Below are positions 1 through 64,000 of a stretch of DNA of 64,000 nucleotides, in pieces. Position 1 is the first letter of the stretch, and every line of letters begins with the position of its first letter. This DNA comes from Peptoniphilus lacrimalis DSM 7455 (GTDB taxonomy: Bacteria > Bacillota > Clostridia > Tissierellales > Peptoniphilaceae). Under the pieces are notes generated by a model. That model was not told the DNA's origin, searched no databases, and saw nothing but the letters and a program-made list of their open reading frames with translations. The translations under genes were made by a program, and so were the position numbers. The DNA lies in contig NZ_KB900373.1 of NCBI RefSeq assembly GCF_000378725.1, positions 1-64,000 of the forward strand. The letters are read 5' to 3'.

Positions 1-1601
1 CACAAACACCACAAGGATATGTATTAGTAACATTCGAAAAAGGTGACCACGGAACATTAAAGGGAATTGGAGCAGACGGACAACAAACAGAAAAAGCTGC
101 AAAACTAGCATACAACGTAAAAGATACAGCAACTTACAAAGACCTAAAAGCATACGAACCAACAATCGTAGCAGATAAAGAATGGAAAGTTGCAGATGCA
201 AAATGGGCTCCAGCTCTAGGTGCAGACGATGCTAAAGTAACAGCAAACAAACACGTAGCACAATACGCAGAAGATAATACACCTACTAAAAATAGTGAAG
301 ATTACGATCCTCATTATACTGATAAATCCGGTAAACCTGGTGAAACTGTACAAATAGATGCTCCAACATTTACTAAAAAAGGTGTTACTGGTAATGTACC
401 AGCACCAAATGGTACTACATTTACTAATAATAATCCAGGTCAAAGTGGTGTAACTGTTGATCCTAACACAGGAGCTATCACAGTTGTTATTCCACAAGAT
501 GCACCAGTTGGAAGCACTATAACTATTGAAGTTGATGTAACTTATCCAGATAGATCTAATGAAACTGTAGAAGTAAAAGTTACGGTAAGTGATAATACTC
601 AACCTAAACCAGAAGAGGATAAATCAAAAACTCCAATTGTTGATCCTGTAGATGATGGTGATACTTCTATTTCTGGTAAGGGTGAACCGGGTTCTGATAT
701 TATTATCAATATACCAGGAAAGGATCCTATAAAAACTACTGTTGATGATGGTGGAAAATGGATTGCTCCTATTGACCCAGCTCACGAAGGCGATGTTATT
801 AAAGTTGTTCAAATAGAAGTTGGTAAAAAACCTTCTGTTCCAGCTTATGTAACAGTTGGAGGACGTTCTATTATTGTTCCAAGTCATGATGACGGTGGTC
901 ATTGGTGGTTTGGTGGAGGTTCCTTCAAGCCTGTAGAAACAGAAGAACAAGTAATAGACAAGACTGAACATGGAATTCATATTGCCTATATATTTGGTTA
1001 TAAGGATCATACTTTCAGATGCGAAGGTAAGATAACTAGAGCTGAAGCGGCATCAATGATTGCTCATATAGCAAAACTTGACTTATCAGATAATTCTAAA
1101 CCTGACTTTAAGGATACTCCAAGTTCTTGGTATAATGCAGCTATAAATGCTATGGTTAAGAAAAATCTAATGTTTGCTGATAAGAACGGAAACTTTAGAC
1201 CTAACGAACCTATAACTCGTGGAGAATTTGCTAGGGCAATTCAATTTATTGACAAGGAAAACAAGAAGGAAGCTCCATTTATGGATATTAAGGGACATGA
1301 ATTTGAAGAAGCTATTAATCAAGCTTATGCAAATGGTAGAATCGCCGGTTATCCTGATGGCACATTCAAACCTGACGAGTCAATAACACGTGCTGAAGCA
1401 GTTACAATTCTTAACAATTTTGATGGACGTATGGTTAGAGAACGTGGAATTGAAGATGTTAAGAAAGATTTAATTAAATTTACTGATTTAAAACCTAGTC
1501 ATTGGGCATATTATGAAATAATTGAAGCGTCAAACTCTCATGCTTATTCAAGAATTTCTAATGACAGTAAGGAAGAAAAATGGTCAAACTTAATTAAGTA
1601 A
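1..1601 (+). CDS. Surface protein with Rib/Ig-like and S-layer homology domains, 5' partial
   Basis: The reading frame is open from base 3 of the window (the start lies upstream) to the TAA at 1599-1601, about 532 residues. In order it shows a repeat-like extracellular segment, a Rib/alpha-type module (with YPDRSNETVEVKVTV near 545-590), an Ig-like module beginning near 610 (SGKGEPGSDI), a Gly/His/Trp-rich linker (GGHWWFGGG) and three S-layer homology repeats, then the start of a fourth (HWAYYEIIEAS). SLH repeats bind pyruvylated secondary cell-wall polymer, so the C-terminus should anchor the protein to the wall (family knowledge). The first 290 bases use A/C-rich codons (ACA, CAA, GTA, CTA), while the rest uses T-ending codons (GGT, ACT, CCT), suggesting a mosaic gene. 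Its ligand or adhesive function cannot be judged without the N-terminus. Confidence 0.9.
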   Translation, partial: QTPQGYVLVTFEKGDHGTLKGIGADGQQTEKAAKLAYNVKDTATYKDLKAYEPTIVADKEWKVADAKWAPALGADDAKVTANKHVAQYAEDNTPTKNSEDYDPHYTDKSGKPGETVQIDAPTFTKKGVTGNVPAPNGTTFTNNNPGQSGVTVDPNTGAITVVIPQDAPVGSTITIEVDVTYPDRSNETVEVKVTVSDNTQPKPEEDKSKTPIVDPVDDGDTSISGKGEPGSDIIINIPGKDPIKTTVDDGGKWIAPIDPAHEGDVIKVVQIEVGKKPSVPAYVTVGGRSIIVPSHDDGGHWWFGGGSFKPVETEEQVIDKTEHGIHIAYIFGYKDHTFRCEGKITRAEAASMIAHIAKLDLSDNSKPDFKDTPSSWYNAAINAMVKKNLMFADKNGNFRPNEPITRGEFARAIQFIDKENKKEAPFMDIKGHEFEEAINQAYANGRIAGYPDGTFKPDESITRAEAVTILNNFDGRMVRERGIEDVKKDLIKFTDLKPSHWAYYEIIEASNSHAYSRISNDSKEEKWSNLIK

Positions 1602-1608
1602 GAATAAT

Positions 1609-1640
1609 AAAAAGATAGGGCCTAGCTCTATCTTTTTACT
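1609..1640 (+). terminator. Intrinsic terminator of the surface-protein gene
   Basis: AAAAAGATAG (1609-1618) pairs with CTATCTTTTT (1628-1637), eight bases after the stop codon. Confidence 0.85.
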
Positions 1641-1715
1641 TTATGCTTTTATGCTATGTATTGATTTTAAAATATATAATAGTTATGTATTTTTTATTAG
1701 TCTTTAGTATAAATA

Positions 1716-1757
1716 TAAAAAATGGCGGGATTAGTTATTGTAATCCGCCATTTTTTC
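1716..1757 (-). terminator. Terminator overlapping the end of the lipoprotein gene
   Basis: AATGGCGGGATTA and TAATCCGCCATT form a stem with one bulged base and A/T runs on both sides. The lipoprotein stop codon (1731-1733) lies inside the stem. The symmetry means it could also stop transcription arriving from the left. Confidence 0.8.
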
Positions 1758-2366
1758 GTTTAATAAAGATTTCATATTATAATTTTCTAATAACTGAAAA
1801 TTATTTATTATATCATAAGTGTTATTTGAGCTTAGTTCATAGACCATATTGTTAATTTTATATATGCCTTTTGCCTTAACTACTCTATTTATATGATCGC
1901 TTTTTACATATATGAGAAGTTTTGGTGAGTTTTCAAATTGGTAGCTATCATAGTATTCATATTCTTTTAATGAGTCTTTTGGTAAGTTTTTTATTGATGA
2001 AGATGTAGAGAATGTAATTTTTACTAGAAGGTCATCTTCTTTGTTATTAAAGTAGTTCTGCTCAACTGAATATATATTTACTTGTGAAATAGGTCCTCCA
2101 AAAAATTCTATGTAACTTACATAGATTTGGGCTGGATTTTTGAACAAGTCTATGCCTAAATGATTTTCAAATAATCTCAAGTCCCTGTATGTAACTTTGA
2201 ATTTGAAGTTTTTATCTTTTGATTTTGTGGTATTTTTTAAATTTTCAAAAGAAATTCTTACGGGCTTTACCCTATATACTTGGTCTATGTTATTATAATT
2301 TTTTGTAGATGATAGGGAGCAGGCACCTAATATTAATATTAAAGGAATTAAAAGTAGCTTTTTCAT
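1731..2366 (-). CDS. Predicted lipoprotein of unknown function
   Basis: The 211-residue protein starts with a type II signal peptide whose lipobox LGAC puts the lipidated Cys at residue 16, so it should be a membrane-anchored extracytoplasmic protein. RBS AGAGGTG precedes the ATG. The mature part is hydrophilic, rich in Asn, Lys, Tyr and Ser, and contains short beta-prone stretches (DLLVKITFSTSS, SPKLLIYVKS). I do not recognise a domain family. It is monocistronic and convergent with the surface-protein gene. It may be a small lineage-specific lipoprotein. Confidence 0.75.
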   Translation of the reverse strand: MKKLLLIPLILILGACSLSSTKNYNNIDQVYRVKPVRISFENLKNTTKSKDKNFKFKVTYRDLRLFENHLGIDLFKNPAQIYVSYIEFFGGPISQVNIYSVEQNYFNNKEDDLLVKITFSTSSSIKNLPKDSLKEYEYYDSYQFENSPKLLIYVKSDHINRVVKAKGIYKINNMVYELSSNNTYDIINNFQLLENYNMKSLLNEKMADYNN

Positions 2367-2435
2367 AGATTCACCTCTTTACTATTTTATCATACTCACA
2401 TATAAATATAAACAAATGGTTTTTTTAATATTTAG

Positions 2436-2463
2436 TTGATATATTTTATAAATTTAGTATAAT
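2436..2463 (+). promoter_or_regulatory. Sigma-A-type promoter of the hyd maturation operon
   Basis: TTGATA (2436-2441), 16-base spacer, TATAAT (2458-2463), followed 35 bases later by the first start codon of the operon. Confidence 0.65.
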
Positions 2464-2497
2464 TAAATTGTTAAGGATATAACAAAAGGAGGATTTT

Positions 2498-2734
2498 ATG
2501 ACTAGAATTGCAGTAATAGCTATCATTGTTACTAACCCAGATTCTGTTGAAAAATTAAACGAAGAACTTCACGAATTTAGACAATTTATTATTGGAAGGC
2601 TCGGAGTACCTTACAGAGAAAAAAATTTAAATATTATTTCTGTAGCCTTGGATGCTCCTATGGATACTATTAACGCACTTAACGGGAAAATTGGTGCTTT
2701 GCCAGGGGTATCATCAAAGACAATAATACAATAA
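2498..2734 (+). CDS. TM1266-type iron-only hydrogenase system regulator
   Basis: This 78-residue protein matches in length and pattern the TM1266 family, a small ACT/NikR-C-like beta-alpha-beta fold found beside [FeFe]-hydrogenase maturation genes and annotated as a putative regulator (family knowledge). Visible hallmarks are the opening strand RIAVIAIIV, the central GRLGVPYREKNLNIISVALDA and the ending GKIGALPGVSSKTI. RBS AAAGGAGG sits seven bases before the ATG. Its TAA overlaps the hydE ATG by one base (TAATG), so the two are translationally coupled. There is no DNA-binding N-terminal arm, so a direct repressor role is not evident. Confidence 0.85.
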   Translation: MTRIAVIAIIVTNPDSVEKLNEELHEFRQFIIGRLGVPYREKNLNIISVALDAPMDTINALNGKIGALPGVSSKTIIQ

Positions 2735-3762
2735 TGAATGTTGAGGATATTTGTAATAAGTTTTATCTGACTAAAAAGCTTTCTTTTGAGGAATTTAAGT
2801 TTCTTTATTGCTTAGAAGATTTTTCTTCCTTAAATGCCTTTGCTAGAAAATTAGCTTTGAAAAATTTTTCTAATAAAATTTATATTAGGGGTTTAATTGA
2901 AATTTCTACTGTATGCAAGAATAATTGTTATTATTGCGGTTTAAGAAGTGATAATAAAAATACTGAGAGAATTAGATTAAAAAAGGAAGATATTTTAAAA
3001 AGAGCTGAGGTTGGTTATAAGATGGGAATTAGAACCTTAGTTATGCAGGGAGGGGAAGACCCTTTTTATACTAAGGATTATATGGTTGATATTATTAAAA
3101 CTCTTAAAAATATTTATCCAGACATTGCCATCACCCTATCTCTTGGAGAAAGATCTTTTGAAGATTTTAAAGCTTTTAAAGAGGCTGGTGCTGATAGGTA
3201 TCTTTTGCGTCATGAAACTTATGATAGGGGTCATTATCAGGCACTGCATCCTCGTGAAATGTCTTTTGACAACAGAATCGAGTGCCTTTATAATTTAAAA
3301 TCTCTAGGTTTTCAAACTGGATGTGGTATGATGATAGGCTCTCCCTATCAAAAAATTGAAAATGTCTACAAAGATCTAGAACTAATTTTAAAATTAAAGC
3401 CTCAAATGGTTGGTCTTGGACCTTTTATTGCCCAAAAAGATTCGCCTTTTAATAATTATGAAAATGGTAAATTAAGTTATGTTCTTAAAATATTATCTAT
3501 TGTAAGAATTGCTGATGAAAAAGTTCTTTTGCCTGCGACTACAGCTCTTGGTACTATCCATAAGATGGGAAGGGAACTTGGAATTCTTGCTGGAGCTAAT
3601 GTTCTTATGCCAAATATTGGCAGTGAAAAATTGAGACAATCTTATAAGCTCTATGATAATAAAATTGGCACTAAACTTGAAAATGAAGATGATTTTTTCT
3701 CTCTGAGTTCTAAAGTTGGTGCAATAGGTTATGAACTCTCTATGTCTAGAGGGGATTATTGA
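2734..3762 (+). CDS. hydE: [FeFe]-hydrogenase H-cluster maturase HydE (radical SAM)
   Basis: HydE is a cytoplasmic radical S-adenosylmethionine enzyme that helps make the dithiomethylamine-bridged diiron precursor of the H-cluster. The 342-residue length is typical. The 4Fe-4S radical-SAM motif CxxxCxxC is at C61, C65 and C68 (CKNNCYYCG), and the SAM-binding segment VMQGGED follows near residue 108. The C-terminal region carries TTALGTI and NVLMPNIG, as in HydE and BioB-like proteins. It overlaps the upstream regulator by one base and is followed by hydG after 37 bases. HydE resembles biotin synthase and PylB, but the hydG and hydF neighbours settle the assignment. Confidence 0.95.
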   Translation: MNVEDICNKFYLTKKLSFEEFKFLYCLEDFSSLNAFARKLALKNFSNKIYIRGLIEISTVCKNNCYYCGLRSDNKNTERIRLKKEDILKRAEVGYKMGIRTLVMQGGEDPFYTKDYMVDIIKTLKNIYPDIAITLSLGERSFEDFKAFKEAGADRYLLRHETYDRGHYQALHPREMSFDNRIECLYNLKSLGFQTGCGMMIGSPYQKIENVYKDLELILKLKPQMVGLGPFIAQKDSPFNNYENGKLSYVLKILSIVRIADEKVLLPATTALGTIHKMGRELGILAGANVLMPNIGSEKLRQSYKLYDNKIGTKLENEDDFFSLSSKVGAIGYELSMSRGDY

Positions 3763-3799
3763 CAGGAAAGATTAAAATCTGACCTGGAAAGGAGAAATT

Positions 3800-5215
3800 A
3801 TGTATAATAAATATTCAAGCGATCCTAATGAATTTATTAATCATGAGGAAATTTTAGACACTTTGGATTTTGCACAAAAAAATAAGAACAACAAGCTTAT
3901 GTTAGAAGAAATTCTAAACAAGGCTTCTTTAGAAAAAGGTTTGAGCCATAGGGAAGCGGCGGTGCTTCTCTTATCTGATGAAAAATGGGTCAAAGACGGT
4001 ATTTTTTCTCTTGCAAAAAAAATCAAAGAAAATTATTACGGAAATAGAATTGTTCTATTTGCACCTCTTTATCTTTCAAATTATTGCGTAAATCACTGCG
4101 TATATTGTCCCTACCATGCTAAAAACAAAAATATAGTTAGAATTAAATTGACACAGGAGCAGATAAAAAATGAGGTTATTGCTCTTCAAGATTTAGGTCA
4201 CAAAAGGCTTGCTCTTGAACTTGGTGAAGATCCAGTAAATAACCCAATTGATTACGTCTTGGAATCTATTGATACAATTTATTCGATTAAGCATAAAAAT
4301 GGCTCAATAAGACGTGTCAATGTAAATATTGCAGCTACTACTGTAGAAAATTATAAAAAATTACATGATAGAGGAATAGGTACATATATCTTATTCCAAG
4401 AAACTTACAATAAAAAATCTTATGAAAAACTTCATCCTTACGGACCTAAACACGATTATGATTATCACACAACAGCCATGGATAGAGCCCAAGAAGGCGG
4501 GATTGATGATGTTGGTATTGGAGTTTTGTTTGGACTTGAAACTTATAAATATGAGATGGTAGGTCTACTTATGCATGCTGAACACTTAGAGGCAACTTTT
4601 GGTGTTGGACCACACACTATTTCTGTTCCAAGAATCCAACCTGCTGATGATATTGACCCTAAATCTTTTAAAAATGCTCTTGCAGATGATATTTTTGAAA
4701 AAATTATTGGTCTTATTCGCTTGAGTGTTCCATATACTGGTATGATTATTTCTACAAGGGAATCAAAAATAGTAAGGGAAAAAGCTTTAGCTTTAGGAAT
4801 CAGTCAAATCTCAGGTGGTTCAAGAACTACAGTTGGCGGTTATGCCAATGGTAAGGATGTAAATTCTGCTCAATTTGAACTGGCAGATAATAGAACCCTT
4901 GAAGAAGTTGTAGATTGGCTTATTGAGCTTGGATATATACCATCATTTTGTACTGCTTGCTATAGGGCAGGCAGAACTGGAGATAGGTTTATGGCATTGT
5001 GCAAGTCTAAGCAAATATTAAACTGCTGTCAACCCAATGCTCTTATGACTTTAAAGGAATATTTACTTGATTATGGTTCAGATTTTTCTAAAGAATTAGG
5101 AGAAAAATTAATTGATCATGAACTTAAGAAAATTCCAAGAGATTCTGTAAGAGAAAGAGCAAAAACAATGATAGCTCAGATGGCTTATGAAGGAAAGAGA
5201 GATTTTAGATTTTAA
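3800..5215 (+). CDS. hydG: [FeFe]-hydrogenase maturase HydG (tyrosine lyase)
   Basis: HydG cleaves tyrosine to p-cresol and generates the CO and CN ligands of the H-cluster. The 471-residue protein has the N-terminal radical-SAM cluster CxxxCxxC at C96, C100 and C103, and the C-terminal CxxC-x22-C motif that binds the second (dangler-iron) cluster at C384, C387 and C410. Both are needed for full activity in characterised HydG proteins. RBS AAAGGAG lies just upstream of the ATG. The stop overlaps the hydF start by one base (TAATG). ThiH is the nearest alternative, but it lacks the second cluster motif. Confidence 0.96.
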   Translation: MYNKYSSDPNEFINHEEILDTLDFAQKNKNNKLMLEEILNKASLEKGLSHREAAVLLLSDEKWVKDGIFSLAKKIKENYYGNRIVLFAPLYLSNYCVNHCVYCPYHAKNKNIVRIKLTQEQIKNEVIALQDLGHKRLALELGEDPVNNPIDYVLESIDTIYSIKHKNGSIRRVNVNIAATTVENYKKLHDRGIGTYILFQETYNKKSYEKLHPYGPKHDYDYHTTAMDRAQEGGIDDVGIGVLFGLETYKYEMVGLLMHAEHLEATFGVGPHTISVPRIQPADDIDPKSFKNALADDIFEKIIGLIRLSVPYTGMIISTRESKIVREKALALGISQISGGSRTTVGGYANGKDVNSAQFELADNRTLEEVVDWLIELGYIPSFCTACYRAGRTGDRFMALCKSKQILNCCQPNALMTLKEYLLDYGSDFSKELGEKLIDHELKKIPRDSVRERAKTMIAQMAYEGKRDFRF

Positions 5216-6387
5216 TGGAAGTTTCAAAGGGAAATAGGATTCATATAGGTATTTTTGGAAAAGTAAATAGTGGCAAGTCTTCTCTTATAAATCTTTTAGC
5301 AGCTAGGGAAGTATCAATAGTTTCAGATAGAGAAGGAACTACTACTGATAGTGTATATAAGTCTATGGAATTTTTGGGACTAGGACCTGTAACTATAATG
5401 GATACTCCAGGGGTTTGTGATAAAAGTTTTTTAGGTAAGCTCAGGGAACAGAGATTAGAAAGAGATATTGAAAAGGCAGATATTGCCATAATTTTATTTT
5501 CTGATTCTGATATTGGAAGAGAGCTTGAACTCATAAAAAAACTTAAAAAATCAAAAATTTTACTTGTAATTAATAAGGTAGATATTTTATCAGCCCAAGA
5601 AAAAGAAAATATTTATAAGAATTTAAAAGATTTGCCCTTTAAAATTATAGAAATTTCTACAAAAGAAAAAAATGGAATAGAAGAATTAAAAAAAGAACTT
5701 GTCAAATTAAAACCAGAGGAGGCTCCTTTAATTTTTGATGGTCTTGTAAAAAAAGGCGACAGAGTTTTACTCATCATGCCACAGGATATTGCAGCTCCAA
5801 AAAAAAGACTGATTTTGCCTCAGGTGGAATCTATAAGGGAACTTTTAGATAGAGAAGCACTTTTATATATTGCAAAGGTGGAAAATATGGAAGATATGCT
5901 TTCATCCTTAAAAGAGGCGCCTGATTTAATAGTTACTGATTCTCAAGTTTTCCAAGATGTTTATAAACTAAAACCGGAAAAATCAAAACTAACTTCTTTT
6001 TCTGTATTATTTGCAAAAATGAAGGGTGACATTGACACTTATATTAAAGGTACAGAAGTTTTTTCAAAAATTGATGAAAATTCAAAAATTTTAATAGCTG
6101 AATGTTGCACCCACGCACCTTTAAGCGAAGATATTGGAAGAGTTAAGATTCCAAATATGTTAAAGAAAAAATATGGAGAAAATTTGCAGGTAGATTTTCA
6201 AAGTGGAGCATCCCTACCAAAAGATATTGAAAAATATGATTTAATTATTCAATGTGGTGGATGCATGCTGACAAGAAATAATATATTAAATAGGATTGAA
6301 AAAGCAAAAGTTTTAAATGTACCCATTACAAACTACGGGCTGACTATTGCTTATTTTAAAAAAATTCTTGATAAAATAACTATATAA
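5215..6387 (+). CDS. hydF: [FeFe]-hydrogenase maturation GTPase HydF
   Basis: HydF is the scaffold GTPase that carries the diiron precursor and delivers it to apo-hydrogenase. At 390 residues it has a GTPase domain (P-loop GKVNSGKS at 15-22, G3 DTPG near 63-66, G4 NKVD near 119-122), a dimerisation domain, and a C-terminal iron-sulfur domain with C298-T-H300 and C347-G-G-C350. The family motif is CxH-x(46-53)-HCxxC; here the residue before C347 is Gln346 instead of His, an exchange that would alter the fourth cluster ligand. No hydA gene follows. The operon ends in a strong terminator seven bases later. Confidence 0.95.
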   Translation: MEVSKGNRIHIGIFGKVNSGKSSLINLLAAREVSIVSDREGTTTDSVYKSMEFLGLGPVTIMDTPGVCDKSFLGKLREQRLERDIEKADIAIILFSDSDIGRELELIKKLKKSKILLVINKVDILSAQEKENIYKNLKDLPFKIIEISTKEKNGIEELKKELVKLKPEEAPLIFDGLVKKGDRVLLIMPQDIAAPKKRLILPQVESIRELLDREALLYIAKVENMEDMLSSLKEAPDLIVTDSQVFQDVYKLKPEKSKLTSFSVLFAKMKGDIDTYIKGTEVFSKIDENSKILIAECCTHAPLSEDIGRVKIPNMLKKKYGENLQVDFQSGASLPKDIEKYDLIIQCGGCMLTRNNILNRIEKAKVLNVPITNYGLTIAYFKKILDKITI

Positions 6388-6393
6388 AATATA

Positions 6394-6446
6394 AAATTTA
6401 CCCCAAACTCAGTTAAAATTTGAATCTTTGGGGTAAATTTTTTTAT
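6394..6446 (+). terminator. Terminator after hydF, probably bidirectional
   Basis: AAATTTACCCCAAA (6394-6407) pairs perfectly with TTTGGGGTAAATTT (6427-6440), followed by T4. The A-rich left flank would also serve cysE on the other strand. Confidence 0.85.
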
Positions 6447-6534
6447 ATACATTAATAGTTCTCATAGGAAATAATAGATAATTATTAAAGAAGTTAGCTA
6501 TTTATCATGTATATATTATTATTAACCATAAAAT

Positions 6535-7071
6535 TTAATCAATTTCTTTAATTTTTACAACTTTTGCCGGCAGACCAACTGCTGTGGCACCCTTTGGAAC
6601 ATCAGAAAGAACCAAGGCACCAGCACCAATTTTTGCAAAATCTCCCACCTTTACAGGACCAAGAATTGTGGCGCCAGTTCCTATTGTTACATAGTTACCA
6701 ACAGTTGGGTGTCTTTTGTGGTCCTTTTCGTTACCTGTACCTCCAAGAGTTATATTGTGGTAAAAATGGCAATAATCCCCAACTTCTGCTGTTTCTCCTA
6801 TAACAACAGCCATGCCGTGGTCTATGAATAAATTTTTGCCTATTTTTGCTCCAGGGTGAATTTCAATACCTGTCCTTCTTCTAGAAATTTGAGAAATCCA
6901 TCTTGCTAAAATCTTGTGGTTTTTATTGTAGAAATGGTGGGCAATCCTGTGATAAATCATGGCACGAACTATTGGATATAAAAAGACTGCTTCAAAAAGA
7001 CTTTGGCATGCAGGGTCTTGGTCCAGGATAAATTCGCCATATTCTTTTAAGGCTTTAAAATATTTAATCAT
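6535..7071 (-). CDS. cysE: Serine O-acetyltransferase
   Basis: CysE acetylates L-serine with acetyl-CoA to O-acetylserine, the substrate of CysK. The 178-residue protein is the short form: a short N-terminal helical part, then hexapeptide repeats of the left-handed beta-helix ([36 protein letters not shown]) with the catalytic His-rich DHG segment and the TLGGTG loop. Its ATG lies inside the last codons of cysK (8-base overlap), so translation is coupled and the two proteins can form the cysteine synthase complex. It shares the cysK promoter and attenuator. Confidence 0.94.
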
Positions 7072-7945
7072 TGAATAATTCTGTGGACAGGTATCTTTCT
7101 CCCGTATCGGGAAGAACGGTTACGATATTTCCTCCAAGTTTTTCTTGCATTTTTAATGCAGCGACAACATTAGCACCTGAAGATATACCAACTAAAAGAC
7201 CTTCTTCTTTTGATAGACGTCTTGCCATATCTATAGCATCATCAGATTTAACTGTGATAACTTCATCTAATAAATCTACATCTAAAACTTTAGGAATAAA
7301 ATTAGCACCTATTCCTTGAATTTTGTGACTGCCGGATTTTCCTTGACTTAAAAGGGGAGATTCGTAAGGCTCCATTGCCCAAATTTTAATATTTTTGTCT
7401 TGTTCTTTTAAATATCTTCCTACGCCTGTAACAGTTCCGCCTGTTCCAAATCCTGCTACAAATCCATTTATATCCTTTAGATCATTATAAATTTCAGGAC
7501 CTGTTGTTTTATAATGTGCAAGAGCATTGTCTTGATTATCAAATTGATTAGGCATATAATAAGCTCCATTTTCAACAAGTTCTTTTGCTTTTTCTACTGA
7601 TCCTGCCATGCCACCTTCTTTAATTAAAATTACTTCAGCTCCATAAGCTTTGATTAATTTTACCCTTTCAATAGACATGGATGAAGGCATTGTTAATACT
7701 ACTGGGAAACCCAAAGTTCTACCTATTAGGGCAAGACCTATGCCGGTATTACCACTTGTAGGCTCAACAATTTTCATGCCTTCTTTTAGTTCTCCTCTTT
7801 CTATTGCACCCATAATCATTTGATAAGCAGCCCTATCCTTAATTGAGCCTGCTGGATTTGATTTTTCTACTTTGACATAAATATTTTTGCTGATGTTTTC
7901 TAATTGTACTAAATTTGTTTTTCCTATGGTTTCTAATAATTTCAT
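7064..7945 (-). CDS. cysK: Cysteine synthase (O-acetylserine sulfhydrylase)
   Basis: CysK is a PLP enzyme that makes L-cysteine from O-acetylserine and sulfide. The 293-residue protein has the PLP lysine in NPAGSIKDR (K37), the substrate loop PTSGNTG (63-69), the phosphate-binding GTGGTVTG loop near 167-174 and the C-terminal GISSGAN. RBS GAAAGGA precedes the ATG by 9 bases. The upstream leader carries a consensus promoter, a Cys-codon leader peptide and a Rho-independent terminator, so the operon is probably controlled by attenuation in response to cysteinyl-tRNA supply. It is followed by cysE with an 8-base overlap. Confidence 0.95.
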
Positions 7946-7968
7946 ATAATTTTTTCCTTTCTTATAAT

Positions 7969-7999
7969 AAAAAAGGGATATATGTAAAACATATATCCC
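7969..7999 (-). terminator. Leader terminator (attenuator) in front of cysK
   Basis: On the minus strand GGGATATATGT and ACATATATCCC form an 11-bp perfect stem with a three-base loop, followed by T6. It lies between the leader peptide and the cysK RBS, so read-through is required for cysKE expression. Seen directly; regulation is inferred. Confidence 0.85.
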
Positions 8000-8038
8000 G
8001 AATAAACTTTGGAAAGATTTTACACATTCAAAGAAGCC

Positions 8039-8098
8039 CTATTTGTAGATAGGACAACAGAATGCCATAGTTGAATTTTTTAAAAATAAATTTTTCAT
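8039..8098 (-). CDS. Cysteine-codon leader peptide of the cysKE operon
   Basis: A 19-codon ORF reads MKNLFLKNSTMAFCCPIYK and ends in TAG. Codons 14 and 15 (8054-8059) are tandem TGT cysteine codons. A purine-rich AGAAAGAG lies about 11 bases before the ATG as a weak RBS. It starts about 20 bases after the predicted transcription start, and is followed 39 bases after its stop by the leader terminator. A small hairpin, CCTAT with ATAGG (6-base loop), spans codon 16 to just past the stop, where a ribosome stalled at the Cys codons would cover it. This is the textbook arrangement of an amino-acid attenuator, with cysteine as the sensed amino acid. It is too short for ORF callers. Translation itself is unproven. 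Confidence 0.72.
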   Translation of the reverse strand: MKNLFLKNSTMAFCCPIYK

Positions 8099-8124
8099 AA
8101 GTAATCAACTCTTTCTTGAAGATA

Positions 8125-8153
8125 AGCATACAATAAAAACTATATTATGTCAA
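8125..8153 (-). promoter_or_regulatory. Promoter of the cysKE operon
   Basis: On the minus strand TTGACA (8153-8148), a 17-base spacer and TATGCT (8130-8125). Transcription would start near 8118 and give a leader of about 170 bases before cysK. Confidence 0.75.
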
Positions 8154-8245
8154 TAAGTTAAAAAATAATTTTAAATTAAAGACCATTCATTTTAACGATT
8201 TTAAAGTTTTTTCTTAATTTTAAGCCATCTTTATGAATATTTTAT

Positions 8246-8274
8246 TTGATAAATAGAGCGCTGTGTGTTAAAAT
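8246..8274 (+). promoter_or_regulatory. Promoter of secG-hppA
   Basis: TTGATA (8246-8251), a 17-base spacer and TAAAAT (8269-8274), 31 bases upstream of the secG ATG. It diverges from the cysKE promoter about 95 bases away. Confidence 0.7.
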
Positions 8275-8305
8275 CAATATGTTATAAATAAATTGGGGGG
8301 ACACG

Positions 8306-8536
8306 ATGAAAACTTTATTATCAATTATAATAATAATTGCAGGTATAATTGTAACTCTTATTATTGCCCAAATGGAAACTGAGCAAGCAGGTCTTGGAAC
8401 TTTACAAGGCGCTAGCGACACAAGTCTTTGGGGTCAACATAAGGGTTCAAGTAAGAAAGAAATACAAAATAAAATTGTAATTGTTTCAAGTATTATATTT
8501 GCAGTAGTTTTATTAGTACTTGCAGCTTTAAGCTAA
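8306..8536 (+). CDS. secG: Preprotein translocase subunit SecG
   Basis: The 76-residue protein has two hydrophobic membrane segments (residues 3-21 and 55-74) joined by a polar loop containing [17 protein letters not shown], which fits the SecG loop pattern (G-x-S-D-x-x-x-x-G). SecG associates with SecYE and stimulates SecA-driven export. The start follows RBS GGGGGG. The gene is 19 bases upstream of hppA and probably cotranscribed. In many Firmicutes secG sits before rnr, smpB and ssrA; here ssrA is 6.6 kb away and the neighbour is the pyrophosphatase. Confidence 0.85.
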
Positions 8537-8555
8537 TTTAAGGAGGATTATAAGG

Positions 8556-10562
8556 ATGAATTTATTGTTACTTGCTCCTATAGCTGGTGTTTTGGCACTT
8601 TTATTTGCCGGATATAAGGCATCTTTTGTTTCAAAACAAGATCCAGGTAATGACAGAATGAAAGAAATTTCTTCTTACATTTCACAAGGAGCTATGGCAT
8701 TTTTAACAAGAGAGTATAAGGCTCTTGTTGTTTTTGTAATCGTACTTGCATTAATCTTGGCAATTGGGCTTCATTCAATTCAAACTGCAGTTTGTTTTGT
8801 TTTTGGGGCTTTATTTTCAGTATTAGCCGGATTTGTAGGTATGAAGGTTGCCACTAAGGCAAATGTTAGAACATCTAATGCAGCCATGACTCACGGACTT
8901 GGAAAAGCACTTGATATTGCATTTTCAGGTGGAGCAGTTATGGGAATGTGCGTTGTTGGTCTTGGAATTATAGGTATTATTGGAGCTTATTTCTTTGCTG
9001 ATGGTTCAGTTGAAATTATTACTGGATTTTCTTTAGGAGCATCATCTATTGCACTTTTTGCAAGAGTTGGTGGAGGTATTTATACTAAGGCAGCAGATGT
9101 TGGAGCTGACCTTGTTGGTAAGGTTGAAGCAGGAATTCCTGAAGATGACCCTAGAAACCCTGCTGTTATTGCAGATAATGTTGGTGATAATGTTGGGGAC
9201 GTTGCAGGAATGGGAGCTGACCTTTTTGAATCATATGTAGGAGCTTTACTTTCAGTTATTACTCTTGGAGTTGTAGCTTATGGTGAAAATGGCGTTTTAT
9301 ACGGAACTCTAATTGCAGCTTTCGGTATTGTAGCTTCAATAATTGCAGCATTTTTTGTTAAGGGAGATAAGAATCCTCAAAAGGCTCTAAACAGTGGTGA
9401 ATATGTAGCTGCAGCAGTTACAATGGTAGCAGCAGCACTTTTATCAAATTATATTTTTGCATCATTTAAACCATTTATACCAGTTATTGTTGGTATTGTT
9501 GTTGGTCTTATTATTTCAAAATTTACTGAATATTATACTGCTGATCAATATAAGCCAGTTCAAAGAATTGCGGCTGAATCTGAAACAGGTTCTTCTACAA
9601 ATATTATTGCAGGTCTTTCAGTAGGTATGAGTTCAACTGTTTGGCCAATTGTTGTTATAGCTCTTGGAATCATCGCTTCTTATATAGGAGCAGGTGGAAA
9701 TATTGAACCACTTTATGGACTTTATGGTATAGCTCTTGCAGCCGTAGGTATGCTTTCTACAACTGGTATGACAATAGCCGTTGATGCTTACGGACCAATT
9801 GCAGATAATGCAGGTGGTATTGCAGAAATGTGTGAATTACCTGAAGAGGTTAGAGAAATTACGGACTCTCTTGACTCAGTTGGTAATACAACAGCAGCTA
9901 TTGGTAAGGGATTTGCTATTGGTTCAGCAGCACTAACAGCTTTAGCATTATTTGTTTCTTATATAAACGCTACTGGTCTTACAGGAATTGATATTTCTAA
10001 ACCAGCAGTTATTGCCGCAACATTTATTGGTGGTATGCTTCCATTTGCATTCTCTGCTTTAACAATGTCAGCAGTAGGTAATGCAGCATCAGCTATGATT
10101 GATGAAGTTAGAAGACAATTTAAAGAAATTCCAGGAATCATGGAAGGAGAAGCTACTCCAGAATATGCAAAGTGTGTAGATATTTCTACTACAGCAGCTT
10201 TAAGAGAAATGATTGTACCAGGTCTTATAGCAGTTGTTGTACCAATTGTTGTTGGTATACTTCTTGGAACTGAAGCACTTGGAGGACTTCAAGCTGGAGC
10301 TCTTGTAACAGGAGTTTTGATGGCAATATTTATGTCTAATGCTGGTGGAGCATGGGATAACGCAAAGAAATATATTGAAGGTGGAAAACATGGTGGAAAG
10401 GGTTCAGAAGCTCACAAGGCTGCTGTAACTGGAGATACTGTAGGAGATCCATTCAAGGATACATCTGGACCTTCTTTAAATATTTTAATTAAACTTATTA
10501 CAGTTGTTTCATTAGTATTTGCGCCATTATTTGTAGCTTATGGTGGAATTTTAATTAAATAA
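8556..10562 (+). CDS. hppA: K+-dependent ion-translocating membrane pyrophosphatase
   Basis: This integral membrane enzyme couples hydrolysis of cytoplasmic PPi to export of Na+ and/or H+. The 668-residue protein is of usual length, with about 16 membrane helices. Catalytic signatures include [39 protein letters not shown] and the C-terminal [14 protein letters not shown]. The motif GNTTAA carries Ala at the site where K+-independent enzymes have Lys, so this enzyme belongs to the K+-stimulated class (family knowledge). Na+ against H+ specificity cannot be settled by eye. RBS AAGGAGG precedes the ATG. It would conserve energy from PPi made in biosynthesis and possibly polyphosphate turnover. 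Confidence 0.96.
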
Positions 10563-10583
10563 TAAAGAATATTTACCCTGATT

Positions 10584-10614
10584 AAAGTGCGAGGCAAGTC
10601 CTTGCACTTTTTTT
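10584..10614 (+). terminator. Terminator after hppA
   Basis: AAAGTGCGAGG and CCTTGCACTTT form an 11-bp stem with one G-T pair, followed by a T run. Confidence 0.88.
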
Positions 10615-10676
10615 ATATTTTTAATCTTTAATTTATAAGAAATATTTTTTATAATATATTTATATTAGGAGGGTTT

Positions 10677-11978
10677 ATGAGAATTTTAGATATAATAGAA
10701 AAGAAAAAATTAGGAGAAGAGCTTTCAAAGGAAGAAATTTCTTTTTGGATAAAGGGACTTTGTAGTGGAGATATTCCAGATTATCAAACTTCAGCATTAC
10801 TTATGGCTATTCGCTTGAAGGGAATGAATCAAGAAGAAACGGTTAATCTCTGCCAAGAAATGGTACATAGTGGAGATATTCTTGATTTATCGGAGATAGA
10901 AGGTATAAAAGCAGATAAACATTCTACAGGAGGAGTTGGAGATAAAACTTCTCTAGTTTTAGGACCTCTTGTAGCATCTTGTGGTTTAAAAATTGCCAAG
11001 ATGAGTGGACGTGGTTTGGGTCATACTGGTGGAACTCTAGATAAATTGGAATCTATAAGCGGTTTAAATATATTTTTATCAGAAGATGAATTTAAAAAAC
11101 AAGTTGCTGAAATTGGTATAGCAATTGTTGGACAAACAGGAGAGCTTGTGCCTGCAGATAAAAAACTTTATGCCCTAAGGGATGTAACGGCAACAGTTGA
11201 TTCTATTCCTCTGATATCCTCATCAATAATGTCAAAAAAATTAGCTGCGGGTTCAGATACAATTCTTCTCGATGTTAAATATGGCAAGGGTGCTTTTATG
11301 CACACTGTGGAAGATGCAAAAAAACTTGCAAAAACTATGATTTCAATAGGCAAAAGTCTTGGTAAAAATACTATGGCGATGATTACAGATATGAATGCTC
11401 CTCTTGGAAGAACAATTGGTAATGCTTTAGAAATAAAAGAAGCTGTATTGACATTAAAAGGTCAGGGTGAAGAGTCTTTTACAGAATTTATTATTTCTGC
11501 AGCGAAAATTATGTTAATGCAAGGAAAAATCACATCAGATGAAGCAGAAGCTGATAAGATGTTGAGGGAAAATATAAAAAATGGAAAAGCATTTTTAAAA
11601 TTTAAAGAGATGGTAAGATCTCAAGGTGGAAATGTTGATCAAATTGATGATTTAGACCTCTTGCCTAAATCAAAACATATAGAAGATATGAAATCTAAAG
11701 AAGAAGGATATATTTCTAAGATAAATTCAGAAGAGTTAGGGATTCTATCCATGAAACTTGGAGGAGGAAGAAAAAAGAAAGAGGATAAAATTAATTATGC
11801 TGTGGGCATAATTATGGATAAAAAAGTTGGAGATTATGTAAAAATTGGGGATAGTTTAGGTCAAATCCACTATGATGATTTATTGGAAAAGCAATTAATA
11901 GATGGCTTTTACCAAGCTTATGAGTTTTCAAAAAATAAGGTGGAAAAAATTAAGGTTATTGAAGAGATTTTAAAGTAG
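10677..11978 (+). CDS. pdp: Pyrimidine-nucleoside phosphorylase
   Basis: The enzyme phosphorolyses uridine, deoxyuridine or thymidine to the base plus (deoxy)ribose 1-phosphate in nucleoside salvage. The 433 residues have the family signature SGRGLGHTGGTLDKLES near 113-129, the phosphate-binding KHSTGGVGDKTS near 81-92, and the C-terminal barrel-sandwich domain (from about 345, GGGRKKKEDKINYAVGI). RBS AGGAGGG lies six bases before the ATG. It is flanked by a terminator upstream and a separate promoter downstream, so it is probably monocistronic. Thymidine phosphorylase (deoA) is the close alternative; the Firmicutes-type length favours Pdp. Confidence 0.93.
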   Translation: MRILDIIEKKKLGEELSKEEISFWIKGLCSGDIPDYQTSALLMAIRLKGMNQEETVNLCQEMVHSGDILDLSEIEGIKADKHSTGGVGDKTSLVLGPLVASCGLKIAKMSGRGLGHTGGTLDKLESISGLNIFLSEDEFKKQVAEIGIAIVGQTGELVPADKKLYALRDVTATVDSIPLISSSIMSKKLAAGSDTILLDVKYGKGAFMHTVEDAKKLAKTMISIGKSLGKNTMAMITDMNAPLGRTIGNALEIKEAVLTLKGQGEESFTEFIISAAKIMLMQGKITSDEAEADKMLRENIKNGKAFLKFKEMVRSQGGNVDQIDDLDLLPKSKHIEDMKSKEEGYISKINSEELGILSMKLGGGRKKKEDKINYAVGIIMDKKVGDYVKIGDSLGQIHYDDLLEKQLIDGFYQAYEFSKNKVEKIKVIEEILK

Positions 11979-11996
11979 ATAATGTTATTAATTTAA

Positions 11997-12025
11997 TTGA
12001 TAAGGAATTGATACTTTAGTATAAT
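11997..12025 (+). promoter_or_regulatory. Promoter of the second SLH-domain gene
   Basis: TTGATA (11997-12002), a 17-base spacer and TATAAT (12020-12025), 19 bases before the start codon's SD region. Confidence 0.72.
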
Positions 12026-12044
12026 GTAACAAAAGGAGGTTTTC

Positions 12045-13595
12045 ATGAAAAAATTAATTGTAATTTTTCTTTCCATGTTTTTAATTTTTATTGGTGTATA
12101 TGCTGATGAAGATATTCAGGTAGTTTTAGAACAACCTGCCGTTTCAAGTGCAAAAAGTGGGGAAAATCTTCTATATAATTTAAATATAAAACTACCTAAA
12201 GATTATAAGAAAAAATATGAATCTTTTTCTGTCAGCGTACTTATGGATGGTAATTTAAAAGTACTTTCTACAGATTTAGTGGGAGCAGAAGTAAATCCGG
12301 GAAAGATTAATTTAAAAACAACAGAAAACTCTAAAACTTCTCAAAATATTATCAGCTTAAATGTTGATGATATAAGTAAGATTGATAAGGAAAACTTAAG
12401 CTTAAAGATCAACACAAAGGTGAGAAAAGAAATCAAATCAGGTGAAAATTTAGAAAATTCCTTTGTTCTTTCCTATCAAGATAGGAAGGGATATACGGGT
12501 TCTAGTCAAAAAAATTTGGAATCTTCAACAAAGGCAGGAAATATTGAATTAAAAATTGACGACATCTATGCTAATTCAAAAACAATTAAGGGCAAGTCAG
12601 AAAAAAATGCAACTATTGTTCTTTATAGGGGTAAAGATGAGTTAAAAAGAGTTAAAGCTGATAAAGATGGTAACTTTTCTATTGATGTAAATCCTTTTAG
12701 TGAAGGTGAAAAAATTAGACTCTATGCCTACTATGAAGATGATAATGTATATGTTGATTATATAATTAAGGGAGTAGATGAGTCTTATAAAATAAAGGAT
12801 GTAAAAAAGTCCAGCGAAGAAGTAATAAATTCTATTTCAAATATGAAAAAAATAAGCGATTATGTAGCTTTTGCAAAAGGATTGCCAACAGCTAAGGCTA
12901 CAAAGGAAGAAGAAGCAAGGCTAAAGGCAGCAATAGCTGGTGGAGAATATCTTCAAGTAAAAAAAGTGGTTAAAGATGAAGATATAGGAAAAGTCTTTAA
13001 TGAACTTCAAGGAGCAATCAAAGGTGTTAGAAAGCCCTATATGATTGGAAGCGAGGGCAAATTCAATCCTGATAAGGCAATGACTAGAGCCGAAGTTTGC
13101 CAAGTTTTAAGTAAAATTATAATGGGCAATAAGACTGTAAGTGATTTTTCCTCTTTTAAAGATGTTGATCAAGAAAAATGGTATGCAGGAGCAGTAACTG
13201 CAATTGAATCCAGAAAGCTTATTTCAGGATATAGTGACGGGACCTTTAAACCTGAAAAAGAAATAAAAAGATCAGAATTTGCCATGATTATTTATAATTA
13301 TTTAAAACTTGATGAAAGTTCTGAAAGTGTAAAATTTTCGGATGTTTCCAATAATCATTGGGCCAAAAAAGCTATAGATACCCTAGTGGCTAATAAAATA
13401 ATGGTAGGTACAGATTCAAAACACTTTAACCCTGATGGCAAGCTTAAAAGATGTCAGGCAGCAGTAATTGTAAATAATATTTTAGATAGAAAAGTAAATA
13501 AGGAATTTTTAAATACCTACAGCAAAAATCCTTACAAGGATTTATCAGATAAACACTGGGCATATTATCAAATACTTGAGGTCAGCGGTTTGTAA
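12045..13595 (+). CDS. Secreted SLH-domain protein with Ig-like module
   Basis: The 516-residue protein starts with a signal peptide (MKKLIVIFLSMFLIFIGVYA, cleavage expected after VYA). It continues with beta-rich modules: residues ~25-165, then an Ig-like domain at ~175-245 (IKGKSEKNATIVLYRG resembles a bacterial Ig-like fold). A short helical linker leads to three S-layer homology repeats from ~325, plus the first half of a fourth ending HWAYYQILEVSGL. The same truncated fourth repeat ends the surface protein at the left edge of the window, so this is the normal C-terminus. Expected location is the cell wall. RBS AAAGGAGG. Specific function unknown. Confidence 0.88.
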   Translation: MKKLIVIFLSMFLIFIGVYADEDIQVVLEQPAVSSAKSGENLLYNLNIKLPKDYKKKYESFSVSVLMDGNLKVLSTDLVGAEVNPGKINLKTTENSKTSQNIISLNVDDISKIDKENLSLKINTKVRKEIKSGENLENSFVLSYQDRKGYTGSSQKNLESSTKAGNIELKIDDIYANSKTIKGKSEKNATIVLYRGKDELKRVKADKDGNFSIDVNPFSEGEKIRLYAYYEDDNVYVDYIIKGVDESYKIKDVKKSSEEVINSISNMKKISDYVAFAKGLPTAKATKEEEARLKAAIAGGEYLQVKKVVKDEDIGKVFNELQGAIKGVRKPYMIGSEGKFNPDKAMTRAEVCQVLSKIIMGNKTVSDFSSFKDVDQEKWYAGAVTAIESRKLISGYSDGTFKPEKEIKRSEFAMIIYNYLKLDESSESVKFSDVSNNHWAKKAIDTLVANKIMVGTDSKHFNPDGKLKRCQAAVIVNNILDRKVNKEFLNTYSKNPYKDLSDKHWAYYQILEVSGL

Positions 13596-13607
13596 AAAGT
13601 TTAAAAT

Positions 13608-13650
13608 AAAGACTTGTTTGATTTTTATAAATCTTAAAAGTCTTTTTTTA
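13608..13650 (+). terminator. Terminator after the SLH-domain gene
   Basis: AAAGACTT pairs with AAGTCTTT, enclosing an inner GATTT/AAATC stem, and is followed by T7. Confidence 0.75.
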
Positions 13651-13713
13651 TGGAGAAAAGTATATTAATTTTAAAGTATTAAAGAAAAAAGTGATGACGA
13701 GAATAGATTTACC

Positions 13714-13771
13714 TATTTGAACTGACCCCCAAAAGTTAGACCTAAAAACTAACTTAAGGAGGTCAGTTCAA
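13714..13771. repeat. Solo copy of the IS3-element left end, folded as a double inverted repeat
   Basis: Bases 13714-13768 are identical to 25911-25965, the left end of the insertion sequence further right (55 of 55). The copy contains TTGAACTGACC (13717-13727) matched by GGTCAGTTCAA (13761-13771) and an inner AAGTTAG/CTAACTT stem. No transposase gene follows; similarity stops at 13768. It is either a relic of a deleted IS copy or a small element mobilised by it. Confidence 0.85.
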
Positions 13772-13836
13772 TTCTGCAACATCACCTTTTCTAATGTATT
13801 AGATATCATGCGACCATCAAAATAATATTTTTAAAA

Positions 13837-14784
13837 TTAATTTTCTAAACTTACTCTTTTTTCTAAATTCCTTTTTTCCATAAATATTATTGATGAAGCT
13901 ATGGCTATAAGAATCACACCTATAATTTCATTTGTAGAAATTCTTTCTTTCAAAAATATTAGGGAAAATATTGGTGCAAGTATAGGTTTTATAAAAAATA
14001 CAAGAGATGATATTGCTATTGGATTTTTTTCTACTGCAAAGAAATGACAAACAAAGCCCATTCCTGTTACAAAAATCGCTATATAAAGTAGTATTAAAAT
14101 ATTATCCTTGTTTATTCCTGAAATTATTGGGATACTTGCAAATTTATCAAGTCCAATTCCCATAAAAAATTCGCTGACAGAAGATATTCTAGATACTAAT
14201 ACTAATATTAATAGTTCAACACAGCCAAATAGAAAGGTAAATGATGTTATTGTTGGTGATTTTATAGGTTTATGAGCATTCAATTTTTTGCCTACTAAAG
14301 AGTAAAGGGAAAAAGAAAACGCCGATAAAATATTTACAATAAATCCGAACAAGGAACCCTTGAAATTCAAAGGATTTATTAAGACTAAAAATCCTATAAA
14401 AGCTATGACTATTCCTATAAAAACATTTTTACTGATTTTTTCTTTGGTAAATAGATGTCCCAAAATCATGGAAAAAAATGTGTTGGAACAGAAAAGTATG
14501 CCTGCCACATGGGCATCTAAGTAATATACGGATAGGGTGTAGCATGTCATTGCAAAAACTATGCACAAAAGTCCGGTAATAGCAAAGCCTATGTAGTCAT
14601 CTTTTTTTAGCTTATAATCTGCTTTTTTTAATTCTCTTTTACTTATGGGATATAAGATTAATGCACCTATAAAAAATCTAAGAAGATTTAATTGTATGGG
14701 GTTAAAAGCCCCTCCAGAAAGTTTAATTGCAACCTCCATACTTGAAAAAAATATGGCGGCTAAAAATACATATATTAAATTCAT
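13837..14784 (-). CDS. EamA/DMT-family transporter
   Basis: The 315-residue protein has ten hydrophobic segments in two EamA repeats (first near residues 3-125, second near 140-290), the architecture of drug/metabolite transporters. The ATG at 14784 was chosen because GGGAGG lies 7 bases upstream; a longer frame would add 15 residues without an RBS. It is related to, but clearly diverged from, the tandem EamA pair at 42.8-44.7 kb. Substrate is unknown; amino-acid, nucleoside or metabolite export is typical. Confidence 0.85.
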   Translation of the reverse strand: MNLIYVFLAAIFFSSMEVAIKLSGGAFNPIQLNLLRFFIGALILYPISKRELKKADYKLKKDDYIGFAITGLLCIVFAMTCYTLSVYYLDAHVAGILFCSNTFFSMILGHLFTKEKISKNVFIGIVIAFIGFLVLINPLNFKGSLFGFIVNILSAFSFSLYSLVGKKLNAHKPIKSPTITSFTFLFGCVELLILVLVSRISSVSEFFMGIGLDKFASIPIISGINKDNILILLYIAIFVTGMGFVCHFFAVEKNPIAISSLVFFIKPILAPIFSLIFLKERISTNEIIGVILIAIASSIIFMEKRNLEKRVSLEN

Positions 14785-14844
14785 TATTGCCTCCCTAATC
14801 ATTATAAGGTTAGTAGTAGACTCATGCAAGTTTTAAAGATAATA

Positions 14845-14869
14845 AAAAAACACATTCAAAAGAATGTAT
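14845..14869 (-). terminator. Terminator of ssrA
   Basis: On the minus strand ACATTC-TTTT-GAATGT is followed by GTTTTTTT, a few bases after the encoded CCA of tmRNA. Confidence 0.85.
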
Positions 14870-14874
14870 TTATA

Positions 14875-15225
14875 TGGTGGAGGCGGTGAGAGTCGAACTC
14901 ACGTCCGAAGATTCGTCTGCAAAAAGCTTCTCCGAGTGCAGACTATTTTTAAATTTTCTCCTAGTCTTTTAAATAATCAAAAAAATCGTAGGATATTGTC
15001 ATAAGTTCCGTCCTGCATTATGACAACTTGTGCAGTGCGGTTCCCCACAAAATTTGATACCTAGATTTTAAAGCGTGGGCACTTTAAGCTAGATAAGCTA
15101 CCCTTAGGCAGCTAGTGCGAAATTATTTTCGTCGTTTATTTTTATGAACCATTTTAGCGTTGTGTGATTCATCAACGACTCGCTACTTAAGGCTCAGAAT
15201 CCCCGTCGAAACCATTTTCGCCCCC
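14875..15225 (-). ncRNA. ssrA: tmRNA (transfer-messenger RNA)
   Basis: On the minus strand the RNA begins GGGGGCGAAAATGGTTTCGA and ends with the tRNA-like T arm and CCTCCACCA. The first seven bases (GGGGGCG) pair with CGCCTCC before ACCA to make the acceptor stem, and CCA is encoded. The tag reading frame ends AAC GAC GAA AAT AAT TTC GCA CTA GCT GCC TAA, giving a degradation tag ending NDENNFALAA, where the ALAA tail is typical. tmRNA rescues stalled ribosomes together with SmpB. Length is 351 bases. Ends were set from the acceptor stem. Confidence 0.97.
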
Positions 15226-15244
15226 TTATTTTATTGTAAATTAC

Positions 15245-15273
15245 ATTATATAAAATAAGATTTTTTTTGTCAA
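15245..15273 (-). promoter_or_regulatory. Consensus promoter of ssrA
   Basis: On the minus strand perfect TTGACA (15273-15268), a 17-base spacer and perfect TATAAT (15250-15245), with expected initiation about 12 bases upstream of the mature tmRNA 5' end. Confidence 0.85.
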
Positions 15274-15873
15274 TTATCTTCCTATTTTATCAAGTTTTTT
15301 GCTGTGCTTTTTGTAGTATAAATATCCTAAAATTCCACCAAGGGTATTTAAAATTAAGTCATCTATATCTACGCTTCTGCCTATAAAGAATTGTATAAAT
15401 TCTATAAATATTGATATGGATATGGTCAGATATATAAATTTGGTAAAGTTTTTATATCTATTATAGATTATAGGGATAATATAACCTAATGGAAGAAATA
15501 TTAATACATTTCCCAATATATTTATTAGAGAGTGTAAAAATCCTGAATATTTTATATATGATTTTATGGTTCTAAAAGGTATCAAATTCACTCCCCAATT
15601 GCCAGCGCTTATCCTATCTTTAAAATTTCCTACAAAATTAAAATGGTCATTTGTAAGGTCTATGCCATGTGATGAGATAAAAGAATTTGGAGTAAATAAA
15701 ATAATAGCTAAAACTACCAGATAACTTGCCAATAGGCACATGAAAAATTCTCTTTGACCATTAGATTTTTTTCTAAAATCTCTGAAGAAGTGAAGTCTAA
15801 TCTGTGAAAATCCTATAAAAGTGAGAAGAAAAGCTACTAAACTTCTTGTAAAGAAAAATAAAAATAGTTTCAT
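15274..15873 (-). CDS. VanZ-like membrane protein
   Basis: The 199-residue protein has about five hydrophobic segments and the VanZ signature: NLIPFRTI near residue 97, then LPLGYIIPI and the C-terminal EFIQFFIGRSVDIDDLILNTLGGILGY region. VanZ-family proteins are found in many Firmicutes; a role in glycopeptide resistance is known only for VanZ itself, so no resistance should be inferred. Its ATG overlaps the stop of the upstream HAD gene by four bases, indicating one operon. The stop codon abuts the -35 box of ssrA. Confidence 0.85.
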   Translation of the reverse strand: MKLFLFFFTRSLVAFLLTFIGFSQIRLHFFRDFRKKSNGQREFFMCLLASYLVVLAIILFTPNSFISSHGIDLTNDHFNFVGNFKDRISAGNWGVNLIPFRTIKSYIKYSGFLHSLINILGNVLIFLPLGYIIPIIYNRYKNFTKFIYLTISISIFIEFIQFFIGRSVDIDDLILNTLGGILGYLYYKKHSKKLDKIGR

Positions 15874-16508
15874 ATATTTTTTAGCTCAGTTAATTTTTTT
15901 ATTGAATAGGGATTTTCTGCTTTTATATATGGAAAAGTATCTTTAGAGTTTTCATCATAAATACCGACTGTAACAAGACCTGCTTTTTTAGCATTTCTTA
16001 AAGCTATTACTGAATCATCTACTAAAATAGCATCCTCGGGTAAAATATTATTTTCTTGGCATATACTCTTAAAGAAGTTTGGATCATTTTTTGCATAAGT
16101 TTGACTTTCTACCGTATAGATATTTTCTATATATTTTTTAAAATCATATTTTTCAACAGGTATTTTAGCAAATTCTTTGTTGGTTGAAGTTCCTATTACT
16201 ACTTTATAAGATTTATATTTGAAATATTCTAAAATATCTATAGCACCATATTTTAATTGCACTTTATTTGAATAAAAATCAACAATTTGTTCTTTAAAGG
16301 TATTATAAAGGCTATCATATGACATATCTAAGTTAAATTTATCTATTAAAAAAGATGTTGAAAGCTTTAGGTTTAAAGTTGTCATATAATCTTCATCTTC
16401 TCTTTTTAAAGTAAGACCCATTTTTTTCAAAAAATCTGTTGATAGATTTCTCCAATATCCCATAGAATCTACTAGGGTTCCATCTAAGTCAAATATAATT
16501 AGCTTCAT
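15870..16508 (-). CDS. HAD-family hydrolase
   Basis: The 212-residue protein has the haloacid dehalogenase motif I DLDGTLVDS (nucleophile Asp8, acid Asp10), motif II in VVIGTST and motif IV in ILVDDS, with a helical cap domain between. This pattern fits phosphatases of the beta-phosphoglucomutase or phosphoglycolate phosphatase type acting on small phosphorylated metabolites. The ATG at 16508 was preferred over an upstream start because TTGGAGG is ideally placed. It is translationally coupled to the VanZ-like gene. Substrate unknown. Confidence 0.88.
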   Translation of the reverse strand: MKLIIFDLDGTLVDSMGYWRNLSTDFLKKMGLTLKREDEDYMTTLNLKLSTSFLIDKFNLDMSYDSLYNTFKEQIVDFYSNKVQLKYGAIDILEYFKYKSYKVVIGTSTNKEFAKIPVEKYDFKKYIENIYTVESQTYAKNDPNFFKSICQENNILPEDAILVDDSVIALRNAKKAGLVTVGIYDENSKDTFPYIKAENPYSIKKLTELKNI

Positions 16509-16771
16509 AATATCCTCCAATCCCAACGATTATATATAAGTACAAATATTATGTCAATTTATAATAATTAGTTCAGTAATTTGAATGTTTGTCTTATACA
16601 AATATTTTTCCTAATATATTATAATATAAAAGTGATGATAAATGTATAAAATTAGTTTATATAAGATAAAGCTTTTTAAATAAATTCGTAAAGTGTCCTG
16701 ATATGATGTAAAATAGAAGAGATTTAATATATAAAATCTTTTATAAGTATTGAGATTTGAGAGGAGTTAAG

Positions 16772-17182
16772 ATGAGTCCATCAAGAGAAGATTATATAAA
16801 AAATATTTTTAAAGGAATTGAAAATGCTGGCTTTGCACAAAATAAGGATATTTCTAATTATCTTGAAGTTTCTAAACCTTCTGTTACAGAAATGATTGGA
16901 AAATTGAAAGATGATAATTTAGTTTATACTGAAAATTCAAAAATCTATTTAACTGAACAAGGTCTAAAAATTGGAGAAAAATTAATTTCTATTCACAGAT
17001 TGTGGGAAAAGTTTTTGGAAGAAGTTTTAGATTTTCCAGCAGACCAAGTGCATAATCAAGCTGATTTGTTAGAACATGTGACCTCAGATGAGCTTGTCGA
17101 ATCTCTTAATAAATATTTAAATTATCCTAAAAATTGTCCTCACGGTAGGATAATTTATATTAATGCTAAGGAAAATATATAG
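16772..17182 (+). CDS. DtxR/MntR-family metal-dependent regulator
   Basis: The 136-residue protein has an N-terminal winged helix (SREDYIKNIFKGI, recognition part KPSVTEMIGKLKDD) and a dimerisation domain with metal-ligand candidates IHRLWEKFL (His) and LLEHVTSDEL (Glu-His). It ends near CPHGR, a motif common to the DtxR branch. There is no SH3-like third domain, so it is of MntR length. In MntR the first ligands are Asp8 and Glu11; here Asp7 is present but Ile occupies the Glu position, so metal binding may differ. The start follows RBS GAGAGGAG. It is 11 bases upstream of a reductase gene. Targets (Mn or Fe uptake) are not visible here. Confidence 0.82.
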   Translation: MSPSREDYIKNIFKGIENAGFAQNKDISNYLEVSKPSVTEMIGKLKDDNLVYTENSKIYLTEQGLKIGEKLISIHRLWEKFLEEVLDFPADQVHNQADLLEHVTSDELVESLNKYLNYPKNCPHGRIIYINAKENI

Positions 17183-17193
17183 GAGTGGATATT

Positions 17194-17931
17194 ATGAAAG
17201 AAACTATTTTAATAACAGGTTCTTCCAGGGGCATAGGTAGAGCTACTGCCCTTAGTTTTTTTGATGAAAACTTAAATATAGTTATTAATTATATAAAAGA
17301 AAAAGAAAAGGCAGAAGAAGTAGTAAGTATTCTTAAATCAAGGGGCATAAATTCCATGGCTGTGGGGTGTGATGTTTCTGATTTTGATCAAGTTAAGGAT
17401 ATGTTTAAAACTATTGAAAAAAATTTTGGTGGAGTTGATAAGCTTGTAAATAATGCAGGTATTGCTCCCTTCCCTAAATTATGTCAAGAAGTTGAGGATT
17501 CTGAATGGAAAAGAGTTTTTGAAGTCAATGTAGGAGGTCAATTTAACACTTGTAGATTGGCTGTTCCTTATATGGTTTCTCAAAAAAGAGGAGCAATTGT
17601 TAATTTATCCTCTGTTTGGGGACAAACTGGCGGGTCTATGGAATCCACATATGGGGCAAGTAAGGGCGCAGTTATTGCATATTCAAGAGCTTTAGCAAGG
17701 GAACTTGGTCCTTCAAATATTAGGGTTAATGTTGTGGCTCCCGGTTGCATATTAACAGATATGACGGCAATATTGAGTAAAGAAACCCTAGATGGCTTTG
17801 CTCAAGAAGTTCCTTTAATGAGAAATGGTAAGGCTGAAGAAGTTGCACAAGTAATTAATTTTCTTTTGTCTTCCAAGGCTTCATATATGTCTGGTCAAGT
17901 TTTAGGAGTAAATGGAGGATATTACGATTAA
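17194..17931 (+). CDS. Short-chain dehydrogenase/reductase, FabG-like
   Basis: The 245-residue protein has the classical SDR layout: NAD(P)-binding TGSSRGIG near residue 8, NNAG near 86-89, catalytic Ser in NLSSVWG and YGASK (Tyr/Lys) near 153-157, and a C-terminal NGGYYD. FabG proteins reduce 3-oxoacyl-ACP, but without fab neighbours the substrate cannot be assigned. RBS AGGAG lies eight bases before the chosen ATG. It is directly downstream of the DtxR-like gene, probably in the same transcript. A second homolog is at 23571-24290. Confidence 0.85.
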   Translation: MKETILITGSSRGIGRATALSFFDENLNIVINYIKEKEKAEEVVSILKSRGINSMAVGCDVSDFDQVKDMFKTIEKNFGGVDKLVNNAGIAPFPKLCQEVEDSEWKRVFEVNVGGQFNTCRLAVPYMVSQKRGAIVNLSSVWGQTGGSMESTYGASKGAVIAYSRALARELGPSNIRVNVVAPGCILTDMTAILSKETLDGFAQEVPLMRNGKAEEVAQVINFLLSSKASYMSGQVLGVNGGYYD

Positions 17932-17935
17932 AAAA

Positions 17936-17967
17936 GTCCCTGCACACAAGGCAGGGAACTTATTTTT
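17936..17967. terminator. Bidirectional terminator between convergent genes
   Basis: TCCCTGC (17937-17943) pairs with GCAGGGA (17951-17957), with T runs downstream on both strands. It serves the reductase and the antiporter. Confidence 0.88.
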
Positions 17968-19543
17968 TTAAAATTACAATTCTATCATTTTCATTCAATT
18001 GGGCTTGACCATTTGGTATTATTATCTCTTTATTATTTCTTACTATCATAACTATTAGGGTAGTTTTATTTATATGCAAATCTTTTATATATTTATTAAC
18101 CCAAGGATGACCATTTGAAAGTTTTATTTCTTCAAGTTCTTTTCCGCTTTCATCAAAAAACATTTCTCCACCTATTACCAAAGTGTCGCCTTCTTTTATT
18201 ATCGTATGACCCTTTGGTATTATTGTTTTTCCATCTCTTTCTATTTTTGCAATAATAAGGTCAAAATGAGGATTTATTTCTTTAATTCTTTTATCAACCC
18301 ATGAACTTCCCTTTTTTATTCTTGAAATAATAAAGCCGAAGGGAGATTTTATCTGATAATAATTGAATGTGTTAAGAACTGTATCATTTGGATCAAACAT
18401 AGAAAGTTTTCTTGTCAGATAGGGCATGAGTGATCCTTGGATTAATGATGAGAATAGACATATTACAAATACTATATGAAATAAATCTATTCCTAAATTT
18501 GCTCCGGAGTTTACTGCCATAATGGCAAAAGCAATAGCTGCAGCTCCTCTGATTCCTGCAATTGAAATTAAAAGATTTTGTTTAAATTTTGTTTTAAAAA
18601 CTTTTAATAGCAGAAAAACGCTTATAGGTCTTGCTATTAAAAGCATAAAAATCATAAGTATAAATCCATAGAAAAGGGAATGAAATATTTTTGTTGGGTC
18701 AGACAACAATCCCAATAGGAAGAAAAGTGCAATTTGAACCAGGTTTGTAACTCCATCATAAAAAAATACAACTTCTTTTTTATGGGTAAATTCTTTATTA
18801 CCTATATATATTCCTAAGATATATAAAGCTAAGTATCCATTTCCACCGATAAAATCACACAGTGAATAAGTTCCCAGCGTTACAGCAGCTATAAAAACTG
18901 AAAATAATCCGTCTTCTGATAATTTTAAAGTTTTTATGATTTTCATAAAAATATAGCCCATTAAAAATCCTAGACCAATGCCAAAAAATATCTGTTTAAA
19001 AATTAATAATGGAATGGAAATTTTTTCTTTTAAAATTATAGAAATGAAAACTATTGTTAAAGTATAGGCAGTGGGGTCATTTGAGCCTGATTCTATCTCT
19101 AAAAGTGATGCAGTATTATATTTTAAGTTTAAATTTTTTGAAACCAAAATATTTGATACCGATGCATAGTCAGTGGAACCGACAACTGAGCCTAAAAGCA
19201 TAGCTTGATAAAAATCAAAGCCCAAAAATTTATATGAAAAATATCCTGTTATTATGGATGTAAACACTACTCCTAGGGATGCAAGTGTAATAGCAGGGCC
19301 AGCTACGGGTCTAGCCATGGACCAGTTGGTACCGAAACCCCCATAAAACATAATTATCATTAAAGATAAATTTGCAATTTTATCTGCTAAATGATAGTCT
19401 TTAAAATTCACCCCGAAAAAATTAAATAATATTCCTAAAGTCAAGAACAAGAGAAGTGCGGGGATTCCAGATTTATTAGAAATCCTAATAGCTATAAGAG
19501 CCAATATTAAAATTATGGCAATAAAAAGTAGATGCAACTTCAA
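17960..19543 (-). CDS. CPA1-type K+/H+ or Na+/H+ antiporter with TrkA-C domain
   Basis: The 527-residue protein has 12-13 membrane segments of the NhaP2/CvrA type, including the functional segment near LLGSVVGSTDYAS and the ion-site region SGSNDPTAYT. It is followed by a cytoplasmic RCK-C/TrkA-C domain from about residue 400 (HFDLIIAKIERDGKTIIPKG and EGDTLVIGG), which typically binds nucleotides in this family. The role would be cation/proton exchange for pH and K+ homeostasis. The gene is monocistronic. Confidence 0.88.
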   Translation of the reverse strand: MKLHLLFIAIILILALIAIRISNKSGIPALLLFLTLGILFNFFGVNFKDYHLADKIANLSLMIIMFYGGFGTNWSMARPVAGPAITLASLGVVFTSIITGYFSYKFLGFDFYQAMLLGSVVGSTDYASVSNILVSKNLNLKYNTASLLEIESGSNDPTAYTLTIVFISIILKEKISIPLLIFKQIFFGIGLGFLMGYIFMKIIKTLKLSEDGLFSVFIAAVTLGTYSLCDFIGGNGYLALYILGIYIGNKEFTHKKEVVFFYDGVTNLVQIALFFLLGLLSDPTKIFHSLFYGFILMIFMLLIARPISVFLLLKVFKTKFKQNLLISIAGIRGAAAIAFAIMAVNSGANLGIDLFHIVFVICLFSSLIQGSLMPYLTRKLSMFDPNDTVLNTFNYYQIKSPFGFIISRIKKGSSWVDKRIKEINPHFDLIIAKIERDGKTIIPKGHTIIKEGDTLVIGGEMFFDESGKELEEIKLSNGHPWVNKYIKDLHINKTTLIVMIVRNNKEIIIPNGQAQLNENDRIVILKK

Positions 19544-19660
19544 ACCTCCATAAAATTCTAAATTTAACTATATTATACCCGATAAAAGTTTAATAAGGTT
19601 AAGAATAGGGATGCTTTTTTAAAATTTTAAGATATCTACTTATTTTTTTAGCAAACTTAT

Positions 19661-19930
19661 TTATTTTGAAAGTTTTATTATAAGCTTATTAATCTCTTCG
19701 ATTTTTTCATCAATATCTTCTTGGCTTGCTCCGTAAGCATCTCTTAGGCATCCATTTAAGTGAGCACTCAGGACATCTTTATTTATATTTTTTAAAATGG
19801 AAATTGATGCCATGAGCTGATTAGAAATATCAAGGCAATATCTGTTATCTTCCATCATTTTTATAAGACCATCAATTTGACCTCTAACTGTTTTTAATTT
19901 TTTTATTTGTACTTCTTTATTTGCTTTCAT
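19661..19930 (-). CDS. csoR: Copper-sensing transcriptional repressor CsoR
   Basis: The 89-residue all-helical protein has the Cu(I) triad Cys32, His57 and Cys61 (YCLDISNQ and AHLNGC), the signature separating CsoR from FrmR/RcnR relatives. Apo-CsoR represses and Cu(I) releases it from DNA. The ATG overlaps the copA stop (ATGA), so it is the last gene of the operon it is expected to control, consistent with the CsoR-type operator upstream of copA. Confidence 0.93.
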   Translation of the reverse strand: MKANKEVQIKKLKTVRGQIDGLIKMMEDNRYCLDISNQLMASISILKNINKDVLSAHLNGCLRDAYGASQEDIDEKIEEINKLIIKLSK

Positions 19931-20136
19931 TTTATACTTGTCAGTTCATATCCTGCTTTTTTAACAACATCTTTAAGGCTTTTTTCAGAAACTTCCTTAT
20001 CTAAAATAACCCTCGCTTGATTTTTTTCAAGAGAAACTGAAGCTTCTTTTACTCCATCAAGACCTTCAAGAGCCTCTTTAACATGATTTACACAGTGATT
20101 ACATGACATTCCTTCAATTTTTAATAATTTTTCCAT
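19927..20136 (-). CDS. copZ: Nested in-frame copZ-like copper chaperone start within copA
   Basis: Inside the copA frame a second ATG at 20136 is preceded by AAAAAGGAGAAGATAGT, a full Shine-Dalgarno at good spacing. From there 69 residues encode a complete heavy-metal-associated domain starting MEKLLKIEGMSCNHC, with the CxxC Cu(I) site, which looks exactly like a free-standing CopZ. The preceding ~40 residues of CopA are a hydrophilic linker rich in Asn, Lys and Gln. It may be translated both as the C-terminal domain of CopA and as a separate chaperone, or it may mark a recent copA-copZ gene fusion. Translation is not proven. Confidence 0.5.
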   Translation of the reverse strand: MEKLLKIEGMSCNHCVNHVKEALEGLDGVKEASVSLEKNQARVILDKEVSEKSLKDVVKKAGYELTSIK

Positions 20137-22482
20137 ACTATCTTCTCCTTTTTCATTTATATTTTTAAATTCTTGTGAATTTAATTTACTTTTATTATCT
20201 TGAGTTTGAAATTTTTTGTCATTATTGTTATCTATAATTCTAGATTTGAATTTATATAATCTAAGGGCATTAGTTACAACAAATACTGATGAAAATGACA
20301 TGGCAACTGATGCGAACATAGGGTTTAATTTTAATCCTAAAGAATTATATAAAATTCCTGCAGCCAGAGGAATTCCGCATACATTATAGAAGAATGCCCA
20401 GAATAAATTCCCTTTAATATTTTTTATAGTTGCTTGAGAAATTTCTATAGCTTTACTTATATCTAATAAATCTTGACTCATCAAAACGACATCAGATGAT
20501 TCAATAGCCACATCAGTACCTCCTCCAATTGCCATACCAATATCAGCCTTAGCAAGGGCTGGAGCATCGTTTATGCCATCTCCAACCATTAATATCTTTT
20601 TACCTTCTTCTTGCAATTTAGATATAATTTTGATTTTATCTTCAGGCATGAGTTCTGCATAAACTTTGTCAATATTAAGTAGCTCTTTAATAGCATTTGC
20701 TGTATATATATTATCACCTGTAAGCATAATAATTTTATATCCTAAATCTTTAAGATTTTTTATAGCTTTCTTAGAATTTTTCTTGGGAAGATCTATAAGA
20801 GCCACAAGGCCAATAATTTCTTTTTCATCAGAAAAATACATCAGAGTTTTGCCTGATTTTTGAAGTTCTTTAGCTTGTTTTTCATATTTAGAAATATCTA
20901 TATTTTTTTCTTCCATTAAGGGAAGATTTCCAGCTAAATATTTTTTACCTGAAATTTCTGCTTCAATGCCACGACCTGCTATTGATTTGAAATTTTCGAC
21001 TTTCAGATCCTTTGTAGGATAATCTTTTTTTAAATCAATTATTGACTTAGAAAGTGGATGCTCAGAATTTTTTTCAAGATTAATTATAAGGTCTAGAAAT
21101 TTATTTTTATCCATTGAAGTAAAAATTTCAGTAACTTGAGCCTTACCATTTGTTATAGTTCCTGTTTTATCAAGGACAATGGAATCAATTTTATGGAGAT
21201 TTTCTAAAACTTCAGCATTTTTAAATAGTAGACCTTGCTTTGCACTCATTCCTGTAGCCACCATAATTGATACTGGGGTTGCAAGTCCCAAAGCACAAGG
21301 ACAAGAAATTACAAGAACAGAAATTGCAAAGTTAAGAGCCTTTTCTACATTTTTATCAATTAAAAACCAAATTATAAAAGTCATAATTGAAATAAATATA
21401 ACTGTAGGTACAAAAACTCCAGAAATTTTGTCTGCTAATTTTGAAATGGGTGCTTTAGATTGATTAGCAACAGAGACCATAGAAATTATTTTTGAGATTG
21501 TTGTATCTTGACCCACTTTTGTAGCTTTAAATTTAAATGGTGAAGATCCATTTATTGTTGCAGAAATAACTCTATCATTAACTTTTTTATAAAGGGGGAT
21601 TGATTCACCTGTTACTGCAGCTTGGTTTATGGATGTTTGTCCCTCGACTATAATACCATCGCAGGGAATTTTTTCTCCAGCTTTAACTAAAATTATATCG
21701 CCAAGCTTTATGTCTTCAACTTTTTTACTTACAATTTCTCCATCAATAACAACATTTGCCATCTTAGGAGCCAAGTCCATAAGAGATTTTATAGAATTTT
21801 TTGTTTTATTTTTAGATTTTTCTTCAAAATATTTTCCTAGTGTTATCAGGGAAAGTATCATCGCTGAAGATTCAAAATATAAATTTTCTCTGTAAGCATC
21901 TACCAGAGAAAGATTTGAAGTTCCAAATCCAATAGACATTTTAAAAATAGCATAAATACCATATATTAAAGATGCACTTGCCCCAAGAGCTACAAGAGAA
22001 TCCATATTTGGAGCAAAATTTTTAAGACCTTTAAAACCTGATATAAAGAAAGTTCTATTAATAAAAATCACAGGTAATGTTAGTAAAAATTGTAAAAATG
22101 CAAAAGATATAGCTCCCTTGGTACCCGTTAAGAAATCAGGAAGAGCAAGACCTATCATATGTCCCATAGATACATACATAAGGGCAATTAAAAATCCAAG
22201 AGAAAGAAAAAATCTTTTTCTTAAATTTTCTTCCTGACTTATATTTTGATTTGGGATTACTTGAGATTTTTGAGCCTGCAAGTTTGCACCATATCCAATA
22301 TTACTGACTGCTTTAATAATTTCATCTATATCGGTTTTATCTTTATCAAAATCAACATTCATAGTATTAGTCATAAGACTGACTTCAGCCTTGTTCACAC
22401 CAGAAATTTTATTTACTGCACGCTCAATATTAGCTGAGCAAGCAGCACAAGTCATGCCGGAAATATCAAATTTTTCTTTCAT
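19927..22482 (-). CDS. copA: Copper-translocating P-type ATPase with N- and C-terminal metal-binding domains
   Basis: CopA exports Cu(I) across the membrane at the expense of ATP. The 851-residue protein has an N-terminal HMA domain (GMTCAACS, Cys12/Cys15), eight membrane helices with the CPC ion-binding motif (SCPCALG), the actuator TGES loop, the phosphorylation site DKTGT, SEHPL and GDGIND. It then has an unusual extra C-terminal HMA domain (GMSCNHC) after a low-complexity linker. ATG at 22482 follows RBS GGAGGT; a longer frame lacks an RBS. csoR overlaps its stop. Expression is probably relieved by copper through CsoR. Confidence 0.95.
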   Translation of the reverse strand: MKEKFDISGMTCAACSANIERAVNKISGVNKAEVSLMTNTMNVDFDKDKTDIDEIIKAVSNIGYGANLQAQKSQVIPNQNISQEENLRKRFFLSLGFLIALMYVSMGHMIGLALPDFLTGTKGAISFAFLQFLLTLPVIFINRTFFISGFKGLKNFAPNMDSLVALGASASLIYGIYAIFKMSIGFGTSNLSLVDAYRENLYFESSAMILSLITLGKYFEEKSKNKTKNSIKSLMDLAPKMANVVIDGEIVSKKVEDIKLGDIILVKAGEKIPCDGIIVEGQTSINQAAVTGESIPLYKKVNDRVISATINGSSPFKFKATKVGQDTTISKIISMVSVANQSKAPISKLADKISGVFVPTVIFISIMTFIIWFLIDKNVEKALNFAISVLVISCPCALGLATPVSIMVATGMSAKQGLLFKNAEVLENLHKIDSIVLDKTGTITNGKAQVTEIFTSMDKNKFLDLIINLEKNSEHPLSKSIIDLKKDYPTKDLKVENFKSIAGRGIEAEISGKKYLAGNLPLMEEKNIDISKYEKQAKELQKSGKTLMYFSDEKEIIGLVALIDLPKKNSKKAIKNLKDLGYKIIMLTGDNIYTANAIKELLNIDKVYAELMPEDKIKIISKLQEEGKKILMVGDGINDAPALAKADIGMAIGGGTDVAIESSDVVLMSQDLLDISKAIEISQATIKNIKGNLFWAFFYNVCGIPLAAGILYNSLGLKLNPMFASVAMSFSSVFVVTNALRLYKFKSRIIDNNNDKKFQTQDNKSKLNSQEFKNINEKGEDSMEKLLKIEGMSCNHCVNHVKEALEGLDGVKEASVSLEKNQARVILDKEVSEKSLKDVVKKAGYELTSIK

Positions 22483-22497
22483 AACCTTACCTCCTAA

Positions 22498-22524
22498 CAC
22501 CCTGGGTGGGGTATCTTTATTATA
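22498..22524 (-). promoter_or_regulatory. copA promoter with CsoR-type operator
   Basis: On the minus strand a TATAAT box (22524-22519) is preceded 16 bases upstream by TTTACT and followed directly by TACCC-CACCCA-GGGTG (22513-22498), matching the G/C-rich inverted repeat bound by CsoR. The operator covers the expected transcription start, so bound repressor would block initiation. Confidence 0.75.
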
Positions 22525-22615
22525 ACACTTTAACAAATATAGTAAAGACTTATTATTCTAAAATAATTTTATTAATATATAATAGATTTATAAATAATTT
22601 AAGGGAGCTTATATT

Positions 22616-23380
22616 ATGGAATATTTAATAAATAATTATTGCAAGATGAATAAAATTAATATTTGTGATATTAATCTTTTTGTACTTGAACCTCAAAAAG
22701 AAAATTTTAAAATTAAAAATTTAATTTTTTATCATGGTTGGTCCAGTTCTGCTGAAAATCAACTTTTTAGAGCAAACATTTTTGCCAGTTTTGGATATAG
22801 AGTATTTTTACCAGATGCAATCTTTCACGGTCAAAGGGGTCATATAGATTATGATGATAAAAACACAGGGGCTAAATATTTTGTGCGTGCAATTTCCCAA
22901 AACATTAGGGAAAGTAGTCAAATTATCTCATATATAAAAGAAAATTTTAAGGAAAAAGAAATAGGTGTATCTGGTCATTCTATGGGAGCTATATCTAGTG
23001 GGGGTATTTATTCTGTAAATAAAGATTTGAATATGGCAATGATTTTTAATGGGATTATTGATTATGATTATATAGTTGACAGGGCGAAAAAATCTATAGT
23101 TTCAGAAAATGAAGATAAAGAATTTACTGAAGCTTGTGATTTTCTAATAAAAGTTAATCCTATAGCTAATATGGATAAATTAAAAAATAGACCTTTAATT
23201 TTATTTAATGGAAATGAAGATAATGTTATAAACCCAGATATTGAAGAAAATGCCTTTAAAAAGCTTTATAAAATTTATGATAATAAAGAATTAATTAAGT
23301 TTAAAAGGTTTGAACTTACGACTCATCAATTGACGACACCCATGCTTGAAGAATCGATAAAAATTTTTAAAGATTTGTAA
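22616..23380 (+). CDS. Alpha/beta-hydrolase family protein
   Basis: The 254-residue protein has an alpha/beta-hydrolase core: oxyanion-region YHGWSS near 40-45, the nucleophile elbow GHSMGA (Ser near residue 123), an Asp-containing NGNEDNV near 200-206 and a late His in ELTTHQ. This arrangement fits serine esterases or acyl-peptidase-like hydrolases. No signal peptide is present, so it is cytoplasmic. RBS AGGGAG. Substrate unknown. Confidence 0.82.
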   Translation: MEYLINNYCKMNKINICDINLFVLEPQKENFKIKNLIFYHGWSSSAENQLFRANIFASFGYRVFLPDAIFHGQRGHIDYDDKNTGAKYFVRAISQNIRESSQIISYIKENFKEKEIGVSGHSMGAISSGGIYSVNKDLNMAMIFNGIIDYDYIVDRAKKSIVSENEDKEFTEACDFLIKVNPIANMDKLKNRPLILFNGNEDNVINPDIEENAFKKLYKIYDNKELIKFKRFELTTHQLTTPMLEESIKIFKDL

Positions 23381-23500
23381 AATTTGGAAAAAAACTTTTC
23401 AAATAATGGAATTTGCGTTATAATATTAACAGGGTACTTTACTTAGATTTTATAATAATATCTTAAAATGGCGGCAAAGTTCTCTGTGCTTACATAAAAT

Positions 23501-23519
23501 GATAATATTTAGTATTATC
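23501..23519. promoter_or_regulatory. Inverted repeat upstream of the second reductase gene
   Basis: GATAATA and TATTATC flank a 5-base centre, about 50 bases before the start codon. It may be a transcription-factor operator. I recognise no specific regulator. Confidence 0.3.
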
Positions 23520-23570
23520 TAAAGATTTAGGGAAGGCATAAAAAATTAAATTATGAAAGGAGTAAAAAAA

Positions 23571-24290
23571 ATGAGGAAAAGTGCTATAATTACAGGAGCG
23601 TCAGGGGATATTGGTGGAGCAATTGCTAGAAAATTTGCATCTGAAGGAATTGATTTAGTTCTTCAATATAGAAATGAAGAAAAAATTCAAAATGTTATTG
23701 ATTCTTTAAAGGACTATGATGTTGAAATTTTGAAAGTTAAAGAAGATATAATAACATATGAAGCTTGTCAAGAACTCGTAAATAAAGCGATGGAAAAATT
23801 TGGCAAGATTGATATACTTGTTAATAATGCAGGTAGAATCTTAGATGCATCCACAGTTAAAATGAGTGAAGAAAATTTCAAAAAAGTAATAGATTTAAAT
23901 CTAATTTCTGTATTCTACATGACAAAGCTTGTAGGTATTGAAATGTTAAAAAGAGAACAAGGAAAGATTGTATCTTTGGCATCAGTTTCAGGAATTATGG
24001 GAACTTATGGACAATGTAACTATGTTGCTTCAAAAGCTGCCGTAATGGGAATGACTAAAACTTGGGCTCGTGAGTTCGGAAGAAAGGGCATCAATGTAAA
24101 TGCTGTTGCACCAGGTTTTATAGTTAGTCATATGACTGAAGGTCTTGAAGATATGTATGTAAAACAAATCCCTATGAAGAGATTTGGTAAAGTTGATGAA
24201 ATAGCTAACGGAATTTATTTCTTATGTTCAGACCAAGCAACATATATTCAAGGTCAAACTCTTGTTATTGATGGAGGACTTACATTATAA
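23571..24290 (+). CDS. fabG: 3-oxoacyl-ACP reductase-like SDR
   Basis: The 239-residue protein is a classical SDR: TGASGDIG at ~8-15, NNAG near 86-89, SLASVSG (catalytic Ser) and YVASK (Tyr/Lys) near 150-154, and the terminal IDGG. Length and the PMKRFG-to-GQTL ending fit FabG, which reduces 3-oxoacyl-ACP with NADPH. The start was set at 23571 by RBS AAAGGAG; the upstream in-frame ATG overlaps that RBS. The gene stands alone with its own terminator, so a fatty-acid role is likely but not proven. Confidence 0.85.
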   Translation: MRKSAIITGASGDIGGAIARKFASEGIDLVLQYRNEEKIQNVIDSLKDYDVEILKVKEDIITYEACQELVNKAMEKFGKIDILVNNAGRILDASTVKMSEENFKKVIDLNLISVFYMTKLVGIEMLKREQGKIVSLASVSGIMGTYGQCNYVASKAAVMGMTKTWAREFGRKGINVNAVAPGFIVSHMTEGLEDMYVKQIPMKRFGKVDEIANGIYFLCSDQATYIQGQTLVIDGGLTL

Positions 24291-24333
24291 TTAAAGTGTA
24301 AAAGATTTGATTTATTTTGAATCGAAAAATAAC

Positions 24334-24357
24334 AGGTGGCTTAAAAGCCACCTTTTA
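24334..24357 (+). terminator. Terminator after the FabG-like gene
   Basis: AGGTGGCTT and AAGCCACCT form a perfect 9-bp stem with a two-base minimal loop, followed by TTTT. Confidence 0.85.
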
Positions 24358-24380
24358 AAATATTAAAAAGGGAGTAAATT

Positions 24381-25244
24381 ATGAATACTGATGAATATCT
24401 AGTTAGACCTAAAGAAAAAATTAATTTAGATAAGGTTCCCACTTCTTATCAAGGAAAACTAACAAAGGATCAAGTCTATAGGGAACTTATTCCAGAAAAT
24501 ATAAAAAAGATGAAGGATTTACAAGAAAAGTTATATGCTGAAAACAAGCAAGCACTTTTAATTGTTTTGCAAGCTATGGATGCGGCTGGAAAAGATTCGC
24601 TTATAAAAAAAATAATGACTGGTTTAAATCCTCAAGGCACTCATGTTGCTTCCTTTAAAGTTCCAACTTATATGGACTTAGATAGGGATTATTTATATAG
24701 GATTCATTCCATGGTCCCAGCAAGAGGTGAAATAGGTATTTTTAACAGAAGTCATTATGAAGATGTTATCGTAACAAGGGTTCATAATTTAGTTGAAGAA
24801 CAACCACTTCCTGAAAAACTTATAAGTCAAGATATATGGGATAGAAGGTTTGAAGAAATAAACAACTTTGAAGAATACCTATCAGATAATGGAATCAGCG
24901 TTGTTAAATTTTACCTTCATATCTCCAAAGACAAACAAAAAGAAAGGCTGATGGAAAGATTGGAGAGACCTGAAAAACATTGGAAATTTTCTAAGAGTGA
25001 TATCTTAGAAAGACAACATTGGTACAAGTACAGACAGTGTTATGAAGATGTTTTAGAAAAAACATCCACAAAAAAATGCCCCTGGTATGTAGTTCCAGCA
25101 GATAGAAAATGGTTTTCTCGTTATCTTGTTTCAACAGTTATACTTGAAAAACTTGAAGCTTTAGACCCCAAATTTCCAAAACTTTCTAAAGATGAAGAAG
25201 ATAGTTTAGATAAGTGGAAAGAAATTTTGAAATCAAGTAGGTAG
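24381..25244 (+). CDS. Polyphosphate kinase 2 family protein
   Basis: PPK2 enzymes transfer phosphate between polyphosphate and nucleotides, often making ATP or GTP from polyP. The 287-residue protein has the Walker A form AMDAAGKDS (near 58-66), the following GLNPQG, Walker B IGIFNRSHYEDV and the lid-region ERPEKHWKFS. It is a single-domain form, and the AAGKD variant suggests the class that can phosphorylate both NMPs and NDPs (inference). RBS AAAGGGAG. The lipoprotein gene begins five bases after its stop. Confidence 0.9.
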   Translation: MNTDEYLVRPKEKINLDKVPTSYQGKLTKDQVYRELIPENIKKMKDLQEKLYAENKQALLIVLQAMDAAGKDSLIKKIMTGLNPQGTHVASFKVPTYMDLDRDYLYRIHSMVPARGEIGIFNRSHYEDVIVTRVHNLVEEQPLPEKLISQDIWDRRFEEINNFEEYLSDNGISVVKFYLHISKDKQKERLMERLERPEKHWKFSKSDILERQHWYKYRQCYEDVLEKTSTKKCPWYVVPADRKWFSRYLVSTVILEKLEALDPKFPKLSKDEEDSLDKWKEILKSSR

Positions 25245-25249
25245 GCTAT

Positions 25250-25846
25250 ATGAAAAAAATAATATCAATCTTATTAATTATAATGACTTTAACGGCTTGT
25301 AATTTTTCAAATAAAAGCAAATTTATGATGAGTACCGATACAGGAATTACAGACCAAGAAAAGCTCCAAACATACCAAGCTATTATTCCAGATTTAAAAT
25401 TTTATAAGGCTAAAGTTCCTGAAAATGCTATCTCCTATAAATTATCAATTGTAAGGGTAAAAAACGGGAAAATAGATGAAAAAAATACATCTTCTTTTAG
25501 CGGAGATTTTAAATATATAAAAAATTTTTCTAAGAATAGCTTTTCTTTTGCTGGTGGTTTATTGGAAAATGAATTTATTTTTAGCTTAGGAAATGGAGAT
25601 ATTACAAGTATAAAACCTGATGTCAATGTTGATAAAAAAGAAGCAAGAGCAATATCTTTTAACGAAGAATTTGAAAAGATAGAATTAAATAAAGACTATA
25701 TACTTATGCAAGTAGACTATTTTCCAGCTTCTAAAGGAACTAAAAGTATAGATGTAAAAATACTTGATGAATTTGAGGGGCAGGCTGACCATGAATATTA
25801 TTTAATGTGTTTAAAATTTATGGATAAATCTTCAGAATTTAATTAG
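25250..25846 (+). CDS. Predicted lipoprotein of unknown function
   Basis: The 198-residue protein has a lipoprotein signal peptide with lipobox LTAC (Cys17). The mature part alternates beta-prone strands (AISYKLSIVRVKNGKID, SFAGGLLENEFIFSLG) with no domain that I recognise. It begins five bases after the PPK2 gene, so the two are probably cotranscribed; no functional link is evident. RBS is weak (GTAGGCT). Confidence 0.72.
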   Translation: MKKIISILLIIMTLTACNFSNKSKFMMSTDTGITDQEKLQTYQAIIPDLKFYKAKVPENAISYKLSIVRVKNGKIDEKNTSSFSGDFKYIKNFSKNSFSFAGGLLENEFIFSLGNGDITSIKPDVNVDKKEARAISFNEEFEKIELNKDYILMQVDYFPASKGTKSIDVKILDEFEGQADHEYYLMCLKFMDKSSEFN

Positions 25847-25915
25847 AATTTTTTTATTACCAATATAAATTTATTATTTCAAAAAATATTTTATCAAAAA
25901 ACTGATACCTTATTT

Positions 25916-25966
25916 GAACTGACCCCCAAAAGTTAGACCTAAAAACTAACTTAAGGAGGTCAGTTT
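25916..25966 (+). promoter_or_regulatory. Hairpin enclosing the orfA ribosome-binding site
   Basis: AACTGACC (25917-25924) pairs with GGTCAGTT (25958-25965), enclosing a second AAGTTAG/CTAACTT stem. The SD sequence AAGGAGG (25953-25959) lies between the two 3' arms and is partly paired. Such a fold would limit transposase translation from transcripts entering from outside. Confidence 0.6.
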
Positions 25967-25970
25967 TTTA

Positions 25971-26563
25971 ATGGCAAAATATAACACAGAATTCAAAATG
26001 AAAGTAGTAAAGGAATATTTAGAAACAAATATCTCATATAAATCTTTATCAGAAAAATATAAACTTTCTCATCAGGAAATAGTAAAAAGATGGGTAAATG
26101 CATACAAGTCTCAAGGCTATGAAGGGCTAAAAGTAAAGAGAAAAATACACAATATACTTTGGAATTTAAGTTATATGTAGTAAACTTGTACTTAACAGGA
26201 GAAATGTCCTATCAGAGCCTAGCAAATGAATTAAAGATAAACAATCCATCAATAATAACAAGATGGGTAAAAGACTTTAGAGAAAAAGGAATTGAAGGAC
26301 TAGAACCTAAGAAGAAAGGAAGACCTTCAAAAATGCCAAAATTACCGAAGAAATCAAAAGATATCAAAATAGATTCATCAGCAAACTTAACAAACTTAGA
26401 AAATAATTCATTAACAGAAGCACAATTAAAAGAAAAAATAAAGAAATTAGAAGAACAAAACTATTGGCTTCAATTAGAAAATGATGCAATAAAAAAAAAG
26501 ATAGAATTGTCTCAAATGACAGATGCAGAAATAAGACAATTGCTGAAACAATCGGGGTTTTAA
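25971..26563 (+). pseudogene. IS3 orfA, frameshifted
   Basis: The first frame (from ATG 25971) encodes an HTH module (YNTEFKMKVVKEYL, SHQEIVKRWVNAYK) and then runs into KIHNILWNLSYM and a stop at 26180. In the next frame from about 26146 the protein resumes as NTQYTLEFKLYVV, a second HTH module, a Lys-rich linker and a leucine-zipper-like segment (LKEKIKKLEEQNYWLQLE), ending at 26563. Adding one A to the A5 run at 26141-26145 restores one continuous OrfA of about 198 residues. It is therefore a one-base deletion, unless slippage on the A run compensates. Confidence 0.85.
26491..26500 (+). other. Programmed -1 frameshift site of the IS
   Basis: The A9G run (26491-26500) lies in the orfA frame as A AAA AAA AAG. 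The -1 frame is open from here into orfB, so slippage gives the OrfAB transposase fusion, as in other IS3 elements. Confidence 0.7.
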
Positions 26564-26586
26564 GAAGCAAATACAAACTTAAAGAC

Positions 26587-27420
26587 TTGTTAAAATACTT
26601 CGATTTTCCAAAATCAACATACATGTATTGGCAAAAACGCTTAAATAGGCCAAATAAAGATAAAGAAATAGAAGATAAAATACTAAAAATCAGAAAAGAC
26701 AATCCAAACTATGGCTACAGAAGAATAACTGCAATGTTAAAAAGATCAGGACTAATAATAAACAAAAAGAGAGTTCAAAGATTAGTTCAAAATCTAAAAC
26801 TACAAGTAAAATCTTTTTCAAGGAAATCAAGAAAATACTCATCCTACAAAGGACAAGTAGGAAAAATAGCAGACAATAAGATAAAAAGAAACTTTAAAGT
26901 AGAAAAACCATACACACAAATAACAACAGATACAACAGAATTTAAATATTTTGAAAAAGATAAAACAGGAACATACCAAATAAAGAAACTCTATCTAAAC
27001 CCATACTTAGATATGTACAACAGTGAAATACTAAGCTATGAAATATCAAAACAACCAACAATAGAACCAATCCTAAAAGCCTTAGACAAAGCAATAAAGG
27101 TAACTAACAAAACAAAAGAAAAAAGAATATTCCACTCAGATCAAGGATGGGCATATCAAAAAGATCAATACACATCAAGGCTAGAAGCAAACGACATCAT
27201 CCAATCTATGTCCAGAAAAGGCAATTGCCTAGACAACTCACCAATGGAAAACTTCTTTGGCATATTAAAACAAGAAATATATTACGGAAACAAATTCTAT
27301 TCATATGAACACTTAAAACAAACAATAGAAGATTTCATAAAATATTATAACGAAGAAAGGATAAAAGAAAAATTAGGATACTTATCACCAGTAGAATATA
27401 GAAAGAAAAATGCAGCATAA
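26587..27420 (+). CDS. IS3-family transposase OrfB (DDE integrase domain)
   Basis: The frame is open without a stop from the A9G slip site (26491); the nominal independent start is TTG 26587. The HTH_21 segment NPNYGYRRITAMLKR precedes an integrase core with the DDE triad: Asp in TTDTTEF, Asp in HSDQGWAYQ and Glu in NSPMENFFGILKQE (35 residues after the second Asp). It ends with IKEKLGYLSPVEYR, typical of IS150/IS3-type OrfB. It is intact, but expression requires a functional OrfA frame for frameshifting. Confidence 0.92.
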   Translation: MLKYFDFPKSTYMYWQKRLNRPNKDKEIEDKILKIRKDNPNYGYRRITAMLKRSGLIINKKRVQRLVQNLKLQVKSFSRKSRKYSSYKGQVGKIADNKIKRNFKVEKPYTQITTDTTEFKYFEKDKTGTYQIKKLYLNPYLDMYNSEILSYEISKQPTIEPILKALDKAIKVTNKTKEKRIFHSDQGWAYQKDQYTSRLEANDIIQSMSRKGNCLDNSPMENFFGILKQEIYYGNKFYSYEHLKQTIEDFIKYYNEERIKEKLGYLSPVEYRKKNAA

Positions 27421-27455
27421 AAATTTCCTACCCCTAGGGGTAGGATAGGACAAAG

Positions 27456-27490
27456 AATACCAGAGCTAGTTTAATTCTAACTCTGGTATT
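27456..27490 (+). terminator. Stem-loop inside the IS right end
   Basis: AATACCAGAG and CTCTGGTATT form a 10-bp stem with a 15-base loop 35 bases after orfB. No strong T run follows, so termination efficiency is uncertain. A perfect palindrome (27427-27444) precedes it. Confidence 0.5.
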
Positions 27491-27534
27491 AGGTCCAACT
27501 TTATGGGGTCACCTTAATTTATGGGTATCAGTTT

Positions 27535-27951
27535 TTAGCTAGTTCTTAAAAGTTCTTCAAATTGGTCGATCAATGGGTCGGGCATCACAAAAGTAAAATA
27601 TCCTCCGCTCTTTGATAAAAATAAAAAGATAAATCCTAAAGATAAGAATTTTTTTAAATTTACATAGACCATTTCATCAGAATAATCTACTATACCTTGG
27701 TAAAATTCATTAAAAGATTTAAGTTCTTTTTTGTCAAAGCTCATAAGAGTAGCTTTGAAATTTTCTAAAATATTTTTATGTAATTCTTCCTTTATATCAT
27801 CCATTGATAAATTATCATAATCTACTTGGTGATTTCTAGCCATAACTTCTAAATAAGTATCATTAACTAAATTTAAAATATCTTCAATTTTTCCTGTAGG
27901 CAGGGCATCAATTGTTTCGACTTTAAAAAATTCTTTTATAATTTTGCTCAA
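27535..27951 (-). CDS. Conserved-looking protein of unknown function, adjacent to IS
   Basis: A TTG start at 27951 is proposed because GTGAGGTG lies upstream and no ATG is better placed. The 138-residue product is acidic and helical (SKIIKEFFKVETIDALPTG, DNLSMDDIKEELHKN), with a hydrophobic segment near the C-terminus (KKFLSLGFIFLFLSKSG) and the ending PDPLIDQFEELLRTS. Its stop codon is four bases beyond the IS right terminus, so the IS inserted either just downstream of or into its 3' end. It diverges from pta. I do not recognise the family. Confidence 0.65.
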   Translation of the reverse strand: MSKIIKEFFKVETIDALPTGKIEDILNLVNDTYLEVMARNHQVDYDNLSMDDIKEELHKNILENFKATLMSFDKKELKSFNEFYQGIVDYSDEMVYVNLKKFLSLGFIFLFLSKSGGYFTFVMPDPLIDQFEELLRTS

Positions 27952-28081
27952 AAAATTCACCTCACCTACATTATATACTAAATATCCATATATAAAAAGC
28001 AAATAAGTGCTCATATAGTTGTTTAAAAAATATTTAAATGTGTTATAATTATTTTGAAGAAAAAGGAGGACGTTGATAAAA

Positions 28082-29050
28082 ATGTCATTAATCGAATCAT
28101 TGAGTGAAAAATTAAAAGGTAAAAATGTAAAAATTGTATTTCCTGAAGGAAATGACTCAAGAGTTTTAAGAGCAACAATTAGACTTAAAAATGATGGAGT
28201 AATTGAACCTATTGTTTTAGGTGATGTAGAAGAAATTAAAAATTTAGCCCAAAAAGAAGGGGTTAATCTTTCAGATTTACAAATAGTTGACCCAAAAAAT
28301 TTTGAAGAATTTGACAAAATGGTTGATGCTTTTGTTCAAAGACGTAAGGGAAAAGCAACTGTTGAACAAGCTAGAGATATTTTAAAAGATCCAAATTATT
28401 TTGGAACAATGTATGTTTATATGGGTAAGGCTGATGGAATGGTTTCAGGTGCAAATCACACTACTGCTGAAACAGTAAGACCAGCTCTTCAAATTATTAA
28501 AACTAAAGAAGGTATTAAAAGAACAAGCGGAGCTTTTGTTTTACTAAGAGATGACAAAATGTATGTAGCTGCTGACTGTGCAATTAATACAGACCTTGAT
28601 GAAGAAGGACTTGCTGAAGTTGCAGTTGTTACAGAAGAAACTGCAAGAAAATTCGGACTAGAACCAAGAATTGCTATGCTTTCATTCTCAAGCCACGGTT
28701 CAGCAAAGCATGACAGAGTTACATTGGTAGCTAATGCAACAAAACTTGCAAAAGAAAAAAATCCAGATATGTTAATTGATGGGGAATTACAATTTGATGC
28801 AGCTTTTGTTAAAGAAGTAGCAGATAAGAAAGTTCCTGATTCACCATTACATGGGAGTGCTAATGTATTCATTTTCCCTAATATTGAAGCAGGAAATATT
28901 GGATATAAATTGATTCAAAGATTTGGTGGATATAAGGCAATAGGACCTATACTACAAGGATTAAATAGACCAGTAAATGACCTTTCTCGTGGATGCGTTG
29001 AAGATGAAGTTTACGATTTAGCAATAGTTACAGCAGCTGAAGCTTTATAA
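28082..29050 (+). CDS. pta: Phosphate acetyltransferase
   Basis: Pta interconverts acetyl-CoA and acetyl phosphate, the entry to acetate formation and substrate-level ATP with acetate kinase. The 322-residue protein has the family pattern KADGMVSGANHTTAETVRPA near 121-140, SFSSHGSAKHD near 199-209 and the C-terminal GPILQGLNRPVNDLSRGC. Length matches single-domain Pta. The ATG was preferred to an upstream TTG overlapping the RBS GGAGG. No ackA is adjacent. A TATAAT box is at 28044-28049. It fits the glycolytic genes downstream. Confidence 0.95.
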   Translation: MSLIESLSEKLKGKNVKIVFPEGNDSRVLRATIRLKNDGVIEPIVLGDVEEIKNLAQKEGVNLSDLQIVDPKNFEEFDKMVDAFVQRRKGKATVEQARDILKDPNYFGTMYVYMGKADGMVSGANHTTAETVRPALQIIKTKEGIKRTSGAFVLLRDDKMYVAADCAINTDLDEEGLAEVAVVTEETARKFGLEPRIAMLSFSSHGSAKHDRVTLVANATKLAKEKNPDMLIDGELQFDAAFVKEVADKKVPDSPLHGSANVFIFPNIEAGNIGYKLIQRFGGYKAIGPILQGLNRPVNDLSRGCVEDEVYDLAIVTAAEAL

Positions 29051-29054
29051 TATT

Positions 29055-29078
29055 AAAAGAGCAGCTGCTCTTTTACAT
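29055..29078 (+). terminator. Terminator after pta
   Basis: AAAAGAGCAGCTGCTCTTTT is a perfect 20-base palindrome directly after the stop codon. Confidence 0.75.
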
Positions 29079-29092
29079 AATGATATAAATAT

Positions 29093-29662
29093 ATGAAACT
29101 TTTATATTTTTTACAAGAAGAAAAAAATTTAAATATTGGTTTGTTTGATGATTTTAAAGATATTAAAAAATTCATTAAAAAACTTTTAAATATTGAAATT
29201 ACAACATTTGATGATATTTACCATATAAGTTTTTATAGGGACAGTCTTAAAGATTATGAGGATATTGAGATTAATGGGAATTTAATTCCTATAAGTAAGT
29301 ATGCCTTTGCCCCATACAGTGAAATTTATTTTGGTATAAGTGATTTGACAGATTTATCTTTAAAAGGTAATGGAATAATCGAAGGCTTTAGTGTTATTGA
29401 AAATTATGCCATTGATAATAAAGATTTAAAGACATATATTGACCAAAGAGAAAAAGCATTTGAGCGCGTCCAAAAAGCTTTAAAATCTCGTGGATATGAA
29501 GTAAATAGAGAACTTCAAGATTCAGAAGATGGCGAAGCTATAACTATTAGCGGTAAAGGAGAAAGGTGGTTTTTTGCTCATTTAGATCCATCTTTTGTTG
29601 ATAGCCTACCTGAGGATGAAGAAGAATTTGAAAAATTTATAGATGAAGAATTAGAAAATTAA
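29093..29662 (+). CDS. Protein of unknown function between pta and whiA
   Basis: The 189-residue protein is acidic and soluble. The first half is mixed alpha/beta (MKLLYFLQEEKNLNIGLFDDF, IEINGNLIPISKYAFAPYS). The second half has a charged helix (YIDQREKAFERVQKALKSRGYEV) and an acidic C-terminal tail (PEDEEEFEKFIDEELEN). No motif that I recognise is present, no signal peptide or TM segment. The RBS is weak, so the start is less certain. Confidence 0.65.
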   Translation: MKLLYFLQEEKNLNIGLFDDFKDIKKFIKKLLNIEITTFDDIYHISFYRDSLKDYEDIEINGNLIPISKYAFAPYSEIYFGISDLTDLSLKGNGIIEGFSVIENYAIDNKDLKTYIDQREKAFERVQKALKSRGYEVNRELQDSEDGEAITISGKGERWFFAHLDPSFVDSLPEDEEEFEKFIDEELEN

Positions 29663-29818
29663 ATGTAAAAACGGGTATTGCCGGATGCTTGGCTTTTATT
29701 TAATATTTTTCATATAGTAAAAATCTTATAGTTTCATCAATAAATATTATTAAAAAAATGTAGAAAAAATTTAAAATTTCTGATAGTATATTTATACATG
29801 GTTAATTGAGGTGATTAT

Positions 29819-30760
29819 GTGAGTTTTTCATCTAATGTCAAGGAAGAACTTTCTAAACTTCCTGTTTCAGGGTATGAAATTGTACTTGCTGAGCTGAGTG
29901 GCCTTGTACCCATGTGTGGTATTCTAAGTTATAATAATGGTAAAATTTTCTTGGAATTTAATACGGAAAATCCATCCTTAACAAGAAGAGTTTTTACTTT
30001 TTTGAGGAGATATTTCGATTTTAATTGTGAAGTTAGAAATGTTAAGTCTAAGCAGCTAAAAAAAAATCTTTATACAATAAGTCTTGATGAGAACTCTTCC
30101 AAGGTTTTATTAGATGAGATTAAATTTTTAAAAGGTGAAAACGTATTTACTAGAAATTACAAACCTTTGAATTTAACACAGGACGTATTGGGTAAAAAAG
30201 CTTATATAAGAGGTTCTTTTTTAGGAGCAGGTATTGTTGTAGACCCCAAAAAAAGTTATCATTTAGAATTTGTATGTAATAATTTAGAACATGCACAATT
30301 TTTAAGAGATAACATAAATTATTTTAATTTGGGAGCAAAAATTGTCACTCGAAAGGACAATCTGATTATTTACTTGAAGGATGCTCAGAGTATAAGTGAT
30401 ATATTAAGTCTTATGGGGGCTCATAATTCTCTTTTGGATTTTGAGAATACAAGAGTCATAAAAGACATGAGAAACAATGTGAACAGAATTGTAAATTGTG
30501 AATCTTACAATATTAATAAAATTGTTAAAACATCCTATAATCAAGTTCAAAATATATTATATATAAAAGAACACTTAGGTCTTGACAAGATTTCAGATGA
30601 TTTAAGAGAAATTTGTCTTATAAGACTAAAACACAGAGATATATCTTTAGGGGAAATCGGTAAAATGTTGAAACCACCCCTATCTAAATCTACTATAAAT
30701 TATAGATTTAAAAAGATTAACAACATAGCAAATAAATTAAGGGGTGATTTAAATGACTAA
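29819..30760 (+). CDS. whiA: WhiA family DNA-binding regulator
   Basis: The 313-residue protein has the WhiA N-terminal signature MSFSSNVKEELSKLP, the LAGLIDADG-like fold (GAFLGAG-like RGSFLGAGIVVDP near 130-142; nuclease inactive in this family) and a C-terminal HTH (LIRLKHRDISLGEIGKMLKPPLSKSTINYRF). WhiA is involved in sporulation in streptomycetes and in division/chromosome segregation in other Firmicutes. GTG start with RBS GAGGTG. It overlaps the HPr gene by eight bases, the usual whiA-crh/ptsH arrangement, though rapZ and yvcK are not in front of it here. Confidence 0.94.
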   Translation: MSFSSNVKEELSKLPVSGYEIVLAELSGLVPMCGILSYNNGKIFLEFNTENPSLTRRVFTFLRRYFDFNCEVRNVKSKQLKKNLYTISLDENSSKVLLDEIKFLKGENVFTRNYKPLNLTQDVLGKKAYIRGSFLGAGIVVDPKKSYHLEFVCNNLEHAQFLRDNINYFNLGAKIVTRKDNLIIYLKDAQSISDILSLMGAHNSLLDFENTRVIKDMRNNVNRIVNCESYNINKIVKTSYNQVQNILYIKEHLGLDKISDDLREICLIRLKHRDISLGEIGKMLKPPLSKSTINYRFKKINNIANKLRGDLND

Positions 30761-31019
30761 TAAATCCATCACTTTGACAAATGAAGATGGACTTCATGCA
30801 AGAGCGGCTGCACTTTTTGTAAGAGAAGCTAACAAATTTTCCTCTGAGATAAGCTTGGAAGCACATGAAGAAAAAGTCAACGGAAAGAGTATAATTGGCA
30901 TTATGTCTTTAGGAGCTTTTAAAGGTGAAAAAGTAACTATTTATGCTGATGGCAGCGATGAAAAAGAGGCTGTGGATACCTTATATAAATTAATTGGAAA
31001 TGAGTTTGCAAAAATTTAA
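30753..31019 (+). CDS. ptsH: HPr-family phosphocarrier protein
   Basis: The 88-residue protein has both HPr phosphorylation sites: His15 in NEDGLHARAA (PTS phosphotransfer) and Ser46 in NGKSIIGIMSLG (HPr kinase target in Firmicutes). His15 is intact, unlike in Crh, so catalytic phosphotransfer is possible in principle. Its genomic position after whiA is, however, the crh position. RBS AAGGGGTGA overlaps the end of whiA. It is 54 bases upstream of dnaE. Confidence 0.92.
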   Translation: MTNKSITLTNEDGLHARAAALFVREANKFSSEISLEAHEEKVNGKSIIGIMSLGAFKGEKVTIYADGSDEKEAVDTLYKLIGNEFAKI

Positions 31020-31073
31020 AGGAAAAATTTATTATATTTTTTGTTTTAAAATATTTTAATTGAGGAGGGATTT

Positions 31074-34000
31074 ATGTCAAATTTTATTCATTTACATGTG
31101 CATAGTGAATATTCCCTTCTAGATGCTTCTACTAAAATAGAAGAAATTCCCGTAAGAGCAAAAGAGTTAGGAATGAAAGCTGTAGCTCTTACTGATCATG
31201 GCAATATGTATGGGGCAATTGATTTTTACAAAGCTTGTAAAAAAGTTGGTGTAAAACCAATAATTGGTTGCGAGATATATGTTAGCCAAAAGTCCTTATA
31301 TTTAAAAGATAGGACTAATGAAAGATATCATCTAGTTTTACTTGCAGAGAATAATCAAGGTTTAAAAAACTTGATGAAGATTGTATCGATTGCTTTTGTA
31401 GACGGATATTATTACAAACCTAGAGTCGATTTAGATGTTTTGAAAAAATATTCAAAGGGAATCATTGCCACTTCAGCTTGCCTAGCCGGAGAGGTACAAA
31501 GATTGATTCAAAGAAGAGATTATGATGGGGCTAAAAAAGCAGCTCTAAGATATAGGGATATTTTTGGCAAAGATAATTTCTTTTTAGAACTTCAGGACCA
31601 TGGAATTCCCGAACAAAAAAGAGTTAACAGGGAACTTAATAGACTTTCAGAAGAAACTGGCATAAGTCTAAGCTGTTCTAATGATGTGCATTATCTAAAA
31701 AAAGAGGATGCAAAAGCTACTGATGTTCTTTTGTGCATACAGACAGGATCCAAAATTAAAGATGAAAAAAGAATGAAGTTTCCAACAGAGGAATTTTATT
31801 TAAAGTCTGCTGAAGAAATGGAAAATATTTTTTCTGATAATTTGGATGCTATAAATAACACAGGGATTATAGCAGATAGATGCAATGTTGATTTTGAATT
31901 TGGGCATTATCATCTTCCAGAATTTAAAGTGCCAAGTGGTTATACCAATGAATCCTATTTAGAAAAGCTTGCAAAAGAAGGTCTTAATAAAAGATACAAA
32001 GTTATTGATAAAAAAATTAAAGATAGATTTAATATGGAGTTTCAAACAATTACACAAATGGGCTTTGTGGACTATTTTTTAATTGTTTGGGACTTCATTA
32101 ACTATGCGAAAAAAAACAATATTCAGGTTGGACCTGGAAGAGGTTCTGCAGCAGGTTCAATAATTTCTTATGGTCTTGGTATTATTGATATTGACCCCTT
32201 AAAATTTGATTTACTTTTTGAAAGATTTTTAAATAAAGAAAGAGTATCAATGCCTGATATTGATATTGACTTTTGCTATGAAAGACGTGAAGAAGTTATT
32301 GATTATGTTTGTGAAAAATATGGCGACGAAAGAGTAGCTCAAATTGTAACTTTTGGAACGATGCAATCACGTCAGGCTATTCGTGATGTCGGAAGAGTTT
32401 TAGATATTGCTTATTCTAGAGTTGATTATATTGCAAAACAGGTGCCTCATGCACTTAAGATGACTTTAGATAAGGCTCTTGATATTTCAGAATCTTTTAA
32501 AGAACTTTATGAAAAAGACAAGGAAGCTAGAAATTTAATTGATATTGCAAAAAGAATTGAAGGTCTTCCTCGTCACACATCAACTCATGCTGCAGGAGTA
32601 GTAATTTCAAAAAATCCTCTGACAGATTATGTACCACTAACTCGTAATGACCAAATTATTGCTACCCAGTTTAATATGATTCAGCTTGAAGAGTTGGGAC
32701 TTCTTAAGATGGACTTTTTAGGTCTAAGAACTCTAACTGTCTTAAGGGATGCAATTTCACTGGTATATGATAATTATAAAGTAAAAATTGACTTTTCTGA
32801 ATTTACCTATGATGATGAGAAGGTTTTAAAAATGTTTGCTAAAGCTGAAACCTTAGGTGTATTTCAGTTTGAATCTTCTGGCATGAGATTGTTCTTAAAG
32901 GAATTAAAACCTGATGCTTTTTCAGATCTTGTTGCGGCTAATGCACTCTTTAGACCGGGACCTATGAAACAGATTCCTAAGTTTATTGAATCTAAGCACG
33001 ATAAAAGTAAAATTTCTTATATTCATCCAATTTTAGAGCCTATATTAAAAGATACTTACGGTTGCATCGTTTATCAGGAACAGGTTATGCAGATAGTTCA
33101 GATTGTTGGCGGATATTCTTTGGGACGAGCAGACATAGTAAGGCGTGCAATTTCCAAGAAAAAAATGGCTGTCATGGAAGAAGAAAGAAAGAATTTCATC
33201 TATGGAAATGAAAAAGACAATGTATGTGGGGCTATAAGAAATGGAGTGGATGAAAAATCTGCCAATGAAATTTATGATTTAATTATTGACTTTGCTGATT
33301 ATGCCTTTAACAAATCTCACTCAGTTGCTTATTCTGTTATAGCTTATAGGAGTGCATGGATTAAATACTATTATCCAAGGGAATTTATGGCAGCACAAAT
33401 TTCAACATATACATCTGATATTAAGCAGGTAAGCCTTTATATAGAAGAATTAAAAAGATTAGGTATTGGACTTTTGCCTCCAAATGTGAATTATTCACAA
33501 AAAAATTTCACCGTTGAAGGTAAAAAAATTCGTTTTGGACTTAAGGCAGTAAAAAATGTTGGAGAAAATTTAATTGAAGCAATAGTCCAAGCACGAGATA
33601 AATTAGGAAATTTTACAAGTCTTTGGGATTTTGTAGATAAGGTTCAAAAAGTTAGTGCTCAAGTCCTAAATAAAAAAGCTTTGGAATCTTTAATTAGGTG
33701 TGGAGCTTTAGATGACTTTAATGGAAATAGAGCACAGTATTTGGCAGTATATGAAAAAGTTATGGAGAATAATCAAAAATCCATAAGAAACAACATTAGA
33801 GGTCAAGTTACTTTGTTTGGAAATTTAAATAAGTCTGAAGATCTACCAAATTTAAAAGATTTTTCATTAAGGGATAAGCTCAACATGGAAAAAGAAGTTA
33901 TAGGTATTTATGTTTCCGGTCATCCCTTAGATGACTATAGACCTGCACTTATAAGTTTTTCTAACACCAATACAGGAGAAATTTTTGAGTCTTATAACAG

Positions 34001-34511
34001 CTCTTCTTTAATTCAAAATAAAGATATAAGAATTGCAGGACTATTAAAAAACAAAAAGACCATGATTACAAAAACTAATAAGGTAATGGCTTTTGCATCT
34101 TTGGAAGATTTATTTGGAACAATAGAGTTAATAATTTTTCCCAAAACTTATTCCCAATATAAAAATTTAATTGAAGATGGAAAAGTTCTTGCCATTATGG
34201 GACATATTTCTTCATCTGATGTAGAGGATCCAAAAATAATAGTTGATAGTTTGATACAGATACAAGAACCCAGTGACAAGAAATTATATATATCCATAAA
34301 ATCTATGGCGGATAAAAATATTTTAGTGGGTATAAAAGAAGTGTTAAAGTCATATAGAGGAAATGTTCCTGTCATTTTTTATGACGAAAGTCAAAAGAAA
34401 ACTTATGGAACCGATATGTCTATATGGATTAACGAAAAAGAATTTGAAAATATTAAGCTTGAGCTTTTAGTATATTTAAATGAGAATCCAAATAAAATTA
34501 TTTTAAAGTAG
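31074..34511 (+). CDS. dnaE: DNA polymerase III alpha subunit
   Basis: The 1145-residue replicative polymerase has an N-terminal PHP domain (HLHVHSEYSLLDAST, LTDHGNMYG), the polymerase core with GPGRGSAAGSI and the catalytic aspartates in PDIDIDFCYERR near residues 396-402, a helix-hairpin-helix region and a C-terminal OB fold (residues ~980-1060, IRIAGLLKNKKT to TIELIIFPK). The domain order and length match DnaE, not PolC. RBS GAGGAGGG. pfkA starts nine bases after its stop, so dnaE-pfkA-pyk are likely cotranscribed, a conserved clostridial order. Confidence 0.96.
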   Translation: MSNFIHLHVHSEYSLLDASTKIEEIPVRAKELGMKAVALTDHGNMYGAIDFYKACKKVGVKPIIGCEIYVSQKSLYLKDRTNERYHLVLLAENNQGLKNLMKIVSIAFVDGYYYKPRVDLDVLKKYSKGIIATSACLAGEVQRLIQRRDYDGAKKAALRYRDIFGKDNFFLELQDHGIPEQKRVNRELNRLSEETGISLSCSNDVHYLKKEDAKATDVLLCIQTGSKIKDEKRMKFPTEEFYLKSAEEMENIFSDNLDAINNTGIIADRCNVDFEFGHYHLPEFKVPSGYTNESYLEKLAKEGLNKRYKVIDKKIKDRFNMEFQTITQMGFVDYFLIVWDFINYAKKNNIQVGPGRGSAAGSIISYGLGIIDIDPLKFDLLFERFLNKERVSMPDIDIDFCYERREEVIDYVCEKYGDERVAQIVTFGTMQSRQAIRDVGRVLDIAYSRVDYIAKQVPHALKMTLDKALDISESFKELYEKDKEARNLIDIAKRIEGLPRHTSTHAAGVVISKNPLTDYVPLTRNDQIIATQFNMIQLEELGLLKMDFLGLRTLTVLRDAISLVYDNYKVKIDFSEFTYDDEKVLKMFAKAETLGVFQFESSGMRLFLKELKPDAFSDLVAANALFRPGPMKQIPKFIESKHDKSKISYIHPILEPILKDTYGCIVYQEQVMQIVQIVGGYSLGRADIVRRAISKKKMAVMEEERKNFIYGNEKDNVCGAIRNGVDEKSANEIYDLIIDFADYAFNKSHSVAYSVIAYRSAWIKYYYPREFMAAQISTYTSDIKQVSLYIEELKRLGIGLLPPNVNYSQKNFTVEGKKIRFGLKAVKNVGENLIEAIVQARDKLGNFTSLWDFVDKVQKVSAQVLNKKALESLIRCGALDDFNGNRAQYLAVYEKVMENNQKSIRNNIRGQVTLFGNLNKSEDLPNLKDFSLRDKLNMEKEVIGIYVSGHPLDDYRPALISFSNTNTGEIFESYNSSSLIQNKDIRIAGLLKNKKTMITKTNKVMAFASLEDLFGTIELIIFPKTYSQYKNLIEDGKVLAIMGHISSSDVEDPKIIVDSLIQIQEPSDKKLYISIKSMADKNILVGIKEVLKSYRGNVPVIFYDESQKKTYGTDMSIWINEKEFENIKLELLVYLNENPNKIILK

Positions 34512-34519
34512 GTAAAATT

Positions 34520-35476
34520 ATGAATATAGCAATATTAACAAGTGGCGGAGATGCACCTGGAATGAATCCCTTAATTAGGGCTGTAGTAAGAAGTGGAATA
34601 TATTATGGACACAAAGTTTATGGTATAGAATCGGGCTACCAAGGACTAATTGAAGGCAAAGTTATAGAGCTTAATGAATCATCTGTTGGAGATGTTATTC
34701 AAAAAGGCGGAACTTTTTTAGGTACATCAAGAAGTCCATCTTTCCAAGAGCAAGATGGTTTTAATAAAGCAATAAATGTTTTAGATATTTTTAATATTGA
34801 TGTCTTAATAGTCTGTGGAGGAGATGGATCTTTAAAAGGAGCATTAAAATTAAAAAATGCCGGAATAAAAGTCATGGGAATTCCTGCTTCAATAGATAAC
34901 GACTTAGCTTACACAGATTATACAATAGGTTTTATGACATGCCTTGAAACTCTTTGCGATTTGATTTCAAAAATTAGGGATACAACAGAATCCCACGGAA
35001 GAGCAAATGTAGTTGAGGTTATGGGTAGAAATTGCGGAGATATAGCTCTTTATGCAGGTTTGGCTGGTGGAGCAGAAAATATTTTAGTTCCAGAATGCCC
35101 GACAGATATTGATGAGATTGCAAAAAAAGCCATCCTTGGCAAAAATCGTGGCAAAAGGCACCATATTATTTTAATATCAGAAGCTATGGGTAGCCCTTAT
35201 GAATTTGCCGATAAATTCCAATCTTTAACAGGAATTGACACAAAAGTAACAATTCCCGGTTATATTCAAAGAGGGGGAAGCCCTTGCGTATTTGATAGAA
35301 TTTTAGCATCGCAAATGGGATTTAGGGCAATAGAAGAAATAAATAAAAATAATTTTAACCTTGCTATTGGAACAAGGAAAGAATCAATAATTACAAGAAA
35401 TCTTGAGGAAATTTTTAGCGAAGAAAGTAAATTTTCCTACAACTTGTTGAATATACTAAAGATAATTTCAATATAG
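34520..35476 (+). CDS. pfkA: 6-phosphofructokinase
   Basis: PfkA phosphorylates fructose 6-phosphate, the committed step of glycolysis. The 318 residues include LTSGGDAPGMN at 7-17, the nucleotide site CGGDGS near 101-106 (Gly as in ATP-dependent enzymes, not Asp), the catalytic IDND near 126-129, MGRNCGDIAL near 171-180 and PGYIQRGGSP near 246-255. At the loop before the catalytic Asp this protein reads PASIDND, where typical ATP enzymes have PGTIDND and PPi enzymes PKTIDND, so the Ala is atypical. Probably ATP-dependent and allosteric. It precedes pyk by nine bases. Confidence 0.93.
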   Translation: MNIAILTSGGDAPGMNPLIRAVVRSGIYYGHKVYGIESGYQGLIEGKVIELNESSVGDVIQKGGTFLGTSRSPSFQEQDGFNKAINVLDIFNIDVLIVCGGDGSLKGALKLKNAGIKVMGIPASIDNDLAYTDYTIGFMTCLETLCDLISKIRDTTESHGRANVVEVMGRNCGDIALYAGLAGGAENILVPECPTDIDEIAKKAILGKNRGKRHHIILISEAMGSPYEFADKFQSLTGIDTKVTIPGYIQRGGSPCVFDRILASQMGFRAIEEINKNNFNLAIGTRKESIITRNLEEIFSEESKFSYNLLNILKIISI

Positions 35477-35484
35477 GAGCAGTT

Positions 35485-37236
35485 ATGAGAAGAACAAAAA
35501 TTGTAGCCACAATTGGCCCGGCATGTGATGATTTAGAAACCTTAAGAGAGATTTTTCTAAGAGGTGTTGATGTTGCAAGACTTAATTTTTCTCATGGAAA
35601 TCATGAGGAACATAGAAAAAGAATAGAAAAAATAAAAAAATTAAGAGAAGAACTAAAGATTCCTATAGCTATAATGCTTGATACAAAGGGACCAGAAATT
35701 AGACTTTTAGATTTTAAGGATAATAAAAAAGTTAACCTAAAGGCAGAAGAAACTTTTATATTAACCACAAGAGAAGTTCTTGCAGATGATAAAATAGCAT
35801 CAGTTTCATATAAAAATTTACCTAGAGATATAAAAGTTGGAGCAAAAATTTTAATTGATGATGGTCTTGTTGGTTTAAAAGTTCAAAAAATCTCAGGTGA
35901 AGATATATACACTGTTGTAGAAAATGGAGGAGAAATATCCTCTCATAAGGGTGTAAATGTACCTGACACAAACTTATCTCTAGAAGCTTTGACAGAATCT
36001 GATATTGAGGATTTAAAATTTGGTGTAGAGATGGGAGTAGACTTTATTGCCGCATCTTTTGTAAGAACAAAGGAAGATATATACAACATAAGAAAAGTTT
36101 TAGAAGAAGCTGGAGATTTTTCAACTTTAATTATTTCAAAAATAGAGTCAAAATCTGCAATGGATAATATTGATGAGATTATTGATGCAAGTGATGGAAT
36201 AATGGTAGCAAGAGGAGATTTAGGAGTAGAGATAGAAACAGAAGAGGTTCCTATTGCACAAAAACAAATAATAAAAAAATGCAATTTAAAGGGAAAAGCA
36301 GTAATAACTGCAACGCAAATGCTTGATTCTATGATGAGAAATCCAAGACCTACAAGGGCTGAAGCCAATGATGTTTCTAATGCAGTCCTTGATGGAACAA
36401 GTGCTGTTATGCTTTCAGGCGAAACTGCAGGAGGTTCTTTTCCAGTACAAGCCGTAGAAACCATGAGAAAAATTGTAGAAGTAACAGAAAAATCTATGGA
36501 TTTTTCTCAAATTTTACAGAGAAAAATAGAAGAAATTTCTAACACTACAACAAATGCAATTGGTAAATCAACTTGTCAAATGGCAAGAGATTTAGGAGTT
36601 AAATTAATTTTAACAGCAACAACAAGCGGTAATACATCTCGTGCCATATCAAAATTTAGACCTGAATGTTTAATTCTTGCAGCAACTCCCGATACTAAGG
36701 TAAGACGTCAACTAAATCTTGAATGGGGAGTCAAATCAATTCTACTTGATAATTATGAAGATATAGATCTTATGATTTCAGAAGCTATAGAGGAAGCCAA
36801 AAAACAAAATTATCTTTCCTCTGGTGACAAGGTTATAGTGACTGCTGGTGTTCCTGTTGGTCTATCAGGTTCTACAAATTTAATAAAAATTGAAAATATA
36901 GAAGAAATAATTGCAAGGGGAACAGGACTCGGAAATGGGAAAATAACCGCTAAAGCCATAGTAGTTAACGAACTTAATGATCTGGTAAATTTCTTTAAAA
37001 ATGGAAATATTATTGTAAGTAAATTTACAAATAAAGAAATGATGCCTTATATAAAAAGAGCAGGTGGATTGGTAACAGAAAAAGCCGGATACACATCTCA
37101 CGGAGCAGTTGTTGGGGTTAGTTTAGCAATTCCCACAATAGTAGGAGCAAAAAATATAACAGAAAAAATAAAAACAGGAGATATAATAAGCATTAATTCA
37201 ACATACGGCACAATAAGTCAAGGAAACAGTCATTAG
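35485..37236 (+). CDS. pyk: Pyruvate kinase with C-terminal PEP-utiliser-like domain
   Basis: The enzyme converts PEP and ADP to pyruvate and ATP. The 583-residue protein carries RLNFSHG near 32-38, DTKGPEIRL near 69-77, ISKIESKSAMDNIDEI, the MVARGDLGVEI loop and ITATQMLDSM. An added C-terminal domain of about 110 residues (GGLVTEKAGYTSHGAVVG) resembles the swivelling phosphohistidine domain of PEP-utilising enzymes, an extension common in Firmicutes pyruvate kinases. RBS is AGGAGC. It is the last gene of the dnaE-pfkA-pyk run. Confidence 0.96.
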   Translation: MRRTKIVATIGPACDDLETLREIFLRGVDVARLNFSHGNHEEHRKRIEKIKKLREELKIPIAIMLDTKGPEIRLLDFKDNKKVNLKAEETFILTTREVLADDKIASVSYKNLPRDIKVGAKILIDDGLVGLKVQKISGEDIYTVVENGGEISSHKGVNVPDTNLSLEALTESDIEDLKFGVEMGVDFIAASFVRTKEDIYNIRKVLEEAGDFSTLIISKIESKSAMDNIDEIIDASDGIMVARGDLGVEIETEEVPIAQKQIIKKCNLKGKAVITATQMLDSMMRNPRPTRAEANDVSNAVLDGTSAVMLSGETAGGSFPVQAVETMRKIVEVTEKSMDFSQILQRKIEEISNTTTNAIGKSTCQMARDLGVKLILTATTSGNTSRAISKFRPECLILAATPDTKVRRQLNLEWGVKSILLDNYEDIDLMISEAIEEAKKQNYLSSGDKVIVTAGVPVGLSGSTNLIKIENIEEIIARGTGLGNGKITAKAIVVNELNDLVNFFKNGNIIVSKFTNKEMMPYIKRAGGLVTEKAGYTSHGAVVGVSLAIPTIVGAKNITEKIKTGDIISINSTYGTISQGNSH

Positions 37237-37264
37237 AATAGGAACTTTGAAATATTTTGTGTAT

Positions 37265-37305
37265 AAAAATTCCTCTTGATAAGATAATAATCAGGAGGAA
37301 TTTTT
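37265..37305 (+). terminator. Hairpin between pyk and the IS256 relic
   Basis: AAAAATTCCTC (37265-37275) pairs with GAGGAATTTTT (37295-37305). It could terminate pyk, but the 3' arm includes the AGGAGG RBS of the decayed transposase, so it may instead be the native 5' end of that element. Confidence 0.6.
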
Positions 37306-37697
37306 ATGCCAAGAAAAAGACAATAAACAAGAAGAATCAAAACATCAAAATATTAATCGAAAATTATTAGCCATAAACAGTACAAGATTTACAAGAAGCT
37401 TTAAAAGATTTTTTAGGAGAAACAATGAAGAAATGCTTAAATCAGAAGTGTAAGAACATTTAGACTATGATTACGATGAATATCTACTATCATTAAACAC
37501 TAGAAACGCTTCAAGTAAAAAACAGTCAAATCATCATATGGAAATATAAACCTAGACATACCAAGACATAGACAAGGAGCTTTGAAACTACAAGCATTAA
37601 AGAAATATATCTATGGGCACAAACGACAAATACATATCTAACATAGAAAATCAAATATTATCTCAGCTAACAATATACTTTGAAGACAGAATCTAAT
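37306..37697 (+). pseudogene. Decayed IS256 (mutator) family transposase fragment
   Basis: After RBS AGGAGGA and ATG, three reading frames in turn show pieces of an IS256-type N-terminus: VQDLQEALKDFLGETM, then KSEV-stop-EHLDYDYDEY, then VKSSYGNINLDIPRHRQG and NIENQILSQL. The gene has several stops and frameshifts and ends before the DDE core, so it is a dead 5' fragment. No inverted repeats could be assigned. Confidence 0.78.
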
Positions 37698-37769
37698 TTT
37701 CTTGTTCCAAAATTAGCTTACAAAGATTCATAAAAGTGAAATTTTTAATATATTTATTTTTAAGATATT

Positions 37770-37807
37770 AAAAAAATATCAGCCACATCCTATCAGGAGG
37801 GCTGATA
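37770..37807 (-). terminator. Terminator of the membrane-anchored low-complexity gene
   Basis: On the minus strand TATCAGCC pairs with GGCTGATA (15-base loop), followed by T6. Confidence 0.82.
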
Positions 37808-37828
37808 CACAAAACTTTTCAAAAGACC

Positions 37829-38872
37829 TTAATAAAATTTTGAGAATATTGTTCTTTTTGAATCACTATAGTTTATAGAATCTGTTACTTCTGTGATTTT
37901 ATTATTTTCCTTATCAATTATGATGGTTGAGTTTACAGATGAATTTTCATTTAAAGCGTTTAACTCTTTTTCATCAATAATTTTATTATTTGATAGGATT
38001 TTTCTTATATCTTCTTTATTTGTTGAAGAATATTGCAATGTTAGAAGCTTTTTCTTACTGATTTTAGTTGGAAGAGTTTTTGTGTTTTTAATAAATTCAA
38101 CTACATCAAATAAGTTATAATCTCCAGTTTTAATTTGAATTTCTGTTTTTTCAAATTCATCCATGCCGCCAGTTGTAATGGACTTGTGAAAGTCTAATTT
38201 TGAATCGTAATTTTCTTTTTGACAAAGCTTAGGAGAAGATTTTTTTAAAGAGTCAATATCTTCAATATTATTTATGAAATCATCAACTTCCTTAATATGT
38301 GAATTTGCAGCCTTAACTTTTTCTGGGGAAGAAATTTTTTTGTCATTTATCTCTTCTTTTACTTGTTCTTGAGTTTTTATTTCAGTTTTTTCAAGATCAA
38401 AATTTTTGTTTTCTAAATCTTTATTAGTTGTTTCTTTACTTTGATATTTTCTTCTTTTCTTAACCAAATCATTAGCCTCCTCGTTTTGATTTAAGTAATC
38501 TTCTTTTACTTCTTTATTTTTTTTATCATCAATGTTAAGCCCACACTCAATTGTTTTAGACTTATTAACATTAGAATCATTAGATTTTTCGGAAGGTTTG
38601 CTAGGAGTTTTTGCCTTATCCTTATCAACTAAATATTTACTATCTGAAAAATCACTTTCATTACTTGTATTTTCAATTGTGGAATTCTTATTATCTTTAC
38701 TAATAAGGTTTTCATCTTCAGTATTGTTTTTTGAATTTCTTGATTTTTCCCACTCAATTAAATTTTGGTCATGTGCTAAACTTTCGTTTTTTGCTAAAAT
38801 ATTTTTTATAATAATAAAAGCAATAATGCATAAAATTACTGCAAGAATTATTAGTAATGTAAATGTTCTCAT
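37829..38872 (-). CDS. Membrane-anchored protein with long charged linker, unknown function
   Basis: The 347-residue protein begins with one membrane helix (residues 4-25, TLLIILAVILCIIAFIIIK) and a short charged flank, so it should sit in the membrane with the rest in the cytoplasm or outside (topology not certain). Residues ~40-215 are low complexity, rich in Lys, Glu, Asp, Asn and Ser. A more ordered C-terminal part (~225-347) includes FDVVEFIKNTKTLPTKISKKK and SVNSTIIIDKENNKITEV. I recognise no family. RBS GGAGGTG and a nearby TATAAT (about 38896) suggest an independent transcript. Confidence 0.72.
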   Translation of the reverse strand: MRTFTLLIILAVILCIIAFIIIKNILAKNESLAHDQNLIEWEKSRNSKNNTEDENLISKDNKNSTIENTSNESDFSDSKYLVDKDKAKTPSKPSEKSNDSNVNKSKTIECGLNIDDKKNKEVKEDYLNQNEEANDLVKKRRKYQSKETTNKDLENKNFDLEKTEIKTQEQVKEEINDKKISSPEKVKAANSHIKEVDDFINNIEDIDSLKKSSPKLCQKENYDSKLDFHKSITTGGMDEFEKTEIQIKTGDYNLFDVVEFIKNTKTLPTKISKKKLLTLQYSSTNKEDIRKILSNNKIIDEKELNALNENSSVNSTIIIDKENNKITEVTDSINYSDSKRTIFSKFY

Positions 38873-38935
38873 AAAGCACCTCCACTGATATTATACCATT
38901 TTACTATAATATAACAACAAGAATTTGAAAAAAAA

Positions 38936-38995
38936 TATAAAAAAAATCCCTGCCGGGGGATTTTCTTAGGGGTGATTTTATTTATTTGTTAAATC
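38936..38995 (-). ncRNA. Candidate small RNA of about 60 nt
   Basis: A perfect promoter (39002-39030) is followed after ~30 unstructured bases by a strong terminator: AAAATCCC (38950-38943 region) paired with GGGGATTTT and eight Ts on the minus strand. No ORF with a usable length lies between. The exposed region contains ATCACCCCT, complementary to GGGGTGA-type ribosome-binding sites. It could also be a leader with an attenuator for the gene at 38872, but that gene has its own -10 box. Transcription is not proven. Confidence 0.5.
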
Positions 38996-39001
38996 ATTTA
39001 T

Positions 39002-39030
39002 ATTATAAGCTGGCAAATTTAAATTGTCAA
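39002..39030 (-). promoter_or_regulatory. Perfect sigma-A consensus promoter of the candidate small RNA
   Basis: On the minus strand TTGACA (39030-39025), 17 bases, TATAAT (39007-39002). Initiation is expected near 38995. Confidence 0.8.
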
Positions 39031-39076
39031 TAGAAATATCAAAATAAGAAATATATTCCATTATATGAAAAAAAAT

Positions 39077-39106
39077 AAAACTCAGGATTTACTGAGTTTT
39101 ATTAAA
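39077..39106 (-). terminator. Terminator after murJ
   Basis: AAAACTCAG pairs with CTGAGTTTT (6-base loop), followed on the minus strand by an ATTTTTTT tract. Confidence 0.85.
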
Positions 39107-39131
39107 TAATATATTAAGTTTTATAATATTC

Positions 39132-40733
39132 TTATTTATTAGCTGATTTTAAATTTCTATTTTGAATTTTTTCTTTAAGAATTGCTACTAAATCTCTAAT
39201 TTCTCTTACACCTAAATAATATAGAATTACAAGGTAGATTAGAGCTGCTATCGAAACTACTATCAATAATACTATGAGTCTTAGTAGGGTTAACATTGCT
39301 CCTGAGCTAAAGGAGAATAATATTTTTTCTATTGGGAAGTAGGTAAGTGCTACTAATCCCATGGCAACTGAGGCCATTACCGTTTTAATTATGGCTTTAA
39401 TGTAGGACTTTGTGCCTAAATTTCCAATTTTTTTGCGTAGAAGGTAGAAGCCTATAAAGACAGCAGCAGTTGTAGCAATAGATACTGAAGCGGCAAGTCC
39501 ATCTGTTCCATAATGGTGAGCGACTAATAAATTAAGACCAACATTAATTATTACATTTAAAGCACCTATAACAAAAGGAGTCTTTGTATCATTTAGTGAA
39601 TAATAAATCCTATTTAGTACATTGGTAAGAGATATAGAAATAAGCGATAATGAGTAAAATCTTAAAGTTGAAGTTGCACTAATTCCATCTTCTACTGTAA
39701 ATTTACCATGGACAAATGCAATTTCTATAAGAGGTCTTGCTAGGATAATCATACCTATTGTTGCCGGGACTGTTAAAAATAAAACTGATTTTATTGAGGC
39801 ATTCATAACTTTTTTCCCTTGAAGCATATTTCCTCTTCCAAAAGATCTTGTTAGAATTGGATAAACTATAGCTGTAACAGCAGCTATAAAAATTCCTATT
39901 ATTAAAGTATTCATTTTGTTGGAAAAATATAAAATTGAAGGGGCTTTAGTTCCCATACCGGAAGCTAAAGATCTGTTTACGGCTGTATTAATATCATTTA
40001 CAGAAACAGATACCAAAACAGGTAAGGATAATTCTAATGCTTCTTTTACATATTTATCTTTTAGGTCAAAAATAAGTTTAGGTCTATATCCTAGCTTAAA
40101 AGAGTCTGGTAATAGAAATAAAAATTGTGCAAAGGCTCCGACAACTGCTGCAACAGTTAAACCTACTATTCCTACATGGTGGGAAAACATAGCAAGATAA
40201 ACAATATAGACAATATTTAAGGGAATAGATATTGCTCCTGTCGCTGCAAATTTTCCACCATATTGCAAATATCCTGTAAAAACACCTACCCAGCAAGAAA
40301 AAATTACTACAGGCATTCCGAGTTGAATAAGTCTTACTACTATTTTAAAAGTTTCAGGGTTTGCTCTAGAAGCTGTTAAGTAAGCAATTTGTCTTGGAAA
40401 AAACCAACCAAGTAATATTAATATAATTGAAACTACACTTGATATAGAAAGAAGATTGTTTGTGAAATAATTTTTTCTCTCTTCTCCCAAATCATTTTCG
40501 GCTCTTTGTAGGGCCGGGATAAAAGTTGTAGCTATAGCTGATGTTACGAAAGCTGAAATCATAGCTGTAGCAGCTTGAGCAAGTGAGTATGCACTCATTT
40601 CAACAGTTGCTCCAAATACATTAGCTGTTAAAGATTCTCTAACAAAACCAAAAACTTTGCCTATTAGTGAAAATATTATTAGGGCAAGGGTTGATTTTGC
40701 AATTTTTGAGCCATTAGATGATTTTTTATTCAT
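39132..40733 (-). CDS. murJ: Lipid II flippase MurJ
   Basis: MurJ moves lipid II across the cytoplasmic membrane for peptidoglycan synthesis. The 533-residue protein has 14 predicted membrane helices and the MviN/MurJ signatures, including the N-terminal IGKVFGFVRESLTANVFGAT, ATTFIPALQRA and central NKMNTLIIGIFIAAVTAIVYP. It has its own consensus promoter and terminator and so is monocistronic. Other MATE-like polysaccharide exporters are the alternative, but length and the N-terminal motif fit MurJ. Confidence 0.93.
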   Translation of the reverse strand: MNKKSSNGSKIAKSTLALIIFSLIGKVFGFVRESLTANVFGATVEMSAYSLAQAATAMISAFVTSAIATTFIPALQRAENDLGEERKNYFTNNLLSISSVVSIILILLGWFFPRQIAYLTASRANPETFKIVVRLIQLGMPVVIFSCWVGVFTGYLQYGGKFAATGAISIPLNIVYIVYLAMFSHHVGIVGLTVAAVVGAFAQFLFLLPDSFKLGYRPKLIFDLKDKYVKEALELSLPVLVSVSVNDINTAVNRSLASGMGTKAPSILYFSNKMNTLIIGIFIAAVTAIVYPILTRSFGRGNMLQGKKVMNASIKSVLFLTVPATIGMIILARPLIEIAFVHGKFTVEDGISATSTLRFYSLSLISISLTNVLNRIYYSLNDTKTPFVIGALNVIINVGLNLLVAHHYGTDGLAASVSIATTAAVFIGFYLLRKKIGNLGTKSYIKAIIKTVMASVAMGLVALTYFPIEKILFSFSSGAMLTLLRLIVLLIVVSIAALIYLVILYYLGVREIRDLVAILKEKIQNRNLKSANK

Positions 40734-40755
40734 TTAAACCTCCATGTCTTTATAG

Positions 40756-40784
40756 ATTATATTTATAAAGTATGTATGTGTCAA
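40756..40784 (-). promoter_or_regulatory. Consensus promoter of murJ
   Basis: On the minus strand TTGACA (40784-40779), 17 bases, TATAAT (40761-40756). Confidence 0.85.
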
Positions 40785-41166
40785 TATTTAGCCTTTAAAA
40801 GCAATCTTAACTATTATAAAACTTTAAAATTTTTAATGCAATTATTTTATTTAAATAATTAATTTTACTGTCGTATGTCCTTTATTTACATATTATATAA
40901 AACTTGTTGATTTAGATATAGTAAAATGGGAAAAAATAATTTATAAATTTAATTTTAAAAGGACAATAATTAATCTATATCTGCAAGAAAAATTTTTATC
41001 TCTACTAAAAATATGGTTGTTTTTCCTTTTGACAAAAAAATAAAAAATAAGCTTCAAATTTAGAAGTTTTAGATATTGATTTTCAATTGTCTTTAAACAA
41101 GCTGTCATTATTTTTTCACACTTATTTATTAATATTTATTCAAGCTAAAAATAAGGAGGAATAATT
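40785..41166. other. Intergenic region between murJ and htrA with no gene seen
   Basis: The stretch is very AT-rich, with many stops in all frames and no Shine-Dalgarno-led ORF apart from the htrA RBS (GGAGGAA, 41155-41161). TTGACA occurs at 41038 without a clear -10 box at usual spacing. It may contain htrA regulatory sites that I could not recognise. Confidence 0.5.
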
Positions 41167-42459
41167 TTGGAAGATAGAAATATAATAGAAAGTAACAAAT
41201 CCACTAGAGGGAAAAAATCTGGTAATGGCCTTATAATTTTGACTTTAATTTTTGCGATTATAGGCGGAGTTATAGGTTCAGCATTTACAAGTTATTGTTT
41301 TTATAAAAAATTTCCTGCTAATTCAGAAAATTCATCAAAGAATATAACTATAAATGCAAGCGATGTTTCAACTGTAGCTAGTGCTGTGGCAAAAAAATCA
41401 ATGCCATCAGTAGTTGGGATTACAACAACAGGTGTGCAACCATCATTTTTTGGACCTGTTCAAGTCCAAGGTATGGGTTCAGGTATAGTTTTTGATGACA
41501 AAGGATATATTGTAACAAATGCTCACGTTGTAAAATTAAATAATCAAGTAGTGGATAAGGTAAATGTTCAACTTGATAAAGATGTTACTGTAGAAGGTAA
41601 ACCTATTTGGGTTGACGAAAATGTTGATCTTGCTGTAGTTAAAGTTAATACTAAAGAAAAACTTGTTCCAGCAGAGCTTGGAGATAGTGATAAATTAAAT
41701 ATAGGGGATGTGGCAATAGCTATTGGTAACCCAATTTCTCTACAATTTAGTCAAACTGTTACTCAAGGTATTATTTCAGGATTGAATAGATATGTTGGTC
41801 AAGTTTCTGGTGGTGGCTATATGATGGGGCTAATACAAACTGATGCTTCAATAAATGGAGGTAACTCAGGCGGTGCCTTATTAAATGCACAAGGACAAGT
41901 TATAGGTATAAATACAGTAAAAGTTCAATCTGCAGAAGGTCTTGGATTTGCAATACCAATTAATTATGTAAAAACAATAATCAATCAAGTTGTGAAAAAT
42001 GGAGATTACAAGGAATTATCTCTTGGTGTATATTCAGCAGATGCTCAATATGCCAACCAAATTATCGGTAAAGATTTGGGAATAGATGAAGGGATATTTA
42101 TCTTAAAAGTTTTTGATAATTCGCCAGCGAAAACTGCAGGTCTAGAAGTTGGAGATGTTATTACAAAACTTGGTGATGACAAAATTAAAGGAGTTAAAGA
42201 CCTTAAGGCTGCCCTTTACAAGTATCAAGAAGGAGATAAAGTCACCATAACTTATATAAGGGAAGGCAAAGAAAAACAAACAGAATTGACTTTTACAAAT
42301 TACAGGGTTCCTGTAAGTGAAAAGCTAAAGGAAGATAAAAAAACACAAGAAAACTTTGAAAATAGACAAGACCAAGGTCAAAATTCACAAGGTAATTATG
42401 ATGAGTCAGATCCTTTTAATCAATATAGAGAATATATGAGGTCTTTTTTCGGAGAATAA
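41167..42459 (+). CDS. htrA: HtrA/DegP-family membrane-anchored serine protease
   Basis: HtrA degrades misfolded envelope proteins. The 430-residue protein has a short cytoplasmic start, one membrane helix (residues ~19-42), a trypsin-like domain with catalytic His in TNAHVVKL (~121), Asp in NVDLAVVKV (~158) and Ser in NGGNSGGALLN (~238). A C-terminal PDZ domain follows (~300-375, NSPAKTAGLEVGDVITKLG), then a Gln/Asn/Asp-rich tail. Start codon is TTG behind RBS AAGGAGGA. It has its own terminator. Confidence 0.93.
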   Translation: MEDRNIIESNKSTRGKKSGNGLIILTLIFAIIGGVIGSAFTSYCFYKKFPANSENSSKNITINASDVSTVASAVAKKSMPSVVGITTTGVQPSFFGPVQVQGMGSGIVFDDKGYIVTNAHVVKLNNQVVDKVNVQLDKDVTVEGKPIWVDENVDLAVVKVNTKEKLVPAELGDSDKLNIGDVAIAIGNPISLQFSQTVTQGIISGLNRYVGQVSGGGYMMGLIQTDASINGGNSGGALLNAQGQVIGINTVKVQSAEGLGFAIPINYVKTIINQVVKNGDYKELSLGVYSADAQYANQIIGKDLGIDEGIFILKVFDNSPAKTAGLEVGDVITKLGDDKIKGVKDLKAALYKYQEGDKVTITYIREGKEKQTELTFTNYRVPVSEKLKEDKKTQENFENRQDQGQNSQGNYDESDPFNQYREYMRSFFGE

Positions 42460-42487
42460 ATAAACATTAATTTGATTAGTATTTAAT

Positions 42488-42525
42488 AAAAAATGCTATG
42501 GCACAAGCTGTAGCATTTTTTATTT
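42488..42525 (+). terminator. Terminator after htrA
   Basis: AAAAAATGCTA and TAGCATTTTTT form an 11-bp stem, followed by T-rich sequence. Confidence 0.86.
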
Positions 42526-42571
42526 TTATAAATTTATAAGCCAAGCGGAGAAGAATTATAAAATGATATTA

Positions 42572-42600
42572 TTTACACAAAAACCACAAAATGATATAAT
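42572..42600 (+). promoter_or_regulatory. Promoter of the 35-residue membrane protein gene
   Basis: TTTACA (42572-42577), 17 bases, TATAAT (42595-42600), 57 bases before the start codon. Confidence 0.7.
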
Positions 42601-42657
42601 AAAATAAATATAGTAAAATAAAACGGAAATTTAATAACTATTAATAAAGGAGGGCTT

Positions 42658-42765
42658 ATGTTAATAAATATTCCTATAATTTTAGGCTCTATTATGGTCA
42701 TAGTAAAAGTTATTCTTATTATATTAGTTATTTTTGCACTTATAAAGTACATCAAATCAAAATAA
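42658..42765 (+). CDS. Small (35-residue) membrane protein
   Basis: A 36-codon ORF follows an excellent RBS (AAAGGAGGG, five bases before ATG) and a good promoter. It encodes a single hydrophobic helix (IPIILGSIMVIVKVILIILV) with a basic C-terminal tail (IKYIKSK), typical of small membrane-interacting proteins, regulators of larger membrane complexes, or type I toxin peptides. It is too short for standard gene callers. The EamA gene starts 52 bases later and may share the transcript, or each may be separate. No antitoxin RNA was identified. Confidence 0.65.
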   Translation: MLINIPIILGSIMVIVKVILIILVIFALIKYIKSK

Positions 42766-42816
42766 AAAATTTAAGTCTGTAATTATGATTAACGTTTTCA
42801 AAACAAGGGGTGAGTT

Positions 42817-43719
42817 ATGTCTAGAGAATTAAAGTCTACTATTATGCTTTTAACAGCGGCAATTATTTGGGGATTTGCCTATGTAGCTCAAGTTAGCGGT
42901 ATGAGTCATGTTGGACCCTTGACATTTAATTTTGCTAGATTTTTGGTTGGTGGAGTATTCTTAATCATTATATATAATATTTTCAAAAGAACTATACCTT
43001 ATTATAAAAATGAAATTTATTCACTTAATAAAACTATAAAATATGGAGTTATATGTGGTTTGCTTTTGACAGTAGGAAATAATCTCCAGCAGTTATCTCT
43101 TTTGGGGACTAGTGCAGGTAAGGTTGGTTTTTTAACTTCTACTTATATAGTGATAATACCTTTGATTCAATTTTTCTTTGGAAAAAGAATTTCAAATAGA
43201 ATAATATTTTGCATATTTATAGCAATGTGCGGAGTTTATCTTTTATCAGTAAAGGAAAATTTATCTATAAATTCCTATGACATACTGGTTCTTGTTTCTG
43301 TATTATTTTTTGCCATACATATTATGATAATGGCAACATGCCCTGATGATTGTGAAAAGATTTTAGTTTCTATGATTCAGTTTTTTGTAACGAGCATACT
43401 ATCAATAATTCTTGCTTTTTTGTTTGAAGATATTGCGATTATAAATTTATTTAAAGCTTATAAGGAAATTTTATTTGTAGGTATTATTTCATCTGGTATT
43501 GCTTATACATTACAAATGCTAGCTTTCAAAGATATTGATCCAACAATAGGTTCTTTGGTAGCATCTTTGGAATCGGTTTTTTCAGTTATAGGCGCATGGA
43601 TATTTTTAAATCAAAGAATGAATTTACGAGAGATTAGTGGGTGTGTTATAATATTAATAGCCACAGTGGTTGCACAATTACCAAGTAAGGGGAAAACAAA
43701 AGGATTGAGTAAAGGGTAA
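42817..43719 (+). CDS. EamA/DMT-family transporter
   Basis: The 300-residue protein has ten membrane segments in two EamA repeats, opening MLLTAAIIWGFAYVAQVSGM and closing with DPTIGSLVASLESVFSVIG, the recurrent EamA signature. The N-terminal SRELKST matches the TREFKSV of the next gene. The two are tandem paralogs with very similar layout, so a duplication is likely. Substrate unknown. RBS AGGGGTGAG overlaps a sequence complementary to the candidate small RNA. Confidence 0.88.
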   Translation: MSRELKSTIMLLTAAIIWGFAYVAQVSGMSHVGPLTFNFARFLVGGVFLIIIYNIFKRTIPYYKNEIYSLNKTIKYGVICGLLLTVGNNLQQLSLLGTSAGKVGFLTSTYIVIIPLIQFFFGKRISNRIIFCIFIAMCGVYLLSVKENLSINSYDILVLVSVLFFAIHIMIMATCPDDCEKILVSMIQFFVTSILSIILAFLFEDIAIINLFKAYKEILFVGIISSGIAYTLQMLAFKDIDPTIGSLVASLESVFSVIGAWIFLNQRMNLREISGCVIILIATVVAQLPSKGKTKGLSKG

Positions 43720-43776
43720 AGGTTTACTTAATCAATTTAAAATTATTTCGTAAATTTACTTATTTACTATTTTTAT

Positions 43777-43811
43777 TTTGCACTTTGTTATTATCAGGTG
43801 CAAATTTTTTG
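43777..43811 (+). terminator. Terminator between the tandem EamA genes
   Basis: TTTGCAC and GTGCAAA form a 7-bp stem (14-base loop), followed by T6 and immediately by the next gene's RBS. Confidence 0.6.
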
Positions 43812-43821
43812 GAGGTGTAAG

Positions 43822-44706
43822 ATGACTAGAGAATTTAAATCCGTAATTATGCTACTTATCTCAGCAATTATATGGGGTTTTTCTTATGTAGCCCAAGCCT
43901 TGGGTTTGCAAGAAGTCGGGCCATTCACCTTTAATACTGCCAGGTCCTTTGTAGCCTGTATTTTTTTATGGCTGACTTATCTTTTCTTTAAAAAAACATC
44001 AAATTATTACAAAAATGAGATTTTTTCCTTAAAAAGTACAATCATATTTGGTTCAGTATGTGGACTTTTAATGACAGTTGCCACAAATTTCCAACAAATG
44101 GGTATTATTGGTACAACTACTGGCAAGGCGGGATTTTTAACTGCTACATATATAGTTTTGATTCCAATATTTGATTTTTTCTTAGGCAAAAAAATAAAAC
44201 CAAGAATTATTTTGTGCGTTTTTTTTGCCATGGTTGGAACATATTTACTCTCTGTTAAGGAAAACTTTACAATAAATGGATATGATCTTTTGGTTTTATT
44301 TTCAGCTATATTTTTTGCTTTACATATCATGGTTATGACAAAACTTCCAAATGACTGCCAAGCTATCCTAGCTTCTCTGACACAATTTTTTGTAGTTATG
44401 CTAGTATCTCTTGTTATTGCAATATTTAAGGAAGAAATAGTCCTTGCAAGTTTAAAAGCTGCAATTCCAGCAATACTTTTTGTAGGTGTTCTTTCATCAG
44501 GGGTAGGTTTTACCCTACAGATGATTGCAATTAAAGATATTGATCCAACAATAGGTTCATTGGTTTCTTCCTTAGAATCAGTATTCGCTGCTGTTGGAGG
44601 TTGGATGATTCTTGGTCAAAAGATGAATCTAAGAGAAATTACAGGATGTATAATTATCCTAGTAGTAACAATTATTGCACAACTACCATCTAAGAAAAAA
44701 GTTTAA
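43822..44706 (+). CDS. EamA/DMT-family transporter, tandem paralog
   Basis: The 294-residue protein has ten membrane segments, begins with the same IIWGFSYVAQALG type motif and ends in the same DPTIGSLVSSLESVFAAVGG segment as its neighbour. ATG at 43822 was chosen because TTGGAGGTG lies immediately upstream; the frame could extend 8 codons without an RBS. A terminator and separate RBS lie between the two copies, so they can be expressed at different levels. Substrate unknown. Confidence 0.88.
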   Translation: MTREFKSVIMLLISAIIWGFSYVAQALGLQEVGPFTFNTARSFVACIFLWLTYLFFKKTSNYYKNEIFSLKSTIIFGSVCGLLMTVATNFQQMGIIGTTTGKAGFLTATYIVLIPIFDFFLGKKIKPRIILCVFFAMVGTYLLSVKENFTINGYDLLVLFSAIFFALHIMVMTKLPNDCQAILASLTQFFVVMLVSLVIAIFKEEIVLASLKAAIPAILFVGVLSSGVGFTLQMIAIKDIDPTIGSLVSSLESVFAAVGGWMILGQKMNLREITGCIIILVVTIIAQLPSKKKV

Positions 44707-44797
44707 TATTAATGAGATTTAATATTTTTTTCATAAAATTAACAAAATTCTAAAATTTTTATTTCAAATTTATATTTTATAATTAAAATGAGGTGAG

Positions 44798-45430
44798 ATG
44801 ATGTCACTTATTGATAAAATTTTTTCTAACAAAAGTAAAAAGATAATTGCTATAGACGGAGAATATGGGTCTGGAGCTTATAATATAGCTGCAAATATTG
44901 CAGAAAAGGAAAATATTAAATTTTACGATTCTAAATTAATAGAGCTTATGACTTTAGAAAAGAAAGTCAAACCTGAGGATTTGAGTAAAGATGATTCTTT
45001 CTTACAAGGCACAATTTATGATCTATATAGAGAAAATTATTCTTATTCACAGGAAGATATAGCCTTTTCTGATGCACAATTTCTTATGGATTCAAGAACT
45101 ATAAGGGACATTGCAAAAAAAGGTCAATGCGTTATCTTGGGCAAGTGTGCAGATTATGTACTTGGTGATGATATAGTTCTAAGCGTATTTATCTATGCAT
45201 CAGAAGATTTTAAATTAAATAGGATTGAAAAAGACTATAACATTAAAAAAGATAAGATAGAAACTAAGATGAATAGGGAAGATATGAAAAGAAAAAATCA
45301 CTATGAGAGAAACACAGGAAGATTATGGGGTAAATCATCGGTTTATGACTTATCTATTGACTCTTCTGCATTTTCCTTTGATACTATTGAGGATATAATA
45401 ATTAAATTAGCCAATAAAAAAATAAGATAA
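44798..45430 (+). CDS. Cytidylate-kinase-like family protein
   Basis: The 210-residue protein opens with a P-loop variant (IIAIDGEYGSGAYNIA, where the canonical GKS/T lysine position is Ala-Tyr) and shows the LIELM, DAQFLMDSRTIRDIAKKGQCVILGKCADY and DKIETKMNREDMKRKNHYERNTGRLWG segments that occur in the cytidylate kinase-like family of Firmicutes. The catalytic role is not established in this family, and the altered P-loop argues against a normal CMP kinase. ATG-ATG tandem start; 44801 is equally plausible behind GAGGTGAG. Confidence 0.78.
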   Translation: MMSLIDKIFSNKSKKIIAIDGEYGSGAYNIAANIAEKENIKFYDSKLIELMTLEKKVKPEDLSKDDSFLQGTIYDLYRENYSYSQEDIAFSDAQFLMDSRTIRDIAKKGQCVILGKCADYVLGDDIVLSVFIYASEDFKLNRIEKDYNIKKDKIETKMNREDMKRKNHYERNTGRLWGKSSVYDLSIDSSAFSFDTIEDIIIKLANKKIR

Positions 45431-45434
45431 AAAA

Positions 45435-45464
45435 GTCCCGAAAGAAAATTTCGGGATTTTTTCT
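45435..45464. terminator. Bidirectional terminator
   Basis: TCCCGAAA and TTTCGGGA form an 8-bp stem with A and T runs on both sides. It separates the kinase-like gene and the ABC permease gene. Confidence 0.86.
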
Positions 45465-46612
45465 TAATTATTTATTTTTTCAGAAGCTTGGGCTGTTGCC
45501 CTTTCTCTTTGCTGTCTGGTTTCTAATCTCTTTTCTTCAGAAGCTTTAGCCCTTTCGTAAGCGTGCATAATAAGTGCTATAGTTACTACTGCGTAGGAAA
45601 GGAAAGTTCTGAAATATTCTCCAATCATGGCATCTCCTGCGATTACCTTTCCTGCTTGAGGCATTACTATAAACATCAAGTGGAAAAGAGCTGTACCTAA
45701 GATTGCATTAGGTATTGATGCCTTTGAAACTGAAGCACCACCAACTAGAAGGGAAGCTGCTGCATAAAGGGCTGCTTGGTCTTGACCTCCGTATGTGGAA
45801 AGAGTGCCTATATTTTGCAGATAAATAATTTGACCATAACATGCAAGAACAGTTGAAATAATTATAGATTGAACTCTAATTTTATTTGAATACATACCAG
45901 CATTTGTTGATACTATTTGGTCTTGACCGACTGCCTTCATATCATGTCCGAGTTTTGTTCTTTTAAACCATACAACAAAAACACACAAGATACCAATGAC
46001 TACAAGGGTCATTATTGGTACATCAAATCTTATTGCTTGACTTTGACCAACTGGCAAATTTATCCTAAATTTTAAAATATTATCTAAAGCACCACGAGAT
46101 GCAAGGGTAAGGGAATTTTTAATACCGAATCCTTCAGAAAGTAACAATTCCTTAGTCCTTATTGGGATTATTGTTCCACAGAAGAAAAGTAAAAATAGCA
46201 TATACCAACCAAGTATAAAGAATGAAAGCATCATTGATGTAATCATTTCACGACCCTTAGCTTTATTTAGAACCATACCAGAAAATTGTCCAAGTAAAAT
46301 TGAAATGGGTGTACCTATAAGAGCAGCTACAAGAAGACCGGTAGCTCCAGTAAATCCCCAATCTTGGGCAAATATAAGACCGATTTGACCGCTCATAGCT
46401 CCCAAAGGTATACCAAAGTTAATTCCCATACCTGCCATAATAGGAATTAGTAAAGAAAGAACTAAGAAAGTATTTCTAACTAATCTTGTGGCAAGTTCTG
46501 ATGTAACAGAGGCTATTGGTGGTTTTGCAATTATAATTCCTATCCCGCAAATTACTATAAATAGGATTGGAACCATGGAGCTTCTTAAAGTTTTTCCAAA
46601 ATTTTTATTCAT
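45464..46612 (-). CDS. ABC transporter permease, nucleoside/BMP type (second subunit)
   Basis: The 382-residue protein is a membrane permease of the branched-chain/BMP-NupQ type, about ten helices, with the core pattern GINFGIPLGAMSGQIG and the conserved loop MKAVGQDQIVSTNAGM and ALYAAASLLVGGASVSKASIPNA. It ends with a charged Arg/Gln/Glu tail. It overlaps the other permease gene by 8 bases and is last in the operon. Together they should form a heterodimeric membrane channel. Substrate unknown because the receptor is a DUF3798 protein. Confidence 0.88.
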   Translation of the reverse strand: MNKNFGKTLRSSMVPILFIVICGIGIIIAKPPIASVTSELATRLVRNTFLVLSLLIPIMAGMGINFGIPLGAMSGQIGLIFAQDWGFTGATGLLVAALIGTPISILLGQFSGMVLNKAKGREMITSMMLSFFILGWYMLFLLFFCGTIIPIRTKELLLSEGFGIKNSLTLASRGALDNILKFRINLPVGQSQAIRFDVPIMTLVVIGILCVFVVWFKRTKLGHDMKAVGQDQIVSTNAGMYSNKIRVQSIIISTVLACYGQIIYLQNIGTLSTYGGQDQAALYAAASLLVGGASVSKASIPNAILGTALFHLMFIVMPQAGKVIAGDAMIGEYFRTFLSYAVVTIALIMHAYERAKASEEKRLETRQQRERATAQASEKINN

Positions 46613-47681
46613 TTACTTTGTTCCTCCTTGTAAGTGCGTATAGAATCATACCATTTGTAACAATTATACGAAGTATTTCTGAAATATCAATATTAAAAGC
46701 ACCATTTATAACAGTAGGTGTAAGAGTTATAATTCCTTGGAATAGAAAAGTACCAATTATAACATGAGGTATTGTAGCCTTATTTATACTAGCACCACCT
46801 ATTAAAAGGGCAGCAACTGTTTGGAAAGTAAAGGCTAGAGGTGCTTGATAAAGCTGAATGAATCCATAGGATTGTTGATAAACAATTATTCCCACAGAAG
46901 CAATAGCTGTTGATAAAATAACAGAAACAAATCTAACTCTTGAAATATTTATACCACTTGCTTTTGCATACTCAGGGTTTGAACCTACAGCAGTCATAGC
47001 TGTTCCTGTTTTTGTTTTAAAGAAAGACCAAACAAGGAAGGCAAAAAATGCAAATAATAAAAACATACCTATAGGTACATGAACTCCACCTATATTAAAT
47101 GATAAAAATTTACTTATAAGTCCCATAGTCATCTTATTTCCTGAATTACCAATAACTTGTTTCATCCAATAGTTTGCAACAGGAATTTGTTGACGAAGTC
47201 CAGTTCCTCCATAAGATAAAACAGAAACTGGATTTTTGTAGGGTAGTAGTAAATAAGCTATACACATAAAAGATGTGAATGAATAACCAACATAAGTAGC
47301 TATAAGCATTTCATCACCCATAATTTTATTTAAAACATAACCATATATAGCGCCGAAAAATATGGAGAAAAGTATAGCAAAAACCATTGCCATAAATAAG
47401 CCCATATATCCTACATATCCAAATTCTATAGATGTAACTCCACCAAGGATACCACAAACAACTCCTATTGGAATACCAAAGTTAAGTCCGCAACCTGATT
47501 GAACCATAGGTACAAGAGAAAGCACTAATATTGAAAACATACCAAATCTTGAAAGTACATTTTCAAAAGAGTCTTTTATACTAACACCAGCAAAAGGAGC
47601 AGCTATAAATAAGGCTATTAAAAAGAGGGCAATTATTGTTCTTGCCAAACCAAATTTTTGTAATAAATTTTTATTTTTCAC
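46605..47681 (-). CDS. ABC transporter permease, nucleoside/BMP type (first subunit)
   Basis: The 358-residue protein has about ten membrane helices and the paired signature GLNFGIPIGVVCGILGG and MTAVGSNPEYAKASGIN, TVAALLIGGASINKATIPHV. GTG at 47681 is the best start because TGGAGG is 7 bases upstream. It begins one base after the ATPase stop and overlaps the downstream permease. Role: membrane channel of the importer. Confidence 0.88.
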   Translation of the reverse strand: MKNKNLLQKFGLARTIIALFLIALFIAAPFAGVSIKDSFENVLSRFGMFSILVLSLVPMVQSGCGLNFGIPIGVVCGILGGVTSIEFGYVGYMGLFMAMVFAILFSIFFGAIYGYVLNKIMGDEMLIATYVGYSFTSFMCIAYLLLPYKNPVSVLSYGGTGLRQQIPVANYWMKQVIGNSGNKMTMGLISKFLSFNIGGVHVPIGMFLLFAFFAFLVWSFFKTKTGTAMTAVGSNPEYAKASGINISRVRFVSVILSTAIASVGIIVYQQSYGFIQLYQAPLAFTFQTVAALLIGGASINKATIPHVIIGTFLFQGIITLTPTVINGAFNIDISEILRIIVTNGMILYALTRRNKVNE

Positions 47682-47682
47682 C

Positions 47683-49272
47683 TTAAACCTCCACACTTTC
47701 TCCACTCATCAATAGACCGAATTTTTCGGGGCTAGCATCAGCCGGAAGAATTCCTGCAATTTTACCTTCACAGATTACTGCAATTCTATCACATATTGAT
47801 CTTAATTCTTCAAGTTCAGAAGAAACCATAACAATTGTTGTGTTGTTTTCATTGTTGAATTTTTCCAAAGCTTCCAAAACAAGTTGTTTAGCTCCAATAT
47901 CTATACCACGAGTCGGCTCAGAAACAAAAAGTAGTTCTGGATTCATGGCAAAAGCTTTTGCAAGACAAATTTTTTGTTGGTTACCTCCAGAAAGATTACC
48001 AGCTTTTTGTTCAGGACCTGTGCATTTAATAGCGAGGCTATCAATGTAATTTTTTGCCAATTCTTTCATGGCGTTTTCATCTCTAAATTTAAGCCCTAAT
48101 ATTTTCTTAATATATTTATCTTGCACTTGCATTGAATTAAAAGCAATATTCCAATAAATAGGTTCATCTAAAAGTAGACCAACTCCACGTCTATCTTCTG
48201 ATACAAATGCTATGCCTTTTTTAAGAATTTTTGAAGTATTTCCAAGTTTTAGTTTTTCACCCTTAAAAGTAACTTCACCGCCTACAGGATAAGTACCTAA
48301 AATTCCATTTGGAATCCCAAGTTTTCCTTGACCGGCAAGTCCAGCTATACCAAGTATTTCGCCATCTTTAATAGATAAGCTAACATCAAAAACAGCTTCA
48401 CCAGGCATATCGACCCATAAATTATTGATGTTCATTATTGTATCTTTGCCATCAATATCTTTTTTATTTTTCTTAACAACATCCATTTTGTCGTCAGAAT
48501 TTCTTCCTACCATCCAATTAGCAATCTCTTCTATAGATAAATCTTTATTAGGTCTATTTTCAACAACAATACCATCTCTTAAAACAACAACCTTATCGCA
48601 AATAGTTAAAATTTCTCTTAAACGATGGGAGATAAAAATAATTGCTATACCAAGAGAAGAAAGTCTTTTTAAAGATTCCATAAGAGAATTTGCTTCAGAT
48701 TCAGTAAGAACGGCTGTTGGTTCGTCCATAATTATTAACTTAACATTTTTTCTAGTTATTTCTCTAGCAATTTCTATAAATTGCTTATGACCAACTGGCA
48801 TCTCTGATACTAATTCATTTGCATCTATTGAAATACCTAGCTTTTCAAGGGAGCTACCAGAGATTTCAATATTTTTTTTGCCATCAATTGTTTCGAGTTT
48901 TTTGCCGAAAACAGAAGAAACTACAGATTTTTTAGTATTTTCCATATTTAATGTGATGTTTTCAGCTACAGTAAAGCCTGGAATTAGGTTAAATTCCTGA
49001 TGGACCATACCTACTCCAGCATTTAAAGCTTCTATTGGGTTTTTAAAAGATGTTTCTTTTCCGTCAAAAATTAATTTGCCATTAAATCCACCTGTTTCAT
49101 GAATTAATTCCATTCCGAAAATAATATTCATAAGGGTAGATTTTCCAGCTCCATTTTCTCCGACAAGTCCAAGAATTTCTCCTTCTTTCAAAGTGAAGTT
49201 AACATCTTTTAAAACTTGATTTTCACCGAAACTTTTGCTGACATTTTGCACTTCTAATAGATTTTCTGTCAA
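47683..49272 (-). CDS. ABC transporter ATP-binding protein with two nucleotide-binding domains
   Basis: The 529-residue protein has two fused ABC domains, as in ribose/nucleoside/BMP importers: domain 1 with Walker A GENGAGKST (~38-46) and Walker B LIIMDEPTA, domain 2 with degenerate first loop GLAGQGK, signature LSGGNQQK and Walker B LLFVSEPTRG. In this importer class the second domain's degenerate Walker A is usual. Start ATG 49272 follows RBS GAGGTGA. It energises uptake through the two permeases. A terminator separates it from the upstream receptor gene. Confidence 0.92.
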   Translation of the reverse strand: MTENLLEVQNVSKSFGENQVLKDVNFTLKEGEILGLVGENGAGKSTLMNIIFGMELIHETGGFNGKLIFDGKETSFKNPIEALNAGVGMVHQEFNLIPGFTVAENITLNMENTKKSVVSSVFGKKLETIDGKKNIEISGSSLEKLGISIDANELVSEMPVGHKQFIEIAREITRKNVKLIIMDEPTAVLTESEANSLMESLKRLSSLGIAIIFISHRLREILTICDKVVVLRDGIVVENRPNKDLSIEEIANWMVGRNSDDKMDVVKKNKKDIDGKDTIMNINNLWVDMPGEAVFDVSLSIKDGEILGIAGLAGQGKLGIPNGILGTYPVGGEVTFKGEKLKLGNTSKILKKGIAFVSEDRRGVGLLLDEPIYWNIAFNSMQVQDKYIKKILGLKFRDENAMKELAKNYIDSLAIKCTGPEQKAGNLSGGNQQKICLAKAFAMNPELLFVSEPTRGIDIGAKQLVLEALEKFNNENNTTIVMVSSELEELRSICDRIAVICEGKIAGILPADASPEKFGLLMSGESVEV

Positions 49273-49292
49273 AATATCACCTCATAATTATT

Positions 49293-49324
49293 AAAAAAAA
49301 CCAACGACCTTAGCCGTTGGTTTT
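49293..49324 (-). terminator. Intra-operon terminator between receptor and ATPase genes
   Basis: AAAACCAACG and CGTTGGTTTT form a 10-bp stem (8-base loop), followed on the minus strand by T8. Partial read-through would leave the receptor more abundant than the transporter core. Confidence 0.85.
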
Positions 49325-49333
49325 GGCCTTTTT

Positions 49334-50674
49334 TTATTCTGCTTGACCTTCAGCTTGTTCTTGAGATTTTTCAATAGCTTCTAAGTCAACATTTAGATTC
49401 TTATACTTTTCAGGAACTTGAACTTTGTCCATTCCCATGTATCCTTTACCATATAGGTAAGTATCTTGAGAAATAAGAACGTGGTTATCAACTTCTTGAC
49501 CATTTTGTCTATCTACAAATTTTGAAGCCATCCAGTTTGCACCTTCAGTATATTTGTGAAGTGAAGCCTTAATATCTTCAACATTTGTAAGTTCAGCTTG
49601 ACCGTGAAGAACTTTAATAACGTGGTCAACGGCTCCTCTAACTTCTGTATATCCTAGTGAGTAAGCCCAAGAACCCATTCTTCCGCCGCCGCCAGCTTTA
49701 ACAACAGCTTCTTCAACTCTTTTATTTATTGCTTGCCAATTTCCTGCAATATCGCTTAAATCTACAGAGAAAGCATTAGGATAACCCATTATTGGAGAAG
49801 GTAAATCAGGTTCAATAAATATTGCTCCACCTTGTGCAACTCCTCTTAATATAGGTTCAGTATGAGCATCATTAGTACAGAAGAAACAAGTATCTTTTCC
49901 GTATTTATCAATCCAGCTTTGAATATTTTCAGCTACATATTGTTGTGCTCCTGGAATACCGATATCAGTTGTTGGGTCTGGTGCATTTAATGAAATAAAT
50001 TCAAGTCCTTCATCCTTACAAGCTTCTTCAAAAATAGCTCTTCTTAAAGCAAGCATTTCAATTGACATATGTCTTGGGAAAGTTATATGAGCGAATTTAG
50101 TAGCTCCAACTTCTTTTGCAGCTTTAACAATTCTATAACCTCTTGATATATTATCAACATCTATACAAAGGTCAGATGCTTTTTCAACCATAATAACATC
50201 TTCTTGAGGAGTTAGGTTGATTAAAATGATATCAGGTCTTTTTTCTCTAATTTTTTGGAAAGCTGCTGAAGTACCTGGAACAGATTGATTTACAATAATT
50301 GCTTTCATATCAGGATCATCAGCCATGGCTGTGATTTTTTGAATTGTAGTTTCTATTTCAGCTTCAAATCTGTCAGGATAAGTATCATTTTTTACAACGT
50401 CAGCACCAAACTCTTCAATAGCTGCTTGAGCTGCTCTGAACTCATCTTCTGATTGTGAAACTGTACCTGTAACAACACCGATATGGTAAGGTTCGCCTTC
50501 TTTTAAAACTTTGTAATCAGCCTTAGGCAAATCTTTGATTTCTTCTGTTTCTTTTGCTTCTGCATCTTTTCCATTGGAAGAAGATGTGTTTTCAACCTTA
50601 GAACATGCTCCCATACTTAGTCCAAGGACCATTAACAAAAGAACAGTTAAAAATCGAACAAATTTCTTTTTCAT
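49334..50674 (-). CDS. DUF3798-family binding lipoprotein of the ABC importer
   Basis: The 446-residue protein has a lipoprotein signal peptide (lipobox MGAC, Cys24) and a Ser/Glu-rich spacer, then a periplasmic-binding-like fold: HIGVVTGTVSQSEDEFRAA (~66-84), AIIVNQSVPGTSAAF (~124-138), DVDNISRGYRIVKAAKE and the PRHMSIEMLALRR region. The pattern matches the DUF3798 family known mainly from Firmicutes and Fusobacteria. The ligand is unknown. Its position upstream of a BMP/nucleoside-type ATPase and two permeases indicates it is the receptor. Acidic C-terminal tail (Gln/Glu rich). Confidence 0.85.
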   Translation of the reverse strand: MKKKFVRFLTVLLLMVLGLSMGACSKVENTSSSNGKDAEAKETEEIKDLPKADYKVLKEGEPYHIGVVTGTVSQSEDEFRAAQAAIEEFGADVVKNDTYPDRFEAEIETTIQKITAMADDPDMKAIIVNQSVPGTSAAFQKIREKRPDIILINLTPQEDVIMVEKASDLCIDVDNISRGYRIVKAAKEVGATKFAHITFPRHMSIEMLALRRAIFEEACKDEGLEFISLNAPDPTTDIGIPGAQQYVAENIQSWIDKYGKDTCFFCTNDAHTEPILRGVAQGGAIFIEPDLPSPIMGYPNAFSVDLSDIAGNWQAINKRVEEAVVKAGGGGRMGSWAYSLGYTEVRGAVDHVIKVLHGQAELTNVEDIKASLHKYTEGANWMASKFVDRQNGQEVDNHVLISQDTYLYGKGYMGMDKVQVPEKYKNLNVDLEAIEKSQEQAEGQAE

Positions 50675-50726
50675 AATTACACCTCTTAAATTGAATTAAA
50701 CATTATTAAAAATAAATATTTATACC

Positions 50727-50755
50727 AGTTTAACACAATATAGAGTTTATGTCAA
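50727..50755 (-). promoter_or_regulatory. Promoter of the DUF3798-ABC operon
   Basis: On the minus strand TTGACA (50755-50750), 17 bases, TAAACT (50732-50727), about 50 bases before the ATG at 50674. Confidence 0.6.
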
Positions 50756-51042
50756 TAAAATACTATCAAACTAAAGAAAGAAGTTTTTTATTTTATAAAT
50801 TCACCATATAATATATTTTCTGTAATAATTTTCTTTTTTTAACTTAGTCATATCTTTTAAAATTTTTATGAAAATATCAAATTCTTTTTTAAGATAATTC
50901 TATTTCTAATTTATTATAATTGATTTATATTGTAGTTATTTATAGAAAATTACTTTAAAAATAAAAGATTTTTAATTAGAAAATGAAATTTTTTATTTTA
51001 AATGTAGTTCCTGTACTATATTGATTATATCATAATTAAGGG
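50756..51042. other. AT-rich intergenic spacer without recognised features
   Basis: Between the ABC operon promoter and the encapsulin operon terminator I see no ORF with an RBS and no stable hairpin. Several TATAAT-like strings occur by composition. Confidence 0.5.
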
Positions 51043-51073
51043 CAAAAAAAATAAGGCGGAATTGAATCCGCCT
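51043..51073 (-). terminator. Terminator of the encapsulin operon
   Basis: AGGCGGA (51054-51060) pairs with TCCGCCT (51067-51073), followed on the minus strand by TTATTTTTTTT. It lies seven bases after the 55-residue ORF, placing that ORF inside the operon. Confidence 0.85.
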
Positions 51074-51079
51074 ATATTT

Positions 51080-51247
51080 TTAATTTCTATTAATTAAGTC
51101 TAACACTCCATCAACCAAATCGAAAATTTTTATTATTAAAGCAGCTATGGAGATGAAAATTGCAATTTTTTCAAATATTGAAAAATGTGTGATATCATCA
51201 AGTTTCTTACTTGCATTTTTTTTAATTTTACATAAATTCTTATCCAT
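51080..51247 (-). CDS. Small (55-residue) membrane protein in the encapsulin operon
   Basis: The ORF starts at 51247 behind AAGGAGA and stops at 51080, just before the operon terminator and 11 bases after the encapsulin stop. It encodes a basic N-terminus (MDKNLCKIKKNASKKLDD), one hydrophobic helix (residues ~27-43, EKIAIFISIAALIIKIF) and an amphipathic end. I do not know a family. As a membrane protein cotranscribed with a shell and its ferritin cargo it could tether or feed the compartment (inference). It is too short for ORF callers. Confidence 0.68.
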   Translation of the reverse strand: MDKNLCKIKKNASKKLDDITHFSIFEKIAIFISIAALIIKIFDLVDGVLDLINRN

Positions 51248-51258
51248 TTTATTTCTCC

Positions 51259-52047
51259 TTATGAAAAATATACAATTTTATCAGCATTTAATACTCTGAA
51301 AGTGAAAGATTCTGTGATAAATATTCTTACACTTTCCCCACAATCTCCTTCATATCCAACTGAAAAGTCAGAACCGAGTACAAATTCAAAATCTTCATTT
51401 TTATGGGGAATTAATAAGGCACCTTTTAAAACTTTAGATCTTACAATGCTTCCGCCAATTAATTTTGAAATAACCTTAATTAAACTTGCACCTTGGTATA
51501 TAATGTTTAATTTTTCATAAATCTCTTTAGATACAATTAAATCATAAGGGGCATGAGCTGAACTTTCATATAATTTATATATAGCTTGACCTATTGATTT
51601 TAAAATTTCATTTGCGTCACTACCTATTTTAAGCTTATGACCAGCACTTTGAACAAGACCAGTTATTTTTGCACTTTTATTTCCATTATATATAATTTCT
51701 TCTTCTGCCAAAGCGATGTTTCGAGCAGCTTCTTCTAAAGGGTCAAAATTTACATCCTTAGCTCCTCTTTCAACATCATCTAAAGTCCATTTCAAAAGTT
51801 CTAAGGGAATTCTAAGTTCAACAAGTGGAACAACCTTTCTTATACCTGCTTGGACCTTGTCATTTTTTTGAGAAATAATTTCAAGTCTTCCGTCTTGAAC
51901 ACCGCTATATTTAAAACCTTTAGGACCTTTTACATCTAAAACTCGTCTAGCACTTAGCATTGGAATAATAGCTTCTCTAGCAGCACTATCTATTTCATCC
52001 CATGTATTTTTTGTAATTGGAGCAAAACTTCTTTTTAAAATATCCAT
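51259..52047 (-). CDS. Encapsulin shell protein (family 1)
   Basis: Encapsulins are HK97-fold proteins that assemble into icosahedral protein compartments. The 262-residue length and features fit family 1: N-terminal FAPITKNTWDEIDSAAREAI, cargo-binding/E-loop region RVLDVKGPKGFKYSG, LVELRIPLELL, the central GITGLV-like KITGLVQSAGH, LIVSKEIYEKLN and C-terminal ESFTFRVLNADKIVYF. RBS GGGGG (in a duplicated 20-base unit) precedes the ATG. The gene follows an encapsulated ferritin with a cargo-loading tail, so the shell should store iron. Previously such proteins were named linocin/bacteriocin-like, which should not be taken as the function. Confidence 0.94.
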   Translation of the reverse strand: MDILKRSFAPITKNTWDEIDSAAREAIIPMLSARRVLDVKGPKGFKYSGVQDGRLEIISQKNDKVQAGIRKVVPLVELRIPLELLKWTLDDVERGAKDVNFDPLEEAARNIALAEEEIIYNGNKSAKITGLVQSAGHKLKIGSDANEILKSIGQAIYKLYESSAHAPYDLIVSKEIYEKLNIIYQGASLIKVISKLIGGSIVRSKVLKGALLIPHKNEDFEFVLGSDFSVGYEGDCGESVRIFITESFTFRVLNADKIVYFS

Positions 52048-52048
52048 A

Positions 52049-52088
52049 TATTACTACCCCCTAAAGCTTATTACTACCCCCTAAAGCT
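52049..52088. repeat. Perfect tandem duplication of 20 bases between encFtn and encapsulin
   Basis: Plus-strand unit TATTACTACCCCCTAAAGCT occurs at 52049-52068 and 52069-52088. On the coding strand each copy holds the CTTTAG (Leu-stop) end and the GGGGG SD, so the junction has two candidate RBSs. Confidence 0.95.
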
Positions 52089-52434
52089 CTCCTATACCTA
52101 AATCTTCATCAGAAGAAGCTTTGGAAGATTCACCTGATTCGGCATCTTCTTCTACTTTTGTTAAATCTTTATTGGTGAAAAGATAGGTTCTCATTTGTTC
52201 ATCCCATCCATCTTGGTTTCTTCTCAACCATTCAAGAAGCATTATAGCATGTTCCATTTCTTCATGTTGATTGTGAAGCAAAAGCCTATTTAATTCTTCA
52301 TTTGAGCTTGTAGCTACTCTTTGATGATAGCAGTCAACCGCATCAATTTCTTCCTTTAAAGAAACAATAGCTCTAACTATATCTCTATCTTTTTGACTCA
52401 TTTCACTTGTAGGTTCATGATAATCATTTGCCAT
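52081..52434 (-). CDS. Encapsulated ferritin-like protein (EncFtn)
   Basis: This ferroxidase forms annular decamers inside encapsulin shells and oxidises Fe(II). The 117-residue protein has the EncFtn helical pair: KEEIDAVDCYHQR (probable ligand Glu29) and LLHNQHEEMEHAIMLLEWLRRN (Glu59 and His62). It ends in an acidic/Ser-rich linker and the cargo-loading peptide DEDLGIGEL, the usual tag for packaging into encapsulin. Residue 35 is Cys where described homologs have Trp. The stop codon lies at the edge of a 20-base tandem duplication. RBS AAAGGAGG. Confidence 0.93.
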   Translation of the reverse strand: MANDYHEPTSEMSQKDRDIVRAIVSLKEEIDAVDCYHQRVATSSNEELNRLLLHNQHEEMEHAIMLLEWLRRNQDGWDEQMRTYLFTNKDLTKVEEDAESGESSKASSDEDLGIGEL

Positions 52435-52502
52435 ATTATTACCTCCTTTTATTTTTTCTACCCATTAAAAGACCAATCAATCATTAATCAGAAGTTTATA
52501 AA

Positions 52503-52531
52503 TTCGAGTAGAAGGGTATTTAATTTATAAT
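52503..52531 (+). promoter_or_regulatory. Candidate promoter of the opuC-type operon
   Basis: TTCGAG (52503-52508), 17 bases, TATAAT (52526-52531), 36 bases before the start codon. The -35 box is weak. Confidence 0.5.
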
Positions 52532-52567
52532 TATAAGTGATAATTGATGATGGAAAGAGGAACCGAA

Positions 52568-53758
52568 ATGATAGAATTTAGGAATGTTAAGAAGATATAT
52601 CCAGGCAATCAGGTGGCAGTAACTGATATTAATTTAAAATTTAACACAGGAGAATTTATTTGTTTTATTGGTTTATCAGGTTCCGGAAAAACCACTTGTA
52701 TGCGTATGATTAATAGGATGAATGAGCTAACTGAAGGAGAAATACTAATTGATGGGATAAACATCAAAGATATTAATCCCGTAAGCTTAAGGAGAAAAAT
52801 AGGCTATGTGATTCAGCAAATAGGACTTTTTCCGCATATGAGTGTTTATGATAACATAGTTCTTGTTCCAAGATTATTAAAATGGGATGAAAGAAAAAAC
52901 AGAGAAATTGCAGAAGATTTAATTAAAAAAGTGGATTTACCGCTTTCATATTTAGATAAGTTTCCGGGAGAACTTTCAGGAGGTCAACAACAAAGAATCG
53001 GAGTTATAAGGGCCCTGGCAGCAAATCAAGATATTATTTTGATGGACGAACCATTTGGTGCCTTAGATCCAATTACCAGAGATTCCTTACAAAAACTTGT
53101 AAAAAAATTACAAAAAGAAATGGGGAAAACTATTGTTTTTGTTTCTCATGATATGGATGAAGCCCTAACACTGGCGGATAAAATAGTAATAATGAACAAG
53201 GGTACAGTTGTACAATTTGATACTCCGGAAAATATTTTGAAAAATCCGAAAAATGATTATGTTAGGGATCTGTTAGGAGAAGAAAAGTTAAACGAAGCCA
53301 AAACTTCTTTAAATTCAGTTGAAACCATTATGATTAAGGATCCGGTTTCAATTTCTAAAGATAAGACAACTTATGATGCCCTGGTACTTATGAGACAAAA
53401 AAGAGTTGACAATATGTTTATTACAGACAGTGAAAATCATCTTTGTGGCTACTTAAATATGTTTGATATAGGCAGCAAAGGCAGGAGAGTTTTGCCCTTA
53501 TATAAGGTTATGAAAAAAGCTCTGTCAATCACAAAAGAAACTAAAATCATGGATGCAATTAGGCAAATTTGGAAACTTGATGTTAAAAATTTGCCGGTTG
53601 TTGATGGAGAAAATCATTTTGTAGGGCTAATAACTCGTGCAACTATTGTAGATACAATTTATACAAATCTTTGGGGGTCTAATGAAATAGAAAATATCAG
53701 TGATTATGAAAATGAAAAAACCACAGTAATAAAGGATGAAAGTGATAATAATGCTTAA
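52568..53758 (+). CDS. opuCA: Osmolyte (betaine/carnitine/choline) ABC ATPase with CBS domains
   Basis: The 396-residue protein has an ABC domain (Walker A GLSGSGKTT ~36-44, Q-loop, signature LSGGQQQRIGV, Walker B IILMDEPFGALD) and a C-terminal pair of CBS domains (~250-375) that in OpuA/OpuCA sense ionic strength. The CBS pair and gene order fit OpuC. ATG 52568 was chosen for RBS AAGAGGAA rather than an upstream start. It overlaps opuCB by eight bases. Import protects against osmotic stress. Confidence 0.93.
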   Translation: MIEFRNVKKIYPGNQVAVTDINLKFNTGEFICFIGLSGSGKTTCMRMINRMNELTEGEILIDGINIKDINPVSLRRKIGYVIQQIGLFPHMSVYDNIVLVPRLLKWDERKNREIAEDLIKKVDLPLSYLDKFPGELSGGQQQRIGVIRALAANQDIILMDEPFGALDPITRDSLQKLVKKLQKEMGKTIVFVSHDMDEALTLADKIVIMNKGTVVQFDTPENILKNPKNDYVRDLLGEEKLNEAKTSLNSVETIMIKDPVSISKDKTTYDALVLMRQKRVDNMFITDSENHLCGYLNMFDIGSKGRRVLPLYKVMKKALSITKETKIMDAIRQIWKLDVKNLPVVDGENHFVGLITRATIVDTIYTNLWGSNEIENISDYENEKTTVIKDESDNNA

Positions 53759-54377
53759 ATTTTTTAATGAAAACAGTTTTGAGATTTATAAAAAAATTTT
53801 AGAACATTTATATATATCAACCATTTCACTTGGACTGGGGATTTTAATTGCAGTTCCAATAGGGATTTTATTAATAAGAAGTCAAGTTATAGCTAAAATT
53901 TTTATGGCACTTGCTTCAGTTTTGCAAACAGTACCATCTTTTGCCCTTTTGGCAATAATGATACCAATTTTTGGAGTTGGGAAAAAACCTGCCATATGTG
54001 CCTTATTTATATATTCACTATTACCAATTATGAGAAATACTTATCTGGGCATTGAGGCGGTAGATTCTAATTTAATAGATGCAGCTCTTGGCATGGGAAT
54101 GACTAAGAGTCAGTTATTATTTAAAGTTCAATTACCTATGGCTATGCCTGTAATTATGAGTGGAATAAGGCTATCTGCAGTATATGTTTTATCATGGGCT
54201 ACTCTTGCCTCATATATAGGCGGGGGCGGTATGGGAGATTTTATTTTTAACGGCTTAAACAATGCAATAATGCCAATGGTAGTATGGGGGACCATACCTG
54301 TAACCCTACTTGCAATATTGGCGGATTTTTTGTTGAGAAAACTTGAAAATAAAATCTCACCCTTAAGGAGATCATAA
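53751..54377 (+). CDS. opuCB: Osmolyte ABC permease
   Basis: The 208-residue membrane protein has about six helices, with the EAA loop ALGMGMTKSQLLFKVQLPMAMPVIMSGIR. It starts inside the last codons of the ATPase gene (ATG 53751, internal to a slightly longer frame). It pairs with the second permease to form the channel. The receptor gene starts two bases after its stop. Confidence 0.9.
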   Translation: MLKFFNENSFEIYKKILEHLYISTISLGLGILIAVPIGILLIRSQVIAKIFMALASVLQTVPSFALLAIMIPIFGVGKKPAICALFIYSLLPIMRNTYLGIEAVDSNLIDAALGMGMTKSQLLFKVQLPMAMPVIMSGIRLSAVYVLSWATLASYIGGGGMGDFIFNGLNNAIMPMVVWGTIPVTLLAILADFLLRKLENKISPLRRS

Positions 54378-54379
54378 CA

Positions 54380-55294
54380 ATGAAAAAGCTTAGAAAATTA
54401 TTGGGTCTTGTATTAATTTTTCTAACATCATGCAGCTTACCGGGAATTGGTATGGATACAAATAATGATGTAATTGTAGCAACAGGATCAACAACTGAAA
54501 GGCAAATCTTAGGAAATATTGTTGCACAGATGATAAGACACTATACAGACTTAAATGTAGGAATTATATCCAACCTCGGATCAACAACTTTAATAAATGT
54601 AGCCATGATTAAAGGGGATCTCAATGTGAGCGGAGGAATGTATACAGGAACATCCCTAACTGGAGAACTTGGAATGAAGCCTATCAAAGATCCGGAAAAA
54701 GCACTAAAGACTGTGCAAGTGGAATATTTAAAAAGATATAATAGGAAGTGGTATCCATCTTTTGGATTTGCAAATACTTATGCTTTTATGGTGAAAAAAG
54801 ATTTGGCACAAAAGTATGATTTAAAAAAAGTTTCGGATCTTGAAAAAATAAAAGACCAAATAAAAGTAGGTGTAGATACAGGTTGGATTAACAGACCTGG
54901 GGATGGATATAAGGGATTTCAAGAAATTTACGGTTTTTCCTTTAATAAGCTCTATCCCATGGAAATAAGTTTGGTATATACAGCTTTGGCTGAAAATGAG
55001 ATGGATGTAGTTTTGGGTTATTCAACAGATGGAAGGATAAATACCTATGGACTTATTTTATTAGAAGATGACAAAAGGCTGTTTCCACCATATGATTGCT
55101 CACCTGTAGCCACAATTAAAATTTTAGAAAAACACAAAGAGCTCGATAGAATACTTTTAAAACTTGAAAATTCTATAGATTCTGAAACTATGCAAAAATT
55201 AAATAGGATAAGTGATGAAGATTTAGTTGAACCGGAAACCTTGGCGAAAAAATTTTTAGAAGAGCATAATTATTTTGAGGAGGATAAGAAATGA
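54380..55294 (+). CDS. opuCC: Osmolyte-binding lipoprotein
   Basis: The 304-residue protein has lipobox LTSC (Cys18) and a glycine-betaine-type type II binding fold: VATGSTTERQILGNIVAQMI, the NVGIISNLGSTTLINVAMIKGDLNVSG segment and GFANTYAFMVKKDL. This is the OpuC/ProX-like receptor that delivers betaine, carnitine or choline; the exact ligand cannot be read. RBS AAGGAG. It overlaps the next permease by four bases. Confidence 0.9.
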   Translation: MKKLRKLLGLVLIFLTSCSLPGIGMDTNNDVIVATGSTTERQILGNIVAQMIRHYTDLNVGIISNLGSTTLINVAMIKGDLNVSGGMYTGTSLTGELGMKPIKDPEKALKTVQVEYLKRYNRKWYPSFGFANTYAFMVKKDLAQKYDLKKVSDLEKIKDQIKVGVDTGWINRPGDGYKGFQEIYGFSFNKLYPMEISLVYTALAENEMDVVLGYSTDGRINTYGLILLEDDKRLFPPYDCSPVATIKILEKHKELDRILLKLENSIDSETMQKLNRISDEDLVEPETLAKKFLEEHNYFEEDKK

Positions 55295-55938
55295 AAAATT
55301 TTTTAATTTATTATTTACAAAACTCTTCCTATATATTTGAACAGTTCATAAGGCATTTTTTAATTTCTTTTTATGGAGTTTTGTTTGCCTCAATCTTGTC
55401 AATACCCTTGGGATTTATTATTGCCAGGAAAGTGAAATTATCCGATTTTTTAATAGGGGTAGCAAACATTTTAGAAACAATACCATCATTGGCAATGCTT
55501 GCAATATTAATGTTTGCAATTGGGACAGGCCCTAATACCGTAGTGTTTGCAGTTTTTCTCTATGCAATTTTGCCCATTTTAAAAAATACTGTTGTAGGCA
55601 TAACGTCTATACCCGAAAAATATATTGATGCAGCCAAGGGAATGGGAATGACATCAGGACAAAGAATTTTAAAAGTAGAAATACCATTATCTATGGCAAT
55701 TATTATGGGAGGTATTAGAAACGCTCTTGTTCTCGCAATAGGAGTTACAGCTGTTGGAACATTTATTGGAGCAGGAGGTCTTGGAGATATTATTTCAAGA
55801 GGAATAAATGTTGCAAATGGAGGAGCGATTATAATTGCAGGAGCTGTTCCTACAGCTTTAATGGCAGTTGTCAGTGATTTTGTTTTAGGGATTATAGAAA
55901 ACAAATTAATGCCAAAATCTGTTAAAAAAGTTAGTTAA
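55291..55938 (+). CDS. opuCD: Osmolyte ABC permease, second subunit
   Basis: The 215-residue protein has about six membrane helices and the EAA loop AAKGMGMTSGQRILKVEIPLSMAIIMGGIR. It resembles opuCB closely, as in OpuC systems where two related permeases form the channel. The ATG overlaps the opuCC stop. A strong two-tier hairpin terminates the operon. Confidence 0.9.
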   Translation: MKNFLIYYLQNSSYIFEQFIRHFLISFYGVLFASILSIPLGFIIARKVKLSDFLIGVANILETIPSLAMLAILMFAIGTGPNTVVFAVFLYAILPILKNTVVGITSIPEKYIDAAKGMGMTSGQRILKVEIPLSMAIIMGGIRNALVLAIGVTAVGTFIGAGGLGDIISRGINVANGGAIIIAGAVPTALMAVVSDFVLGIIENKLMPKSVKKVS

Positions 55939-55947
55939 TAAAAAAGG

Positions 55948-55996
55948 AGTGTTACTGAATAGATAAATCTATTCAATTTAGTAACACTACCTTTTA
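55948..55996 (+). terminator. Operon terminator with nested stems
   Basis: AGTGTTACT pairs with AGTAACACT and encloses GAATAGAT/ATCTATTC, followed by CCTTTTAA. The hairpin also reads with the rubredoxin stop on the opposite strand. Confidence 0.75.
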
Positions 55997-56002
55997 ATAT
56001 TA

Positions 56003-56167
56003 TTATTCTTCAACAGGTTCAAAATCTGATTTTTCAGCTCCACAAAGAGGACACACCCAATCTTCTGGTAAATTTTCAAAAGCTACCCCTGGTTCAATTC
56101 CACCGTCTTCGTCGCCAACTTCTGGATCGTAAATATATCCACACATTGTGCATTCGTATTTTTTCAT
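56003..56167 (-). CDS. Rubredoxin
   Basis: The 54-residue iron protein has both metal-binding knuckles, [10 protein letters not shown] (Cys6, Cys9) and [14 protein letters not shown] (Cys39, Cys42), with the [15 protein letters not shown] loop and ENLPEDWVC. It transfers electrons, typically to superoxide reductase, flavorubredoxin or rubrerythrin in oxidative-stress defence of anaerobes. RBS AAAGGAGAA. It is short enough to be missed by ORF cut-offs. It is monocistronic between convergent/divergent units. Confidence 0.96.
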
Positions 56168-56378
56168 ATTATTCTCCTTTCAATATTAATAATTAGAAAA
56201 ATTCAATAATTCCATTTCTAATTATATGGTTTATACCCATTAAAATAAAAAAAATAGAATAAATTAAAAAAAATTTAAAAAAACTTATCTTAAAATTGTG
56301 CAAAAAAATTTTTATACAAAGTTTAACAATTTGAAAGTGGGGTAAATATTTTACGATTAAAGATTAAGGATGATTGAG

Positions 56379-56780
56379 ATGAATAACATGAATGTTATAT
56401 ATAGATTTGACGATTCTGTTACTAGCGATTTATTCTCTATAGAGCCCTTCGTAAAGGGAGCTGTTAGCGAATTAGAAAGTTTTATTGATGACAGGGATGC
56501 AATATTTGACATAAAATTAATTCTAAATGAGTTGGTAGTTAACGGAGCAATGCACGGAAATTGTAAAGATTGTTCCAAAAAAGTTCGTTTAAAAATGGTC
56601 ATGGATAAAAAAAGTCTTATGATAATTGTTAAAGATGAAGGAGAGGGCATAGACTATGAATCTTTAAGAGATGACTGCAAATCGTGGGACTTCAACGGAA
56701 GGGGTTTATTTATCGTTGAAGCCTTGACTGATGAGCTTATCCTTCATGACAATGAGGTAATAGCTATAAAAAATTTATAA
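56379..56780 (+). CDS. RsbW-like HATPase-domain protein
   Basis: The 133-residue protein is a small GHKL ATPase of the anti-sigma/serine-kinase type: N-box LNELVVNGAMHGN (~46-58), G1 VKDEGEGID (~87-95) and G2-like GRGLFIVEALTDE. RsbW/SpoIIAB relatives bind ATP and control sigma factors or partner anti-anti-sigma proteins. No sigma factor or STAS partner is nearby, so its target is unknown. ATG 56379 was chosen by AAGGA spacing. Confidence 0.85.
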   Translation: MNNMNVIYRFDDSVTSDLFSIEPFVKGAVSELESFIDDRDAIFDIKLILNELVVNGAMHGNCKDCSKKVRLKMVMDKKSLMIIVKDEGEGIDYESLRDDCKSWDFNGRGLFIVEALTDELILHDNEVIAIKNL

Positions 56781-56826
56781 TTCTCCTTTTTATATATCTT
56801 TAATCGAGTTTCATAATTTTTTAAAG

Positions 56827-56851
56827 ACACCTAATTAATGGTGTTTTTTAT
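56827..56851 (+). terminator. Terminator after the RsbW-like gene
   Basis: ACACC and GGTGT flank an 8-base loop, followed by T6. The stop codon of the antiporter gene on the other strand lies within it. Confidence 0.6.
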
Positions 56852-58130
56852 TTGCCCAAATATCAGCTAGGGTATTTACAAGGATCATATAAATGTTATA
56901 AAAAGAAAAATATATACCTCCAATAGGTGCTGATATTGTGTCTATAGGAATTCTACCTGATATATTCCAAGGTATAAACATAGAATTAAGTAAGGCTGAA
57001 TTTGACAAATTAAGGGCAAGTTTTTCTTTGTCTTCTATGTTTTCTCTACTCATTTCATAGGTTAGCATAATAGAAAGGGTTTGATTTGAAGAAAAACACG
57101 CAATAATTATTGACAAGATTTCCATTACAAAAAGTTGTGGGAATTTTTTATATAGACTGTTTACTGTCAATTTGATACTTTTTAATAGGTCAGTATTTTT
57201 GAATATACCGAAATAACCAGAAGATATGCCAACTATTAAGATAGCTTTAGCCATGGATATTACTCCACCACCATTTATTGATTTATCTGCATTTTCATTT
57301 ACATACCCCAATAGAGTACTTCTAAGAATTTGGTTTAAGGACATATTTTGGAAAAAATATGCAAGAGAAATTGCAATTATTATAGATAATCCCATATTAT
57401 ATTTTAATGGAACTTTAAACATTGCTAAAATAATTATTAATATAGCTGGAATAGCTAAGATAATGTTAAAATTGAAATCACTCTTAATTGAAGATAAATC
57501 AACATTATGAATGGTTCCTAAGCTGTTCAAATTTAAAATTTGAAAAGTTGTTATAGTTAAAATTATAGGAATTATCGAGGTTTTTATCATATTTTTTATA
57601 TTATTATAAAAATCTGTTTTTGTAATTGTAGCTATTAATAGAGCAGATGTTGACATTGGTGAGGTTCTATCACCGACAAAGCAACCTGAAATTATAGCAC
57701 CAGCACTGAAATAGGGATTCATATTAATGGCATAGGAAAGAGTCATAGATATTATACCAGCGGTGGAAGATGTTCCAAAACTTGAACCAGTTAATAGGGA
57801 AACTGTTGCATTAAATAGGAAAATGCCAACATAAAAATACTTGGGAGAAATTATTTTTACTGCATTATAAATTATGTAAGAAATTGTGCCACAGGCTCTC
57901 CAAGTTCCAGTAATCATACCTATAAGTAAAAAAATAAAAAGCATAAGTTTGCATGTTGAAAATCCTTGATAAACAAAGTTTAAAGATTCTTTTAATTTAT
58001 GACCTTTAATCAAACAGTAAATTATAAAAATTATTAAATTTGCCAGCAAGGCTAAAACTAAAGATATTTTTAAAACAATTGAACCTATTAAGACAATAAT
58101 AAAAAGTAAAAGTACAAAGTTTTCAAGCAT
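56835..58130 (-). CDS. NhaC-family Na+/H+ antiporter-like protein
   Basis: The 431-residue membrane protein has about 11-12 helices. The segments GSSFGTSSTAGIISMTLSYAINM and GCFVGDRTSPMSTSALLIATITK match the NhaC family, in which such residues line the exchange site. Malate/lactate exchangers belong to the same group, so the substrate may be Na+/H+ or an organic-acid antiport. ATG 58130 was chosen because GGGGG lies seven bases upstream. Confidence 0.85.
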   Translation of the reverse strand: MLENFVLLLFIIVLIGSIVLKISLVLALLANLIIFIIYCLIKGHKLKESLNFVYQGFSTCKLMLFIFLLIGMITGTWRACGTISYIIYNAVKIISPKYFYVGIFLFNATVSLLTGSSFGTSSTAGIISMTLSYAINMNPYFSAGAIISGCFVGDRTSPMSTSALLIATITKTDFYNNIKNMIKTSIIPIILTITTFQILNLNSLGTIHNVDLSSIKSDFNFNIILAIPAILIIILAMFKVPLKYNMGLSIIIAISLAYFFQNMSLNQILRSTLLGYVNENADKSINGGGVISMAKAILIVGISSGYFGIFKNTDLLKSIKLTVNSLYKKFPQLFVMEILSIIIACFSSNQTLSIMLTYEMSRENIEDKEKLALNLSNSALLNSMFIPWNISGRIPIDTISAPIGGIYFSFYNIYMILVNTLADIWANKKHH

Positions 58131-58265
58131 AATTTCCCCCATAATTAATCAAAAATTAAAATTAATTTAAGAATAATTTAATAATTATATATTATAATTT
58201 CACAAAAGCTTGTTGAAATTATTGTATAATAAAATTTAGACAAAATAAAGCATAAAGGAGATTGT

Positions 58266-60269
58266 ATGATAAAAGTTAAGAATTTTTTTAGGTCAATAGG
58301 AAAATTTTTGTGGGCACACAAATTTCTTCTAATAATTCTTGTATTAGCCTTAGTATTTTTGATGGCATCTATGGTTAAGGGAATGTTTTTAAAGAAAAAA
58401 GGAACAGAAATTTCTTCAAACCAAGTTATTATCCTGAAAAAAGGTGACGTGGTTAATTCAATAAATGAAAATGGAAAAGTTGTTTCTTCAACAAGCACTG
58501 ATATTTTTGCGGAAAAAGAATCACCTGTAAGTTCAATTAATGTTAAAGTTGGCGATGAGGTTAAAGAGGGAGATATAATTGCAACTCTAGATTCAAGTGT
58601 TATAGATGAAGAAATTGCAAAGAAAAAAGCTTCTGCAAGAGCTAATAATAAAACTGTAGGAGCAGGTATAGCCGCAGCTAAAAAAAGATTAGATGAAGCT
58701 GTAGAAAACAGATCTAATGGAACAAATGCAGGAATTGTAGCAGCAAAAGCAAGTGTTGAACAAAGTCTTGATGCTTATAAAAGCGCACAAAAAACCTATG
58801 AAGATTATAAAAATTCTTTGGAAAAGCAATATAATCCAGAAATTATTGGAGAAAAAAATTCCAGAGAAAATTTAGCCTATGGGGAAAAGAGTTCTCAATT
58901 AAAGTACAATCAACTTATTAACGATTTTTCAGATAACAAAAAGAAATCAAGTGAAAATAGAGTTCTGGCACAAGATTGTAACAGTAGAATTGATGCTATT
59001 CAAAGTAGGATTGATGATTTGACAAGAAAATCTACTGATATAGGCATAAGAATGAGTGATGTTCAAAATGACATATCTGATATTGGAAGTAAAGGTCAAT
59101 CTAATAAGCAACAAGGTAGCGATGTTAACAAAAACGAAGCAAAAAAATTAGAAGATGATATTATATCAAAAAGGCAGGAATTAAATAGTTTAACTAGATA
59201 CCAAGAAGAAATAAAAATAGAACTTTCTAAATTATCTGATGAACTTGCTAGTGCAAAATCTCAAAAGGAAAAATATACATCAGAAGCCGATGCTCTTGAT
59301 AAAGAAATTGATAGTCAAAGAAAAAATCTTGACCAAATGTCAATTGATATAGAAAAAGCTCATGATGACTTAAAATCAGATGCTGATAAATCAATAAAGG
59401 CTTCTCAAGCACGTGATGATCAGCTAAAAACTTATAAACTTGCCATGGATACTGCAGAAAATTCCTATAAGGCAGCTCTTGTTTCATTAAAATCTGCACA
59501 AACATCAGCAGACAATGAAATTTCCATGTTAAGAGATGCACTAAATTCTGCAAATGCAAACTCTAACAATTTAGATGAAGTGGAACTTAAATACTTGAAT
59601 GAAGAACTTGAAAAGACTAAAATTAGGGCCTTAAAAGATGGAACAATTACAAAAATTGATGCAAAAGAGGGAGAAGTGCCAAAATCAGCCATAGCAAGAA
59701 TTGAAACAGTAAACAAATTAAAAATAGAATCCCTTATTAAAGAATATAATGTTAAAGATGTAAAAATAGGGACAAAAGTAATCATTACATCGGATGCTCT
59801 TTCTGATGAAGAATTTGAAGGAAGGGTAAGTTTTATCAATCCAACTCCTGAAGATTTAGACCCCAACAGTCAATCAAAAGATGTTAATTACAAAACAGAA
59901 ATTGATATTTCAAAAGAAGACTCAGAAAAATTATCGCCAGGCATGAGTTTAAGGGTTAAATATATTTTATCTGAAGAAGAAGATACCTACCATGTTCCTA
60001 CGACTGCAATTTTTAATAGAGATGGAAGAGATTATGTTTTGGCATTAAAAAAAGATGGAAATAACACCTACAAGATTGCAAATGTAGAGGTAAAAAAAGG
60101 ACTTGAAAATGACTTTGAAACTGCAATAAAAGGCAAGGACTTAAAAAGGGATATGAAAGTTCTTTCTAATACTCAAGGATATGGAGAGGGACAAATAATT
60201 AATATATCAGAGAAGGCTGAAAACGAAGAAGAAAATAAAGAAAATTTAGAAAATAAAAATGGAGAATAG
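58266..60269 (+). CDS. MacA-type membrane fusion protein with long coiled coil
   Basis: The 667-residue protein has an N-terminal membrane anchor (residues ~14-39), a biotinyl/lipoyl-like beta domain (PVSSINVKVGDEVKEGDIIATLDSSV, ~93-118), a very long coiled coil (~120-450; repeats of Lys/Glu/Ser/Asp/Gln), then the return lipoyl and beta-barrel domains (AKEGEVPKSAIARIETV and SFINPTPEDLDPNSQ) and an acidic tail. In Gram-positives such proteins work with MacB-like ABC exporters of peptides or antimicrobials. It precedes the ATPase gene by one base and so is one operon. The coil is longer than in classic MacA. Confidence 0.88.
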   Translation: MIKVKNFFRSIGKFLWAHKFLLIILVLALVFLMASMVKGMFLKKKGTEISSNQVIILKKGDVVNSINENGKVVSSTSTDIFAEKESPVSSINVKVGDEVKEGDIIATLDSSVIDEEIAKKKASARANNKTVGAGIAAAKKRLDEAVENRSNGTNAGIVAAKASVEQSLDAYKSAQKTYEDYKNSLEKQYNPEIIGEKNSRENLAYGEKSSQLKYNQLINDFSDNKKKSSENRVLAQDCNSRIDAIQSRIDDLTRKSTDIGIRMSDVQNDISDIGSKGQSNKQQGSDVNKNEAKKLEDDIISKRQELNSLTRYQEEIKIELSKLSDELASAKSQKEKYTSEADALDKEIDSQRKNLDQMSIDIEKAHDDLKSDADKSIKASQARDDQLKTYKLAMDTAENSYKAALVSLKSAQTSADNEISMLRDALNSANANSNNLDEVELKYLNEELEKTKIRALKDGTITKIDAKEGEVPKSAIARIETVNKLKIESLIKEYNVKDVKIGTKVIITSDALSDEEFEGRVSFINPTPEDLDPNSQSKDVNYKTEIDISKEDSEKLSPGMSLRVKYILSEEEDTYHVPTTAIFNRDGRDYVLALKKDGNNTYKIANVEVKKGLENDFETAIKGKDLKRDMKVLSNTQGYGEGQIINISEKAENEEENKENLENKNGE

Positions 60270-60270
60270 G

Positions 60271-60951
60271 ATGACTAAACTTATTGAAATGAAAGAAATT
60301 AAAAAATCTTTCAATATAGGCAAAGAAAATGAGCTTGAAATTCTTCATGGCATAAATTTACAAGTAAATGCTGGGGAATTTGTATCAATAGTCGGTCAAT
60401 CTGGTTCAGGAAAATCTACTTTAATGAATATAATAGGTCTTTTAGATAGGCAGACCACTGGCATATATTCCCTAAATGGTGTGGATATAAAATCATTAAA
60501 TGATGTAGAGCTTTCTTCATATAGATCAAAGAAAATTGGTTTTGTATTTCAAAATTTCAATCTGATTCCAAGATCAAATGCCCTTAAAAATGTAGAACTC
60601 CCCATGCTTTATGCTAAAGTTTCTAGAAAAGAAAGAGAAGAAAGAGCGAAAATACTTTTGGAAGCTGTGGATATGAAAGAGAGAATGAGTCATGCACCAT
60701 CAGAACTTTCAGGAGGACAGAAGCAAAGAGTAGCTATAGCTAGAGCCATGGCAAATGATCCGGATATTATTCTTGCAGATGAACCTACAGGTGCCTTAGA
60801 TTCTGAAACGGGTAGACAGGTTATGGATTTATTTCACAAACTAAATGAAGAGGAAAAAAGAACTATAGTTGTAATAACGCATAACTTGGAACTTGCCGAG
60901 GAAGCCGACAGAATTTATAGGATGAAAGACGGAATGTTGGAGGAAGCATAA
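60271..60951 (+). CDS. MacB-type ABC transporter ATP-binding protein
   Basis: The 226-residue ATPase has Walker [10 protein letters not shown], signature SGGQKQRVA and Walker [13 protein letters not shown], with the MacB/LolD-type features [24 protein letters not shown] 60271 is behind GGAGAATAGG; a longer frame includes the RBS. Its TAA overlaps the permease ATG (TAATG), so stoichiometric translation is expected. The substrate is not deduced. Confidence 0.92.
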
Positions 60952-62204
60952 TGGATTTTTTTGAAACTTTAAGACTTTCTTTAGAAGGCTTGCGTGCCAA
61001 TAAAATGAGGTCTTTTCTAACCATGCTTGGAATAATTATTGGTATAGGTTCAGTTATAGGTATAACTACAATTGGTCATGCCATGACAAAATCTGTCAAT
61101 AAAGCATTTGATTCTATAGGAAATACTGCTGTTGAGATTTCTATAGTTCCTGATGAACCCAAATATTCTTGGGAAGATATTAGATATGAAGATGGATTAT
61201 CGGTAGATATGTTAAAAGACTTAAAAGAAAATTTATCAGATATTGTCAAAGATTACTCTATATATGGTGCAGGTGGTTCAGGCAAAATAAATCAGGGAGA
61301 TAAATCCATAAATGTAGATATAAATTCTACAACAAGCGGAAGTCAATATATTCAAAAAATAGATATGATTGGTGGAAGATTTTTAACTGATGAAGATAAT
61401 ACGAGGTCAAAATATGTGGCTGTAATTTCTGATAAAGTTGTAGATAAAATTTTTAATGGAGATATACAAAGTGCTTTAGGTTCTGAAATAAAAGTTAAAA
61501 AAGCAGATAAGTTATTAGTTTTGACAGTTGTAGGAGTTTACAAGTGGGAAAAGATAGAAGTCGGAGTTTTTGGAGGTTCTGGAGATACTTCAAAGATTTA
61601 TATTCCTTATAATGTGGGTGAGAGAGAAATAAATGGTTGGGTGAGTGATTATTTTTCTTATGCAGCCTTTGTTTTACAAAATTCTGATAATGTAGAGGAA
61701 GATTGTCAAAGTGTGAGTACCTATTTAAAAAATAAATATTTTTCTAAAAATGATAGGGTAAAAATAGACACAAATTCTGCCGTATCTCAAATGAAACAGA
61801 TGACATCAACAATGGATTCTTTACAGATTGCCATATCAGCTATTGCTGCTATATCATTACTTGTAGGCGGTATTGGAGTTATGAATATTTTACTTGTTTC
61901 TGTGACAGAAAGAACAAGAGAAATAGGAATAAGAAAAGCCCTTGGAGCCACAAGAAATGATATAAGATTTCAATTTATTACAGAATCTGTAATAATTTGT
62001 ATAGTTGGTGGAATTTTTGGTATATTTTTAGGTGGAGTCTTGGGCATTATAGGCTCATCTTTACTCAAGATGAGGTCCTTGCCATCTATAACATCAGTTG
62101 TTGTTGCAGTTGGTTTTTCAATGCTTATTGGAATTTTCTTCGGATATTATCCTGCAAATAAAGCCGCAAAGCTTGATCCTATAGAAGCTTTAAGATATGA
62201 ATAA
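60951..62204 (+). CDS. MacB/FtsX-type ABC transporter permease
   Basis: The 417-residue protein has the MacB layout: N-terminal TM helix (SFLTMLGIIIGIGSVIGITTIG), a large extracytoplasmic domain (~45-285), then three TM helices with GVMNILLVSVTERTREIGIRKALGA and the C-terminal GYYPANKAAKLDPIEALRYE, the family's hallmark ending. It forms a tripartite-like efflux pump with the preceding two genes. Possible substrates include antimicrobial peptides. Confidence 0.93.
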   Translation: MDFFETLRLSLEGLRANKMRSFLTMLGIIIGIGSVIGITTIGHAMTKSVNKAFDSIGNTAVEISIVPDEPKYSWEDIRYEDGLSVDMLKDLKENLSDIVKDYSIYGAGGSGKINQGDKSINVDINSTTSGSQYIQKIDMIGGRFLTDEDNTRSKYVAVISDKVVDKIFNGDIQSALGSEIKVKKADKLLVLTVVGVYKWEKIEVGVFGGSGDTSKIYIPYNVGEREINGWVSDYFSYAAFVLQNSDNVEEDCQSVSTYLKNKYFSKNDRVKIDTNSAVSQMKQMTSTMDSLQIAISAIAAISLLVGGIGVMNILLVSVTERTREIGIRKALGATRNDIRFQFITESVIICIVGGIFGIFLGGVLGIIGSSLLKMRSLPSITSVVVAVGFSMLIGIFFGYYPANKAAKLDPIEALRYE

Positions 62205-62384
62205 TTTATGATAAAAATTAAAATATTGTATGGATTTTAAGATAATTAATTTCCATGCAATTTTTTTATTTATCAATTTAAAAAATCAATAAAATTAAAT
62301 AAATATTGGGTATATAAAATTCAAGCTCAAATAATATAAAAATTATTAAATTTATAAATTACTATTGGAAGAAGTGATGATTAA

Positions 62385-63110
62385 ATGAATTCCGATTTTC
62401 TTGAAAAAAATGGAGTTATAAATTATATTTCAGGAAAGGAAATGTCTTTTAGAACTCAAAAAGAAGGAAATAAAGTTAAATCTTATGCACAAGATATTAT
62501 AAAAAAATTAAAAATTAATCCTTATGAAATATACTCATGTAGACAGATGCACACCGATAATATTTGCTATGCCTCAGGGGAAAATGGTGATGATTATTTT
62601 TATGGTAAATATTTTGATAATACAGATGCACTAATTACTGATAAAAAGAATATAGGGCTTTTAATAAAATTTGCAGACTGTACTCCTGTTGTATTATATG
62701 ATAAGTCTAAAAAAGTACTTTCTATTATTCATTCAGGCTGGAGAGGATCAAGCAAAAAAATTGTTGAAAAAACTTTAATAAAGATGGAAAAAGATTTTTC
62801 TTGTCAAAGAGAAAGCATAATAGGTTTTATTGGACCGACAATTGACCAAGAAAATTATGAGGTTGGAGAAGAAGTATATGATGCTTTTAAATCTTTTAAA
62901 AATAGGGACAGTTTCTTTAAATATAGGAATGAAAAGTTTTATTTGTCTTTAATTTCTGCTAATTTGGACCTATTAACTGAACAAGGTCTTATTAGAGAAA
63001 ATATTAAGATTTCTCAAAAGTCTACTTTTTTGACAGAAAGCCTACATTCTGCTAGACGTGATAAGGAAAATTATGGTCTAAATTCTATGTTTGTTATGAT
63101 GAAAAAATAA
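62385..63110 (+). CDS. pgeF: Multicopper-oxidase-like peptidoglycan editing factor / purine nucleoside phosphorylase
   Basis: The 241-residue YfiH/PgeF-family protein has the metal-site motifs CRQMHTDNI (~52-60), TDALIT, FADCTPVVLYD (~96-106) and HSGWRGSSKKI (~116-126), plus C-terminal FLTESLHSARRD. The family is reported to act on non-canonical peptidoglycan stem residues and, for homologs, to phosphorolyse purine nucleosides. A role for this copy is not defined. RBS is weak (GGAAGAAG). Its own terminator follows. Confidence 0.86.
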   Translation: MNSDFLEKNGVINYISGKEMSFRTQKEGNKVKSYAQDIIKKLKINPYEIYSCRQMHTDNICYASGENGDDYFYGKYFDNTDALITDKKNIGLLIKFADCTPVVLYDKSKKVLSIIHSGWRGSSKKIVEKTLIKMEKDFSCQRESIIGFIGPTIDQENYEVGEEVYDAFKSFKNRDSFFKYRNEKFYLSLISANLDLLTEQGLIRENIKISQKSTFLTESLHSARRDKENYGLNSMFVMMKK

Positions 63111-63143
63111 AAATAATATTGGAATAGTTTTAAATTTAAAAGG

Positions 63144-63171
63144 CAAGGGGAAAATACTCCTTGTTTTTTTA
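63144..63171 (+). terminator. Terminator after pgeF
   Basis: CAAGGGG pairs with CTCCTTG (one G-T pair), followed by T7. Confidence 0.82.
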
Positions 63172-63241
63172 TTTGAATAATTTTTGAATATAAAGTTATT
63201 TTTGCTATGTAGATATAAAAAATTTATCTTATAATATTAAC

Positions 63242-63260
63242 GATAAATAATATCATTTAT
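63242..63260 (+). promoter_or_regulatory. Inverted repeat before the ABC exporter gene
   Basis: ATAAAT and ATTTAT flank AATATC, adjacent to TTATAAT. It is a possible operator, e.g. of a Fur- or DtxR-like metal regulator, but matches neither consensus well. Confidence 0.25.
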
Positions 63261-63273
63261 AAGGAGGTTTATT

Positions 63274-64000
63274 TTGAAATTATACAGGAAGCTATTTGCA
63301 TATATGCCTGAGAAAAAAATACAAGGCATTTTGGCTGTTTTATTTACACTTATAGGAACGTGTATGCTATTTTTTGCATATTATCTGATATGGACCCTAT
63401 TAAGAGATGTATTTATTGGCACTACAATAAGTGATGCAAAAAAAAGAGCAGTTGTGATTTTAATTTTATTTATTTGTCATGGACTTATTTATTTCTTAGG
63501 ACTTTGGATGAGTCATTTGGCTGGATTTAGGTTAGAAACAAGGCTTAGAGAAAAAGGTATAAAAAATCTCTTAAAAGCATCACAGAGTTTTTATGACACA
63601 CACAAGTCTGGTGAAGTCAGAAAAATTATTGATAACAATGTGGAACAAACTCATATGATTGTTGCCCATTTGATACCGGACCAAACTGCAGCTTTAATCA
63701 CTCCAATTTTTATGGCTATCCTTGCCTTTTACTTAGATATTTCTCTAGGTATTTTCTTTCTAGTTATTGTTGGATTATCTTTTTTCTTATTTACAAAAAT
63801 GGTGGGAAATATGGAATTTATGGATGCTTATATGAAAAAAGGTGATGAACTAAATGCAGGTGCAGTTGAGTATGTGCGTGGGATGCCTGTTGTAAAAATT
63901 TTCAATGCACCCATAGTTGGCTTCAGAAGTCTTTATGAAAATATTATCGGCTACAGGGATATGGTTTATGCATACTCTATGTCTTGCAGGATTTCCTATG
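63274..64000 (+). CDS. ABC transporter, exporter-fold membrane domain, 3' partial
   Basis: From TTG at 63274 (RBS AAGGAGG) the frame runs open to the window end, 242 codons. It encodes the transmembrane half of an ABC half-transporter: KLYRKLFAYMPEKKIQGILA, several membrane helices (LAVLFTLIGTCMLFFAYYLI, VVILILFICHGLIYFLGLW), the coupling SFYDTHKSGEVRKIIDNNVEQ and the EYVRGMPVVKIFNA segment. The nucleotide-binding domain lies outside the window. Homologs in this layout often occur in pairs for siderophore or peptide transport, but nothing here settles it. Confidence 0.88.
   Translation, partial: MKLYRKLFAYMPEKKIQGILAVLFTLIGTCMLFFAYYLIWTLLRDVFIGTTISDAKKRAVVILILFICHGLIYFLGLWMSHLAGFRLETRLREKGIKNLLKASQSFYDTHKSGEVRKIIDNNVEQTHMIVAHLIPDQTAALITPIFMAILAFYLDISLGIFFLVIVGLSFFLFTKMVGNMEFMDAYMKKGDELNAGAVEYVRGMPVVKIFNAPIVGFRSLYENIIGYRDMVYAYSMSCRISY

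Follow-up and report, generated by a model that had tools for sequence, protein, structure and literature searches.

The cysK-cysE operon of Peptoniphilus lacrimalis DSM 7455 is very probably controlled by a cysteine-specific leader peptide, through ribosome-mediated transcription attenuation that responds to charged tRNA-Cys. The operon lies on the minus strand of the 64,000-nt stretch of contig NZ_KB900373.1 that was analyzed (referred to as the window), and the elements that such an attenuator would use are listed in Table 1. The promoter, the 19-codon ORF with its TGT TGT pair and the 11-bp terminator with its run of six T residues all lie where the original prediction had placed them, and comparison of homologous leaders supports its main claim, attenuation by a cysteine-codon leader peptide. 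The Shine–Dalgarno (SD) sequence of the leader ORF is weak in the window and clearer in several relatives (GAGG, AAAGGAG, AAGGAGG). Together, the start codon, the SD-like site and the clustered codons for the end product appear to form the short ORF characteristic of a leader-peptide attenuator. The terminator is located as in such attenuators, between the leader ORF and the first structural gene, just before the ribosome-binding site of cysK. The regulated genes also fit, as cysK and cysE make the amino acid that the leader codons encode; cysE overlaps the end of cysK by 8 nt and lies directly downstream of it in all 17 loci in which the leader was found.

Table 1. Leader elements and structural genes of the cysK-cysE operon in the window (z scores are relative to shuffled sequences).
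Feature	Position	Strand	Details and basis
Promoter, sigma-70 type, TTGACA-17-TATGCT	8125..8153	-	10/12 consensus match
SD-like site of leader ORF, AAGAAAGAG	8109..8117	-	sequence; 10 nt before ATG
Leader ORF, MKNLFLKNSTMAFCCPIYK	8039..8098	-	sequence; 19 codons, ATG 8098, stop TAG 8041-8039
Regulatory Cys codons 14-15, TGT TGT	8054..8059	-	sequence; adjacent-Cys runs also in relatives
Hairpin P1, overall	8024..8065	-	fold, z -3.8, compensatory changes
P1 outer helix, GCAUUC/GAAUGU	8065-8060/8029-8024	-	fold
P1 inner helix, GUCCUAU/AUAGGGC	8055-8049/8042-8036	-	fold; nested within outer helix
Candidate antiterminator, 8029-8021/7995-7987	7987..8029	-	masked fold; energy no better than shuffles
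Intrinsic terminator	7969..7999	-	stem 7999-7975 (11 pairs), loop 3, T6 7974-7969; z -4.7, covarying stem
cysK, cysteine synthase A	7064..7945	-	TIGR01139 396.3 bits (cut-off 350.95); ATG 7945
cysE, serine O-acetyltransferase	6535..7071	-	NF041874 221 bits (cut-off 150); TIGR01172 211.6 bits (cut-off 210.65)

The arrangement is not a product of chance. When the 208-nt leader was shuffled 4000 times with its dinucleotides preserved, an ATG-started ORF of 8–45 codons with two adjacent Cys codons arose in 47 cases, and P1 and the terminator of the window both have negative z scores (Table 1). The window has 59 ATG-started ORFs that are 100 aa or longer and have 250 nt of upstream sequence; of these, cysK alone is preceded by a tandem-Cys ORF (ATG, up to 250 nt upstream). 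By the same definition, such an ORF is present in none of the 62 other cysK upstream regions, and 17/17 leader loci have an ATG-started one. A scan of a 2-kb stretch returned 16 promoter sites compared to 8.7 in shuffles, and 2 terminators compared to 1.5; on its own, the promoter scan is weak evidence. TTGACA is found in 13 of 16 aligned leaders, being absent from L011, L013 and L017 (loci carry the prefix L, genomes G). At the gathering score, an Rfam scan of the leader found no family, T-box included, and a tmRNA at 14875–15225 is the sole match in the window.

The leader is widespread among the closest relatives. In the genome collection, the window genome has 13 congeners, including Peptoniphilus raoultii KHD4 (Peptoniphilaceae), and in all 14 genomes of the genus cysK is preceded by a leader ORF whose adjacent Cys codons number two or three. 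Outside the genus, it is also present in the genomes G044, G045 and G151, which belong to three different genera of Peptoniphilaceae. These 17 carriers were found among 79 cysK upstream regions, 75 from the family and four from other families of the order; of the 69 family genomes in which a cysK match was seen, G132 (partial) was left out, and the upstream sequence of L090 comprises 192 nt only. A covariance model of the leader matches 17 of 130 family genomes at E values of 9.3e-9 or better (next match 0.0072) and returns the identical 17 from 249 genomes of the order, with one strong match per genome, each immediately before cysK; as the model was built from these same leaders and the search filters were strict, a diverged leader could be missed. 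The weak matches (E 0.007–1) were taken as chance, with no tandem-Cys ORF in the 15 checked (L138–L152; match strand, ORF starts between 220 nt before and 150 nt after the locus middle). If any start codon within 330 nt is allowed, 18 of the 79 loci have an ORF with two adjacent Cys codons, L113 included; that of L113 was dropped, as it starts 293 nt upstream and is absent when an ATG within 250 nt is required.

In agreement with the original prediction, the ORF, the Cys codons and the terminator are kept together at each of the 17 leader loci, and the helices show compensatory changes. The Cys run consists of two codons in L001 and L002 and of three in the other 15 loci, in frame with an ATG, and the first Cys is codon 13–18 depending on the locus and the start chosen (a longer start, making it codon 25, is possible in L010 and L016). 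The peptide reads MKNLFLKNSTMAFCCPIYK in the window, MKNLNNFKNFTSQAFCCCSIKNFIGLI in the largest clade and MFLQLTSKTPHFLCCCSMTFA in G044. One finding counts against a leader peptide: the peptide ahead of the Cys run drifts, with four amino-acid variants compared to two silent ones across 11 close loci of like length. This drift, together with the conservation of P1 and the UGUUGU loop, which is among the highest in the leader, would suit a riboswitch-like RNA, in which P1 binds a ligand or protein and the seemingly coding Cys triplets are just unpaired loop sequence. However, the loop of L001 and L002 is shorter by exactly one codon, one Cys codon of L017 carries a synonymous TGT>TGC change, an ATG preceded by an SD-like stretch shares its frame with the loop in those loci that were read, and none of the 17 leaders matches an Rfam family at the gathering score. 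Such a sensor is thus improbable. An AUG is present in the 3' strand of P1 in all 17 leaders (8027–8025 in the window) and is immediately followed by UGA, as a start-stop pair, in 11 of 13 main-clade loci; its conservation may be a mere by-product of P1 pairing.

The original prediction had also placed a hairpin, CCTAT/ATAGG, right after the Cys codons. This hairpin is real, but it is the inner part of the larger P1, which encloses these codons. As in the window, each of the 17 leaders folds with its Cys codons between the outer and the inner helix, on the 5' side of P1; the inner helix has 7–11 pairs, and the outer helix extends into the first Cys codon in L002, L013 and L017. Across leaders, z scores against shuffles range from -3.8 to -5.6 for P1 and from -4.5 to -7.2 for the terminator. 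Over the three helices, eight pairs are changed on both sides in an unguided alignment compared to 2.5 in shuffles (none of 500 reached eight), and nine compared to 2.5 in a model-guided alignment. Most of these pairs are in the terminator (six and five, respectively), and the outer helix contributes two in each alignment, where the double change of L017 is the only clean one: the row of L013 is out of register at the outer helix in both alignments, so that three pairs are scored as broken and its two aligned double changes are not real partners. The outer-helix pair beside the Cys codons is C-G in most leaders and G-C in L017, and when the outer helix of L013 is read from its fold, five of six pairs are changed on both sides with pairing kept. 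Thus, a covariation-supported hairpin lies over the regulatory codons, as in a leader-peptide attenuator (by alignment in L017, by fold only in L013). The terminator, P1 and the Cys codons are all well supported. A further hairpin over the leader start, P0, is not claimed (z 0 to -1.3 in 15 of 17 leaders; -2.3 to -2.4 in L011 and L013).

These elements suggest how the attenuator would operate. When charged tRNA-Cys is plentiful, the ribosome would pass the Cys codons and P1 would form behind it, leaving the 5' arm of the terminator free, so that RNA polymerase would stop. Conversely, when charged tRNA-Cys is scarce, a ribosome stalled at the Cys codons would cover the GCAUUC strand and block P1, and the downstream RNA thereby freed could pair with the 5' arm of the terminator and allow transcription into cysKE. 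In folds of the window leader with a ribosome mask on the Cys codons and the RNA cut before the 3' arm of the terminator, P1 is removed and pairing of the terminator 5' arm rises from 0.38 to 0.74–0.83. The candidate antiterminator in this fold uses the GAAUGU strand of P1 together with the 5' arm of the terminator. With a ribosome placed at the stop codon, arm pairing is 0.44, 0.85 or 0.48 depending on the assumed footprint, and in L002, the nearest relative, the Cys mask shifts it little (0.43 to 0.46–0.49). The antiterminator of the original prediction, UUUGAAU paired with AUUCGGG (8032–8026/8003–7997, overlapping the candidate of Table 1), was rejected because a duplex that includes it is no stronger than shuffled sequence (p 0.66–0.72). 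When the RNA beyond the stalled ribosome is shuffled, 15 of the 17 leaders show more arm pairing than the shuffled mean, with 0.03–0.33 of the shuffles as high, and L002 and L008 show less; in energy, the antiterminators are no different from shuffled sequence (mean z -0.01, 17 leaders). In full-length RNA, the terminator forms with a probability of 0.98 in every state of the window leader and of 0.70–1.00 across leaders, and this dominance means that any switch must be kinetic, acting during transcription. An antiterminator, of whatever form, is likely but unproven by these folding models.

The antiterminator may take a different form in the largest clade. In 13 close loci, a long hairpin that begins right after P1 engages the terminator 5' arm (z -0.7 to -3.3), and it forms about equally well whether the RNA is free or masked at the Cys codons (differences up to about 0.2). 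As this candidate abuts P1, the antiterminator there may be blocked not by P1 but by a ribosome at the stop codon. In this variant of leader-peptide control, ribosome position would be sensed without mutual exclusion of P1 and antiterminator: a terminating ribosome would sterically block the hairpin just after P1, and a stall at the Cys codons would free it. Consistent with this idea, a stop-codon mask with a 14-nt lead weakens the hairpin and lowers arm pairing at the 11 loci with a UGA stop (for instance, from 0.78 to 0.35 in L003), whereas a 9-nt lead has little effect (0.75 in L003), so that the result hangs on the assumed footprint. No such effect is seen in L009 and L011, the two of the 13 close loci that stop earlier, at a UAG 24 nt after the first Cys codon compared to 36 nt for UGA, and UAG is likewise the stop of the four diverged leaders, 18–27 nt after that codon. 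Blocking by the terminating ribosome is a tentative proposal, less probable than not for the clade.

Relatives without the leader bear on what it may have replaced. A T-box precedes cysK in 7 of the 79 Rfam-scanned loci, all among the 62 that lack the leader: L027, L028 and L029 from other families of the order, and L109, L110, L111 and L116 from Peptoniphilaceae. All seven have GTGGAAC and, at the specifier place, GAAGUGC, which we take from the known T-box layout to be a cysteine specifier (UGC). The original prediction had seen no T-box in the window leader; the empty Rfam scan agrees, and Cys T-boxes occupy the same place in these seven relatives. No locus of the 79 has both T-box and leader, and the other 55 have neither at the gathering score. 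T-boxes as such are present in the genus, with 10–22 matches per genome (E up to 0.001); for cysS of the window genome, the stretch scanned gave no Rfam match. This distribution also bears on another account, in which the terminator is constitutive and partial, the ORF is incidental and cysKE answers to a repressor. CymR-type control of cysteine metabolism is described for Bacillales in PMC2940859, and gives this account a precedent. The joint presence of Cys ORF, P1 and terminator at 17 loci, the covariation and the mutual exclusion of leader and Cys T-boxes make it highly improbable.

The leader may have a single origin, judging from the CysK tree, on which the leader-bearing rows require three label changes (mean of 500 shuffles 15.7, none as low). 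The non-bearers L014, L073 and L018 share an unresolved fork with 14 bearers; the next fork out holds L019 together with a clade of 14 non-bearers. The leader also seems to have moved between genera. The CysK of G151, a genome assigned to another genus, is sister to that of G012, and positions 1247–3039 of its locus L072, comprising leader, cysK and cysE, are 89% identical to L003; no match to L003 is detectable in the flanks of L072 (about 1.2 and 0.8 kb compared), whereas for the congener L005 the match to L003 extends into the upstream flank too. From these alignments, a single transfer of leader and cysKE between genera, as an operon with its attenuator, is probable. More speculative, and doubtful when taken as a whole, is the combined proposal that the Cys-codon attenuator replaced a Cys T-box before cysKE in one family, spreads by operon transfer and relies in the main clade on a stop-codon ribosome that blocks the P1-abutting antiterminator. 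By eye, the leaderless sister loci L014 and L073 resemble each other in a stretch within the final 60 nt upstream of cysK, where a small hairpin, CATAGT..ACTATAG, might form immediately ahead of the cysK SD; this stretch is possibly another control element.

Cysteine leader peptides have been described in other phyla. The uORFC-8-2 motif upstream of cysS in Rhodobacterales (PMC8632094) is proposed to act by ribosome-mediated attenuation. Like the window leader, it has two tandem Cys codons, usually codons 14–15, a first stem that contains them and a U run consistent with a terminator; unlike it, the motif belongs to Alphaproteobacteria, precedes cysS and uses mostly UGC. Our guess is that the two are convergent. 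Short ORFs with a run of Cys codons also precede cysteine genes in Mycobacterium, Propionibacterium and Bifidobacterium, and PMC1262725 describes these leaders as translation attenuation or possibly Rho-dependent; they resemble the window leader in ORF and gene context, but they are actinobacterial and no conserved terminator was found in them. Mycobacterial polycysteine short ORFs are, by title, cysteine-responsive attenuators (Canestrari 2020, cited in PMC13236596). Within the Firmicutes, PMC2965389 and PMC9413887 report His leader-peptide attenuators in some species, which, like the window leader, occupy a place where relatives use a T-box or repressor; they differ in amino acid and genes, and the likeness is one of description only. 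A further counterpart is cysK-cysE of Clostridium perfringens, placed under a cysteine T-box in PMC2940859: it shares the operon, the tRNA-Cys charging signal and premature termination, but there the RNA itself pairs with the tRNA and so senses it directly. The literature searched, which lay mostly outside subscription papers, showed no Cys leader peptide upstream of cysK in any of the Firmicutes. With the leader described here, control by cysteine leader peptides would reach Firmicutes of the Peptoniphilus group as well.

Members of the Peptoniphilus group are human commensals and opportunists. A single operon, with what is very probably a single signal, tRNA-Cys charging, would be read in one family either by a T-box or by a translating ribosome, and the cysK loci of Peptoniphilaceae thereby offer a compact natural series on how one RNA sensor replaces another.

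Two observations concern the operon and its neighbors. In the window, hydG and hydF ([FeFe] hydrogenase maturation; 3800–6387) adjoin cysKE in convergent orientation. The cysE of L009 is 59% identical to that of the window, compared to 73–79% for other congeners, and judging from this divergence the second gene of that locus has possibly been replaced.
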